Origin: Elusimicrobia bacterium CG_4_9_14_3_um_filter_62_55
Lineage (GTDB): Bacteria > Elusimicrobiota > Elusimicrobia > UBA1565
Assembly (NCBI GenBank): GCA_002790095.1
Contig: PFUL01000016.1
Span: 1-42,105, forward strand
DNA length: 42,105 bases
Reading direction: 5' to 3'
The notes beneath the pieces are model-generated. The model was not told the origin of the DNA and did no database searches. It saw only the letters and a list, made by a program, of their open reading frames with translations. A program made the position numbers and the translations under genes. Below are positions 1-42,105 of the stretch, piece by piece (within the stretch, counting starts at the first letter, position 1; each line of letters starts with the position of its first letter).

Positions 1-24
1 GCGCGGCGCGCCCCTCCCGTTAAA

Positions 25-48
25 TTTATCTAGAAAAATAGATAAACT
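25..48 (+). promoter_or_regulatory. Inverted repeat overlapping a -10 box, probable operator of the XRE regulator
   Basis: A perfect 8-base inverted repeat (TTTATCTA at 25-32, TAGATAAA at 39-46) with a 6-base spacer lies just upstream of the regulator start at 57. Its right arm overlaps a TANNNT-type -10 box (TAAACT, 43-48). A dyad on the -10 directly upstream of a helix-turn-helix gene suggests autoregulation; that step is inference. Confidence 0.5.
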
Positions 49-56
49 TTTAAGGC

Positions 57-428
57 ATGGGAAAACTCCACGCATTGCCGCTGCGATTGAGACGAGCGCT
101 GAACAAGCTCACGCTCTTCGCCCGCGACGCTCCTGCGGAAGCTGCGCGGACCGCGCCGGGACAACTCCTTTGGGCCGCGCGCGTGAAAATCGGAATGAGC
201 CAAACGGAAGCGGCAGAGCGAGCGGGCATGGCGCAAACGCATTGGCATGCGCTCGAGTCGGGAAAGACGGACGCTCGCCTGTCCACTTGGGAGCGCGCGT
301 TTAAAGCGCTCGAGTGCCAAGTGCTGATTCTCCCGAAACCGCGCCGTCACCTCGGGGAATGGCGCGCCCGCCGAATCCTCGAGGGGATATACGCCGCCAA
401 GAGCGTCCCCACCGAATCGGGGGATTAA
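57..428 (+). CDS. XRE-family helix-turn-helix transcriptional regulator
   Basis: 123 aa. A Cro/C1-type helix-turn-helix occupies about residues 35-90, with the typical pattern GMSQTEAAERAG, then a recognition helix and LESGKTDARLSTWERAFKAL. The N-terminal 30 residues are basic and the C-terminal tail is short and basic, with no sensor domain. It probably binds DNA as a dimer. The start is chosen because the inverted repeat and -10 box lie directly upstream. It is followed without a gap by a small membrane protein gene (TAAATG junction), so the two are probably cotranscribed. It could act as the antitoxin-like or repressor half of a pair, but the partner shows no recognisable toxin fold. Confidence 0.85.
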   Translation: MGKLHALPLRLRRALNKLTLFARDAPAEAARTAPGQLLWAARVKIGMSQTEAAERAGMAQTHWHALESGKTDARLSTWERAFKALECQVLILPKPRRHLGEWRARRILEGIYAAKSVPTESGD

Positions 429-878
429 ATGGCCGACGCGATCTTCGAATACGTCGATAAGAACGAAAAGACCCACAGGGTCGACGACATCTACAAGGTC
501 CCGGAAGAATACCGGGGAAACGTCCTCGTGATCGGCGTCGAGGAACAACCCAAGAAAGACGGGAAGGACACGACGACCGGCCAGCAGGCCGAGGGCGGGA
601 TTGATTTCGGCGGTTTTGATCTCCATAACTTCAATCCGCCGAAGTCGTCCTACGTCGTTCTCATCGCCGCGATCCTCTTCCTCCGGTCGAAAAACTACCT
701 GTTTAAATGCGTGCTCGGCGGCTCGATCTGCCTGTGGGGCGTCTACTACGGCGGGCAATGGTTCGCCCAATCGGAATTCATGAAGACAAGCGTGGATCAG
801 ATGGCCGAGGACGGCAGAAAAAATCCGCTGATCAACCGGGACAAGCCGAAGAAGCCCGCGCGCGCCGCCGCGCGATAA
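429..878 (+). CDS. Small membrane protein of unknown function
   Basis: 149 aa, family not recognised. The N-terminal 75 residues are hydrophilic (MADAIFEYVDKNEKTHRVDD) and look cytoplasmic. Residues about 76-118 hold two closely spaced hydrophobic segments (YVVLIAAILFL and LGGSICLWGVYYGG), likely a membrane hairpin. The last 30 residues are very basic and Lys/Pro/Ala-rich. Its ATG abuts the stop of the XRE gene, so it is probably translated from the same message. The 3' end overlaps the 3' end of the opposing glycosyltransferase gene by 47 bases. Confidence 0.7.
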   Translation: MADAIFEYVDKNEKTHRVDDIYKVPEEYRGNVLVIGVEEQPKKDGKDTTTGQQAEGGIDFGGFDLHNFNPPKSSYVVLIAAILFLRSKNYLFKCVLGGSICLWGVYYGGQWFAQSEFMKTSVDQMAEDGRKNPLINRDKPKKPARAAAR

Positions 879-2040
879 GCAGCAGAGACAGCGTCGCGAG
901 CAGATAGACGCTCGCGACGAATCCCCGCCCGCCGGGGAAGTCCAGCACAAAGCGCATCACGACCGTCCCCGCCAGCACGGTGAGCGCGGCCCGGGAGAAT
1001 TCCCCTTCTTCGGGGAACGCGACGGACATCGCGGCGAGTAGTCCGGGGATCGCCCACAACGCCTCGGAACCGTGCGTGTAGGGCTGAACCCAAACCGCGA
1101 AGGCGACCGTCAGTAGGGACTTCTCCTCCCAGCGCAAACGCGACCGCCAAAGCAGAACCGCTCCCGCGGCGAAGGCGACGGCAGAAGCGGTCCGGAACGC
1201 GCCGAAAGGGCCCGTCGCGGGGAGAACGCCGATCCAAGGCTCTTCGCGCAGGAAAAGCGCGATCCGGTAGGCGCCCGCGGCCAAGCTTTGATTCCCGGAA
1301 TACAGGACCGTCCCTCCGATTTCGAAAATGCGCGAGACATAGTCCCCCACTTCCGAAAGAGGGCGAAACCCCAACGCATAGACCGCGTACACCGCCGCGT
1401 TGAGTCCCGCGGAGACGGCGAGCGCGATCCATTTGCGTCCCGCGGCGAGACAGGCGGCCGAAACCAACCACCATTGGGGCTGTACGCCCAAAAGCGCCAG
1501 CGCCGCCCCGCCGGATTTCTGCTTGCCCCGGGACACGAGGGCGATCCCGCCGATACAAGCGGCCAAGGTCATCCACACGACGCGATGAGTCCAAAAGGCG
1601 TTGTCGGCCGCGGGAGAGGCGAACAGAATCGCCGGCGCCAGCAGAATCGGAGGCCCGTAGCGGTCCCGTCCGAGCAGGGAAAAGAGCAAAAGCGCGAACA
1701 CGACAAGCGCGGAGGACCACACCCGGTAGGCGAGCAGCGGATTGCCGGGAAGGAGCGCGAAGGGCGCAAACACAAACGCCATCTGCGGAGGATACAGCCA
1801 GGCGTGCTCTTTGGAAGGGAACGGATTCTCCCCGCCGAGCAAAGGACGCAATCGGGCTTGGTAGGCTTCAGGGTCGTAGGGGTTTTCCCCCGCCCAATAC
1901 GCGCCGGTTCCCGCGTAGTAATACACGAAGTCCTCAGGAGAAACGTTTCTTAAAGACCGGGCGCCTTGGAAAGAGAAGTACCCGGTCACGGCGACGCCGA
2001 TGACCCAGCACGAAATCCAGAACCCTCCGAGGCTCTTCAC
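832..2040 (-). CDS. Polytopic membrane glycosyltransferase of the GT87 / DUF2029 type
   Basis: 402 aa with roughly ten hydrophobic segments. The first periplasmic loop has the layout of GT-C enzymes using polyprenyl-phosphate sugars: an acidic stretch after TM1 (SPEDFVYYYAGTGAYWAG), then NPYDPEAY and the WLYPPQMAF motif typical of DUF2029/GT87 proteins. The likely role is transfer of a lipid-linked sugar to an envelope glycan; acceptor unknown. The start is GTG at 2040, preceded by AAGGCG and a TATCAT -10. It is transcribed divergently from a second GT-C-like protein, suggesting a shared envelope task. The C-terminal tail is basic and overlaps the neighbouring gene tail to tail. Confidence 0.7.
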   Translation of the reverse strand: MKSLGGFWISCWVIGVAVTGYFSFQGARSLRNVSPEDFVYYYAGTGAYWAGENPYDPEAYQARLRPLLGGENPFPSKEHAWLYPPQMAFVFAPFALLPGNPLLAYRVWSSALVVFALLLFSLLGRDRYGPPILLAPAILFASPAADNAFWTHRVVWMTLAACIGGIALVSRGKQKSGGAALALLGVQPQWWLVSAACLAAGRKWIALAVSAGLNAAVYAVYALGFRPLSEVGDYVSRIFEIGGTVLYSGNQSLAAGAYRIALFLREEPWIGVLPATGPFGAFRTASAVAFAAGAVLLWRSRLRWEEKSLLTVAFAVWVQPYTHGSEALWAIPGLLAAMSVAFPEEGEFSRAALTVLAGTVVMRFVLDFPGGRGFVASVYLLATLSLLLIARRRARASSACPG

Positions 2041-2067
2041 CGCCTTAGCTTATGATAAATTGAACGG
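2041..2067. promoter_or_regulatory. Compact bidirectional promoter
   Basis: Only 27 bases separate two divergent GTG starts. The near-palindrome TTATGATAA (about 2050-2058) can be read as a -10 box in both directions: TATGAT on plus and TATCAT on minus. A second plus-strand candidate, TAAATT, ends six bases before the GTG at 2068, matching the leaderless spacing seen elsewhere in the window. Confidence 0.45.
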
Positions 2068-3687
2068 GTGAACCGACCGAGCGTTATCGCGAGGAAGTGC
2101 CGCATCCGCACGCTGTTGGGAAGCGGTCGACTCGGCAGCGCCCTAACCGCGTTCGCGGTCGTCGCGATCCTCTTCGGCGTCCTCCAGAAGATTGCCTTCA
2201 CGGGCGGCCAGAGCTTCGAATTCTGCCACTACGGGGAGATCGGGCGCCGCTTCTCCGCGGGAGAGGGCTACCGGACCGGCGTTTTCTTTCCCGCGGAAAT
2301 CGCCGTTCTCGACGCTCGAAAATCCGCGCCCGTCACGGGGCCCGGCCCCGTGCTCTCCCGTTTCCCGCTGCACGCGGCGTTGGTCGCGCTCTCGGTCAAG
2401 GCGTTCGGAGCGCGCGACGGGGCGGTGCTCGCCGTTCAAGGCTTTGAACTGGCTTCGGCCGCGGCGGTCGCCGCGTTCGTATTTTTCCCCTTGGCCGGCG
2501 GCTGGGGGGCGCTCGCCGCGGCGCTGCTCTTCGCGCTCAGCCCATCGGTGCTGCGCGGCTTCGCGTTCTGGGGCTATCCCGACGCGCTGTTCGCCGCGCT
2601 GCTGCTCGCGTTTAACGACGCTTGGCTGCGCAATCGCTCCGCCCGTCTCTTGGGCGCGCTCGCCGGCCTCGCGTGGCTTGCCCGTCCGAACTTTCTGCTC
2701 TTTCTTCCGGTCTACGCGCTGCACGCTTGGAGGCGCGCGCCTCGCAGCGAGGAGACCTTTCTCTATTTCGGCCGCGCCGCGATCGCGCTGTTGATGGTGG
2801 TCTTTCCGTACTGCGTCTATCAGCTTTTCTTCGCGGGTTCGCTGCTTAATCCCAACTTCATCTGGAATCTGGCCGACGGCATTCTCGTCGAGCGGCCCGG
2901 CTGGCATTATTTCCGGATTTTTTCCCTCGGGGATTTCGGGTTCGCGCACGCTTTGCCGCTGCTGGTGAAGGGGGTCTCGGGACTTCTGCGAACGCTCGGC
3001 GCGATTCCCACACTGTGGCAGATGTCGCTGCTGCTCCCCTTCGCCGTGTTGGGCTTTTACCGCTGCCGGGAAGCGCGCGGATGGTTCCGGCTCAACGGCG
3101 CGCTGCTCGCGCTGCAGATCGCCGTGTTCTCGTTTTTGCGTCAGGAGAATCTCGGCGGAGTCGCGGCCGGACGGTATTACCTGTGGTTCGCGCCGACGCT
3201 GGCGCTCGCAGCCGTTCTCGGAGTCCGGGAACTCGCCGCCCGATTCCATCGGGAGCGCGAGGCGCTCGCCGCGCTTGTCCTCGCCGCCGGAATCGTTTAC
3301 GCCTTTTATTTCCGGATGCCAGACCCGGGCTTTGGACACCCCGCGGGGCATCCGAGAAACTGGCCGGAAATCGCGGCGCTGCGGGCCTCCGGCAACGACA
3401 CCTTCGTCGCGACGAATATCCCGGCGCATCTGGGCTGGTACGCCGGAAAGCGCGCCGTGCTGGTTCCCGATTCGGAAGAGGGGTTCGAGCGCTTGATGAA
3501 GGCCGTCCCGGTCGGCTCGGTTTTTCTCTCGACCTTGCGCATCGGAGAACTCCCGGTGCTTCCGTTTTGGCTGGAACTGCTCAAGGACAAGGGGAAGACC
3601 GATTCCTTCTGTAAAAACCACGGTTTCCGCATCCTGCACGCCGACCCCTCCGGCCTGCTGCTGATCCGTTCCGTTGCCCAGCCTTAA
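2068..3687 (+). CDS. GT-C type (ArnT/PMT-like, GT39/GT83) membrane glycosyltransferase
   Basis: 539 aa with about eleven hydrophobic segments and a soluble C-terminal part (about residues 440-539). Recognisable features are an early periplasmic loop (GEGYRTGVFFPAE), long Ala/Leu-rich TM helices, the stretch ALLFALSPSVLRGFAFWGYPD and an Arg-Pro-Asn element (LARPNFLLFLPVYAL) common in dolichyl/polyprenyl-phosphate mannosyltransferase-like proteins. The probable role is glycosylation of an envelope lipid, protein or polysaccharide; substrate unknown. The start is GTG, supported by the short divergent promoter region. The stop codon overlaps that of the convergent PfkB kinase gene by four bases (TTAA). 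Confidence 0.65.
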   Translation: MNRPSVIARKCRIRTLLGSGRLGSALTAFAVVAILFGVLQKIAFTGGQSFEFCHYGEIGRRFSAGEGYRTGVFFPAEIAVLDARKSAPVTGPGPVLSRFPLHAALVALSVKAFGARDGAVLAVQGFELASAAAVAAFVFFPLAGGWGALAAALLFALSPSVLRGFAFWGYPDALFAALLLAFNDAWLRNRSARLLGALAGLAWLARPNFLLFLPVYALHAWRRAPRSEETFLYFGRAAIALLMVVFPYCVYQLFFAGSLLNPNFIWNLADGILVERPGWHYFRIFSLGDFGFAHALPLLVKGVSGLLRTLGAIPTLWQMSLLLPFAVLGFYRCREARGWFRLNGALLALQIAVFSFLRQENLGGVAAGRYYLWFAPTLALAAVLGVRELAARFHREREALAALVLAAGIVYAFYFRMPDPGFGHPAGHPRNWPEIAALRASGNDTFVATNIPAHLGWYAGKRAVLVPDSEEGFERLMKAVPVGSVFLSTLRIGELPVLPFWLELLKDKGKTDSFCKNHGFRILHADPSGLLLIRSVAQP

Positions 3688-4496
3688 AGTGCTTCCAAAT
3701 CCGCCCGCGAGAGTTCGGCGGGACCGGGCGCGCGGACGGCGGCCGAGCCGCAGAGGTTCGCGAGCTTCAGCGAACGCTCCAGAGACCAGCCCTCGGAAAG
3801 CCCGAACGCGAAACCGGCGAAGAACGAGTCCCCCGCCCCGGTCGGGTCGACCGCCTCGACCGGGTAGCCGGCGACCTTTAACTCCCGGTCCTTCCCATAG
3901 TACACGCAGCCCTTTCGTTCCAGCGTGACGATCACGCCGACGCTTCGGCGAAGCGCTTCAATGTCGAGAAATTTCGATTCCTCTTCGTTGGCCTTCAGGA
4001 AATTCAGACGGCTCGCGGTCTCCGCGAACCCGGTTTCGGACAACGGAAGCAGACGCACCCGCCCTCTCTCATCGATCGCGCGAAGCAGCCCCTGCGCGTC
4101 GGCCATGAGGATCTCCGAACGATCGCGCATCGCCGCGAAGGTCTCCGGGAGAATCTCCCCGGCGACCGCGCAGGCCAGCGACAACTCGGAGCGCTCGGGA
4201 AGTTCCTCCGGTCGAATCGGCGCGCACAGCGCGTCGAACGACTCCTTGCGCGCTCCCTCGCGGTAATCATCAACGCAGGAGGTCGTCCGGCGCCCTTCGG
4301 CCACCCGAGCGGGCCGCGCCGCCGCGCCCTCGTAGGCGAAATCCTCGCCGACCTTCGCGAGCACCTCGAAATCGGCGTCCAGCGCCGCCAGCACTGCTCC
4401 GATAAAAAACGAGGAGCCGCCCGCCCAACGATGAGTTCCGCGCCGGGTATGAACGGTGTCGTGACAGTAGTTTCCCACGACAAGAAGTCTCGCCAT
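3684..4496 (-). CDS. PfkB-family carbohydrate (ribokinase-like) kinase
   Basis: 270 aa, short for the family (usually about 300). The N-terminal strand MARLLVVGNYCHD is followed by the substrate glycine pair WAGGSSFFIGAVLAAL. The C-terminal signature VDPTGAGDSFFAGFAFG (about 216-232) carries the anion-hole GAGD with catalytic Asp223. It should phosphorylate a sugar, sugar derivative or nucleoside in the cytoplasm with ATP; substrate not predictable. No ribosome binding site is obvious. TAGGCT lies six bases before the ATG, compatible with a leaderless start. It is monocistronic and convergent with the glycosyltransferase gene. Confidence 0.85.
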   Translation of the reverse strand: MARLLVVGNYCHDTVHTRRGTHRWAGGSSFFIGAVLAALDADFEVLAKVGEDFAYEGAAARPARVAEGRRTTSCVDDYREGARKESFDALCAPIRPEELPERSELSLACAVAGEILPETFAAMRDRSEILMADAQGLLRAIDERGRVRLLPLSETGFAETASRLNFLKANEEESKFLDIEALRRSVGVIVTLERKGCVYYGKDRELKVAGYPVEAVDPTGAGDSFFAGFAFGLSEGWSLERSLKLANLCGSAAVRAPGPAELSRADLEAL

Positions 4497-4526
4497 CAGG
4501 AAAGCCTACCCTAATAGAGGCCGGGC

Positions 4527-4561
4527 TTGACACTCCCATAGAGGACGCCTACTCTTACCGG
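4527..4561 (+). promoter_or_regulatory. Sigma70-like leaderless promoter
   Basis: TTGACA at 4527-4532, a 17-base spacer, TACTCT at 4550-4555, then exactly six bases before the ATG at 4562. The predicted transcription start therefore falls on the A of the ATG. This is the only one of the six-base-spacing promoters here with a perfect -35 box. Confidence 0.7.
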
Positions 4562-5782
4562 ATGGACGTCCTCATCTTCGACGACGACCCCGCCCAAGCG
4601 GAACTCCTGACCGAAGCGCTGCGCGGCAAGGGGTACAGCACCGAACAACACTACAACGGACAAAACGCCCTTCTCGAAATCAAGCGCCAACGCCCCCGCC
4701 TGGTCGTCGTCGACGTCATGATGCCCATGATCGACGGCCTGACGGTCTGCCGCTCGGTGAAAACCAACCCCGAAACGTCCTCGATCCACGTCGTGATCAC
4801 CTCGGGGAAGCGCTACAAGCAAGTCCAAGACGAGGCCTTTTTGTGCGGCGCCGCGGCTTTTTTCGGGAAACCGATCGATTTGGGAGGGTTTCGGGCCAAG
4901 ATCGCCCAACTCATCGGCGCACCGGGCGCGCCGACCGCCGGCCCCGCGCTCACCCCGCGCCCCGCCGCGTCGATGGGGAAGATCTGGGGCGCCGTTTCCT
5001 CGGGAGACCGCCCGCAGCTTTCGCTGCCGACCAGCTGCGTATCGGTGGACCTCGGGCCGCACCTGCTCATCCTGGACGCCGGAACGGGAATGCGGCCGTT
5101 GGTCGCGAACAAGCAAAAGCCGATCGAAAAGCAGCTCTGGCTGCTCCTCTCAAACTATCAACCGGACCGGATCGCGGGTCTGGAGCACCTGAACCGCGCG
5201 TTCGGCGAGGCGTACACGATCAATATCGTCGGACCCAACGATCACCGGGAACCGCTGCAGCAAATCCTCAACCGGGGGCTCTATAAGGGCGGCGCTCCCC
5301 GCGCCGCGATCCAGGTTTTCGCGGTCTCGGAATCGAAGTTCAATTTGTGGGCCGGCGTGCGGGCCTCGGCGATCTTCACGCTGAATCCGCGCACGGCGCT
5401 CGCGTACCGGATCGATTTTCAAGGCCGGGGCATCGTCTACTGTCCGGACAACGAGTATCCGCTGGTCGATGATCCGATCTCCGACGACTTTCGGATCAGA
5501 TTCAAGTCCTTCGCGCACGGCGCCGAAGTGCTGATCCACGACGCCCGCTACCTGGACGCCGACTTCCCGACCTACAAGGACCGAGGCCATTCCTGCCCGA
5601 AAGCCGCGGTTCGCGCGGCGACGGACGCGGGGGTGCGCAAGCTGATCCTCTTCAACGCGGATTCCCGCTACGGAAGCGAGCATCTGGGCTCCGCGCTGGC
5701 GGAACTGCGCGGACGGCTGATCGCCGAAGGCAATCCGCTGGAGATCGACTTCGCCGTCGCCGGTTCCTCGTTTTTCGCCTAG
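4562..5782 (+). CDS. Response regulator receiver fused to a metallo-beta-lactamase-fold domain with degenerate metal site
   Basis: 406 aa. Residues 1-118 form a receiver domain with acidic cluster Asp7-Asp9, phospho-acceptor Asp51 (VVVDVMMP) and Lys103 (GKP). A Pro/Ala linker leads to a metallo-beta-lactamase-type domain (about 140-406) resembling the cyclic-nucleotide phosphodiesterase-like group. Where active members have S/T-H-x-H-x-D-H, this one reads SNYQPDR (197-203): three of four ligands are changed to Asn, Gln and Arg. The later GHS element is retained (His343), and the usual Phe-His appears as Phe-Asn (364-365). It is probably a phosphorylation-controlled binding or allosteric domain rather than a hydrolase. 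It is monocistronic. Confidence 0.8.
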   Translation: MDVLIFDDDPAQAELLTEALRGKGYSTEQHYNGQNALLEIKRQRPRLVVVDVMMPMIDGLTVCRSVKTNPETSSIHVVITSGKRYKQVQDEAFLCGAAAFFGKPIDLGGFRAKIAQLIGAPGAPTAGPALTPRPAASMGKIWGAVSSGDRPQLSLPTSCVSVDLGPHLLILDAGTGMRPLVANKQKPIEKQLWLLLSNYQPDRIAGLEHLNRAFGEAYTINIVGPNDHREPLQQILNRGLYKGGAPRAAIQVFAVSESKFNLWAGVRASAIFTLNPRTALAYRIDFQGRGIVYCPDNEYPLVDDPISDDFRIRFKSFAHGAEVLIHDARYLDADFPTYKDRGHSCPKAAVRAATDAGVRKLILFNADSRYGSEHLGSALAELRGRLIAEGNPLEIDFAVAGSSFFA

Positions 5783-5799
5783 ACCGGCAGGTTTCCCTC

Positions 5800-5818
5800 T
5801 CGCGAGGCTCCCTCGCGA
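5800..5818 (+). terminator. Short GC-rich hairpin after the receiver-MBL gene
   Basis: TCGCGAGG (5800-5807), a 3-base loop and CCTCGCGA (5811-5818) form a perfect 8-bp stem 18 bases after the stop codon. No T-run follows, so it may be an mRNA-stabilising hairpin rather than an intrinsic terminator. The rest of 5783-5989 shows no gene; TATCAT about 21 bases before 5990 is a possible -10. Confidence 0.4.
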
Positions 5819-5989
5819 TCATTCCCGAACGGTAGCCGCCGGAGTTCGGGGCGTCAAGGAGGGCCCAGACCCCGAGGGGACCGATGGCCTAGGCGCGCAG
5901 TGTTGACGGTGATCAACCGGGCGCATTGGCGGTCGTCATACCTCCCATAGACCCCTTCCGCGTATCATAGAGGCACGACAAAAACGACC

Positions 5990-6847
5990 ATGAAAACTAA
6001 ATTTTCCCTCTTTCTCGGACTTCTTCTCAGCGCCTCCTCCGCCTTCGCGGGCGAGTTCAACCTGCTCGGCGACCTCGGCCGCCTCGGCGGGCTTTTTGAC
6101 GGCAAGCGGGCCGATATTCTCGAAGTGTCCCCCCCGCCGACCATGCCCGCGCCGAACACCGGCGATTGGGGAGTTCCCAGCATTCAAGGCGTCCCGATCG
6201 AAGCGTTAAACAAGCATCGCGACGTCTTCAAAGAGATTCAATCCTGCGAGGCGGTCGACTTCATGTACTTCCGCCAGCCGTCCGCCGCCGAAGCCATCGG
6301 AAGCCTTTCCGACTGCTTGAGCGCCCTTTCGAAACGCTACGGCGTCGCGATCACGGCCGCGGAAGGAAGGACCGGCATCGTCCTCATGGTCAGCGGACTC
6401 ATCCCTCCGGGAAGCACCGTAAAATCCGATCTTGCGACGGCGCTGCAGCTTCGCAACGGGAAACTCTTCGGCATCCCCTCGGCGCTGCTCGACCTGGAGC
6501 GTCCCGCGTCCGACCGGCAGACCAGTTCGCTTCAGCCGATCGTCGATCGCTGTCCGAACTCCCCCCGTTCCGTGGCCGACGCCGCCGCGTTCGTGGAGGC
6601 CTTCGGGAAATGCGTGCGGGAAGCCAAGGGAATTTCCATCACCGCGATGCGCGCCGACGAGAAGGATGGGACGCTCGTTCTAATTTACAGCCGGGACCCG
6701 AAGCATCTGATCCGTGAGATGAACGGCGTCGTTCGCGTTCTCACCGAGAACGGCGTCACCCGGCTGCGCGTCCAGGCCCAAAGCGAGTTCCTGACCGACG
6801 GCATGCTCGATAACGGGCTCGGCCTCCCCGTCGCGCTTTCCCGCTGA
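5990..6847 (+). CDS. Secreted protein with two Cys-containing repeats, unknown function
   Basis: 285 aa, family not recognised. A clear Sec signal peptide (KTKFSLFLGLLLSASSAFA) predicts cleavage after about residue 20. The mature part contains two similar units. Unit 1 has Cys86 and Cys109, then GVAITAAEGRTGIVLMVSG. Unit 2 has Cys188 and Cys208, then GISITAMRADEKDGTLVLIYS. Each pairs an Ala-rich helix flanked by two cysteines with a beta segment, suggesting an internal duplication and one disulfide per unit in the periplasm. It lies 45 bases upstream of pta on the same strand, but no functional link is evident. Confidence 0.75.
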   Translation: MKTKFSLFLGLLLSASSAFAGEFNLLGDLGRLGGLFDGKRADILEVSPPPTMPAPNTGDWGVPSIQGVPIEALNKHRDVFKEIQSCEAVDFMYFRQPSAAEAIGSLSDCLSALSKRYGVAITAAEGRTGIVLMVSGLIPPGSTVKSDLATALQLRNGKLFGIPSALLDLERPASDRQTSSLQPIVDRCPNSPRSVADAAAFVEAFGKCVREAKGISITAMRADEKDGTLVLIYSRDPKHLIREMNGVVRVLTENGVTRLRVQAQSEFLTDGMLDNGLGLPVALSR

Positions 6848-6892
6848 CGAACCCGCGATAAGTTTGTTAGCGTCTCCTCAGCAGGAGGAGCT

Positions 6893-7867
6893 ATGGCCGA
6901 AGACATCATCAAGCGTCTGCGCGACGCCGCGAAAAGGAACCCCCGAAAAATCGTTCTTCCTGAGGGAGCCGACAAACGCACTCTCGAAGCCGCCGCGATC
7001 CTTAAACGGGAAAAAATCGCGGAGCCGATCGTTTTAGGCACGGAACCCGTCGACGGCGTGACCGTCATCGACCCCGCCTCCGACTCGCGCAGGGAACTTT
7101 ACGCCGAGAGCTTCTACGAAAAGCGCAAGCATAAGGGAATCGAAAAAGCCGACGCGCTGAAACTGATGGACGACCCGATCCATTTCGGCACGATGATGCT
7201 GCACCACGACCACGTCGACGGTTTTCTTGCCGGCGCGGCGCACGCGACCGGGGACACGATCCGACCCGCGCTTCAGATCATCAAACCCGCTCCCGGCGTA
7301 CGCGCGATCTCGAGTTTTTTCATCATGGTCGTCCCCAACTGCTCGTACGGGGACAACGGCGTCATCCTGATGGGAGACTGCGCGATCAACCCGGCGCCGC
7401 CGCCGGCGAAGCTCGCGCTGATCGCGATTTCGACCGCGAAGATGGCCAAAGCCCTGTGCGGGATGGAGCCGCGCGTCGCGATGCTCTCGTTCTCGACGCT
7501 GGGTTCCGCCGAACACGAAAGCGTCGACAAGGTCCGGGAAGCGGTCCGCATCGCCAAGGAGAGGGCGCCGGAACTCGCGATCGACGGAGAAATGCAGGCC
7601 GACGCCGCGCTCGTTCCCGAAATCGGCGGGAGAAAAGCCCCCGAGAGCCGGGTGGCCGGCAAGGCCAACGTTTTGATCTTCCCGGATCTCCAGAGCGCGA
7701 ACATCGGCTACAAACTGGTGCAGCGGCTCGCGGGCGCAGAGGCGATCGGACCCATCCTTCAGGGATTCGCGAAACCGGTCAACGACTTGAGCCGCGGGGC
7801 GTCGGTCGACGACATCGTCAATCTCGCGGCGGTCACCGGCCTCCAGGCCGACGACTCGCTGCGCTGA
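6893..7867 (+). CDS. pta: Phosphate acetyltransferase (phosphotransacetylase)
   Basis: 324 aa, the length of a single-domain Pta. It interconverts acetyl-CoA and acetyl phosphate in the cytoplasm. Family hallmarks: KIVLPEGADKRTLEAAAIL at the N-terminus, VDGFLAGAAHATGDTIRPAL in the first half, NPAPPPAKLALIAISTAKMA, LSFSTLGSAEHESVDKVREA, DGEMQADAALVPEI, and NVLIFPDLQSANIGYKLVQR near the C-terminus. A strong Shine-Dalgarno (AGGAGGAG, 6883-6890) precedes the ATG; the upstream CTCCT (6874-6878) could pair with AGGAG and partly mask it. No acetate kinase gene is adjacent, so its partner must lie elsewhere. Phosphate butyryltransferase is a less likely alternative. Confidence 0.93.
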   Translation: MAEDIIKRLRDAAKRNPRKIVLPEGADKRTLEAAAILKREKIAEPIVLGTEPVDGVTVIDPASDSRRELYAESFYEKRKHKGIEKADALKLMDDPIHFGTMMLHHDHVDGFLAGAAHATGDTIRPALQIIKPAPGVRAISSFFIMVVPNCSYGDNGVILMGDCAINPAPPPAKLALIAISTAKMAKALCGMEPRVAMLSFSTLGSAEHESVDKVREAVRIAKERAPELAIDGEMQADAALVPEIGGRKAPESRVAGKANVLIFPDLQSANIGYKLVQRLAGAEAIGPILQGFAKPVNDLSRGASVDDIVNLAAVTGLQADDSLR

Positions 7868-7885
7868 CGGGGGACAAAGGGCTCG

Positions 7886-9862
7886 TCAGGGCTTTTCGCC
7901 CGCCAGCGACTTAACCACGACGACAAGCTCCGCCGGTTCGACGGGTTTGGGGAGATACATCTGAAACCCGGCTCGCAGGGCCGCGGTCCGGTCTTCGACG
8001 GCGACCCGCGCGGTCAGCGCGGCGGCGGGGACGCTTCCTCTCCCCGCTTCTCCTCTCTCGCGAATCCGGCGCAGCAGCGAGTGTCCGTCTTCGCCCGGCA
8101 TCGCGATGTCGACGATCAGTACATGAGGATGCCGGGACTCGAAGAGAGCATACGCTTCCGCCGCGTTGGAGGCCAGCAGGACTTCCGCTTTCGCGTATTC
8201 GAGCACCGCCTTCAGCATCGAACGGGTATCCGGTTCGTCGTCGACGACAAGGACGCGCACACCCGACAAATCCGGGAAAGAACCGAACAGGGTTTTCCGG
8301 TCCGGAAAACTTCGTTCCGCGGGCACCCCGACCTCGCCGGCCCCCTCGGCGGTGGGCAAGACGACCGTAAAGGTCGAGCCCTTCCCCGGGCCGTCGCTTT
8401 CCGCGCGGATCGTGCCGCCGTGCAGCTCGATAATGTGCCGAACGATCGCGAGCCCGAGGCCGAGGCCTCCGTGTTCGCGCGTCAGAGACTCCTCCGCTTG
8501 CGTGAATGGATCGAACACGTGCGGCAGATAACTCGGATGCAGTCCCGCCCCGCGGTCCGAAACCCGGATAAGGACCTTCTGCTCCGTCTGCTCCAGGAAA
8601 ATCTTGACCGAGCCCCCGTTGTCGGAAAACTTCACCGCGTTGGAAACGAGATTCCAGATCGCCTGCTGAAGCCTCTCCGGATCTCCCGCGACGACCGCCG
8701 CGGGATCGCGCAATTCGATGGACATGACGACCCCGCGGGCCTGGGCCGCGGGCCTCACGACGTCGACCGCCGCCTGAATCAGCGACGCCGCTTCGATCGG
8801 GCGAGTCTCGATGCGTACCTTTCCGGTGACGATGCGCGAAACATCCAAGAGATCCTCGATAATCTGAGCCTGAGCCTTCATATTCCGCTCGATCGCGTCG
8901 AGCGCGTTCTCATATTCGGCGCCTTTCATGTCGCCCTTGCGCAAAAGAAAGGTCCATCCCAGCATCGCCGTCATCGGCGTGCGGAGTTCATGGGACAGCA
9001 ACGCCAAAAATTCGTCCTTGGAGTGGCTCGCGGCCTCGGCTTCCAGGCGAAGCTTGTGCTCGCGGCGCAGATGCTCCTCATCGACGGCCTGCGCCTCGAC
9101 CCGGTCGGTCACATCGATCGCGATGCCGATCGTTCCGGCCGGCGCGCCTGCGGCGGATTCAATCGGGGCGTAATGCGTTTCCCATACCGTCTTTCCCGTC
9201 CGCACCGTCGCGGCGAATTCTTCTCCCTTCAGCGCGCGCGTGAGACTATCGATGATCGGCGCGTTTCCCGCGTAGAGCTCGAAAGCGGAACGACCGAGGA
9301 CCTCCCCCGAAGACAAACCGAGGTGCTCCAACCCCTTCCCCTCCGAGAGCGTAAAGACCCCGTCCGCGTCCAGCGCGAAAAGAATGACCGGCGCCTCGGA
9401 AATTACCCGCTGCAGCCGCAGGGCGGTGGAACGGAGTTCATCCTCCATCGCGTGCTCTCGGGTAACGTCGCGGCAGACTCGGATCAGGCCCGTACAGCGG
9501 TTTTTCTCATCAAGCAGAGGAACTTTCAGCGTGTCGAACTCAATGCGCTCCGTCCCGCGCTCAAAAACTTCCCGCGTCCGGACGGTTTTCTTGGTTCGTA
9601 TCGCCCGCTCGTCGGTCTCCCGGTGGGAAGCCGCCTGCTTTGGAAGGAGGAGATCGTCCTCACGGCGACCCAGGAGTTGCGAACTCTTTTTTCCGAGGAG
9701 GCGCGTATAGGCGGCGTTCACGCGCACGAGCCGGCGGGAGGCGTCCTTCAAGCACACGACGTCCGGAATCGCGTCGAGCAGAAGCGCCAGTTCGTCCGCG
9801 GCGGAGCGCGGAGATTTCTTAACGGAGGGCTTTTTCTCGGCCGATTTTTTCTTAACGGGCAT
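7886..9862 (-). CDS. Hybrid sensor histidine kinase, PAS-PAS-HisKA-HATPase-REC
   Basis: 658 aa from the ATG at 9862. A Lys-rich N-terminus is followed by two PAS domains (about 22-140 and 148-258). The HisKA domain has phospho-acceptor His291 in LSHELRTPM, the HATPase domain has NLVSNAVKF, DRGAG and GLGLGLAIV, and the C-terminal receiver (about 535-652) has Asp585 (LIVDIAMP) and Lys639 (LPKP). No transmembrane segment is seen, so it should be a cytosolic sensor. Longer in-frame starts exist upstream but overlap the patatin gene; the TATAAT box ending seven bases before this ATG decides the start. No cognate output regulator is adjacent. Confidence 0.9.
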   Translation of the reverse strand: MPVKKKSAEKKPSVKKSPRSAADELALLLDAIPDVVCLKDASRRLVRVNAAYTRLLGKKSSQLLGRREDDLLLPKQAASHRETDERAIRTKKTVRTREVFERGTERIEFDTLKVPLLDEKNRCTGLIRVCRDVTREHAMEDELRSTALRLQRVISEAPVILFALDADGVFTLSEGKGLEHLGLSSGEVLGRSAFELYAGNAPIIDSLTRALKGEEFAATVRTGKTVWETHYAPIESAAGAPAGTIGIAIDVTDRVEAQAVDEEHLRREHKLRLEAEAASHSKDEFLALLSHELRTPMTAMLGWTFLLRKGDMKGAEYENALDAIERNMKAQAQIIEDLLDVSRIVTGKVRIETRPIEAASLIQAAVDVVRPAAQARGVVMSIELRDPAAVVAGDPERLQQAIWNLVSNAVKFSDNGGSVKIFLEQTEQKVLIRVSDRGAGLHPSYLPHVFDPFTQAEESLTREHGGLGLGLAIVRHIIELHGGTIRAESDGPGKGSTFTVVLPTAEGAGEVGVPAERSFPDRKTLFGSFPDLSGVRVLVVDDEPDTRSMLKAVLEYAKAEVLLASNAAEAYALFESRHPHVLIVDIAMPGEDGHSLLRRIRERGEAGRGSVPAAALTARVAVEDRTAALRAGFQMYLPKPVEPAELVVVVKSLAGEKP

Positions 9863-9874
9863 CGCCGTATTATA
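9863..9874 (-). promoter_or_regulatory. Leaderless -10 promoter of the hybrid kinase
   Basis: On the minus strand TATAAT (9874 to 9869) is followed by six bases (ACGGCG) and then the ATG at 9862. No Shine-Dalgarno and no convincing -35 box are present. The predicted transcript starts at the first codon. Confidence 0.65.
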
Positions 9875-9875
9875 C

Positions 9876-10796
9876 CTATAGGACGCGGGTCGGACCGGGA
9901 TTTGCCGCCCACGTCCGGGCGTCGGCGATCCCGAGGTCGAAAGCCGCTCGGCATTCGTTTGCGTCGAAACGAAAAACCGACACCTCCAGCGGCCGTGAGG
10001 GCCGCAGCACGAAAGCGCGAACGCCCAGTTCCTGGAAGCCGAACCGGAACGGTTCGAGGCCGTTCTCGATTTGCGCCTCAAGCAGTTGATGGATCAAGGT
10101 CCCGATCAACCCGCGCGGAGAAAACAGGGGCCGTCTCATCTCCCATTCGCTGATGACATTGACGAAAACGAAGTCCCGCACGCCCCGGCGCGCCAAACGG
10201 TCTAGAAACAAGCTCGAGGTCACGTGGCCGTCCACCAAAACCCGTGCGGGCAACCCCGGCGTTTCATGCGCGATCCGGGCGGGAGGGAAAAGAAACGGAA
10301 CCGCCATCGATCCCAGCAGTTTTTCGATCAGGGGCCCCTGCCACGGCCCGGCAGGATCCGGAGAGAATTCGGCCTGAAACGTCTCGCCGTTCGCGACGTC
10401 CGAGGACACCGGGTAAAACCAGCAGCGTCGGCTCTTCCGGCAGGACTCTTCCGAGATCACCTCGGAAAGATACTCGCCGACCGACTCAAGCGACCAAAGC
10501 CGCGGGGGCCGAAATCCCAACGACCATTTCATAAATCGGGCGCGAGGAATCGAGCGCCAGAGTTCTTGTAGAAGGGGAAGATCGCCTTGGAGATAGGCCG
10601 CGCCGTTGATCGCCCCCGCGCTCGTTCCGACCACGGAATGGGCGCGCCATCCCGATTCCTCCGACAGCGCGAACAGCGCCCCTCCCTGCCACGACCCCAG
10701 CGCGGCCCCGCCGGAGAGCACGAACGCAAACGGACGCGAACCCAGCGGCGCGTCCTCGAGAGAAGGTCCATCGAAGCGAGAGGCTTTCGCCGCCAT
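9876..10796 (-). CDS. Patatin-like phospholipase / lipid acyl hydrolase
   Basis: 306 aa. It has the patatin Ser-Asp dyad architecture: a Gly-rich oxyanion loop FVLSGGAALGSWQGGAL (about 25-41), the nucleophile elbow GTSAG (57-61, Ser59) and the catalytic Asp in LVDGH (Asp189-Gly190). No signal peptide is evident, so it probably acts on membrane lipids from the cytoplasmic face. The start at 10796 is chosen because it lies one base beyond the upstream TPR gene's stop (TAG-G-ATG) and directly precedes the conserved domain; longer frames would run into the TPR gene. It is the last gene of a Bax1-like / TPR / patatin operon. Confidence 0.88.
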   Translation of the reverse strand: MAAKASRFDGPSLEDAPLGSRPFAFVLSGGAALGSWQGGALFALSEESGWRAHSVVGTSAGAINGAAYLQGDLPLLQELWRSIPRARFMKWSLGFRPPRLWSLESVGEYLSEVISEESCRKSRRCWFYPVSSDVANGETFQAEFSPDPAGPWQGPLIEKLLGSMAVPFLFPPARIAHETPGLPARVLVDGHVTSSLFLDRLARRGVRDFVFVNVISEWEMRRPLFSPRGLIGTLIHQLLEAQIENGLEPFRFGFQELGVRAFVLRPSRPLEVSVFRFDANECRAAFDLGIADARTWAANPGPTRVL

Positions 10797-10797
10797 C

Positions 10798-12267
10798 CTA
10801 CTTCCACCTCCCGACAAGCCACCACGCCGAAAGCGCGATCCCGCCCGCCAAGGCCGCCCCGGCCGCCCCGGCCGCGAAAGGAAAACGGATCGGCGCATCG
10901 GGCGGACGCGGCGCCGGCCCGGGTTTCGAAGCCGCCATGCCTCCCGGAGAAACGGCCGCACCGGCCGCCGCGTTCGCCGCGGCTGCGCCGTAGCCGGCGG
11001 GATGCAGCGCCGCGGCTTTGGCGATCGCGCGCAGCGCTTCGGCGCGGCGTCCCAGGCGCTCCAGCGCGTACGCGCGCAGTGCGGCCGCGGCGGCGTCGTC
11101 GGGGTCCAACGAGAGAGCGCGCTCCGCGCTCTTGAGCGCCTCCTCCGGTTTTCCGCCGTGCAACTGCGCCCACGAAAGCGCTTTCCAGGCGGAAACCCTT
11201 CCGGGTTCGAAGCGCAGCGCCTGCAGCGCGGCGCGCTCCGCGTCGGAGAAGCGTTGCAAGCGGTTTAAGATTCGGGCGCGCAATTCGTGCACCCCCGGGT
11301 CGGCGGGAGCGAGTTCCGCCAACCGGTCGGCTTCGCGCAGCGCTCCGGCCGGATTGCCCGCCGCGAGCAGACGGCCCGCTTCGCGCACGAGTCTCACGCC
11401 GATGCGCCGGTCGCCCTCGGGGGATCGGGAGAGTTTCGGAAACAGCTTCAAGAGCTCCCCTTCCGGAGCGTCGAAGGTAAAACCGTCGAGCGCCAGAGGC
11501 GGCAGCGGCCTCCCCCGGTCCCCGAAGGCCGCCGCCGCAGCGATCGGCCCCCCTTCGTCGGGCTTCTCGAGCTCCCCTCCCGCCGTCGCCGTGGACGGAG
11601 GAAGCGGCGCGTAGCGCAGGCCGTTCTCCTTCTCTTTTTTGGGAGACAACCCCTCGCGAGGATCCCGGATCGGCCCAAGAGGACTGTTCCGGTAGCCCGC
11701 CGGACGACCGTATTGAACCTCTCCCGCGGGAGCGACGCCGGGAGTCCCGGCGATCCCGTCCTCCGCGGTCGGGACCGTCGGCAATCGAATCGGCTCGGCG
11801 CCGCCCGCCCGGGAGGACCCCGGTTCCCCGACCCAGTTGTTTTGGTGCACACGCGGGTCGAGCGCCTCTCCCGGCCCCACATCCGGGACGGAAACGCCGT
11901 ACCGGTACTCGTCTTCCTCCTTCTTCTTGTCCCGGCCCGGGATCGAACGGAATTGGCGCCCGTCCTTGATCAGCAGTTCCTGATTCCACGCCTCGGTTCC
12001 CGGTTTCAGGGCGCGCTTCGCCGTTTCCAAGGCGTCCTTCGCTTCACGAAGCGCCTGTTCGGATTGCTCCAACGCGCGCTGAGCTTTCAGGCGCTGATAG
12101 TCCGACCCGGAAGAGAGAACCGCTTCGCGCCGGCGCGCGATGTCCTTTTCGATCGCTTCGATGCGTTCCCTTGCCGCATCACGGTCATCCTCGACCGCCG
12201 CGTTCGAGCGCACGCCCTGAGCCGAAACGGGGAACGCGAACGCGAAGGCCGCCAGCAGCCAGGCCAT
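10798..12267 (-). CDS. Secreted or membrane-anchored TPR-repeat protein
   Basis: 489 aa. The start at 12267 gives an N-terminal signal sequence (MAWLLAAFAFAFPVSAQG) and overlaps the upstream stop as ATGA. A charged coiled coil follows (about 28-100), then a low-complexity Pro/Gly-rich middle (about 100-250). Tetratricopeptide repeats (about 300-440) contain Ala/Leu-rich helices such as ALREADRLAELAPADPGVHE and ALKSAERALSLDPDDAAAAA. A C-terminal hydrophobic helix (about 465-486) ends in a basic tail (WWLVGRWK). This predicts a periplasm-facing TPR scaffold tethered at its C-terminus. Function unknown. Confidence 0.78.
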   Translation of the reverse strand: MAWLLAAFAFAFPVSAQGVRSNAAVEDDRDAARERIEAIEKDIARRREAVLSSGSDYQRLKAQRALEQSEQALREAKDALETAKRALKPGTEAWNQELLIKDGRQFRSIPGRDKKKEEDEYRYGVSVPDVGPGEALDPRVHQNNWVGEPGSSRAGGAEPIRLPTVPTAEDGIAGTPGVAPAGEVQYGRPAGYRNSPLGPIRDPREGLSPKKEKENGLRYAPLPPSTATAGGELEKPDEGGPIAAAAAFGDRGRPLPPLALDGFTFDAPEGELLKLFPKLSRSPEGDRRIGVRLVREAGRLLAAGNPAGALREADRLAELAPADPGVHELRARILNRLQRFSDAERAALQALRFEPGRVSAWKALSWAQLHGGKPEEALKSAERALSLDPDDAAAAALRAYALERLGRRAEALRAIAKAAALHPAGYGAAAANAAAGAAVSPGGMAASKPGPAPRPPDAPIRFPFAAGAAGAALAGGIALSAWWLVGRWK

Positions 12268-13022
12268 CAGTCCCGACGGGATTGAAGTTTCGCGAGCAGG
12301 TGAAGGATCTCGAGGTACAGCCAGACCAAGGTCACCATCAGTCCGAACGCCCCGTACCATTCCATGAACTTCGGCGCCCCACGCTCGGCCCCGTTCTCGA
12401 TGAAATCGAAATCGAGAACCAGGTTGGCCGACGCGATCGCCACGACGAAGAGGCTGAAGCCGATGCCCAACAGGCCGCTTTCGTGAATGAACGGCACGCG
12501 CGCGCCGAACATCCGCATCGCGAAATTCACGAGGTAGAGCACGAAGATCCCGCCGGTCGCGGAAAAGACCATCAGCTTGAAGTTCTCGGTCGCGCGGATC
12601 CAACCCGACTTATAGGCCATGAGAAGCGCGAACAAGGTCGCGAAGGTCAGGCTCACCGCCTGGATCACGATCCCGGGAAACATCATTTCGAACCGGGCGG
12701 AAATGCCCCCGAGCGCGAGTCCTTCGAGCAACGCGTAGGCCGGAGCAGTGAAGGGGGCCCACTCCTTCTTGAAAATCGTCACGATCGCGAAGATCAGCCC
12801 GCCGAAGACGCCGACCAGCATCAACCCCTGCACGGAGGCGGCTCCCCCCGTGAAGGCCCGGTTCCACGTGAAGCCGGCGGTAAGCAGAAGGGCCGCCAGG
12901 AGCAGTCCGGACTTATTAACCGTCCCGTCGATGGTCATCGGATCGGAGTGAGCCTCCCGCAGCATCCGGGCCGCGTCGAGGAACGTCTTGTCGCTTAAGG
13001 TCGGGTTTGCGCTTCGCATCAT
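12267..13022 (-). CDS. Bax inhibitor-1 / YccA-YetJ family membrane protein
   Basis: 251 aa with seven hydrophobic segments. Family features include LLLTAGFTWNRAF in TM1, GVFGGLIFAIVTIF in TM2, and the conserved stretch APAYALLEGLALGGIS with its glutamate. The later helices include SATGGIFVLYLVNF, and NLVLDFDFIENG carries the acidic residues linked to the pH/Ca2+ gate in YetJ-type leak channels. The YccA/YetJ group includes Ca2+-leak channels and FtsH modulators; which applies here is unknown. The start at 13022 is set by GGAGGT (13034-13029); an ATG one codon later is possible. First gene of the operon with the TPR and patatin genes. Confidence 0.9.
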   Translation of the reverse strand: MMRSANPTLSDKTFLDAARMLREAHSDPMTIDGTVNKSGLLLAALLLTAGFTWNRAFTGGAASVQGLMLVGVFGGLIFAIVTIFKKEWAPFTAPAYALLEGLALGGISARFEMMFPGIVIQAVSLTFATLFALLMAYKSGWIRATENFKLMVFSATGGIFVLYLVNFAMRMFGARVPFIHESGLLGIGFSLFVVAIASANLVLDFDFIENGAERGAPKFMEWYGAFGLMVTLVWLYLEILHLLAKLQSRRD

Positions 13023-13028
13023 GGGGAT

Positions 13029-13069
13029 ACCTCCAAAATCAGTGTAGCGGGTACAAACGATCTTCACAA
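13029..13069 (-). promoter_or_regulatory. Sigma70-like promoter and Shine-Dalgarno of the Bax1-TPR-patatin operon
   Basis: Reading the minus strand: TTGTGA (13069-13064), a 17-base spacer, TACACT (13046-13041), then GGAGGT (13034-13029) seven bases before the ATG at 13022. The region from here to 13181 contains no gene. Confidence 0.6.
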
Positions 13070-13181
13070 TCCCGAGCGGCGTCGGCCGCCCAGCGATGCA
13101 GCAATCCGCCGACTTTACGCCAATCGCACCCCGCCTCCCGCGGGAAGTTCGGCTTCGTCGAACCATTCGATGCGCATCATC

Positions 13182-13892
13182 TCATGCGTCCCGCGCGACC
13201 GCGAGTTCGGGGATGACGATCAATGTGAAGGTCGACTTGTCGATTTCCCGCCCATGGGAGAACATCGTCACCTCGAGCATCCAGTTGACCTTGTTGCGGG
13301 CGGAGTCGAAGGAGGACGGGCCTTCGGGCGGAATTTGAAGCGTCCAATTGCCGCGATACACGCCCGCGCCGTCCTGTCCCGCCCCCACCGTGCCGAGATC
13401 CTCGCTGCGCACGACTTCGACGTCGGTCACGGTATCGGTCCCGCGCTGATAGATCGCCGTTTCCTGAAGATACAGCCGGGCGCTCATCATGTCGATCACG
13501 CTTCCCGTTTTCGATCCGCGCTGGTATTCGATCGAGAAGGTCTCCCCGCAGCGAACCGGCAGGGAACTCGGCGTCAACATGCCGGGAGAGAATTGATACG
13601 CGATCCACAGCGCGCGAATTCCCAACGAAAAGAGGAAAAATCCGACCAGAACAAACAGGATCAAGACGAGATCCAACACCGCATCGCCCCGGGGCGTGGA
13701 GAAGAGGATGAACCCAGGGAAGAAAGCGAACAAAACCCCGAACACCATCGGGACAATCGCTCCGGCTGCGGTGTCGCCTTTGTCGATCAGGACGCGCCGC
13801 CCGGAACCGGGGACATAATCGGGCTTAGGAAGAATGGATCCCGGGGCCTTCCGGCCGAATCCGCGCAAATTGAAATTGAGTGGAATTCCCAT
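13182..13892 (-). CDS. Membrane protein with extracytoplasmic beta domain, DUF3592-like, unknown function
   Basis: 236 aa. After a 40-residue N-terminus there are two hydrophobic helices (AGAIVPMVFGVLFAFFPGFI and DLVLILFVLVGFFLFSLGI). A C-terminal domain rich in predicted beta strands follows (about 105-236), with a segment such as GAGVYRGNWTLQIPPEGP. The layout of two helices followed by an Ig/arrestin-like beta domain resembles DUF3592-type proteins, but I cannot assign a family. The ATG follows a purine-rich stretch (GCGAAAAGCC), and TATCCT 16 bases upstream is a candidate -10. No operon partner. Confidence 0.7.
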   Translation of the reverse strand: MGIPLNFNLRGFGRKAPGSILPKPDYVPGSGRRVLIDKGDTAAGAIVPMVFGVLFAFFPGFILFSTPRGDAVLDLVLILFVLVGFFLFSLGIRALWIAYQFSPGMLTPSSLPVRCGETFSIEYQRGSKTGSVIDMMSARLYLQETAIYQRGTDTVTDVEVVRSEDLGTVGAGQDGAGVYRGNWTLQIPPEGPSSFDSARNKVNWMLEVTMFSHGREIDKSTFTLIVIPELAVARDA

Positions 13893-14025
13893 GGCTTTTC
13901 GCTTTTGCAGGATAGCCCGGCTTCAAGGAAATATCAAGACGGCTCGGATCACCGTAACTTTTCCTTAATTTCCTTATGTTTTCTTATTCAAGAAATCTTT
14001 CATCGGAACCCGCGCGCGATCGGGG

Positions 14026-14037
14026 TATCCTGAAATC
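14026..14037 (+). promoter_or_regulatory. Leaderless -10 promoter
   Basis: TATCCT (14026-14031) plus six bases (GAAATC) precede the ATG at 14038. There is no Shine-Dalgarno and no clear -35. The AT-rich stretch 13940-14000 upstream may help promoter opening. Confidence 0.5.
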
Positions 14038-14529
14038 ATGAAACGCATCACGATCAGCCTGATTCTTCTCGCCGCAAACGGCCTCGGCACCGCCGAAGCG
14101 AACGGCGCCGATATCCCGTCCGAAGTCCGCGAAGCCCTCCGTTCGCTTCCGCTTCCCGAAGTCAAGGCGCTTAAGGCCGTTGAAAAGGCGATGACCCGAG
14201 CCGGGAAGGCCCTTGAGGGAATGGTTCCCGTGCCTGATTTGACGGTGGACCTGAAAGGCCGCCGTCTCTCGAAGCATCTCGCGGGCTCCTCTCTCGGCGG
14301 ACACGGCCGCTTTGACCTGGACGCGGACTACGCGCTCGGCGGCTCGCCGGCCGCTAAGATCTCCCTGCGCGCCCACGGCGCGTCCCTCAACGCCTCGTAC
14401 GCTTCGAATGGAACGCTGAGCACCGCGATTTCCTTGCCGCTCGGTACGCGGCAGAATCTGCAGTATACGCTCAGCCGCGCGGCGCACGTCGACCACCGGG
14501 TCAGCTGGAACTTCTCGCTGCCGCTCTAA
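14038..14529 (+). CDS. Small exported protein, unknown function
   Basis: 163 aa. The N-terminus KRITISLILLAANGLGTAEA is a likely signal peptide, cleaved near residue 20-25. A helical charged stretch follows (about 28-65). The last 100 residues alternate polar and hydrophobic residues (GRFDLDADYALGG, KISLRAHGASLNASYASNG), as in beta-strand-rich outer-membrane or periplasmic proteins. The chain ends WNFSLPL, which is not the canonical C-terminal Phe of outer-membrane proteins. Family not recognised. Confidence 0.65.
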   Translation: MKRITISLILLAANGLGTAEANGADIPSEVREALRSLPLPEVKALKAVEKAMTRAGKALEGMVPVPDLTVDLKGRRLSKHLAGSSLGGHGRFDLDADYALGGSPAAKISLRAHGASLNASYASNGTLSTAISLPLGTRQNLQYTLSRAAHVDHRVSWNFSLPL

Positions 14530-14539
14530 AGCGGCAGCG
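14516..14539. terminator. Perfect 10-bp hairpin spanning a stop codon between convergent genes
   Basis: CGCTGCCGCT (14516-14525), a 4-base loop and AGCGGCAGCG (14530-14539) form a perfect stem; the TAA stop of the upstream gene lies in the loop and stem base. It sits between two converging genes and could stop or stabilise transcripts from both sides. No T-run follows on the plus strand. Confidence 0.45.
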
Positions 14540-14595
14540 TCATCCCGATCCCCGACGCCTTCGCCTTCCGGTAAATCCTCAGCGAATCGGGCGTA

Positions 14596-15291
14596 TCAGG
14601 CGTAAAAGTAATGGAATCCCTTTCCCCGAACGTTTTGAATCCGGTCGGCGATCACGGTCGGAAGCTTCTTTTTAAGATTCAGAACGTGGGTGTCCACCGT
14701 ATGGTCGACCGCGACGGTTCTCCAAAGCTTGGACAGAATCTCCTTGCGGCTGATGACGCGATCCCGATGCTTGACCAAGTAGTGCAGAAGCTCGAATTCC
14801 TTCGGGGTCAGACGCGTGAGCGGCATCGACTCGAACCAGGCTTCCCGAGTTTCGAGCATCAAGGTCAATTCGCCGAGCACGATCTTGGTCCCGCCGCCGG
14901 ATTCGAACTCGACCCGGCGCAAAAGCGCTTTCACCCACTGCATGAATTCGAGCGGGTGCACCGGCTTGACCAAATACTGGTCCGCGCCCGCCGAAAGACC
15001 GGTCAATTTCGCCTCAAGCTGGCCCTGGGCGGTCAGCATAATCACCGGGGTCTTCGCTTTGCCCGAACCGGAGCGGATCTTCCGGCAAACGTCGAACCCG
15101 TTGCCGTCCGGCAATTGGATGTCGAGCACCACCAAATCGGGTTCCTGGGTGACGAACAGCTGGAAGCCGCGCTCGGCGCTGTCCGACTCGATGACGCGGA
15201 AACCGTCCAGCGCCAGGCTGTCGCGCAGCATGTGGCGAATCTCGTTGTCGTCCTCGACGATCAGCACCGTTTCCTTAGTAGGTTCCGCCAC
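14596..15291 (-). CDS. OmpR/PhoB-type response regulator (REC plus winged helix)
   Basis: 231 aa from the GTG at 15291. The receiver (about 7-120) has the acidic pair in IVEDDNE, phospho-acceptor Asp57 (LVVLDIQLP), a conserved Thr (MLTAQ) and Lys (LVKP). The C-terminal winged-helix domain (about 135-231) has LTPKEFELLHYLVKHRDRV and ends with VRGKGFHYFYA, the usual OmpR-type wing. It is a DNA-binding transcription factor controlled by phosphorylation. An in-frame start 15 codons upstream is less likely because TATACT sits six bases before this GTG. No histidine kinase is adjacent. Confidence 0.9.
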   Translation of the reverse strand: MAEPTKETVLIVEDDNEIRHMLRDSLALDGFRVIESDSAERGFQLFVTQEPDLVVLDIQLPDGNGFDVCRKIRSGSGKAKTPVIMLTAQGQLEAKLTGLSAGADQYLVKPVHPLEFMQWVKALLRRVEFESGGGTKIVLGELTLMLETREAWFESMPLTRLTPKEFELLHYLVKHRDRVISRKEILSKLWRTVAVDHTVDTHVLNLKKKLPTVIADRIQNVRGKGFHYFYA

Positions 15292-15303
15292 CCCGAGAGT
15301 ATA
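15292..15303 (-). promoter_or_regulatory. Leaderless -10 promoter of the OmpR-type regulator
   Basis: TATACT (15303-15298) followed by six bases (CTCGGG) and GTG at 15291. It shares the spacing of the other leaderless promoters and decides the start codon. Confidence 0.6.
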
Positions 15304-15403
15304 GCGGAGATGGTAAAGAATCGGTAGTTGGCCCATAGGGCCTATGAAGAACTGGGCCTGTTGATTCTAGTCAACCCGGTGCCAGACCTATAAGCTGTTA
15401 GGT

Positions 15404-17407
15404 ATGAGGTCCCGGATCTTGCTTGCCATGGGGTTCACCGCGCTGATCGCGGGCGCTCCCTGCGTCTCGGCCGAGACCCCTGCCCCCGCGGAAAAGCCGG
15501 AAGCGTTTCATCTGTACATCCACATCTCGCCTCAAACGGGCGCCGCCGCGGAAGCCGAAGAGGCGCGCCGTAAATCCCTGTCTCAAAAAATCGAGGCGGC
15601 ACTGCGCGAAAACGAGGAAAAGGAAGTCCTGGAAGGCCGCTTGGAGCAGCCGCTGGACGGCCACCAGGTCATCCGCTGGACGGTCCAGGCGTGGACCCCC
15701 AGCCAGGCGCAGAAGAAGGTCGAAACCGCAAAAAAGCTCTTTAAGCCCGAGGACAAGATCTCGATCGTCCTATCCCCGATCGAACGCCGAACCGTGGAAC
15801 TCCGGGATCCGACCGAGATCGCTCAAAAACTAAAGTCCGACACAGGAGCCGTGCACGAGTGGTACCGGGAACGCTTCGGCCCCTCGTTCCCGCGTGAACT
15901 TTTGACTTCTGAAAACGGCGGCGCCGCGTTCGACCTCTCCGCCGTCCGCGGGGCGTCCCCCGGCCTCGACGCGGCGGGCGTGTTGTTCGACGCGACCGGC
16001 CGCCCGCGCGGCGCCGGGGACATCGAGAAGGCGATCGCCCTCGCCCGCGCCAAACCGCGCTCCGAATCGACCACCGATCCCGCGGTGAAGGCCCCCCCGC
16101 CCCCGCTGCAGCATGACGGCTTCGTTTTGAGGTCGGCCGAAGACGCCGAAACGCAGGATGTTTTGCGAGGCCTGATCTACGCCTCCCGCGGTTATGAGGG
16201 CGGATTTCAAAAAGGCAGCGGGCTGTACGGGCCGATGGGCCTGAGCAAGGCCACGTTCAAGTGGGCGGTGAAGGAAGCGACGCCCGAACAGCGGAAAATT
16301 CTCGAAAAGGGCGTCTACGACGACGAAGCGAACATCCTCGCCGGTTCCATCATTTTCGATCGCCTCAAATCTCAATTCGGCGGAAATCTGAATCGCGCGG
16401 TCGCCGCGTTCTATGTGGGAGCCGGCAACGTCCGCAAGCACGGCGGCATCCCGCCGGACGCGAAGAACTACCTCGGCCGCTTCCAGCTCGCCCATCAACA
16501 AGGCGTGCGCCGCGCCATCGAACCGACCTCCCCCCGCGTCGCCCGAAAAATCGAGCCGGAAAAGCCCGTTTCCCCGGTCGACGCGATTTTGCGCCGCATT
16601 CGCGAGGAGGGCACCGCGGTCGTCCGCGGCGAGCCGCCGACCGGCCGCCGCGACTCGTTTAGAAACGTTCCGAAAGCTTTGGTTGAGGCGATCCGCTCCG
16701 AAGCGACCACCGGAAAGTGGCAGACCAACCCGAACGCGCTGGTCGCGCTTTCCGAAGCAGAGGGAGGCGTCAACGCCGGCACCTCCCACGCGAACGCCCG
16801 GGGCGTGCTGCAGATCACGCCGGAAACGGCGCTATGGGAATGCGGGCTCTCCCGCGCGGAACTCGCGAACCGCGAAAAGAACATCGCCTGCGCCGAGAAG
16901 GTCTTTGCGCGGCGCCTCGACCGCGCGGACGGCGACATCGTTTTGGCCTGGGCGCTTTACAACACCAAGGTGAAGTGGCACGACGCGATGATCCGCGAGA
17001 AGCGGGTCGCCAACATCAAGGAAACGGTCCGGCATGTGACGCGCGCCGCCTATCGCTATTACCAGTTGACCGGAGACGCGAGCTTTGACCCCGGAACCCG
17101 CGCCTTCCGCGAAAAGTACTTCAAATCCCGTCAGGCGCTCGCGTGGTCCGCGCAATCCTACCAGGATCTCCAACGCTGGGACCGAAACGAAGGCTTTAGG
17201 GGAGACGGGGTCGTCCGCTACGCCGAGAAAGTCCCGGCGCTGGAGGGAACGAAGACCTCCGCCGCCCCGTCCAAGCGCGCTCCCGGCCGCTGGCGCCTCA
17301 ACAGTTCCGGGACCCATTGGTACCGAGCCTCCAACAAGTCCGGCCAACGCTGGGACCTCTACCCCTACCGCGACAAGCGCGGCAACCCCACCACCCCCCC
17401 CGTCTAG
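15404..17407 (+). CDS. Periplasmic protein with two lytic transglycosylase (SLT) domains
   Basis: 667 aa. It has a signal peptide (about 1-23, ending CVSAE), an N-terminal alpha/beta region (about 33-125) and then two separate lysozyme-like SLT domains. Domain 1 (about 250-360) carries Glu265 in YEGGFQKGSGLYGPMGL and the late motif AVAAFYVGAGNVRKHGGIP. Domain 2 (about 425-545) carries Glu451 in SEAEGGVNAGTSHANARGVLQ, then ITPETA and WALYNTKVKW. Both retain the acidic catalytic residue, so both may cleave peptidoglycan. The basic C-terminal tail (about 640-667) is rich in Trp, Arg and Tyr and might bind the wall. A -10-like TAAGCT lies seven bases before the ATG. It is monocistronic. Confidence 0.82.
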   Translation: MRSRILLAMGFTALIAGAPCVSAETPAPAEKPEAFHLYIHISPQTGAAAEAEEARRKSLSQKIEAALRENEEKEVLEGRLEQPLDGHQVIRWTVQAWTPSQAQKKVETAKKLFKPEDKISIVLSPIERRTVELRDPTEIAQKLKSDTGAVHEWYRERFGPSFPRELLTSENGGAAFDLSAVRGASPGLDAAGVLFDATGRPRGAGDIEKAIALARAKPRSESTTDPAVKAPPPPLQHDGFVLRSAEDAETQDVLRGLIYASRGYEGGFQKGSGLYGPMGLSKATFKWAVKEATPEQRKILEKGVYDDEANILAGSIIFDRLKSQFGGNLNRAVAAFYVGAGNVRKHGGIPPDAKNYLGRFQLAHQQGVRRAIEPTSPRVARKIEPEKPVSPVDAILRRIREEGTAVVRGEPPTGRRDSFRNVPKALVEAIRSEATTGKWQTNPNALVALSEAEGGVNAGTSHANARGVLQITPETALWECGLSRAELANREKNIACAEKVFARRLDRADGDIVLAWALYNTKVKWHDAMIREKRVANIKETVRHVTRAAYRYYQLTGDASFDPGTRAFREKYFKSRQALAWSAQSYQDLQRWDRNEGFRGDGVVRYAEKVPALEGTKTSAAPSKRAPGRWRLNSSGTHWYRASNKSGQRWDLYPYRDKRGNPTTPPV

Positions 17408-17411
17408 GGAC

Positions 17412-17945
17412 CTAAATTTTCAGGAGGTCTTGGGTGTAGATTTTTTCGCCGATCACGAGGTTGAACTTCCCTCCGCCGCAGTCGCCGAAAACGTCGATTT
17501 TCTCGGCGAGGCAATCCATCCACTCGGCGAAACCGCCGTCTTTCCAGCAGTAAACCGCCACCCGTTCGCCGCGGGGCATCTCCTTGAGAACCTCGCGCCG
17601 AAACTGCCGGGCGACGAATTCGCTTTCTTTGAACACGATGAGCGCCGCGTCGGGCCATTTGCGCAGCACTTTTTCGATCTTGTTCGACGACGTTCTCCCG
17701 CATTCGATCCAATGCGTGACCTGCCCGCCGATGTCGGTACCGAGCAGGTCCGGCCGAAACGCCGACCCCGCCAGGGCCGGGTGCTTCGCGCTCGCCTCTA
17801 GGGTGAGATCCTGCTCCCAAAACGAAAGATAGGCGGCGAGTTTAAGTCCTAAATGCGCGGGCGTTTCGTTCTCAATCGCGACGAGGACGAGATTGCGGTT
17901 GTCGTCATTGACGCGAAGATCGGCCCGGATCTTGTAGAGAGGCAT
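17412..17945 (-). CDS. YaeQ-family protein
   Basis: 177 aa, the size of YaeQ. It starts with a beta-strand segment (PLYKIRADLRVND) and keeps core features: a run such as RPDLLGTDIGGQVTHWIECG, in which Asp/Glu and Trp-Ile-Glu form the PD-(D/E)XK-like core assigned to YaeQ, then KIEKVLRKWPDAALIVF. YaeQ proteins are structurally related to restriction-endonuclease folds, with an uncertain cellular role (a link to RfaH-like function was suggested in E. coli). It is transcribed divergently from the MFS gene with only 34 bases between them. Confidence 0.8.
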   Translation of the reverse strand: MPLYKIRADLRVNDDNRNLVLVAIENETPAHLGLKLAAYLSFWEQDLTLEASAKHPALAGSAFRPDLLGTDIGGQVTHWIECGRTSSNKIEKVLRKWPDAALIVFKESEFVARQFRREVLKEMPRGERVAVYCWKDGGFAEWMDCLAEKIDVFGDCGGGKFNLVIGEKIYTQDLLKI

Positions 17946-17979
17946 CGCGATCTCGATTTTAGTAATATTTTAAAAGCAA

Positions 17980-19200
17980 ATGTCATCACCGCTCCGGCTC
18001 CGACGTCTGAAATCCGCCTACCTTTCCGCCTACGCGGGACTGCCCAAAACGATCTGGCTTTTGTCGGCCACCGTCTTCGTCAATCGCGCCGGCACGATGG
18101 TGATGCCGTTCATGACGCTCTACCTCACCCGGGAGCGCGGTCTCAGCGTGCACGCGGCGGGAGGAGCCCTCGCGCTCTTCGGCCTCGGCGCGATGTGCGG
18201 CGCGTACTTTGGGGGCCGGGTCGCGGACCGGATCGGCCCGCGCTGGGTGATGATCGCGAGCCTGCTGGCGACCGGCGTCGGATTTCAGGTCTTCGCGTTT
18301 CTTTCCGAGCCGAAAGCCATCGTGCCCGCGATGTTCGTTCTGGCGTTTCTCATGGAAAGCTACCGTCCCGCTGCCTCCACCGCGCTGGGGCAGGTCACCA
18401 CTCCCCCGGTGCGCGCGCGTTCATTCGTGCTGATGCGCCTTGCGGCGAATCTCGGAATGACCATCGGCCCCGCTCTCGGCGGCTTTCTCGCGGTGCGCGA
18501 CTACCGGTGGCTGTTCATCGTCGACGGCGCCACCTGCGCGGTTGCCGCGGGTCTGTTATGGTTCTTCCTCAGCGACGCGTTGGAGACCTCAGCCCGCGCC
18601 GCTCGCGAATCGGCCAAACGCCCCGGACAGCGGCGTCCGCTCAAGGACGGCCCGTTCCTAGCGTTCTGCGGGCTGAAGCTGTTTCAGGCGATGGTGTTCT
18701 TCCAGCTGTTCTCGACCTGGCCGCTGTACTTCCGAAACGAGTACGGCTACCGGGAAGACGGCATCGGCGCGTTCTTCGCGCTCAACGGGTTGTGCATCGT
18801 ATTCTTCGAGATGCAGATCGTGCGCGCGCTCGAGCGCGTCGACCGGATGAAGCTGATCGGTTTCGGCGCGCTGATGATCTGCGCGGGATTCGGCCTGATG
18901 CCGTGGGGGGATTCCCGCGCCTGGGCGGTGCTGACGGTCTTGGTGTGGACGTTCGGCGAGATGATCGCCATGCCGATTTCGATGGCGGTCGTCGCCGACC
19001 GGGCGAGCGACGCGCACCGCGGCGCCTACATGGCGACCATCGCCATGACCTTCTCGCTCGCCTACATCCTCGCGCCGCTGGTCGGAACGGCCCTCTACGA
19101 ACACGTCGGGCCCGACGCGGTGTGGCACGCGATCGCGGTGCTGGGAATCGCGTTGTTCTTCGGTTTCCGCCGCCTCTCGCCGCTGCTCCGGCCCGACTAA
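17980..19200 (+). CDS. Major facilitator superfamily transporter (drug-efflux-like)
   Basis: 406 aa with about twelve hydrophobic helices. MFS motif A between TM2 and TM3 reads GGRVADRIGPRW. TM1 has ATVFVNRAGTMVMPFMTLYL, as in MdtH/YfcJ-like proton antiporters, and TM5 carries LGMTIGPALGGFL (motif C-like). It probably exports a small molecule from the cytoplasm using the proton gradient; substrate unknown. The start at 17980 follows an AT-rich stretch with TATTTT eight bases upstream. Its stop overlaps that of the convergent MscS-type gene by four bases. Confidence 0.85.
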   Translation: MSSPLRLRRLKSAYLSAYAGLPKTIWLLSATVFVNRAGTMVMPFMTLYLTRERGLSVHAAGGALALFGLGAMCGAYFGGRVADRIGPRWVMIASLLATGVGFQVFAFLSEPKAIVPAMFVLAFLMESYRPAASTALGQVTTPPVRARSFVLMRLAANLGMTIGPALGGFLAVRDYRWLFIVDGATCAVAAGLLWFFLSDALETSARAARESAKRPGQRRPLKDGPFLAFCGLKLFQAMVFFQLFSTWPLYFRNEYGYREDGIGAFFALNGLCIVFFEMQIVRALERVDRMKLIGFGALMICAGFGLMPWGDSRAWAVLTVLVWTFGEMIAMPISMAVVADRASDAHRGAYMATIAMTFSLAYILAPLVGTALYEHVGPDAVWHAIAVLGIALFFGFRRLSPLLRPD

Positions 19201-20315
19201 CCCGCCTTCACCGCCTCTCCCGAACCCGCCAAATGCACCGTCTGCGTCGGAAAAGCGAACTGCAAGCCGGCCTTATGCACTTCCCGCGCGATGTTCAGGA
19301 AGAAGCGCTCTTTCACCGTCAGGTACTCCCCCCACTGGGTCGTCTTCGTAAAGCAGTAGATGAAGATGTCCAACGAGGAAGGGCCGAAGCCGTCGAAATT
19401 GACCAGAAAGAATTCGTCGCGCAGCCCTTCGTCGGAGCGGATCAGTCCGCGAATCGTCTCGACCAGCGCCTCGATCTGCTCGGGCGTCGTGTCGTAGGTG
19501 ACGCCGATCTTCGTGGAGATCCGGCGCTTCTGCATCCGCGACCAGTTGTTGATCGCGCTCGTCGTCCACTTCGCGTTGGGGACCGTAATCAAACTATTGG
19601 CGAAAGTCCGCACGCGGGTGGTTCTAAGACCGATCTCCTCGATCGTCCCTTCCAGCCCGTTCATCTCGATCCAGTCCCCGACCTTGAACGGGCGGTCGAG
19701 CAGGATGACGATCGATCCGAAGATGTTCGAGAGGCTCTCCTTCGCGGCCAAGGCGACCGCCATGCCTCCGAGCCCGAAGCCGGCGAGCAGCCCGCTGACG
19801 GAATAGCCCATGTTCTGCAGCGCGAGAATGCCGCCGACGATCACTAAGAACGACTTCAGAGACTTGCTCACGATCGGCACGAGAATGTCGTCGATCGAGG
19901 ACTCGGTTCGCTTGGCGTACCCGGCCCAAACCTTGCACGTCCCGTCGATGAAGCGCAGACCCAGCCAGACGATGAACACGATGCTGACGGTTTTAAACGC
20001 GGCGCTCAAAACCGCCGCCGCGTCGACCGGCGTCTTCGGCAACGGCAGGGTGCGGACGGCCAAATAGATTCCCAGGGGGACGCAGGCTGCGGCGAGCGGC
20101 TTGCGGACGATTTCCAGCAGCAAGTCGTCGTAAATCGTTGTCGTTCGTTTGACGGCCGCTTCCAATCCCTCGAACGCCCGTTCGAGGATTTTTCTCAGCA
20201 GGAATCCCGCGAAGATGAACCCCAGCGCGACGAGCGCTTGGCCCATCGTGATGCTGAAAAACTCAAACTTTAAAACCGCGAGGATCGTCTTCTCGAAGGC
20301 CTGAATCTGTTCCAT
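19197..20315 (-). CDS. MscS-family mechanosensitive ion channel
   Basis: 372 aa. Four or so N-terminal TM helices are followed by the pore helix and conserved MscS middle domain: GLLAGFGLGGMAVALAAKES (TM3 glycine/alanine packing), then NIFGSIVILLDRPFKVGDWI and GLEGTIEEIGLRTTRVRTF, and PNAKWTTSAINNWSR. It resembles the YbdG/YnaI or plant MSL type more than E. coli MscS (286 aa). It releases solutes on hypo-osmotic shock across the inner membrane. The ATG at 20315 follows TAAACT by exactly six bases. It lies downstream of the Hsp90-like operon on the same strand but has its own promoter. Confidence 0.92.
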   Translation of the reverse strand: MEQIQAFEKTILAVLKFEFFSITMGQALVALGFIFAGFLLRKILERAFEGLEAAVKRTTTIYDDLLLEIVRKPLAAACVPLGIYLAVRTLPLPKTPVDAAAVLSAAFKTVSIVFIVWLGLRFIDGTCKVWAGYAKRTESSIDDILVPIVSKSLKSFLVIVGGILALQNMGYSVSGLLAGFGLGGMAVALAAKESLSNIFGSIVILLDRPFKVGDWIEMNGLEGTIEEIGLRTTRVRTFANSLITVPNAKWTTSAINNWSRMQKRRISTKIGVTYDTTPEQIEALVETIRGLIRSDEGLRDEFFLVNFDGFGPSSLDIFIYCFTKTTQWGEYLTVKERFFLNIAREVHKAGLQFAFPTQTVHLAGSGEAVKAG

Positions 20316-20327
20316 ACGCCCAGTTTA
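20316..20327 (-). promoter_or_regulatory. Leaderless -10 promoter of the MscS-type gene
   Basis: TAAACT (20327-20322), then GGGCGT, then the ATG at 20315. The 33-base gap to the upstream gene end contains no other feature. Confidence 0.5.
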
Positions 20328-20348
20328 GCGAATTGACGGCGAACGAGG

Positions 20349-21686
20349 CTACCAAGCCCGTTCGGGCAATTGCGTGACGTCGATGGGGACGCGCTTGCCG
20401 ACCCGGCGCAGCCACGCGGCGTCGCGCCGGGTCAGAGCCCAGACGATCCAATCGGCCCGCGTGTGCGCGGAGCGCCGCTTGGTCGAAAACCGGATGCGGG
20501 GTCCCCGATCTTCGCGCAGAAGCCGCTCCAGACTTACCGGACGGCCGCGCACATCGAAGATCAACGGCGCCCGCCACAGCGCCCGCTCGAAGGACTCCAA
20601 AGGCTCCCGCGAATATCCGCGGCTCAGCGTTTCGGTCACCAGGCGCAGCCAGGAAGTCACGCGCGCGTCGACGTGTACGCGCAGACGCTTGGACAACGGC
20701 GCGTTCCACGGCAGCCACGAACGCTCCGGTTCCCCGTCGTTGGTCGAGTCGAAATCAAAAAGGCGCTTCCATTCCTTTCGGAGGCGCTGACTGCCGACCA
20801 GCATCTTGCCGGTCCCGGCTGCGCGGCGCGTCAACTCCTTCGCGCAGTGGGCGAGGAATCTCCCGTAATGCCGCTGGAGCTCGGCCAACCCCGCGTTGAG
20901 CGCCGCGTTCGCGACCACCTTCGTCAACGACGCATTGAGGCCGAACCCGTCGTCGTTGATCGCCCCGTCGAACGGCAATCCGGCTCCGGGTGCCTCGTGA
21001 TCGCAGACCCGCACGCCGAAGACAAACAATCCCAGCCGGTTCTTGCCGGTACATCCCGGTTCCGGTACGGTGATCACACCGCGCACCGTTCCGGACGCGA
21101 AGCGATAGGAATTCCAGTCCGGTATCGGTTCCTGCGGCAGCGGATTTCCGTTAAGGGTAAGCCGACCGGGAACCAAGGCGCACTCGCGCGCGAAAAATTC
21201 CGCCGTCAACGACTCCGTCACCATCGACCGCGGCCAATGCGGTAAAAGACGCACGCGGATGGAGGTTCTTGCGCTCTCCGGGCAGGGCGAGACTTCGTCT
21301 TCCGCGAGTCCGGAACTTTTCAGGGACCGCCCTCCCGAGGAGACCGTCACCTTCATCGCGCCGGAGCGCCACGCCCACAGCATGCCGAGCGCGAAATGAC
21401 GGTCGCGTTCTCCGAATTTCCCGGATCGCTCGAAGAGAGCCCCGTAGGGGTCGTGCATCGCCGCCTTTTCGAAGGGGGCCCCGCCGAAGTCCAGGCGCAA
21501 ATCCCGTCCCGAGGCCCGCACCTCGATTTCCCTCGCCCCCCCGGCGACCGCCGTGCGGATCCACGCCAGAAAGCCGCGCTCGCCACCGGGGAGTTGATAG
21601 CGCTGCAGCTTGTCGAGAGTGCGCCGCCGGTCGATCCGAAAACTTCCGGTTTCGACCAACTCCCCTTTCAAGGGATCGCCGCTCAA
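20349..21686 (-). CDS. Degenerate Hsp90-like (GHKL-fold) protein, smaller paralog
   Basis: 445 aa. The first 115 residues align by eye with the ATP-binding domain of the Hsp90-like protein at 24239-25984. SFRIDRRRTLDKL (15-27) matches the Hsp90 N-terminal strand/helix. FLAWIRTAVAGG (39-50) replaces the N-box, with Glu and Asn changed to Ala and Thr. LDFGGAP replaces the D-x-G-x-G loop and loses the second Gly; ALGML replaces the GxxGxG lid motif. It therefore probably does not hydrolyse ATP. The start is TTG (21686), overlapping the stop of a 37-aa ORF (TTGA). It is the last gene of the operon. The C-terminal 300 residues match nothing I recognise. Confidence 0.65.
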   Translation of the reverse strand: MSGDPLKGELVETGSFRIDRRRTLDKLQRYQLPGGERGFLAWIRTAVAGGAREIEVRASGRDLRLDFGGAPFEKAAMHDPYGALFERSGKFGERDRHFALGMLWAWRSGAMKVTVSSGGRSLKSSGLAEDEVSPCPESARTSIRVRLLPHWPRSMVTESLTAEFFARECALVPGRLTLNGNPLPQEPIPDWNSYRFASGTVRGVITVPEPGCTGKNRLGLFVFGVRVCDHEAPGAGLPFDGAINDDGFGLNASLTKVVANAALNAGLAELQRHYGRFLAHCAKELTRRAAGTGKMLVGSQRLRKEWKRLFDFDSTNDGEPERSWLPWNAPLSKRLRVHVDARVTSWLRLVTETLSRGYSREPLESFERALWRAPLIFDVRGRPVSLERLLREDRGPRIRFSTKRRSAHTRADWIVWALTRRDAAWLRRVGKRVPIDVTQLPERAW

Positions 21687-21796
21687 GGCTGCCTCTTGAG
21701 AGCCTGTTCGACGATCGCGCGCTTGCGGTCGATGCGAAAGGCGCCTTCTTCAACGAGCACGCCGTCTTCGTCGGCGTCTCTAGATCGGCGGGTCAC
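21683..21796 (-). pseudogene. 37-aa ORF, probable remnant of a third Hsp90-like paralog
   Basis: GTG at 21796 lies inside the end of the 819-aa gene; the stop at 21683-21685 overlaps the TTG of the next gene. The 37-residue product contains VLVEEGAFRIDRKRAIVEQ, closely matching LVETGSFRIDRRRTLDKL of the downstream paralog and AGRFKVDRTRALEKL of the upstream one. Only the first strand and helix of the domain remain. It may be a decayed paralog whose reading frame still couples translation of its neighbours, or a real micropeptide. Nucleotide identity to the neighbour is low, so any duplication is old. Confidence 0.5.
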
Positions 21797-24239
21797 GGCG
21801 GTATTCCCCCTTTTCGTCGGCTTCCAAGACCAACTCCGCGAGCGACAACGAAAAGCACGCGTCCTGAACGTCGGTCAACTCGCGCACCCTGCGATTTAAG
21901 TCGGAAAAGCAAACCGAGACCGCATACGGCATCAAGCGCATCAAATTCCCGCGCTCGCCGAGGAAGCGCAGAAGGGGGTGGCGCGGGTCGAACGCGACGC
22001 TGTCGATGGATTCGTCGGTCAACGGACACGCCCCCCGCCCCTTCAGGGCCTTCAGCCAGCGGCGCACCTCTCCCGTCGGATCGGAGGCGACGAGATCCTC
22101 GACGCCGTGCGTCTCTACGGCACGACGCATCTCCGGGGGGAGACTCAGTTCCCCTTCTTTTTTGGGTTCTATTTTCTCGGCGGACTCAAGACGCGGGGCC
22201 GGCGTCCGTTTCGGCATCGGGGCAGGGGGCTCTTCGCGGCGCTCCCGCCGGATCCCCGCGACCAGTTTCGACCCTTCGAAGAGAAGTTTGATGTGGTCGG
22301 GATACCCGATCGCCAAGCTCTGGAGGGCCTTCGGATGCGCGGAAGGCTCGACGATGATTTTCCGGCCCGCATGGCAGGCGGCGTTCAGATCGCGGATCGA
22401 TAGGAACCGCTCGTCCGAGTCGAGAAAGAGTCCCAGACCCGCGAGCCAGGAGAAGCTCGGCCAGATTTCGGGTTCCGCTTTCCAATAGGATCGGAGAAAA
22501 TCGAGAAGATGCTCCCGAATCATGGCCTGGCGCGGCGACCGCTCCTCGGGCCGGTAGTCCTGCGCGAGCCGCTCATAAAGAGCGGGAACGCCGGAGGCCG
22601 CCGCGGCCAAACACTCCGCCGCGGGCGCCTCGACCTTTCCGGGAAGCGCGACCTGACTCAACTGAGGATGATGGAGCGCCGCCTCGATCCGCAGCCCCCG
22701 CATATCCCAGCGCGATCGTCCGATGGAGCGAATGTGGTTGAACCATTGAATCCGGGACTCGCGCGGGTGCGGCGAGATCGACAACCCGATTTCCCCCGCC
22801 ACCGGGCCGGCGAGAATCGCCTGCTTGATCAAGAGATTCTCCTGGTCGAGTACGGCGTCGGTTTTTACCGGCGCGGCGATTTCCTGCGGAGACAGCGCGC
22901 GCACGTTGTCTTCGCCGAAAAACAGCTTAAGAAACGCGAGATCCGCCGGATGACAGATCCAGGCGGCGCGATGGGTCGCGAAGGGCGCGGCGGAGAGCCG
23001 CCCGACGAACGGGATCGTGGTCAGCCAGCGCGCCTGCTCGCGCAAGGCCCTGAGCGTCAGGGGACGCCCCGCCTCATCGAAGAGAATCGGCGCGTCCCAA
23101 AGCAGCTGCCCAATTCCCCGCTCATCGCGCGTCATCGATATTCGGTGGTAAAGGCACGCGGCCCGCAGCGCGGCAACGCGCAGGGAAGTTTCCCGCAGCA
23201 GCGAGGCCTTGCGCTTCTCCACCTCGCCGCCCGATTCGACGAGATCGGTGAACTTATCCGTAAGCGACCATCCCTCCCAATGCAGCCAGTGGCGCCGCAA
23301 TTCCTCCCGCGCGAGCATCTTTCCCGCCGGGCCCGACGCCGCAGCGACCTTGCGCAAACTTTCCTTCAATAGAGCCACCGACTCCGAACGAATCGCCGCG
23401 AGAGCGGCTTCGTATCGTTCGTCCTTTACGATCTCGATTTGGGACAGGCTCTTGCGCAAACCGTCGTCGCGCACGAATCCCGTGACGGGCACGCCCGGCA
23501 TTTGCACCCGTTCGCGGAGCACCGTGACGCCCCGAACCACGAAGTCGATCGTCCCGCCGCCGAGAGCCTCGGGGGAAAGGCCGAGCGTCCCCGTGAGTTC
23601 TCCGCGGCCGAAGCGCTTCGAGTCCACGAGATCCGTTTCCGCGCTTTGGACGACGCTGTGGCGCCTTCCGTTCTTATGAATGGTGATCGGAATCGGACAA
23701 CGCCCGCAGAAGGCGTTCAAATGCGCCTCGGTCGCTTTGAATCCGCCGACGCGGCCGACCCAGAGCGCAACGACCGGATTCCCGCCGTAGCGCGTTCGCG
23801 CGTCCTCAAGCGGACTCCCTTCCAATTCGCGCAAGCGCTCTTCCGTCGGCCCGTCCACGTAAAGCGCGAATTCCTTGCCGCCGGAGCGAACGCGCACCGT
23901 GATCCCTTTCGGGTCAAGGCGCAGCGCAGAGAGCAGTCCCACGGCGAGTTCGCGGTTGCGCGCCCGCGTGCCGCGGGGGTCGGAGTCGAACAGGTGATGG
24001 TAGGGATCGCGCAGTTCCTCGGGGTCCCATTCCCTTCCGTCGAAAACGAACTCGAATCCCGCGGGGGTCGTCGAAACGTCGATCCGGGCGGCGCCGCCGG
24101 CCACGGCCGCCTGCACCCACGGAAGCGCGAACATCGTCGCGTCTTTAAGCTGAAAACGCATCAGCTTCTCGAGCGCGCGGGTCCGATCGACTTTAAAGCG
24201 CCCGGCCGATACGAACTCCCCCGCGTCCTCGGGCGGCAT
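21780..24239 (-). CDS. Large degenerate Hsp90-like (GHKL-fold) protein
   Basis: 819 aa from the ATG at 24239, which overlaps the upstream stop as ATGA. Residues 14-105 align by eye with the neighbouring Hsp90-like ATPase: RFKVDRTRALEKL (14-26), WVQAAVAGGAARIDV (41-55) in place of the N-box, FVFDGREWDPEEL in place of the D-x-G-x-G loop, and RELAVGLLSAL in place of the lid glycines. The Mg-binding Glu/Asn and the loop Asp/Gly are lost, so ATPase activity is unlikely. About 700 further residues are mainly alpha/beta with a basic Pro-rich linker (about 680-720) and no domain I recognise. It probably acts as a structural or regulatory partner. Confidence 0.65.
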   Translation of the reverse strand: MPPEDAGEFVSAGRFKVDRTRALEKLMRFQLKDATMFALPWVQAAVAGGAARIDVSTTPAGFEFVFDGREWDPEELRDPYHHLFDSDPRGTRARNRELAVGLLSALRLDPKGITVRVRSGGKEFALYVDGPTEERLRELEGSPLEDARTRYGGNPVVALWVGRVGGFKATEAHLNAFCGRCPIPITIHKNGRRHSVVQSAETDLVDSKRFGRGELTGTLGLSPEALGGGTIDFVVRGVTVLRERVQMPGVPVTGFVRDDGLRKSLSQIEIVKDERYEAALAAIRSESVALLKESLRKVAAASGPAGKMLAREELRRHWLHWEGWSLTDKFTDLVESGGEVEKRKASLLRETSLRVAALRAACLYHRISMTRDERGIGQLLWDAPILFDEAGRPLTLRALREQARWLTTIPFVGRLSAAPFATHRAAWICHPADLAFLKLFFGEDNVRALSPQEIAAPVKTDAVLDQENLLIKQAILAGPVAGEIGLSISPHPRESRIQWFNHIRSIGRSRWDMRGLRIEAALHHPQLSQVALPGKVEAPAAECLAAAASGVPALYERLAQDYRPEERSPRQAMIREHLLDFLRSYWKAEPEIWPSFSWLAGLGLFLDSDERFLSIRDLNAACHAGRKIIVEPSAHPKALQSLAIGYPDHIKLLFEGSKLVAGIRRERREEPPAPMPKRTPAPRLESAEKIEPKKEGELSLPPEMRRAVETHGVEDLVASDPTGEVRRWLKALKGRGACPLTDESIDSVAFDPRHPLLRFLGERGNLMRLMPYAVSVCFSDLNRRVRELTDVQDACFSLSLAELVLEADEKGEYRRDPPI

Positions 24240-25984
24240 CAGGACGCCCTTTCCGAGTCGAGTTCCAGAGCCCCTTCCAACAGCTTCCCTTCGACCTTCT
24301 CCGCGAGGTTGGAATACTCGCCCTCGCGTTCCGGAGGGACCTCTCCGTCGTGCAGGTGCATCATCTTCAGGCAGAGGAAGGCCGCGAACCCGGGGCGGGC
24401 CGCGTGCAGGCGCGCGAATTTCTCGGCGGACGGATGGGAAATATTGAGCACCGCCCAACGCCGGGTCCGAAAAACAAACAAAGAGGAGACCGGCTTTTCA
24501 TCGACGGGACTCATCTCCCCGGCCTCCCGCTGGGTGACGAACAATTTCCCCCGGATCGGCGATCCTGGATAGGCGAGGTCGGCCGCGGCGATCCCCCGGT
24601 ACTTGGATCCGGATTTTCGGTCGAGTTCCCGAAGCGTGTTCAAAAACGCGCGCATGCCCGACGCCAATTTCTGATCCGGGCTGAGCACCGGAAGAATCAA
24701 AGATTTCGAGGCGTGCACCGCGTCGACGCCGAGCCACTCCGCGACCGCCTCCACCCAAGGCCCTTCGCACAGCAAAACGGCGCCTTCCTTTTCGAGCCGC
24801 TGCGTCACGCGGCTGCGGCAGGAATCGAAGTAGAGCTTCTTGCCGGGCGCGCAGCGCACGCCGTCTTTGAGTTCCTCGAGACTGACGGTCTCCCCGCAGA
24901 GACCCGGAAAGATTCTCCAGTCCGACCGGCGCCAGCGGGACCAGTAGGTCGACAGCAGCCAATGGAGAAACGGAAGGCGCCGCGTCCACTCCTCGACCGC
25001 CTTCTGCGCTTCGAGGCCCATCCCCTCGGGAAGCCCGTCGCCGTCTGGAGTGCGCTGCAAAGCGATCTTGGAAATCCGCGTGGAAAGCTCCTTGAGTTCA
25101 AAACGGAGTTTCTCGGGGAGTCGGTTCTCGACGAGCTTCTCGAGAATCCCCATCAGCTTGCGGTAATTCTCGTCCTCCATCACGCTGTCGCGGGTGAGGG
25201 TATGCTCGAGGTAGCGGGATTTCGCCTTGAAGGAAACGCCGCGGAAGTAGTCGTGGCTCCCTTCTTTCAGCGTCAGTCCGCGGTTGTAGAAGCCGAAAAA
25301 GGGCTTATCCGCCGCCGAAAACGCAAGCCGAAGCTCCGTCCCCTCCTCCGTGTACGCCAAGGAAGCCCCCGCGAGTCCAAACGGCTCGCTCAGCGCCTCG
25401 GGCCGCTGATCGCCGACGCGGTAAAAAATCCGGGCTTCGGAGTGCTTGCACCAATAGAGGATGGTTTCTCGGGCTTCCCGACCCAGCTTCTCAAAATCCG
25501 CTTCGCTCTGCTTCTTGCGGATTTCGATCATCGTACCTTCGCGCGCCGAGGAAAGCTTGTATTTCTCGTAGCGCCGGTAGCTCGGAAAATCCACGCGCCA
25601 ACTCTCTCCGTTTCGCGCGGTCAGCACGCGAACCAATTCCGGGCGCAGCGAAAAGACAGAGACGAAGCCGATTCCGAACTTGCCGATTTTGGTAAAATCC
25701 TCCTCCTTCGTCGAACGGAACAGCACGAGCAGAAAGTTGTCGATGATGTACTCGTCCATCCCTTCGCCGTCGTCCTCGATCCGGATGACCGTGTCCCCTT
25801 CCCCCCGCTCGATGGTGACGTCGATGCGGTTGGAGCCGGCGTCGATCGCGTTCTGGATCAATTCGCGGAAGAAATCGAGCGGACGATCAAACTGATCGAC
25901 GAGATCCTTGACGAGGCTCGGAACCGAGGAGGCGGGAGCGCCCGAGCGGCGTTCCTTGCGCGGGCGGACGCGACGCTCAGCCAT
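24239..25984 (-). CDS. Hsp90-like GHKL ATPase
   Basis: 581 aa. A basic N-terminus is followed by an intact Hsp90-type ATP-binding domain: N-box FFRELIQNAIDAG (38-50, Glu41, Asn45, Asp48), G1 loop EDDGEGMDEY (70-79) and G2 lid GKFGIGFVSVF (101-111). The middle region (about 150-330) resembles the Hsp90 middle domain in order (DSVMEDENYRKLMGILEKL recalls the client-binding section). It is shorter than HtpG (about 620-630 aa) and lacks an obvious HtpG C-terminal dimer domain, so it is not the housekeeping chaperone. The ATG overlaps the AAA+ gene stop by eight bases, indicating translational coupling. Confidence 0.82.
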   Translation of the reverse strand: MAERRVRPRKERRSGAPASSVPSLVKDLVDQFDRPLDFFRELIQNAIDAGSNRIDVTIERGEGDTVIRIEDDGEGMDEYIIDNFLLVLFRSTKEEDFTKIGKFGIGFVSVFSLRPELVRVLTARNGESWRVDFPSYRRYEKYKLSSAREGTMIEIRKKQSEADFEKLGREARETILYWCKHSEARIFYRVGDQRPEALSEPFGLAGASLAYTEEGTELRLAFSAADKPFFGFYNRGLTLKEGSHDYFRGVSFKAKSRYLEHTLTRDSVMEDENYRKLMGILEKLVENRLPEKLRFELKELSTRISKIALQRTPDGDGLPEGMGLEAQKAVEEWTRRLPFLHWLLSTYWSRWRRSDWRIFPGLCGETVSLEELKDGVRCAPGKKLYFDSCRSRVTQRLEKEGAVLLCEGPWVEAVAEWLGVDAVHASKSLILPVLSPDQKLASGMRAFLNTLRELDRKSGSKYRGIAAADLAYPGSPIRGKLFVTQREAGEMSPVDEKPVSSLFVFRTRRWAVLNISHPSAEKFARLHAARPGFAAFLCLKMMHLHDGEVPPEREGEYSNLAEKVEGKLLEGALELDSERAS

Positions 25985-27566
25985 CGGAACGCCCCGCCGC
26001 GCTTTGAATCACCGCGGCCCGCTGGGCCGAGAGGTGCAGCTTGATTTCCTCGACGCGCCTTCGGAAGCGCTCCTCCTCGCTCTTTTCCTGCGCCCCCTTC
26101 TCGAATGCCAGGTGGTCGCTTAAGAACCCCTGGATCCTCTTGTCGTCGACTTTCACCGAAAGCTCCGCCACGAGTTTCCGCTTCTCCTCGAACGGCAGGC
26201 TGAAGTATTCGTCGGGTTCGTCGAAATCCTCGATCGCGGTCAACACCCGGCCGGCGATCGCGTCCACCGAACGGCCCGAAAGCCCCTCTTCGACGCAGCG
26301 CTTTCCGATCTTCTTCCACTGGGATTCCGTGATCGGCAGCCACGCCTGCTTTCCGCGCAGCTTGATGTCCCGCAGCAGCCGAACGAAATGCTCGGGGGTG
26401 GTCGGGCCCTTCGCCTGAAGCGGGGTCTGGGCCAATCGGCTGATCATCGCCTCGTCCATGTGCATCGTATTCGCGTCGCAGATGAGAAACCACTTCCCGT
26501 TTTTGGGTCCGACGGTTCCGTCGAGAATCCCGAACAGCGTCCCCAGATTGGACTTCTCCTCCTGACGCAGCTGCGAGTCGCCGCGCGCCGAGAACGCCGT
26601 ATCGATGTCGGCCCAATAAACCCCGACCACCGCGGGGGCGTTGAAGACTTCGTCGCGGAAGATTTCCAAGAGCCGGTTCGCGCTTTGGTTCTGATACGAT
26701 GAGGCCCAATCGGTGCGCCGGATGATGCGGGTTTTCGCGGGCAGTTGGTGGCGTTCGCACAATTCGAGGAAATAGCGCATGACCGCGTGGGCGGTGACCG
26801 TCTTCCCGCAGCCCGGAGAGCCCAGCACGAACAGGATCTGGTTGCGGACCTTCTTCGGGTTCTGATCGAGCGTCATGTCGAACCCGGCGACGTCCCGCGC
26901 AAGACGCTTGGCGGCCTTCAGATACTCCTCATTGCCGACGATGTCGTCCAACGCCACCGGCATCAGGTTGTTGGATTCCCCGATCTCGGCGGGCGAGACC
27001 GCCCATCCGTCGTAGCGCTGACGCGGAGTGGTCAGTTTGACCTCGAGCTTGTCCGCCCCGAGTTTCTTAAGCGTCGCGGCGAGCAGCGCGCAGTACGAGC
27101 GCAGGCACTGCAGCGCCTCCGCGTCGCGGCTCACCCGCTTTCTCGAATCCGGATGCTCCCCGTAGAACTTTAAAAATCCGGCGCAGTCGCGCAGGATCGT
27201 CGAAAAAAGCCCCTCCGGGGAAGTCAGCTTCGGGATGTCCCGGTACTGGTCGGCGCGAAGCGAACCGTCGGGTCCCTCGGGTTTCTCCGGTCCGCCGATC
27301 GCCAGCAGGCGGTCGGTCGCTTCCGCCGCGAAGACATAGGCGAAAAACACGGGTCCCGCCGCCTCCAAGCGCGGCAGCCGCATCGCCGCGACGGCCGTGG
27401 CGACCGCGAACACCAGCGCGTCGAGCGACTCCAGATTCAACGGCGTCGTCCCGAACGAGCCCGCGTCGACTCGGGCCAAAATCGCCGGCAGTCCGCTCGT
27501 GCGAACGCGGGCGCGCGCTTCGGCGATTTCCCTCTCCACTTCCTTTTCTTCGAGTGCCGCGTTCAT
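25977..27566 (-). CDS. AAA+ ATPase with altered Walker B
   Basis: 529 aa. Residues 1-200 form a helical N-terminal domain I do not recognise. The AAA+ module starts at DDIVGNEEYLKAAKRLA (about 207-223) and has Walker A GSPGCGKT (249-256). Where related FtsH/VPS4-type proteins have D-E-x-D, it reads ADID (319-322), so the Mg-binding Asp and catalytic Glu appear as Ala and Asp. It continues with LFGILDG (344-350), Asn366 (sensor 1 position) and an arginine-finger-like ISRL (Arg377). A charged helical tail (about 460-529) ends the chain. The start at 27566 is set by an ATGA overlap with the upstream gene; longer frames lack support. It is probably a remodelling ATPase working with the Hsp90-like proteins. 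Confidence 0.82.
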   Translation of the reverse strand: MNAALEEKEVEREIAEARARVRTSGLPAILARVDAGSFGTTPLNLESLDALVFAVATAVAAMRLPRLEAAGPVFFAYVFAAEATDRLLAIGGPEKPEGPDGSLRADQYRDIPKLTSPEGLFSTILRDCAGFLKFYGEHPDSRKRVSRDAEALQCLRSYCALLAATLKKLGADKLEVKLTTPRQRYDGWAVSPAEIGESNNLMPVALDDIVGNEEYLKAAKRLARDVAGFDMTLDQNPKKVRNQILFVLGSPGCGKTVTAHAVMRYFLELCERHQLPAKTRIIRRTDWASSYQNQSANRLLEIFRDEVFNAPAVVGVYWADIDTAFSARGDSQLRQEEKSNLGTLFGILDGTVGPKNGKWFLICDANTMHMDEAMISRLAQTPLQAKGPTTPEHFVRLLRDIKLRGKQAWLPITESQWKKIGKRCVEEGLSGRSVDAIAGRVLTAIEDFDEPDEYFSLPFEEKRKLVAELSVKVDDKRIQGFLSDHLAFEKGAQEKSEEERFRRRVEEIKLHLSAQRAAVIQSAAGRSDG

Positions 27567-28576
27567 ATCGAATAGATGACGTTCTTCGTGCCGGCCTTCT
27601 TGAGCTTCGCCTGAAGCGGCCCCAGCGCCGATTTCGTGCACGCGAACTTTCTCTCCTTGTGGACTCTGTATCCGTAGCGCTGCGCCGCCTCCTCGATGAT
27701 CGGCCGAGCCTTATCGGAGAGGAAGTCGACGTACAGCGTCGAAAAAGGGTCGTTGTCCAAATCGATTTCATGCCCCGTCGACGCACGGTCGAGCGGACAA
27801 TGCAGCACAAAGGCGTCCGAGGCGTCGGGCGGAAACCACCCTTGCGGCGCGGGCGTCCACGGCGACCACAACGGTCCGATGCGCCCCCGGGCCACTTCCT
27901 CCACGTGAATCCCCTCGAGGCGTCCAAGAAGCAGGAACATGATCTCGCTCTCGTCCTGGGCGAATTTCTCCATCGCGGACCGGAAGGTGTTGGTCTGCTT
28001 CGTGTAGTCCCCGGTGCGCTCCAAAAATCCGCCGCCCCACATCGAATCGGTCTGCTCGATCAGAAGCGTGTACCGGACGAACACGCCCTCTCCCGGATCA
28101 AAACGGTCGAAGACGACTTCGAAGGCGGCCGAGCCTCGCTCGGGATAGACTCGGCGCAGTTTGACCTGAAGATCGGTCATCGGCACGGCCGGCACCTTCA
28201 CGAGCTCCCGGTAGTAGCGAAGCTTGGCCTCGACGCGCGGCGTCAACCGCCGCCCGAGCGCGAGCCGCGCCTCCTGCTGCGCGATGAATTCTTCCGCGAT
28301 CTGCCGATCCACCTGCACCGTCAGCACGTCCTGATGGCGCGGGAGACCGTTCGTCCGGTCGATCCCCACGCCGTCGTAAACGCCGGAACGGATCGAAGGC
28401 GCCAAGAAGCGAAGCCGATCCGAGCAGCCGAACGGATCCGGATACCACTTGTTAAGCCGGGCCGCGAGGATCAGATCCGAGACCCGTCTCGCGTACGCCT
28501 CCAGCGCCTCGGAATCGAGCGTCAGATAGCGGTTTTGAGGCGGTTTCCCCTTGGTCGCGACCGCCTCACGGCTCAT
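27563..28576 (-). CDS. Unrecognised 337-aa operon protein
   Basis: 337 aa; I do not recognise the family. It is soluble, with no signal peptide or TM helix. The N-terminal third is helical (ALEAYARRVSDLILAARLNKW), the middle is rich in charged and beta-prone residues (FEVVFDRFDPGEGVFVRYTL), and the C-terminal part has Trp/Pro-rich turns (LWSPWTPAPQGWFPPDASD) then a basic end. The ATG lies inside the end of the coiled-coil gene (11-base overlap) and its stop overlaps the AAA+ start. Tight coupling to both suggests it is a fixed component of the same complex. Confidence 0.75.
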   Translation of the reverse strand: MSREAVATKGKPPQNRYLTLDSEALEAYARRVSDLILAARLNKWYPDPFGCSDRLRFLAPSIRSGVYDGVGIDRTNGLPRHQDVLTVQVDRQIAEEFIAQQEARLALGRRLTPRVEAKLRYYRELVKVPAVPMTDLQVKLRRVYPERGSAAFEVVFDRFDPGEGVFVRYTLLIEQTDSMWGGGFLERTGDYTKQTNTFRSAMEKFAQDESEIMFLLLGRLEGIHVEEVARGRIGPLWSPWTPAPQGWFPPDASDAFVLHCPLDRASTGHEIDLDNDPFSTLYVDFLSDKARPIIEEAAQRYGYRVHKERKFACTKSALGPLQAKLKKAGTKNVIYSI

Positions 28577-29639
28577 CGGTGCGGGCGGTTTCGAATTGGC
28601 CGTACTCCTTCTTAGCCATTTCGATTGTTTCGTTGATGCGTTCCTCCTTGATCTCCCGCTCCGCCGCGAGATTTTGGGCGACGAGATCCTCGGTCTGTTT
28701 GTCGTAGATCTTCATTTCCGAGGTCAGCCGGTCGATGTTCTGCGTAAGATACAGCGAGGTCTCCGAGGCGAGCACCGCGAGGCGATTGACGCTCTGCTTC
28801 AGAGACTGCATCGACTTGTGCATCTCAACCGAAAGCTCTCCGGCCGCGGAGATCGAGGAAAGGCCGGCCAGATTCCCGTGCAGTTCGTTGAGCACCTCGT
28901 TGCCGGCGTCATAGAGCGTCTGCATGTTGCCGTGCAGATTCGTCATGATCTCGAGGAAGTTGTTGTTCATGTTGATGATCGCCATCAACCGATCCTCGGC
29001 GTTGGCGTACAAGCGCAGTTTCGCGCCGTGCTCCCAAATCGCCCGTTTGACGTCGGAAATCTTCGCCGACAATTCGCGCCCTTCCAGACTCTTCGGATCG
29101 GCGAGGCCCTGCAATTGGGCCTCGAGCTTCTCGCGGAAGGACTCCAGCTCCAAGACGTATTTAGCCGCCCGCTCCTCGTTCTGAGCGGCGACGACCATCT
29201 TCTTGTTGAGACGGACGATGTCTTCCTGAAGGTTTTTGATGTCGTTTTGCAGGGTGTCGATGTAGTTGCCGACTTCCTGCACCCGTTTCTGGGCGATCTC
29301 GATCTTCTCGTTGAGCAGCTCTTTGAGATCCCGGCTCGGAGCGATGTCCCGGATCAGCGGAATCTTCGCGAGCAGGCCCTTGATGTTGGTGCCGATCTCG
29401 TCGAGCGTCATGATGTTGCCGAGGTATTCGAGCGCCGACTTATTTTCGGCGATGTCGGCCGTCATCTCCGTCGAGAGCTTGTCGTAGGCCTTGGAGAGTT
29501 CGCCGAACTTCTTGAGATTGACCTCGTGGCGGCTCTGGTTGTCGGTGAGCATCGACTCCAGCCCTTGGCGCGTATAGCCTTCGCCGTCGTACTTGATCTC
29601 TTTGCTGAGGATGTCCGACTTGGCGTTTTCTTCGGCCAT
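28566..29639 (-). CDS. Coiled-coil protein, faintly TelA-like, first gene of the operon
   Basis: 357 aa, almost entirely helical with long heptad-like charged runs and no membrane segment. Some blocks recall the toxic-anion-resistance protein TelA family: AKIPLIRDIAPSRDLKELL, then repeated helices near IDTLQNDIKNLQEDIVRLN, and MAIINMNNNFLEIMTNLHGN resembling the TelA Asn-Asn element. The likeness is weak, and a generic scaffold coiled coil is the alternative. TelA-type proteins are known neighbours of AAA+ and stress-response genes. The ATG is preceded by AGGAGG about eight bases upstream and by a sigma70-like promoter. Confidence 0.6.
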   Translation of the reverse strand: MAEENAKSDILSKEIKYDGEGYTRQGLESMLTDNQSRHEVNLKKFGELSKAYDKLSTEMTADIAENKSALEYLGNIMTLDEIGTNIKGLLAKIPLIRDIAPSRDLKELLNEKIEIAQKRVQEVGNYIDTLQNDIKNLQEDIVRLNKKMVVAAQNEERAAKYVLELESFREKLEAQLQGLADPKSLEGRELSAKISDVKRAIWEHGAKLRLYANAEDRLMAIINMNNNFLEIMTNLHGNMQTLYDAGNEVLNELHGNLAGLSSISAAGELSVEMHKSMQSLKQSVNRLAVLASETSLYLTQNIDRLTSEMKIYDKQTEDLVAQNLAAEREIKEERINETIEMAKKEYGQFETARTDEP

Positions 29640-29684
29640 GAGCCCGCCTCCTATTAGTTGCCCCGAAAGGTGTCTACCCGCGCT

Positions 29685-29713
29685 AGTATAAGGTCTCCCT
29701 ACGCGCCGCGCAA
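29685..29713 (-). promoter_or_regulatory. Sigma70-like promoter of the Hsp90-like operon
   Basis: On the minus strand TTGCGC (29713-29708), a 17-base spacer and TATACT (29690-29685) lie about 46 bases before the ATG at 29639. A strong Shine-Dalgarno follows. Unlike most promoters in the window it gives a leader, implying conventional ribosome loading for the whole operon. Confidence 0.6.
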
Positions 29714-29740
29714 GGCCTCACTCTTCGGCAAATCCGCAGG

Positions 29741-29769
29741 TTGGAATTAGATAAGATGAGCGCTATACT
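29741..29769 (+). promoter_or_regulatory. Promoter of the ATPase/DUF4276 cassette
   Basis: TTGGAA (29741-29746), 17 bases, TATACT (29764-29769), then GGGGAA (29773-29778) before the ATG at 29782. A TAGATA half-site at 29748-29753 lies in the spacer and matches the arms of the inverted repeats near 25-46 and 32277-32296. Confidence 0.55.
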
Positions 29770-29781
29770 CACGGGGAACCT

Positions 29782-30954
29782 ATGCAAATTGAGAATGTTG
29801 AAATTCGAAATTATCGTTCCTTCCAATCTGCGGAACTGAAGGATCTTTCTCGCCTCGCGATCGTTGTCGGCGCCAACGGCACAGGGAAGTCGACTCTATT
29901 TGATGTCCTCAGCTTTCTAAAGGACTCCCTGACCAATAACGTCGCTACCGCGGTTTCCAGGCGGGGCGGGTTCAAAGAACTCGTCACCCGCGGGGAAACT
30001 GGTCCCGTCGGAATTACCGTTAAGTTTCGCGAGAGCAGCGGTCGGCTGGCCACCTACCAGCTCGATGTCTCGGAATCAGAAGGTCGTCCTGTTGTCGAAA
30101 GGGAAATCCTCCGATTTCGAAGAGGTCAATACGGACAACCATGGCATTTCGTTGATTTTTCACTGGGCAAAGGAACCGCCATCACCAACGAGAGCGCGTA
30201 TGGTCTTGAAGGAGCTCAGGCGGAACGAAAGGAGCATGTTCTTGATGATGCCAGCACCTTAGCGATCAAAGGTTTAGGGCAGTTTAAGGAGTTTCGAGTT
30301 GTCGCTGAATTTAGGAGCCTAATTGAAAATTGGCATATCTCCGACTTTCACATTGGTGACGCTCGAACCAGCGGCGAGGCAGGGTATGCCGAACATCTCT
30401 CAACGCGGGGAGATAATATCGCGCAATTTGCCCAATACCTCTTTGAAAACCATCCGGAGAGATTCAATAAAGTCCTGAATGCAATGAAATCTCGAGTGCC
30501 GGGCGTCCGAAGCGTGGAGGCAAAGACCACGGAAGACGGCAGGCTCGTCCTACGGTTTCAGGACGGCAGCTTTAAAGACCCTTTCATCGCCCGATTCGTT
30601 TCTGATGGAACGATCAAGATGTTTGCGTATCTGTTGCTCCTATTCGATCCGCAACCACACCCCTTGCTCGCTATCGAGGAACCGGAGAATCAACTTTATC
30701 CCGAACTGTTGCGCGAGTTGATAGAGGAATTTCGTGATTATGCCCGGCGCGGAGGACAGGTTTTTGTTTCCACGCATTCCCCGGATTTTTTGAGTGGAGC
30801 AACGCTTGATGAAATTTATTGGCTTGTCAAAAATGACGGGTTCACTAAAATTCGTCGCGCATCAGAAAGCGAACTCCTAAGGAACTTGGTCGCAGAGGGA
30901 GACTCCCCCGGAGCACTCTGGAAACAAGGATTATTTGAAGGCGCCCACCCTTGA
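29782..30954 (+). CDS. RecF/OLD-like AAA (ABC-type) ATPase
   Basis: 390 aa. Walker A GANGTGKST (30-38) follows MQIENVEIRNYRSF, the usual start of SMC/RecF-like ATPases. An ABC signature-like FVSDGTIKMFAYLL is near 272-285, Walker B LLAIEEPENQLYPELL is at 295-310 (Glu299/Glu300), and the His switch is STHSP (His332). No TOPRIM domain is fused to it; the following gene supplies one. Visibly lower GC than its neighbours (a sampled 60-base line gave about 53%), suggesting transfer. Its stop overlaps the next start (TTGA). Split OLD-type ATPase/nuclease pairs are known in phage defence, which is the likeliest role. Confidence 0.85.
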   Translation: MQIENVEIRNYRSFQSAELKDLSRLAIVVGANGTGKSTLFDVLSFLKDSLTNNVATAVSRRGGFKELVTRGETGPVGITVKFRESSGRLATYQLDVSESEGRPVVEREILRFRRGQYGQPWHFVDFSLGKGTAITNESAYGLEGAQAERKEHVLDDASTLAIKGLGQFKEFRVVAEFRSLIENWHISDFHIGDARTSGEAGYAEHLSTRGDNIAQFAQYLFENHPERFNKVLNAMKSRVPGVRSVEAKTTEDGRLVLRFQDGSFKDPFIARFVSDGTIKMFAYLLLLFDPQPHPLLAIEEPENQLYPELLRELIEEFRDYARRGGQVFVSTHSPDFLSGATLDEIYWLVKNDGFTKIRRASESELLRNLVAEGDSPGALWKQGLFEGAHP

Positions 30955-31532
30955 CGAGAAGAATTGTTTTTCTCCTCGAAGAAAGATCGATGAAGTTCTT
31001 CCTCGAAGGACTTCTTCCGCGGATATTTCCTGGGACAAGACTAAATGAATCTTTCATTTGTGTAACGCATGAAGGGAAACAGGACCTCGAGAGAAGCCTT
31101 CCACGAAAACTACGCGCGTGGAACCATCCTGATGTCTTCATAATCATTCGCGACCAAGATACTGAAGATTGTCAGGCACTCAAGGAGCGCTTGTTTGATC
31201 TTTGCAAAACGGGCGGCAAACCGGATTCAATCGTTCGAATCGCCTGCCGAGAATTAGAAGCTTGGTATTTGGGAGATCCCGATGCGTTAGCTGCTGCGTT
31301 TGAGAACCCCGCACTCTCTACCATCGGGGATAAGGCACGGTATCGAGACCCTGACACAGTTGCGACTCCCTCCCGTGAATTGTCTCGACTGGAACCCAAA
31401 TTCCAAAAGCTTTCCGGTGCGAGATTAATGGCAACCCATATCTCGAGAGAAAATAATCGTTCCAATAGCTTTAGGGTTCTCTTGGATACGATTCGAAGGA
31501 TTGTAGAATCACCCAAAGCAAACTGTGACTAG
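30951..31532 (+). CDS. DUF4276 family protein, TOPRIM-like partner of the upstream ATPase
   Basis: 193 aa. It begins IVFLLEERSMKFFLEGLLPR and continues with HEGKQDLERSLPRKLRAW, then FIIIRDQDTEDC and VRIACRELEAWYLGDP, all typical of DUF4276. The acidic residues Glu10/Glu11, Asp68, Asp70 and Asp73 fit a TOPRIM-like metal site, and Glu101/Glu103 lie in the conserved RELEAW motif. A nuclease role is inferred from the fold, not shown. The start is TTG at 30951, overlapping the ATPase stop; no other in-frame start fits as well. Same low-GC style as its partner. Confidence 0.82.
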   Translation: MTRRIVFLLEERSMKFFLEGLLPRIFPGTRLNESFICVTHEGKQDLERSLPRKLRAWNHPDVFIIIRDQDTEDCQALKERLFDLCKTGGKPDSIVRIACRELEAWYLGDPDALAAAFENPALSTIGDKARYRDPDTVATPSRELSRLEPKFQKLSGARLMATHISRENNRSNSFRVLLDTIRRIVESPKANCD

Positions 31533-32268
31533 AAGATTCGCACTCATATCAGTGTCCGCATTTTTTTTGCTAGCAGGCTGCTCCGCCGCTCGCCGCGCCG
31601 CCGGGCCGTACCGCTACACGCCCCCCGCGACGATCAAGAAGGACAAACCCTCCTTGCCGATCCGCGCCCTGCTCTTTCCCTTTAAGGACAACACAAAGAA
31701 CGAAACGGTGATCGAAAAAACGAAGATCTCGGTCAACTTCCTGAAGAAGGGCCATCTGGCGATCCCCCGAGTCGACGGCGAAACCCTCGCCCGGAGTTGG
31801 GGCGAATTTCTCACCCACTCCAAGACCTTCGCGGGCATCGGCCTCGCCTTCGGCGATTCCCAGGATCGGCGCGGGCAGATCGGACTCGGGGGAACCGTGG
31901 TCCAGGCCCAGTACCTGATCGAAGAACCCGTCTGCCTGCTGCGCATCCGAGTCAATTTCGAAGCGCGCCGTTCCGGCGAGGACCAATCGTTTTGGCGGGC
32001 CGACTTGTTCGAGTCGGGGAAATGCAGCGTCGACGCCAAGGACGCACGGCGCCAGCGGGCGGCCGTCGACGACATGCTGCACGCGCTGTTCACCAAGGCC
32101 CTGCAAAGCCTTGAGAACGGACTTGAAGCCGCCGCGATCGCGGCCCCCGAACCCGACCCCGCCGCCCAAGCGACGGGAACTGAGAAGCCGGTCGTGCCGG
32201 TGAAAAAACCCGTCGCCAACGACAGCGTCGTCGATGAATTGTACCGGCAGGCGCTGGAAGCCCAGTAG
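31525..32268 (+). CDS. Lipoprotein of unknown function
   Basis: 247 aa from GTG 31525. The signal ends in the lipobox LLAGCSA with Cys19, so the protein should be lipidated and membrane-anchored. The mature domain (about 40-200) is alpha/beta with PSLPIRALLFPFKDNTKNET and a late helix DDMLHALFTKALQSLENGL; the tail is Ala/Pro-rich. Family not recognised. The start lies inside the last codons of DUF4276, and roughly the first 20 codons are AT-rich, while the rest has the high-GC style of the genome. The original 5' end may have been replaced by the incoming cassette. Confidence 0.7.
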   Translation: MTRRFALISVSAFFLLAGCSAARRAAGPYRYTPPATIKKDKPSLPIRALLFPFKDNTKNETVIEKTKISVNFLKKGHLAIPRVDGETLARSWGEFLTHSKTFAGIGLAFGDSQDRRGQIGLGGTVVQAQYLIEEPVCLLRIRVNFEARRSGEDQSFWRADLFESGKCSVDAKDARRQRAAVDDMLHALFTKALQSLENGLEAAAIAAPEPDPAAQATGTEKPVVPVKKPVANDSVVDELYRQALEAQ

Positions 32269-32271
32269 CGA

Positions 32272-32300
32272 TTAATTATCTACCGCTAAGTAGATATAAT
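32272..32300 (+). promoter_or_regulatory. Promoter with inverted repeat before the desaturase gene
   Basis: TTAATT (32272-32277), 17 bases and TATAAT (32295-32300) precede GTG at 32306 by five bases. A dyad TATCTAC (32277-32283) / GTAGATA (32290-32296) fills the spacer and touches the -10. Its arms resemble the operator-like repeat at 25-46, but the spacing between TATCTA and TAGATA differs (8 versus 6). Confidence 0.55.
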
Positions 32301-32305
32301 GAGGC

Positions 32306-33109
32306 GTGCTCGAGTCCCATCCCCCCGCCGCCATGACCCATACCCCCGACGTCGCTTGGCCGACTCTTGCCGTCCTCGCGGGGGTCTACGCCCTATGGGG
32401 ACTGGGCGCGTGGATCGGCTCCTGGACAGGCTTTGCGATCGTCGCCTTGGCGGCGTTCTGGGCCTTCACCCCGATGCATGACGCGGCGCACGGCTCGGTG
32501 TCCCGTCGCGCGTGGATCAACGGGGCGGTCGGGCACGCGGCGGCGTTCGTGCTCAACGGCCCGTTCGCCTGCTTCAAGCACCTCCATTTGACGCATCACC
32601 GCTTCACGAACGAGCCGGGCGCGGACCCGGATTTTTGGGCGGGAACGGGAGCGTCGTGGCAATTGCCTCTGCGCTGGCTGACTCAGGAACTCCACTACTA
32701 CGCGTGGTACTTCGCGCGCTGGAGTTCGCGCCCTCGTGCGGAGCGTCTCTCCTTGATTCTATCGCTGGGAACTCAGGCGATCGCAGCCGTGCTGGTCTTC
32801 ACGCCCGGAGTTTTGTTCTACTGGATCGTTCCGGCGAAGCTGGCCTCCGCGCTGCTCGCCTTTTCGTTTGACTATCTGCCCCATCGGCCGCATTCGGTTC
32901 CCGCGCGAGAAGACCGCTATCGCGCCTCGCATGTCATCGACGAACCCCTTTTGACTCCGCTCTTTCTCTTCCAGAACTACCACTTGATCCACCATCTGCA
33001 TCCCGGCGTGCCGTTTTACGGCTACACGGCCCTTTGGCGGCGCCAAAAAGAATTCCTGCTTTCCCGCGGGACGCGCGTCATGCGCTTTCCCCGCTTGTCG
33101 ACGGGCTAA
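32306..33109 (+). CDS. Fatty-acid-desaturase-superfamily membrane di-iron enzyme, carotenoid-hydroxylase-like
   Basis: 267 aa from GTG 32306 (ATG at 32333 is an alternative). Hydrophobic helices alternate with three His boxes: HDAAH (58-62), HLHLTHH (92-98) and NYHLIHHLHP (225-233), plus DYLPHRPH (189-196). The last element is typical of CrtR/CrtW-like carotenoid hydroxylases and ketolases, though acyl desaturases share the fold. It would use O2 at a di-iron site in the cytoplasmic membrane. No carotenoid synthesis genes lie nearby, so the substrate is open. Confidence 0.82.
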   Translation: MLESHPPAAMTHTPDVAWPTLAVLAGVYALWGLGAWIGSWTGFAIVALAAFWAFTPMHDAAHGSVSRRAWINGAVGHAAAFVLNGPFACFKHLHLTHHRFTNEPGADPDFWAGTGASWQLPLRWLTQELHYYAWYFARWSSRPRAERLSLILSLGTQAIAAVLVFTPGVLFYWIVPAKLASALLAFSFDYLPHRPHSVPAREDRYRASHVIDEPLLTPLFLFQNYHLIHHLHPGVPFYGYTALWRRQKEFLLSRGTRVMRFPRLSTG

Positions 33110-33116
33110 GCGGCGC

Positions 33117-33701
33117 TCAGCGTCCGTCGAAGAGGCGTTCCAACTCGCCCTTCGCGTTATAGAGGCCGTTCGTGATTTGAGGCGTGATCGTCTCGCCGGC
33201 TTGGCGCAGCAGCCGGACCAAACCGGGCTGAGCGCCCGCCGACCTTCCCGACTCGCGAAGCGCTTCGGAAACCCGGGTCCCGAGCCCCGGCTGCAACTCT
33301 TCCAAACCGTTGACGACGCGCTGAAACTGATCGGGCCTGGACAGCGCGTTCGCCGCGAGAATGGCGGCGGCGCGCTCGCTCGGCACCGGGGCGGCGCCCA
33401 ACTCCCCCGCGCGAACGGCCATCGTCTTGCGCTCGCGCCCTGCCCCTTCGATCCCGTTTTGCAGCGTTCGCGCGACCGCGTCCGGATCGGGCAAGGATTC
33501 GATCGCGCTCAATTGCCGATCGAACGCCCCGAGCAGTTCCGAGGCGTAGAACGGCCGCTCGGACAAAGAAAGAGACATCGACCCGAGGAAAGCGGGAACG
33601 AACTCAAACGACGCGGGCGCCTTGACCGGCGCGGCGCGAAAGCCGGCGGCGCTGGCCGTCTGGGCCAGCGCGAAGGCGGCGAACGCGATCCAACCCCTCA
33701 T
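33117..33701 (-). CDS. Small secreted protein, unknown function
   Basis: 194 aa with a signal peptide (RGWIAFAAFALAQTASA, cleavage near 18). The mature part is helical and Ala-rich, with ERPFYASELLGAFDRQLSAI, a predicted helix pair in the middle (SERAAAILAANALSRPDQF) and ELERLFDGR at the C-terminus. Family not recognised. The ATG follows GAGG at close range. It converges with the desaturase gene (7 bases apart) and diverges from carA. Confidence 0.6.
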   Translation of the reverse strand: MRGWIAFAAFALAQTASAAGFRAAPVKAPASFEFVPAFLGSMSLSLSERPFYASELLGAFDRQLSAIESLPDPDAVARTLQNGIEGAGRERKTMAVRAGELGAAPVPSERAAAILAANALSRPDQFQRVVNGLEELQPGLGTRVSEALRESGRSAGAQPGLVRLLRQAGETITPQITNGLYNAKGELERLFDGR

Positions 33702-33772
33702 CCTCGATGGGATGCCCCCCGAAGACCGTCATCCCCAGGGTCTCCCGGTCCCGTCTGGAGGGGGCCATTTGG

Positions 33773-33784
33773 TATGATCGCGCC
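33773..33784 (+). promoter_or_regulatory. Leaderless -10 promoter of carA
   Basis: TATGAT (33773-33778) plus six bases (CGCGCC) precede the ATG at 33785; there is no Shine-Dalgarno. This supports the shorter start over an in-frame ATG at 33707. Confidence 0.6.
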
Positions 33785-34888
33785 ATGGCCGCTTCGACGA
33801 AACGACCGCGCAGCGCGTGGCTGATCCTGGAAACGGGCGAGGTTTTCCAGGGCACGGCGTTCGGCGCCTCCGGAGAGTCGTTCGGGGAGGTCGTTTTCAA
33901 CACGGGGACGACCGGCTACGTCGAGGTCGTCACGGACCCGTCCTATACCGGGCAAATCGTCGTGATGACCCAGCCCCATATCGGCAATTACGGCGTGCAG
34001 CCCGAGGATTTCGAAAGTTCCCGCCCGTCGATCTCAGGGTTCTGCGTCCAGGATCTCAGCCCCCGGCCCCGCCATCCGCGCAGCCGCATGCCGCTGGAAC
34101 ATTTTCTGGAGCGGCACGGCGTTCCCGGCGTCACCGGAATTCCGACCCGAGAGATCACGCTGAAGCTGCGGGATAAGGGGTCGCTGCGCGGGCTGTTGAC
34201 CACCCGCAAAAGCGCGCTTTCCTCTTGGCTCGCCCGAATCCGGCGGTCTCCGCAGATGAAGGGACGCGCTTTGGTTTCACAGGTCACGACGCCCAAGCCG
34301 TATGTCTTCCGGTCGGAACGATGGGAGGGCGGACACCGGATCGCCGTGCTCGATTTCGGCGTCAAGCGTTCGATGCTGGAAGTTTTGAGCCAAGCGGGCT
34401 GCTACTCCAAGGTGTTTCCCGCCTCGACCTCCGCCGACGCGATCCTCGAAGCGGAGCCCGACGCGATACTCCTCGCCAACGGTCCCGGGGATCCCGCGGC
34501 GCTCCCGGAGACGATCGCACAGATCAAGCGCCTGCTCGCGAATTATTCCCGGCCGGTGCTCGGAATCTGCCTCGGACACCAATTGCTCGCGCTCGCGGCG
34601 GGCGCGCGTTCCTACAAACTCGCCTTCGGGCATCACGGCATCAACCATCCGGTGAAGGACGAGCGTACGGGAAAAATCCTCATCACGACGCAGAATCACG
34701 GTTTCGCGATCAAACCGGAAACGCTCCCGAAGGAGTGGAAGCGCACCCATCTCAGCCTCAACGACGGGACGCTCGAAGGTTTCCGGCACGGCAAAAGACC
34801 CGTGTTCGCGTATCAGTTCCACCCCGAAGCCGGCCCGGGCCCCCTCGAAGCGCGCGAACTCCTGCGCGAATTCATCGCTGAAATTTAG
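33785..34888 (+). CDS. carA: Carbamoyl-phosphate synthase small (glutaminase) subunit
   Basis: 367 aa. The N-terminal CPSase domain begins SAWLILETGEVFQGTAFGA and contains EVVFNTGTTGYVEVVTDPSY. The C-terminal class I glutamine amidotransferase domain carries ANGPGDPAALP, the nucleophile Cys262 in LGICLGHQLLAL, and His346/Glu348 in FHPEAGPGP. It hydrolyses glutamine and passes ammonia to CarB for arginine and pyrimidine synthesis. No carB is adjacent, so the large subunit must be encoded elsewhere. The start is chosen from the leaderless promoter spacing. Confidence 0.95.
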   Translation: MAASTKRPRSAWLILETGEVFQGTAFGASGESFGEVVFNTGTTGYVEVVTDPSYTGQIVVMTQPHIGNYGVQPEDFESSRPSISGFCVQDLSPRPRHPRSRMPLEHFLERHGVPGVTGIPTREITLKLRDKGSLRGLLTTRKSALSSWLARIRRSPQMKGRALVSQVTTPKPYVFRSERWEGGHRIAVLDFGVKRSMLEVLSQAGCYSKVFPASTSADAILEAEPDAILLANGPGDPAALPETIAQIKRLLANYSRPVLGICLGHQLLALAAGARSYKLAFGHHGINHPVKDERTGKILITTQNHGFAIKPETLPKEWKRTHLSLNDGTLEGFRHGKRPVFAYQFHPEAGPGPLEARELLREFIAEI

Positions 34889-34906
34889 GCCCGCGGCGGC
34901 GGCCTA
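34886..34906. terminator. Small dyad between the converging stop codons of carA and the zinc-ribbon gene
   Basis: TAGGCC (34886-34891) and GGCCTA (34901-34906) with a 9-base GC-rich spacer; each arm contains one of the two stop codons. Possibly a bidirectional hairpin, weak because the stem is six bases and no T-run follows. Confidence 0.3.
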
Positions 34907-35239
34907 TTCGGCCAGAAGCTTGTCGACGAGATGCAGTTCGTGCTTGTCGAGCCACAAACCGTGGCCGTCTTGGCACAAATCCGCCCTCAGGAACTCGCTG
35001 ATGAATCCCGCGTTCAACATCGCTCGGTCGCAGCGGGGGCAGTTCCGGTCCGTCTCCCGCGGCCGCAGGGGCCCGTCGATCTTCGCCTGAGCCACCTTTT
35101 CCGGGTGCGCGGACGATTTTTCAAGTTCGCCCATGTCGAACCACCGCCCCCCGCACTCGGGGCATTGGTCGAGCTTTATGCCCTTTTCGGAATCGAATTC
35201 TTCCAGTTCGATGACGCGGCATTTGGGACAATGAGCCAT
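34904..35239 (-). CDS. zf-TFIIB type double zinc-ribbon protein
   Basis: 111 aa with two Cys-pair modules. The first has CPKC (4-7) and CPECGGRWFDMGELE (27-41), the signature of the zf-TFIIB family. The second has NCPRCDRAML and CQDGHGLWLDKHEL. It probably binds two zinc ions and acts as a small nucleic-acid or protein adaptor; the precise role is unknown. The ATG is preceded by GGGAGG four bases upstream, one of the few clear Shine-Dalgarno starts here. Confidence 0.85.
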   Translation of the reverse strand: MAHCPKCRVIELEEFDSEKGIKLDQCPECGGRWFDMGELEKSSAHPEKVAQAKIDGPLRPRETDRNCPRCDRAMLNAGFISEFLRADLCQDGHGLWLDKHELHLVDKLLAE

Positions 35240-35312
35240 AGTGCCTCCCGGCCGTTTCGGCCGCGACCCCGAAAGAATAACGGAAGTCGCGATTTTCCGC
35301 CACCCTCCTTGG

Positions 35313-35325
35313 TAGAATCTATGGG
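35313..35325 (+). promoter_or_regulatory. Near-leaderless -10 promoter of xdhC
   Basis: TAGAAT (35313-35318) lies seven bases before the ATG at 35326. No Shine-Dalgarno precedes the start. Confidence 0.45.
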
Positions 35326-36114
35326 ATGGACATCGTCGACTTTTCCGGGGAGTATCCCCGTCCCGCCGTTTTATGCACGATCGTCAAGATCACGGGCAGC
35401 GCTCCGCAAAGCGTCGGACAGCGCATGTGGGTCACCGCGGAAAAATTCTACGGCACGCTCGGCGGGGGAACGTTCGAGCACCGCGTGCTGGAAGAAGCGC
35501 GCCTCTGCCTGGAAAACGGAGCCCCCCCCGAACTCAAGGATTTCTCCCTCTCCCGCGAGATGGACCAATGCTGCGGAGGGCGCGTCCAGGTGTTCTTCGA
35601 GACGGCCAAGCGGCGCAAATGCGTTCACCTTCTCGGCGGCGGACACGTCGCCCGCGCGCTCGCCGCGACGCTCGCGGGAATGCCGCTGGACGTTCGGCTG
35701 ATCGACGGACGCGAACGATGGTCCCGCTCCGAGGGGCTGCCTGATTCGGTGGAAGCCCTCCGCGAGGATCCGGCCGCGTACGCCCGCCGCGTCGCGTGGA
35801 CGGAAGACGACGCGGCCTGCGTCCTCACCCACAGCCACGAACTCGATTTCGCTTCGGTCCTGCTCCTGCTCAATTCGAACGCCGGGTATCTCGGATTGAT
35901 CGGCTCCGCGCATAAGGCCGCGGTTTTTCGCGCCCGTCTCGTCACCCTCGACGCAGACGGCGGCGACCGGGCCGCGCGCTGGGACCGCCGGATGCGTTGT
36001 CCGATCGGCATCCGCCTCGACAGCAAGAACCCGAAAATCATCGCCGTGTCCATCGCGGCGGAACTCCTTGAACATTGGGGCCTTCGCGATGCCGCCCGGC
36101 CGGTCGTCTTCTAA
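35326..36114 (+). CDS. xdhC: XdhC/CoxI-family molybdenum cofactor insertion protein
   Basis: 262 aa. N-terminal XdhC/CoxI domain: ITGSAPQSVGQRMWVT, GTLGGGTFEHRVLEEAR and QCCGGRVQVFFE. C-terminal NAD-binding-like domain: VHLLGGGHVARALAATLAGM, LTHSHELDFASVLLLLN, YLGLIGSAHKAAVF and a final IAVSIAAELL. XdhC proteins bind and sulfurate molybdenum cofactor and deliver it to xanthine-dehydrogenase-type enzymes. No such enzyme is encoded here. It overlaps the following MobA-like gene by 26 bases. Confidence 0.88.
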   Translation: MDIVDFSGEYPRPAVLCTIVKITGSAPQSVGQRMWVTAEKFYGTLGGGTFEHRVLEEARLCLENGAPPELKDFSLSREMDQCCGGRVQVFFETAKRRKCVHLLGGGHVARALAATLAGMPLDVRLIDGRERWSRSEGLPDSVEALREDPAAYARRVAWTEDDAACVLTHSHELDFASVLLLLNSNAGYLGLIGSAHKAAVFRARLVTLDADGGDRAARWDRRMRCPIGIRLDSKNPKIIAVSIAAELLEHWGLRDAARPVVF

Positions 36115-36694
36115 CCCCCATGAAGACCGGCACAGCGGGGCTTGCGCCCCACTAGAGCGATGCTGCCTGCTGGCCGCCGGGCGCGGTAGGCGCGCGGGCG
36201 GGCCGAAGGCCTGGCTGGCGTCGGACGGCGTACCCCTGATCAAGCGGCAGCTTTCCTTTTTGACTTCTCTGGTTTCCCCCGAAGCGGTCAGCGTCGCCGT
36301 CCAGGAATCCTGGCTCGAACGCTGCCGGAGCCTCTCGCCGGGAACCCGATTCGTCGCGGTCGATCCCGAGGCCCCGCCTCTGGCGTCGCTCCTGGCGCTT
36401 CTGAGCGACCGGCCGCTCGAAGGATGGACCTCGCTGCACCACGTCGACATGCCCGTCTGGGAACCGGCGCTGTTTGAACCTCCTCCCGAAGGGGATTGGG
36501 AAGCCGCGGTGTGGACCCGAGGAGGACGCGGAGGGCACCCCGTGCTCCTCAGCGAATCCTTGCGGGCGGAGATCGACCGGCTCGACCCGTCGAAAGACCG
36601 GCTCGACCGCTTTCTGCGGGGACGCCGCGTGCTCCGCCGGGAAACGGCTCTTTCGTGCGCGTTCGAGAATTGGAACGTCGGGCCGACTTCGTGA
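36089..36694 (+). CDS. MobA/MocA-like nucleotidyltransferase
   Basis: 201 aa from the ATG at 36089, which lies inside xdhC. The nucleotide-binding signature CCLLAAGRGRRAGGPKAWL is that of MobA/MocA-type cofactor transferases (LAAGxSxRxGxxK), followed by VPLIKRQLSFL. HHVDMPVWEP around 118-127 fits the Asp metal site, and GRGGHPVLLSESL matches the GxxGHP block of MocA. It would attach CMP or GMP to molybdopterin cofactor. The first 30 residues before the signature are odd and lack conservation by eye; a shorter start is not visible in frame. The stop overlaps the next gene (GTGA). Confidence 0.75.
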   Translation: MPPGRSSSNPHEDRHSGACAPLERCCLLAAGRGRRAGGPKAWLASDGVPLIKRQLSFLTSLVSPEAVSVAVQESWLERCRSLSPGTRFVAVDPEAPPLASLLALLSDRPLEGWTSLHHVDMPVWEPALFEPPPEGDWEAAVWTRGGRGGHPVLLSESLRAEIDRLDPSKDRLDRFLRGRRVLRRETALSCAFENWNVGPTS

Positions 36695-37911
36695 ACCCCA
36701 CGCGGCGGGAACTGCTCAACATCGCGCTTCCCGCGATCGCGGGCTTTTTCAGCGCGGGCGACCCCGCCGGGGCGCGCACCGCCGCGCGCGAAGCCGCCCA
36801 AGCGAGCGTTCTGATCGCGATCGCCCTCTCCGCCGCCGGGCTGTTCACCGGAGAATCCTTGCTGCGCTGGATGGGACTTTCCCCCGCCTCTCTCGAGGCC
36901 GGATGGACGTATTTTCGCATCCTCCTCATCCATCTCCCGGTCCTGCACCTGATCCTGCTCGGCAATCAAATCTTCAACGCGAATTCCGACACGAAAACGA
37001 TGGTCGTCATCATGGGAGTCGCGCTGACGCTCAACGCCTGTCTCGATCCCATCCTGATGTTCGGATGGTGGGGATTCCCCGCTTTAGGCATTCGCGGCGC
37101 GGCCTATGCCACGATCGCCGGCTGGCTGCTCGGACTCTCCCTGCGGATACTCTTCCTGCAACGGCGCGGGTACATACCGCCGCTTAAGGAGTTTCTCGCG
37201 CCCAGCGCCGACTTCCTAAATCGAATCCTTTGCGTCGGGGCGCCGACGGCGGCCTCCCATCTGATCTGGACCTCGGTGTTTCCTCTTTTGACGACGATCA
37301 TCACCCCCTTCGGCATGGCGCCGCTGGCGGGGATGACCATCGGACACCGCTTCGAAAGCCTCGCGTACTTCACCTGCATCGGATTCTCGATCGCGACCGC
37401 CGCCGTGGTCGGAAGGCGCGTCGGCGCCGGCGACTTCGAGGGCGCCAAACACGCCGCCTATGAGAGCCGCCGCCTGGTGTCCTACTTCCTCGTTCCGACC
37501 TCGATTCTCTTCGTGGCGGCCCCGGAATTTCTGATCTCCTTGGTGAGCGTCGACCCGGCGGTGATCGCCTCCGGCGCCTCCTATCTTTGCTGGGTGGGCT
37601 TGCTTGAGATCTTCCTCGGTTGGGAAATGGTCTTCGAAGGGGGATTCAGCGGCCTGGGCAACACGCGGCCGTACATGGCGGTCTCGATCCCGCTGACTCT
37701 CGGACGCTATCCCGCGGCGTGGCTGCTCGTGCGCGTCGCGGGGTTCGGGGTGGAAAGCGTTTATGCCTGCATCGCCGTTTCGACGCTGCTGAAAGGCGTG
37801 ACCATGGCCTGGATGTTCCGGCGCAGCTCCGCGCATCACCTGACGGTGGCGTCATCGGGAGGTGCCGTCATCGTCACATGCCTTTTTTTGAGGACCTTGA
37901 CAGGTTTTTGA
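36691..37911 (+). CDS. MATE-family efflux transporter with apparent N-terminal in-frame deletion
   Basis: 406 aa; MATE proteins usually have 440-460. The start is GTG 36691, overlapping the upstream stop. The N-terminus RRELLNIALPAIAGFF is the usual beginning of MATE TM1, but it then jumps directly to SAGDPAGARTAAREAA, which normally lies after TM2 as GAGD.... About 50-70 residues, including much of TM1 and TM2, seem missing. The rest is normal: SDTKTMVVIMGVALTLNACLD, then GAPTAASHLIWTSVFPLL and RRVGAGDFEGAKHAAYESRR, and FEGGFSGLGNTRPYM. If the protein is made it may be inactive. It is cotranscribed with the xdhC and MobA-like genes. Confidence 0.75.
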   Translation: MNPTRRELLNIALPAIAGFFSAGDPAGARTAAREAAQASVLIAIALSAAGLFTGESLLRWMGLSPASLEAGWTYFRILLIHLPVLHLILLGNQIFNANSDTKTMVVIMGVALTLNACLDPILMFGWWGFPALGIRGAAYATIAGWLLGLSLRILFLQRRGYIPPLKEFLAPSADFLNRILCVGAPTAASHLIWTSVFPLLTTIITPFGMAPLAGMTIGHRFESLAYFTCIGFSIATAAVVGRRVGAGDFEGAKHAAYESRRLVSYFLVPTSILFVAAPEFLISLVSVDPAVIASGASYLCWVGLLEIFLGWEMVFEGGFSGLGNTRPYMAVSIPLTLGRYPAAWLLVRVAGFGVESVYACIAVSTLLKGVTMAWMFRRSSAHHLTVASSGGAVIVTCLFLRTLTGF

Positions 37912-37952
37912 GTGCGGCCTAAACTTCGTGCGGGTCCGGCCGGGGCCAGAAA

Positions 37953-38696
37953 ATGCCGATAAGCGAAGGAAACATCCTCGTTGTCGAGGACGATCTCGAA
38001 TACTCGAATCTCCTCCAGCGAGTCCTGGTCAACGCCGGCTCCCGCTGCAGCGCGGCCTCCACTATCGGCGAAGCGTGCGAGGAGCTTCGCCGCTTTTCGC
38101 CCGACCTGATTATCCTCGACCAGCAGTTACCGGACGGCTCGGGCGGGGCGCTGTGCGAGAGCATACGCGCGAACCCGGCTTCCGGGCGAGTCCTCATCGC
38201 CTTCCTGACGGGCGACAAGTCCTTCGCCGAGGGGAATACCTGGCTGGCCGTCGGCGGCAACACATGTTGGCTCAAGCCGAGCAGCCCGGCTCGCATCGAG
38301 GCGCTGGTCAAGGGTCTGCTCCGCCGGCACGACTGGGACGGCGAGGCGCGCAAGCTCGTCGGACCGGGGCTGTTCGTCGACCGGCGCGAGCGCGTCGTCA
38401 TCTTCAACGGGCGGCGGTCCAAGAAGCTGACCGAGCGCGAATTGCGGCTCATCGAAGCGCTCAGCACGGCGGGAAGCGCGGTGCTGCCCCGGCAGGCCGC
38501 CCTCGACATGGTATTCGCGGACAGCGTTCCGGGTGCGCCGGAGCCCGCGATGAACGAGATGCTGCATAAGCTCCGCGTGAAACTTCCCCGCGCTCTCGCC
38601 CGAGCCATTGAGACGGTGTTCGGCAAGGGCTATCGGCTTCGCCTTCCGGAGCCTGACGAGGAGCCCGTTTCGACGCGCCCGCCCTCCTCCGCTTAG
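37953..38696 (+). CDS. OmpR-type response regulator
   Basis: 247 aa. The receiver (about 7-120) has acidic residues in VVEDDLEY, phospho-acceptor Asp56 (LIILDQQLP), Thr in FLTGD and Lys in CWLKP. The winged-helix DNA-binding part (about 140-235) has SKKLTERELRLIEALSTAG and ends with ETVFGKGYRLRLPEP. It is a transcription factor controlled by an unknown kinase. A TAAACT -10 candidate near 37920 predicts a leader of about 20 bases. It directly precedes the RHS gene region. Confidence 0.85.
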   Translation: MPISEGNILVVEDDLEYSNLLQRVLVNAGSRCSAASTIGEACEELRRFSPDLIILDQQLPDGSGGALCESIRANPASGRVLIAFLTGDKSFAEGNTWLAVGGNTCWLKPSSPARIEALVKGLLRRHDWDGEARKLVGPGLFVDRRERVVIFNGRRSKKLTERELRLIEALSTAGSAVLPRQAALDMVFADSVPGAPEPAMNEMLHKLRVKLPRALARAIETVFGKGYRLRLPEPDEEPVSTRPPSSA

Positions 38697-38769
38697 GCCG
38701 AAAACGCGGAGTTCGGCTCCCTTTTCTCAAAATCTGCCTCCTGACTTTCTCGTCGGGACGGCAGCCAAA

Positions 38770-38796
38770 TATCACTGGACCCGTGATAAGTATCAC
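38770..38796 (+). promoter_or_regulatory. Direct and inverted TATCAC/GTGATA repeats upstream of the RHS gene
   Basis: TATCAC (38770-38775), GTGATA (38783-38788) and TATCAC (38791-38796): two direct copies and one inverted copy within 27 bases. The region 38697-38896 has no gene; this array could be a regulator site for the RHS gene, perhaps of the preceding OmpR-type regulator. No clear -10 is seen before 38897. Confidence 0.4.
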
Positions 38797-38896
38797 TGCT
38801 TCGCCTTGAATTCCTGCGGGCCTGGGTCCACACTAAGCACGGAGCCGCCAAGGTCTCCATTTTTGGACTTCGGCGGGACGCGTGTAAATCGAACGA

Positions 38897-41800
38897 ATGA
38901 AGAACTTTTCGCGACGCCCATTGAGATGCCCTGAAACCGAACGACGGCTTCAGGCATTCGAATCGCTTCTGCTTGCTGCTTTACTCTTTCTTCCAGTTCG
39001 GGCTTATTCCGGTAATTGTGTTTTCATTAAATCCCCCGGCCTCATGGATGGACTGATCTTCGGAACTCCCGCTTCTTCGATCCGCATCGGGTCCTTTGCC
39101 GTCGTTGAAGACGACGGATCAACGCACGATTGCGTTGCATGCCAGGAAACAGTGACGGGGGCGGGAGGATGCAGCTTTGTTCCCTCAAACGGGGATTCAG
39201 GTGACTTTACATGCGGGGCGATAACCGGCCTAACGACCCTCAGCATGTCGTATTCAGCGACCTTCAGCGACGGCGACCCCAATACCCCTGATTTCTCGTG
39301 CTCGGCCCAAGGTACGGCGGGATTAATTTTCGACTCGACCCCGGCAACCATTGAATTATCGGCTCCGTTTCAGCCGGGAACGGATGTCGTTCCAACGGGC
39401 AGTTCGGTGACGATCACGGGTGCCGACGGCATCGGTTTATGCAGCATCGATCGCACCGATGAGGTAGGGAACATACAAGAAAATTTGTTCCGCTTAGACG
39501 CCTTTGCGACGATATGGAATGCGCCGACACAGCATACAGTGCAATTTCCCCTCGATTCCCTCACGGGCCCCTTAACCTTCGAAGCTCACGATTGCGGCAG
39601 CGGCCTCGCTCGAAAAACGATCGACTTCCGCGTCGACCGCTCGACGCCTGCGGTACACATCACGGAGAATCTCTCCGTCGCCGCCGACGGAACGCTCGGC
39701 GCCATCCGCGGCACGGCCTCCGATGACGTCGAACTCGCCGATCTTTATCTGACGATCAACGGGGAAAGATTTCCCCTCGGGGGAATCAGGCAAAGCTCCC
39801 ATTCCTGGGAATTTACGGGCTTTGAGGGAACAATAGCCCCGTTCACCGGGAAGGCATACAACATCCGAGTGACGGCGATCGACCTGCTCGGACAGAGCGC
39901 CTCGCAAGACGCCACGGTGATCGTCAATCCGGGAGTCCGCGCCCGTGCGCGTGTCGGAAACAACGATCCGGTCGGCTGCGTCGGGACCGATCCGCTGTCG
40001 GGGAAGGTAAACTTCCCGACTTCGGAAAACGCGCTTCCACCCTCATCCCCCGCGCTCGCGATAACTCTCAGCCATAACAGCCAAGGCAGCGAGGACTCCG
40101 CATGGGGATACGGCTGGAGCAGCGAGCATGACCCCTCCTTGCTGCTGCGTCCGAGCCTCGCTTTGGTCTGGCGCGACGGACCCGGCGCCGTCCGCACCTA
40201 CTTTCCTCCCGCGGACGGCCAATCGAATCCCGACGAGATGATCGCTCCAACTCAGTCGTTTACCAAGATGACCATCGCGAGCCGCAACGCGGACGGCGAG
40301 CCTCAGACCGTAACGCTGCGTGAAAAGGACGGCACGGAACGCCTATTCACCCGCCTCCCCTCGACCACCTCCTTCGCGCTGAGCTCCTTGACCGATCGAA
40401 ACGGAAACACGCTTCTCTACGACCGAAACTCCCAAGGACGCTTGAATTCCATCACCGACATTCACGGGCGCACGCAGACTCTGTCCTATAACGCCGAGGG
40501 GCGCGTTTCCCAGGTCGTCGATTCCGCCGGGCGGACGGCCTCCTATGAATACTCCGCTAACGGCGACAAAATCCAAGCGACCTCCACGCAGGGGACAACC
40601 CTATTCGCCTATGACGCGGCGCATCGCATCACGAAGATCACCTATCCCAACGGCGGCTTTCGGGAATACACCTACGACGCGCGGGGGCGCGTCGCGACGG
40701 AACAGGAGAACGGCGGAATCAACGCCTTCACCTACGAATACTTCGACGATCGGACGATCGTCACGGACGCACGCGGACACCGGACCGAGTACGAGTACGC
40801 GATCGTCGATGGACTCCGACGCACCACCCGGATCATCGATCCGAATCTCGGGGAACGGGGCTTCGAGTACGACGCCGCCCTCAACCTCACGCGCGAACGG
40901 GACCCGCTGACGCGGGAGACGCTCTTCGCGTACGACGGCGCGAGCAATGTCTCCCAAGTGACGGACCCCCTTAATGGCGCGACGTTGATCGCCTACGAAC
41001 CGACCTTCAACCAAGCGACCAGCCTGACGGACCCGCGCGGCAAGACGACGGCGCTCTTCTACGACGGCAGCGGAAATCTGGAGCAGGTTCGCGACTCGCT
41101 GAATTTCAACACGCTGTTTCAATACGACGGACAGGGGCATGTCACCCAAGTCCAAGACCCCTTCCTCAAGACGACCCTCTTCGGCTACGACGCGAACGGA
41201 CAACTCAACGCGGTCACGGACCCGCTTTCGCGCCAAACCACCATGATCCGCGACGCCGCGGGGCGCGTGACTCAAAGCTTGGACTCGGCGGGCAAGATCA
41301 CGCAGTTCCAGTACGACGCGGACGGCAACCTGACTCGGGTGACGGACCACGACGGCGGGGTGACGACCTACGACTACGCCGCGGGACGCGAGGCGAGGCT
41401 GCTCTCTAAGGTCGTCGACGCCAAGCAGAACGCGCTGGCGACGGGATTCGGGACCGTCTTCGCGTACGATTTAAACGCCCGCCTGACGAGTGTTACCAAC
41501 CCCCTGGGGCAGGCTAAATCCTTCGCCTACGACTTGAAGGGGAACCTGACCTCGGCGACCGACGCGAACGCACGGACGACGACCTTCGCCTACGACGCGT
41601 TGGACCGGCTGGTCACGAAGACGATCCCGGCGACGGGGGCGGACCCGGGCGGGGCGGTCTCTTACGGCTACGACGCCGTGGGCAACCGGACTTCCTTGAC
41701 GCACTACAACGGTTCGGCTTTGACGATGAGCTACGACGCTTTGGACCGGCTTTCTCAGACGACCCAGAAGCTTCCGGGCGGGTTTGAAGCGGCGATCGGC

Positions 41801-42105
41801 TATGAATACGACGCCGACGGCAATCGCACGCGCATGACGACGCCGTGGCTGATCGTCGACTATACCTACGACGCTCTCAACCGCTTGAAGACGATCATCG
41901 CGGGAGGGCAGACCTATTCATTCGGCTACGACGCCTTAGGCCGGCGGACGAGCCTGTCGTTTCCCAACGGGGTCGAGACGGCCTATTCTTACGACGGGGC
42001 GTCGCAGCTCTTGGGGATCGAGCATAAGGACGGCCTCTTGATTTTGGCAAAGAGCACCTACAGCTACGACCCGGCGGGCAACCGGACGACGATGACGGAT
42101 TTGGC
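38897..42105 (+). CDS. Large secreted RHS/YD-repeat protein, truncated at the window end
   Basis: An uninterrupted frame of at least 1069 codons from ATG 38897 to the end of the window; no stop is reached. The N-terminus has a hydrophobic signal-like stretch (SLLLAALLFLPVRAYSG). Residues about 40-380 are Cys-containing and beta-rich, with an Ig-like block around FRVDRSTPAVHITENLS. From about 400 on there are many YD repeats such as RTYDxxGR and YDALDRL, with examples LSYNAEGRVSQVVDSAGR, FAYDALDRLVTKTIP and YDALGRRTSLSFP. RHS shells often carry a C-terminal toxin, which would lie beyond the window. The first part has lower GC than the repeats (one 60-base line counted at 50%). Confidence 0.88.
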   Translation, partial: MKNFSRRPLRCPETERRLQAFESLLLAALLFLPVRAYSGNCVFIKSPGLMDGLIFGTPASSIRIGSFAVVEDDGSTHDCVACQETVTGAGGCSFVPSNGDSGDFTCGAITGLTTLSMSYSATFSDGDPNTPDFSCSAQGTAGLIFDSTPATIELSAPFQPGTDVVPTGSSVTITGADGIGLCSIDRTDEVGNIQENLFRLDAFATIWNAPTQHTVQFPLDSLTGPLTFEAHDCGSGLARKTIDFRVDRSTPAVHITENLSVAADGTLGAIRGTASDDVELADLYLTINGERFPLGGIRQSSHSWEFTGFEGTIAPFTGKAYNIRVTAIDLLGQSASQDATVIVNPGVRARARVGNNDPVGCVGTDPLSGKVNFPTSENALPPSSPALAITLSHNSQGSEDSAWGYGWSSEHDPSLLLRPSLALVWRDGPGAVRTYFPPADGQSNPDEMIAPTQSFTKMTIASRNADGEPQTVTLREKDGTERLFTRLPSTTSFALSSLTDRNGNTLLYDRNSQGRLNSITDIHGRTQTLSYNAEGRVSQVVDSAGRTASYEYSANGDKIQATSTQGTTLFAYDAAHRITKITYPNGGFREYTYDARGRVATEQENGGINAFTYEYFDDRTIVTDARGHRTEYEYAIVDGLRRTTRIIDPNLGERGFEYDAALNLTRERDPLTRETLFAYDGASNVSQVTDPLNGATLIAYEPTFNQATSLTDPRGKTTALFYDGSGNLEQVRDSLNFNTLFQYDGQGHVTQVQDPFLKTTLFGYDANGQLNAVTDPLSRQTTMIRDAAGRVTQSLDSAGKITQFQYDADGNLTRVTDHDGGVTTYDYAAGREARLLSKVVDAKQNALATGFGTVFAYDLNARLTSVTNPLGQAKSFAYDLKGNLTSATDANARTTTFAYDALDRLVTKTIPATGADPGGAVSYGYDAVGNRTSLTHYNGSALTMSYDALDRLSQTTQKLPGGFEAAIGYEYDADGNRTRMTTPWLIVDYTYDALNRLKTIIAGGQTYSFGYDALGRRTSLSFPNGVETAYSYDGASQLLGIEHKDGLLILAKSTYSYDPAGNRTTMTDL

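Follow-up and report, generated by a model that had tools for sequence, protein, structure and literature searches.

A conserved bacterial operon combining an Hsp90-like ATPase and degenerate Hsp90-like paralogues with a AAA+ ATPase and two unrecognised protein families

Several of the described systems closest to the locus reported here are built around Hsp90-type ATPases, namely the Hsp90 family itself (HtpG, Grp94, TRAP1), sacsin, and the eukaryotic R2TP–Hsp90 system, which combines RuvBL1/2 and Hsp90 with adaptors. In this study, we explored a six-gene operon, A to F, in a window of 42,105 nucleotides (the whole stretch of DNA analysed) from an Elusimicrobia bacterium. Its product D shares with the Hsp90 family an intact GHKL N-terminal domain of the Hsp90 type. 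As differences from the Hsp90 family and sacsin, D has a single N-domain, with likeness to Hsp90 found only in the N-terminal ~200 residues, and E and F are separate paralogues without the ATP residues. D resembles sacsin in passing the Pfam SACS cut-off (37.1 bits, cut-off 32.8) and that of the NCBIfam sacsin-type ATP-binding domain NF047352 (51.4 bits, cut-off 50), and the long E proteins of other phyla, single chains of about 1300–1800 aa, repeat Hsp90-middle-like segments as sacsin does. However, these repeats are partial, and D, E and F gave no J or HEPN match; a ubiquitin-like domain was likewise not matched in the operon proteins. The pairing of a AAA+ ATPase with an Hsp90-type ATPase recalls R2TP–Hsp90 as a functional analogy only, in that all 40 PDB sequences matched by the C profile at E <= 0.001 were classic AAA proteins (p97, NVL, NSF), with no RuvBL, and Pfam matched none of the TPR or PIH adaptor domains that are a feature of R2TP in A–F. 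Among anti-phage proteins, the PADLOC models of TmtA, MzaB, IetA and Mad8 give weak matches to D or C that cover the generic ATPase domain only and come without a corresponding defence-island context, and no single named PADLOC system has models that match all core proteins. It had been claimed at first pass that no named system holds exactly this gene set, and none was found in the libraries (Pfam, NCBIfam, PADLOC, PHROGs) or open-access papers searched; in the same libraries, neither B nor the coiled-coil protein A matched an already named system. A paper on conflict systems (eLife 2020, PMC7159879) contains no occurrence of Hsp90, HATPase or GHKL, and the passages considered of a paper on HEPN and sacsin (PMC3710099) describe no comparable operon. 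The system thus appears to be new in the sense of its gene set and of its absence from the libraries and open-access papers searched, as distinct from a proven function.

The operon runs on the minus strand from position 29639 to 20349, with the transcription order A, B, C, D, E, F. All six frames are open, and since relatives of the encoded proteins occur in other genomes, they look like real genes. The first-pass annotation had described an unfamiliar, translationally coupled six-gene operon, which is borne out, while several of its details needed revision. Of the overlaps given as 11, 4, 8 and 4 bases, the first three stand, with 11 bases between A and B, 4 bases (ATGA) between B and C and 8 bases between C and D, whereas D and E share one base (TGATG) rather than four. 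The TTGA join thought to link E to F does not involve E; it couples F to what is left of a third E-family gene, a relic of 25 codons (21760–21683, minus strand; VLVEEGAFRIDRKRAIVEQALKRQP followed by a stop; HMM score 17), the stop of which overlaps the TTG start of F. E and F are themselves separated by a gap of 93 bases, inside which this relic lies. The upstream GTG and TTG starts assigned to C and E were wrong, the longer C and E frames of the mechanical ORF list being over-extended: C starts with the ATG at 27566, and its M1 is invariant in 12 relatives, while E starts with the ATG at 24239, giving 819 aa. A is preceded by a good ribosome-binding site, AGGAGG (29652–29647, minus strand). 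The promoter implied farther upstream is present as a promoter-like pair, TTGCGC-17-TATACT (29713–29685, minus strand), but it is a weak match with 8 of 12 consensus positions and was absent from the output of a consensus promoter scan. At the other end of the operon, a gene for an MscS-like channel (19197–20315) lies on the same strand and starts only ~33 bases downstream of F; a terminator scan found none between the two (20315–20349), and the channel gene may be co-transcribed with the operon.

A, B, E and F gave no meaningful family match in Pfam, NCBIfam, PADLOC or PHROGs, Pfam returning for A coiled-coil-type noise only, and profile searches with A and with B yielded no credible solved relative. 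Gene A (28566–29639, minus strand) encodes an all-helical, coiled-coil protein of 357 aa. No other product of the operon is as conserved as A, relatives in the same phylum being 60–76% identical to A of the window. Its N-terminus carries the conserved motif QVxYDGExYxRExLE, probably lacks structure, and could be a docking peptide. TelA, a toxic-anion resistance protein to which the C-terminus of A had seemed similar, is not among the Pfam matches listed for A and its relatives. Gene B (27563–28576, minus strand) encodes a 337-aa protein of an unrecognised family. Its AlphaFold2 model is confident (pLDDT 88.4, pTM 0.87) and of alpha/beta type; it gave no Foldseek match at E <= 0.001 and no match in a viral library, and with a best VIA-align Z of only 4.7 no convincing known fold was obtained for B. 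The weak VIA-align matches include many T-fold enzymes, at Z of about 3–4.6 only, and the order of strands and helices in residues 149–266 fits the beta-beta-alpha-alpha-beta-beta unit of the T-fold at these same low scores, so that T-fold kinship may be taken as a lead only. Gene C (25977–27566, minus strand) encodes a AAA+ ATPase of 529 aa with an intact Walker A motif, GSPGCGKT, at residues 249–256. According to a by-eye alignment, its Walker B region reads YW(P/A)DID where D-E-I-D is usual, with D320, I321 and D322 invariant in 38 relatives; N366 and R377 are invariant as well. With this odd Walker B, P-D-I-D for D-E-I-D, C may hydrolyse ATP poorly. A simple hydropathy scan found no transmembrane segments in A–F.

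Gene D (24239–25984, minus strand) encodes the Hsp90-like GHKL ATPase of 581 aa. As first described, its GHKL motifs are intact, N-box, G1 and G2 included (E41..N45..D48, D71-G73-G75, G101-G104-G106, G150-T151), and N45, D48, D71, G73, G75, G101, G104, G106, G150 and T151 are invariant in 17 relatives. In L084 and L086, the Myxococcota members that have diverged most, the N-box Glu is missing. Beside SACS, D passes Pfam HATPase_c_3 and HATPase_c, and the best PDB match of the D profile is an Hsp90 (E 5e-10), with an alignment that spans about residues 1–207 of the profile only. In Myxococcota, D reaches up to seven matches per genome, many of them beside an E, and is often unlinked from A-B-C. 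A second Myxococcota clade of D (L178, L179, L180) has conserved neighbours of its own, of about 180, 290 and 1060 aa, without a Pfam family match.

The remaining two genes encode pseudo-Hsp90 proteins, E (21780–24239, minus strand; 819 aa, with a C-terminal extension) and its paralogue F (20349–21686, minus strand; 445 aa, TTG start). That they are degenerate Hsp90-like neighbours of D, as had been suspected, is confirmed by a profile–profile match to D (258 columns, probability 96.9%, E 1.5e-10), in which the N-box, G1 and G2 residues are replaced in E and F and the ATP-binding residues are lost. The E family is expanded far beyond the operon: the window's genome yields 11 matches, genome G304 17 and genome G301 21, one gene possibly giving two matches. 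Scattered copies are mostly standalone proteins of 280–560 aa adjoining unrelated genes, and are about 27–41% identical between genomes of one phylum, compared to 60–76% for A. In-frame stops occur in some copies, while others have hydrophobic N-termini, which probably span the membrane; no effector domain was recognised in scattered copies by eye and with E profiles. The further E/F-family genes of the window's genome lie on contigs C121, C111, C57, C19, C71, C110 and C113 (L193–L200), L198 showing a hydrophobic N-terminal region ahead of the E domain. One locus of G304 (L201, G304:C161) holds five E-family genes in tandem, most with a hydrophobic N-terminal half and the E domain at the C-terminus.

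A C profile scan of 84,980 species genomes gave 63 loci, of which 62 were counted as real and one (L093) was dropped for matching only the generic ATPase stretch. These loci are found in Elusimicrobiota, Vulcanimicrobiota (Eremiobacterota), Armatimonadota, Planctomycetota, Myxococcota and several unassigned lineages. The order A-B-C-D-E is kept in Elusimicrobiota (L037, L038, L041), Armatimonadota (L047), Planctomycetota (L065) and a Myxococcales genome (L090), and the Vulcanimicrobiota loci L053, L055 and L058 show A-B-C-D with no linked E; junctions overlap or nearly touch in conserved loci of several phyla. Gene order in distant genomes, which the first-pass annotation had named as a check, is therefore conserved across several phyla. 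Since several bacterial phyla share the core with its gene order unchanged, the operon is a real system and no quirk of a single genome, and the conservation of both sequence and order across phyla rules out chance.

All 18 C-bearing genomes tested carry one A and a B, and if C is on its own, the other two genes lie elsewhere in the genome, mutually adjacent in nearly all cases. In the window's phylum, 14 of 341 genomes have A, exactly those 14 have D and 13 of them have C, and E/F relatives occur in the same 14 and in G308, a 78%-complete genome congeneric with that of the window; these counts come from related and hence dependent genomes, with positives that span four families of the phylum in addition to several phyla. 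The missing A in G308 and the missing C in G326 may result from incomplete assemblies or from the single-sequence query. In the Nannocystis order, 25 of 29 species have A, with a single match in all but one (a fragmented assembly), and three of the four species without A also lack D. From this co-occurrence it is strongly supported that the products of A–F act together; they may also form one complex in a fixed ratio, as the first-pass annotation had suggested. It should be noted that A-B-C and D-E lie apart in some loci, and that in G326 (L213, G326:C37:7832-10597) D directly follows A, the locus lacking both B and C. L213 is a natural reduced form, and the gene set is consequently not strictly indivisible. 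In the tree of C, sequences cluster according to phylum, Elusimicrobiota forming a single clade (support 100/99), and none of 200 shuffles of the labels reached the observed degree of clustering. In close Vulcanimicrobiota pairs, dN/dS amounts to 0.02–0.06 for A–D, which are under strong purifying selection.

We propose, with a probability of roughly 45%, that the operon encodes a cytoplasmic ATP-driven machine for protein remodelling or assembly, the mechanism of which we infer as follows. A, B and C would constitute a slow-evolving single-copy core, with A as helical scaffold, B as adaptor and C as AAA+ ring motor, physically associated with D, an Hsp90-type clamp expected to close on ATP. 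E and F could then be partner protomers pairing with D or selectors of its clients, since they keep the Hsp90 fold and have lost the ATP-binding residues. The many scattered, fast-evolving E copies would link a single D to various clients or sites, and the expansion and rapid change of this family do fit a role in choosing client or place. In the last step, the AAA+ ring would remodel or assemble the client, and the N-terminal QVxYDGExYxRE of A is a candidate docking peptide for these interactions. The same gene order in several phyla, the co-occurrence of the genes, the low dN/dS, the profile matches to Hsp90 and AAA proteins, the D-like fold of E and F, the sacsin-like repeats of the long E proteins, the number and divergence of E copies and the lack of transmembrane segments in the hydropathy scan of A–F argue for such a machine; the G326 locus without B and C, the odd Walker B of C and the confinement of the Hsp90 likeness of D to its N-terminal part argue against it. 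A more specific version, in which one active Hsp90-type ATPase (D) is served by a large, fast-evolving family of scattered, ATP-dead E/F proteins that choose its clients, and works with an AAA+ core A-B-C, the scaffold and adaptor of which would represent undescribed families, is put forward tentatively.

The foremost alternative, though itself unlikely, is a recognition or conflict system, in which a conserved A–D core would signal through its ATPases when an expanded, fast-evolving E repertoire, partly tandem and partly membrane-anchored, senses invaders or rivals. The number of E-family matches in a single genome, the tandem array of five, the in-frame stops and the fast divergence would all suit such a repertoire, as would the TmtA models that match the N-terminal domain of D, and a HEC-01 defence cassette (29782–31532, divergent from the operon; AAA ATPase and DUF4276 protein, PADLOC E 3e-175 and 4e-61) adjoins the window's operon. 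From this cassette the first-pass annotation had derived a conflict or stress role, and it had suggested looking for defence islands. Neither the conflict role nor a defence-island setting found support, as HEC-01 was not found by tblastn in 12 related Elusimicrobiota loci, and the operon lies elsewhere mostly beside housekeeping genes (dnaG/rpoD, sucA-sucB-lpd for 2-oxoglutarate dehydrogenase, NADH-dehydrogenase-type genes, a pseudouridine synthase), the HEC-01 neighbour of the window being the exception. PADLOC matched only one of ten neighbours in related loci, a helicase-like protein, and its matches within the operon are limited to weak, generic ones for C and D. Neither B nor C matched a plasmid, B matched no phage and C no viral contig, so that a mobile element was rejected as well. 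Reading by eye and E profiles recognised no effector domain in the scattered E copies. Because the genes are phylum-clustered, near-universal in the Nannocystis order, under strong purifying selection and mostly flanked by housekeeping genes, the defence reading is unsupported, and a defence island is ruled out as the default interpretation. The linkage data bear on a second reading, which is also improbable, namely that D and E form a sacsin-like chaperone acting alone, while A-B-C are a separate machine merely sharing the operon. The multi-copy D of Myxococcota, often unlinked from A-B-C, and the loci in which A-B-C and D-E lie apart would be expected from such a separation, but it is at odds with the co-occurrence of A and D without exception in 341 genomes, the repeated A-B-C-D adjacency in distant phyla and the position of D directly after A in G326.

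The structure of A raises the question of a membrane or envelope machine, in which the AAA+ and Hsp90-like ATPases would act on A as a helical protein of the ClyA type. Its AlphaFold2 model, a long helical bundle, finds its best VIA-align matches in the ClyA superfamily of alpha-pore-forming proteins (AhlC, Z 15.2 over 233 residues at 2.6 A; XaxA, Z 15.2), and the hydrophobic N-termini of some E copies would agree with an envelope location. The model is of low confidence, however (mean pLDDT 67.6), helical bundles attain Z of 13–14 in VIA-align without kinship, and no 19-residue window of A exceeds 1.6 in hydropathy, a threshold at which shorter hydrophobic segments could still exist. Moreover, in contrast to the ClyA superfamily, A belongs to an ATPase operon and evolves very slowly, being far more conserved than expected of a toxin, which leaves this reading quite unlikely. 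The least probable is a signalling or regulatory module with D-E clamps as ATP-dependent switches under kinase control. It would draw on one Elusimicrobiota family, in which D-E is followed by a WD40/kinase-like and a kinase-like protein, and on kinase-like genes near several Myxococcota loci. Directly downstream kinase-like neighbours are confined to that one family, though, and a conserved receiver, phosphatase or DNA-binding partner is missing. Myxococcota genomes are rich in kinases, so that proximity there is weak evidence; the neighbours look as expected for such genomes, and a kinase association was discarded.

In the proposed remodelling or assembly machine, two core families have no recognised relative, and the multi-gene system, the genes of which are present or absent together almost without exception, is spread over several phyla and includes an expanded pseudo-Hsp90 family. 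Should the chaperone reading be correct, bacterial Hsp90 biology would be wider than HtpG, and pseudo-ATPase partners would represent a novel means by which a single Hsp90 serves many clients. The system is present in cultured Nannocystis and Plesiocystis, which renders it testable. As a minor observation, three proteins are encoded after D-E in L027 and L029: a helical one of 112 aa, a WD40 protein whose N-terminus is kinase-like, and another kinase-like protein. No relative of the helical protein was observed behind F in the window; relatives of 112–127 aa also follow E in L037, L040, L041 and L043.
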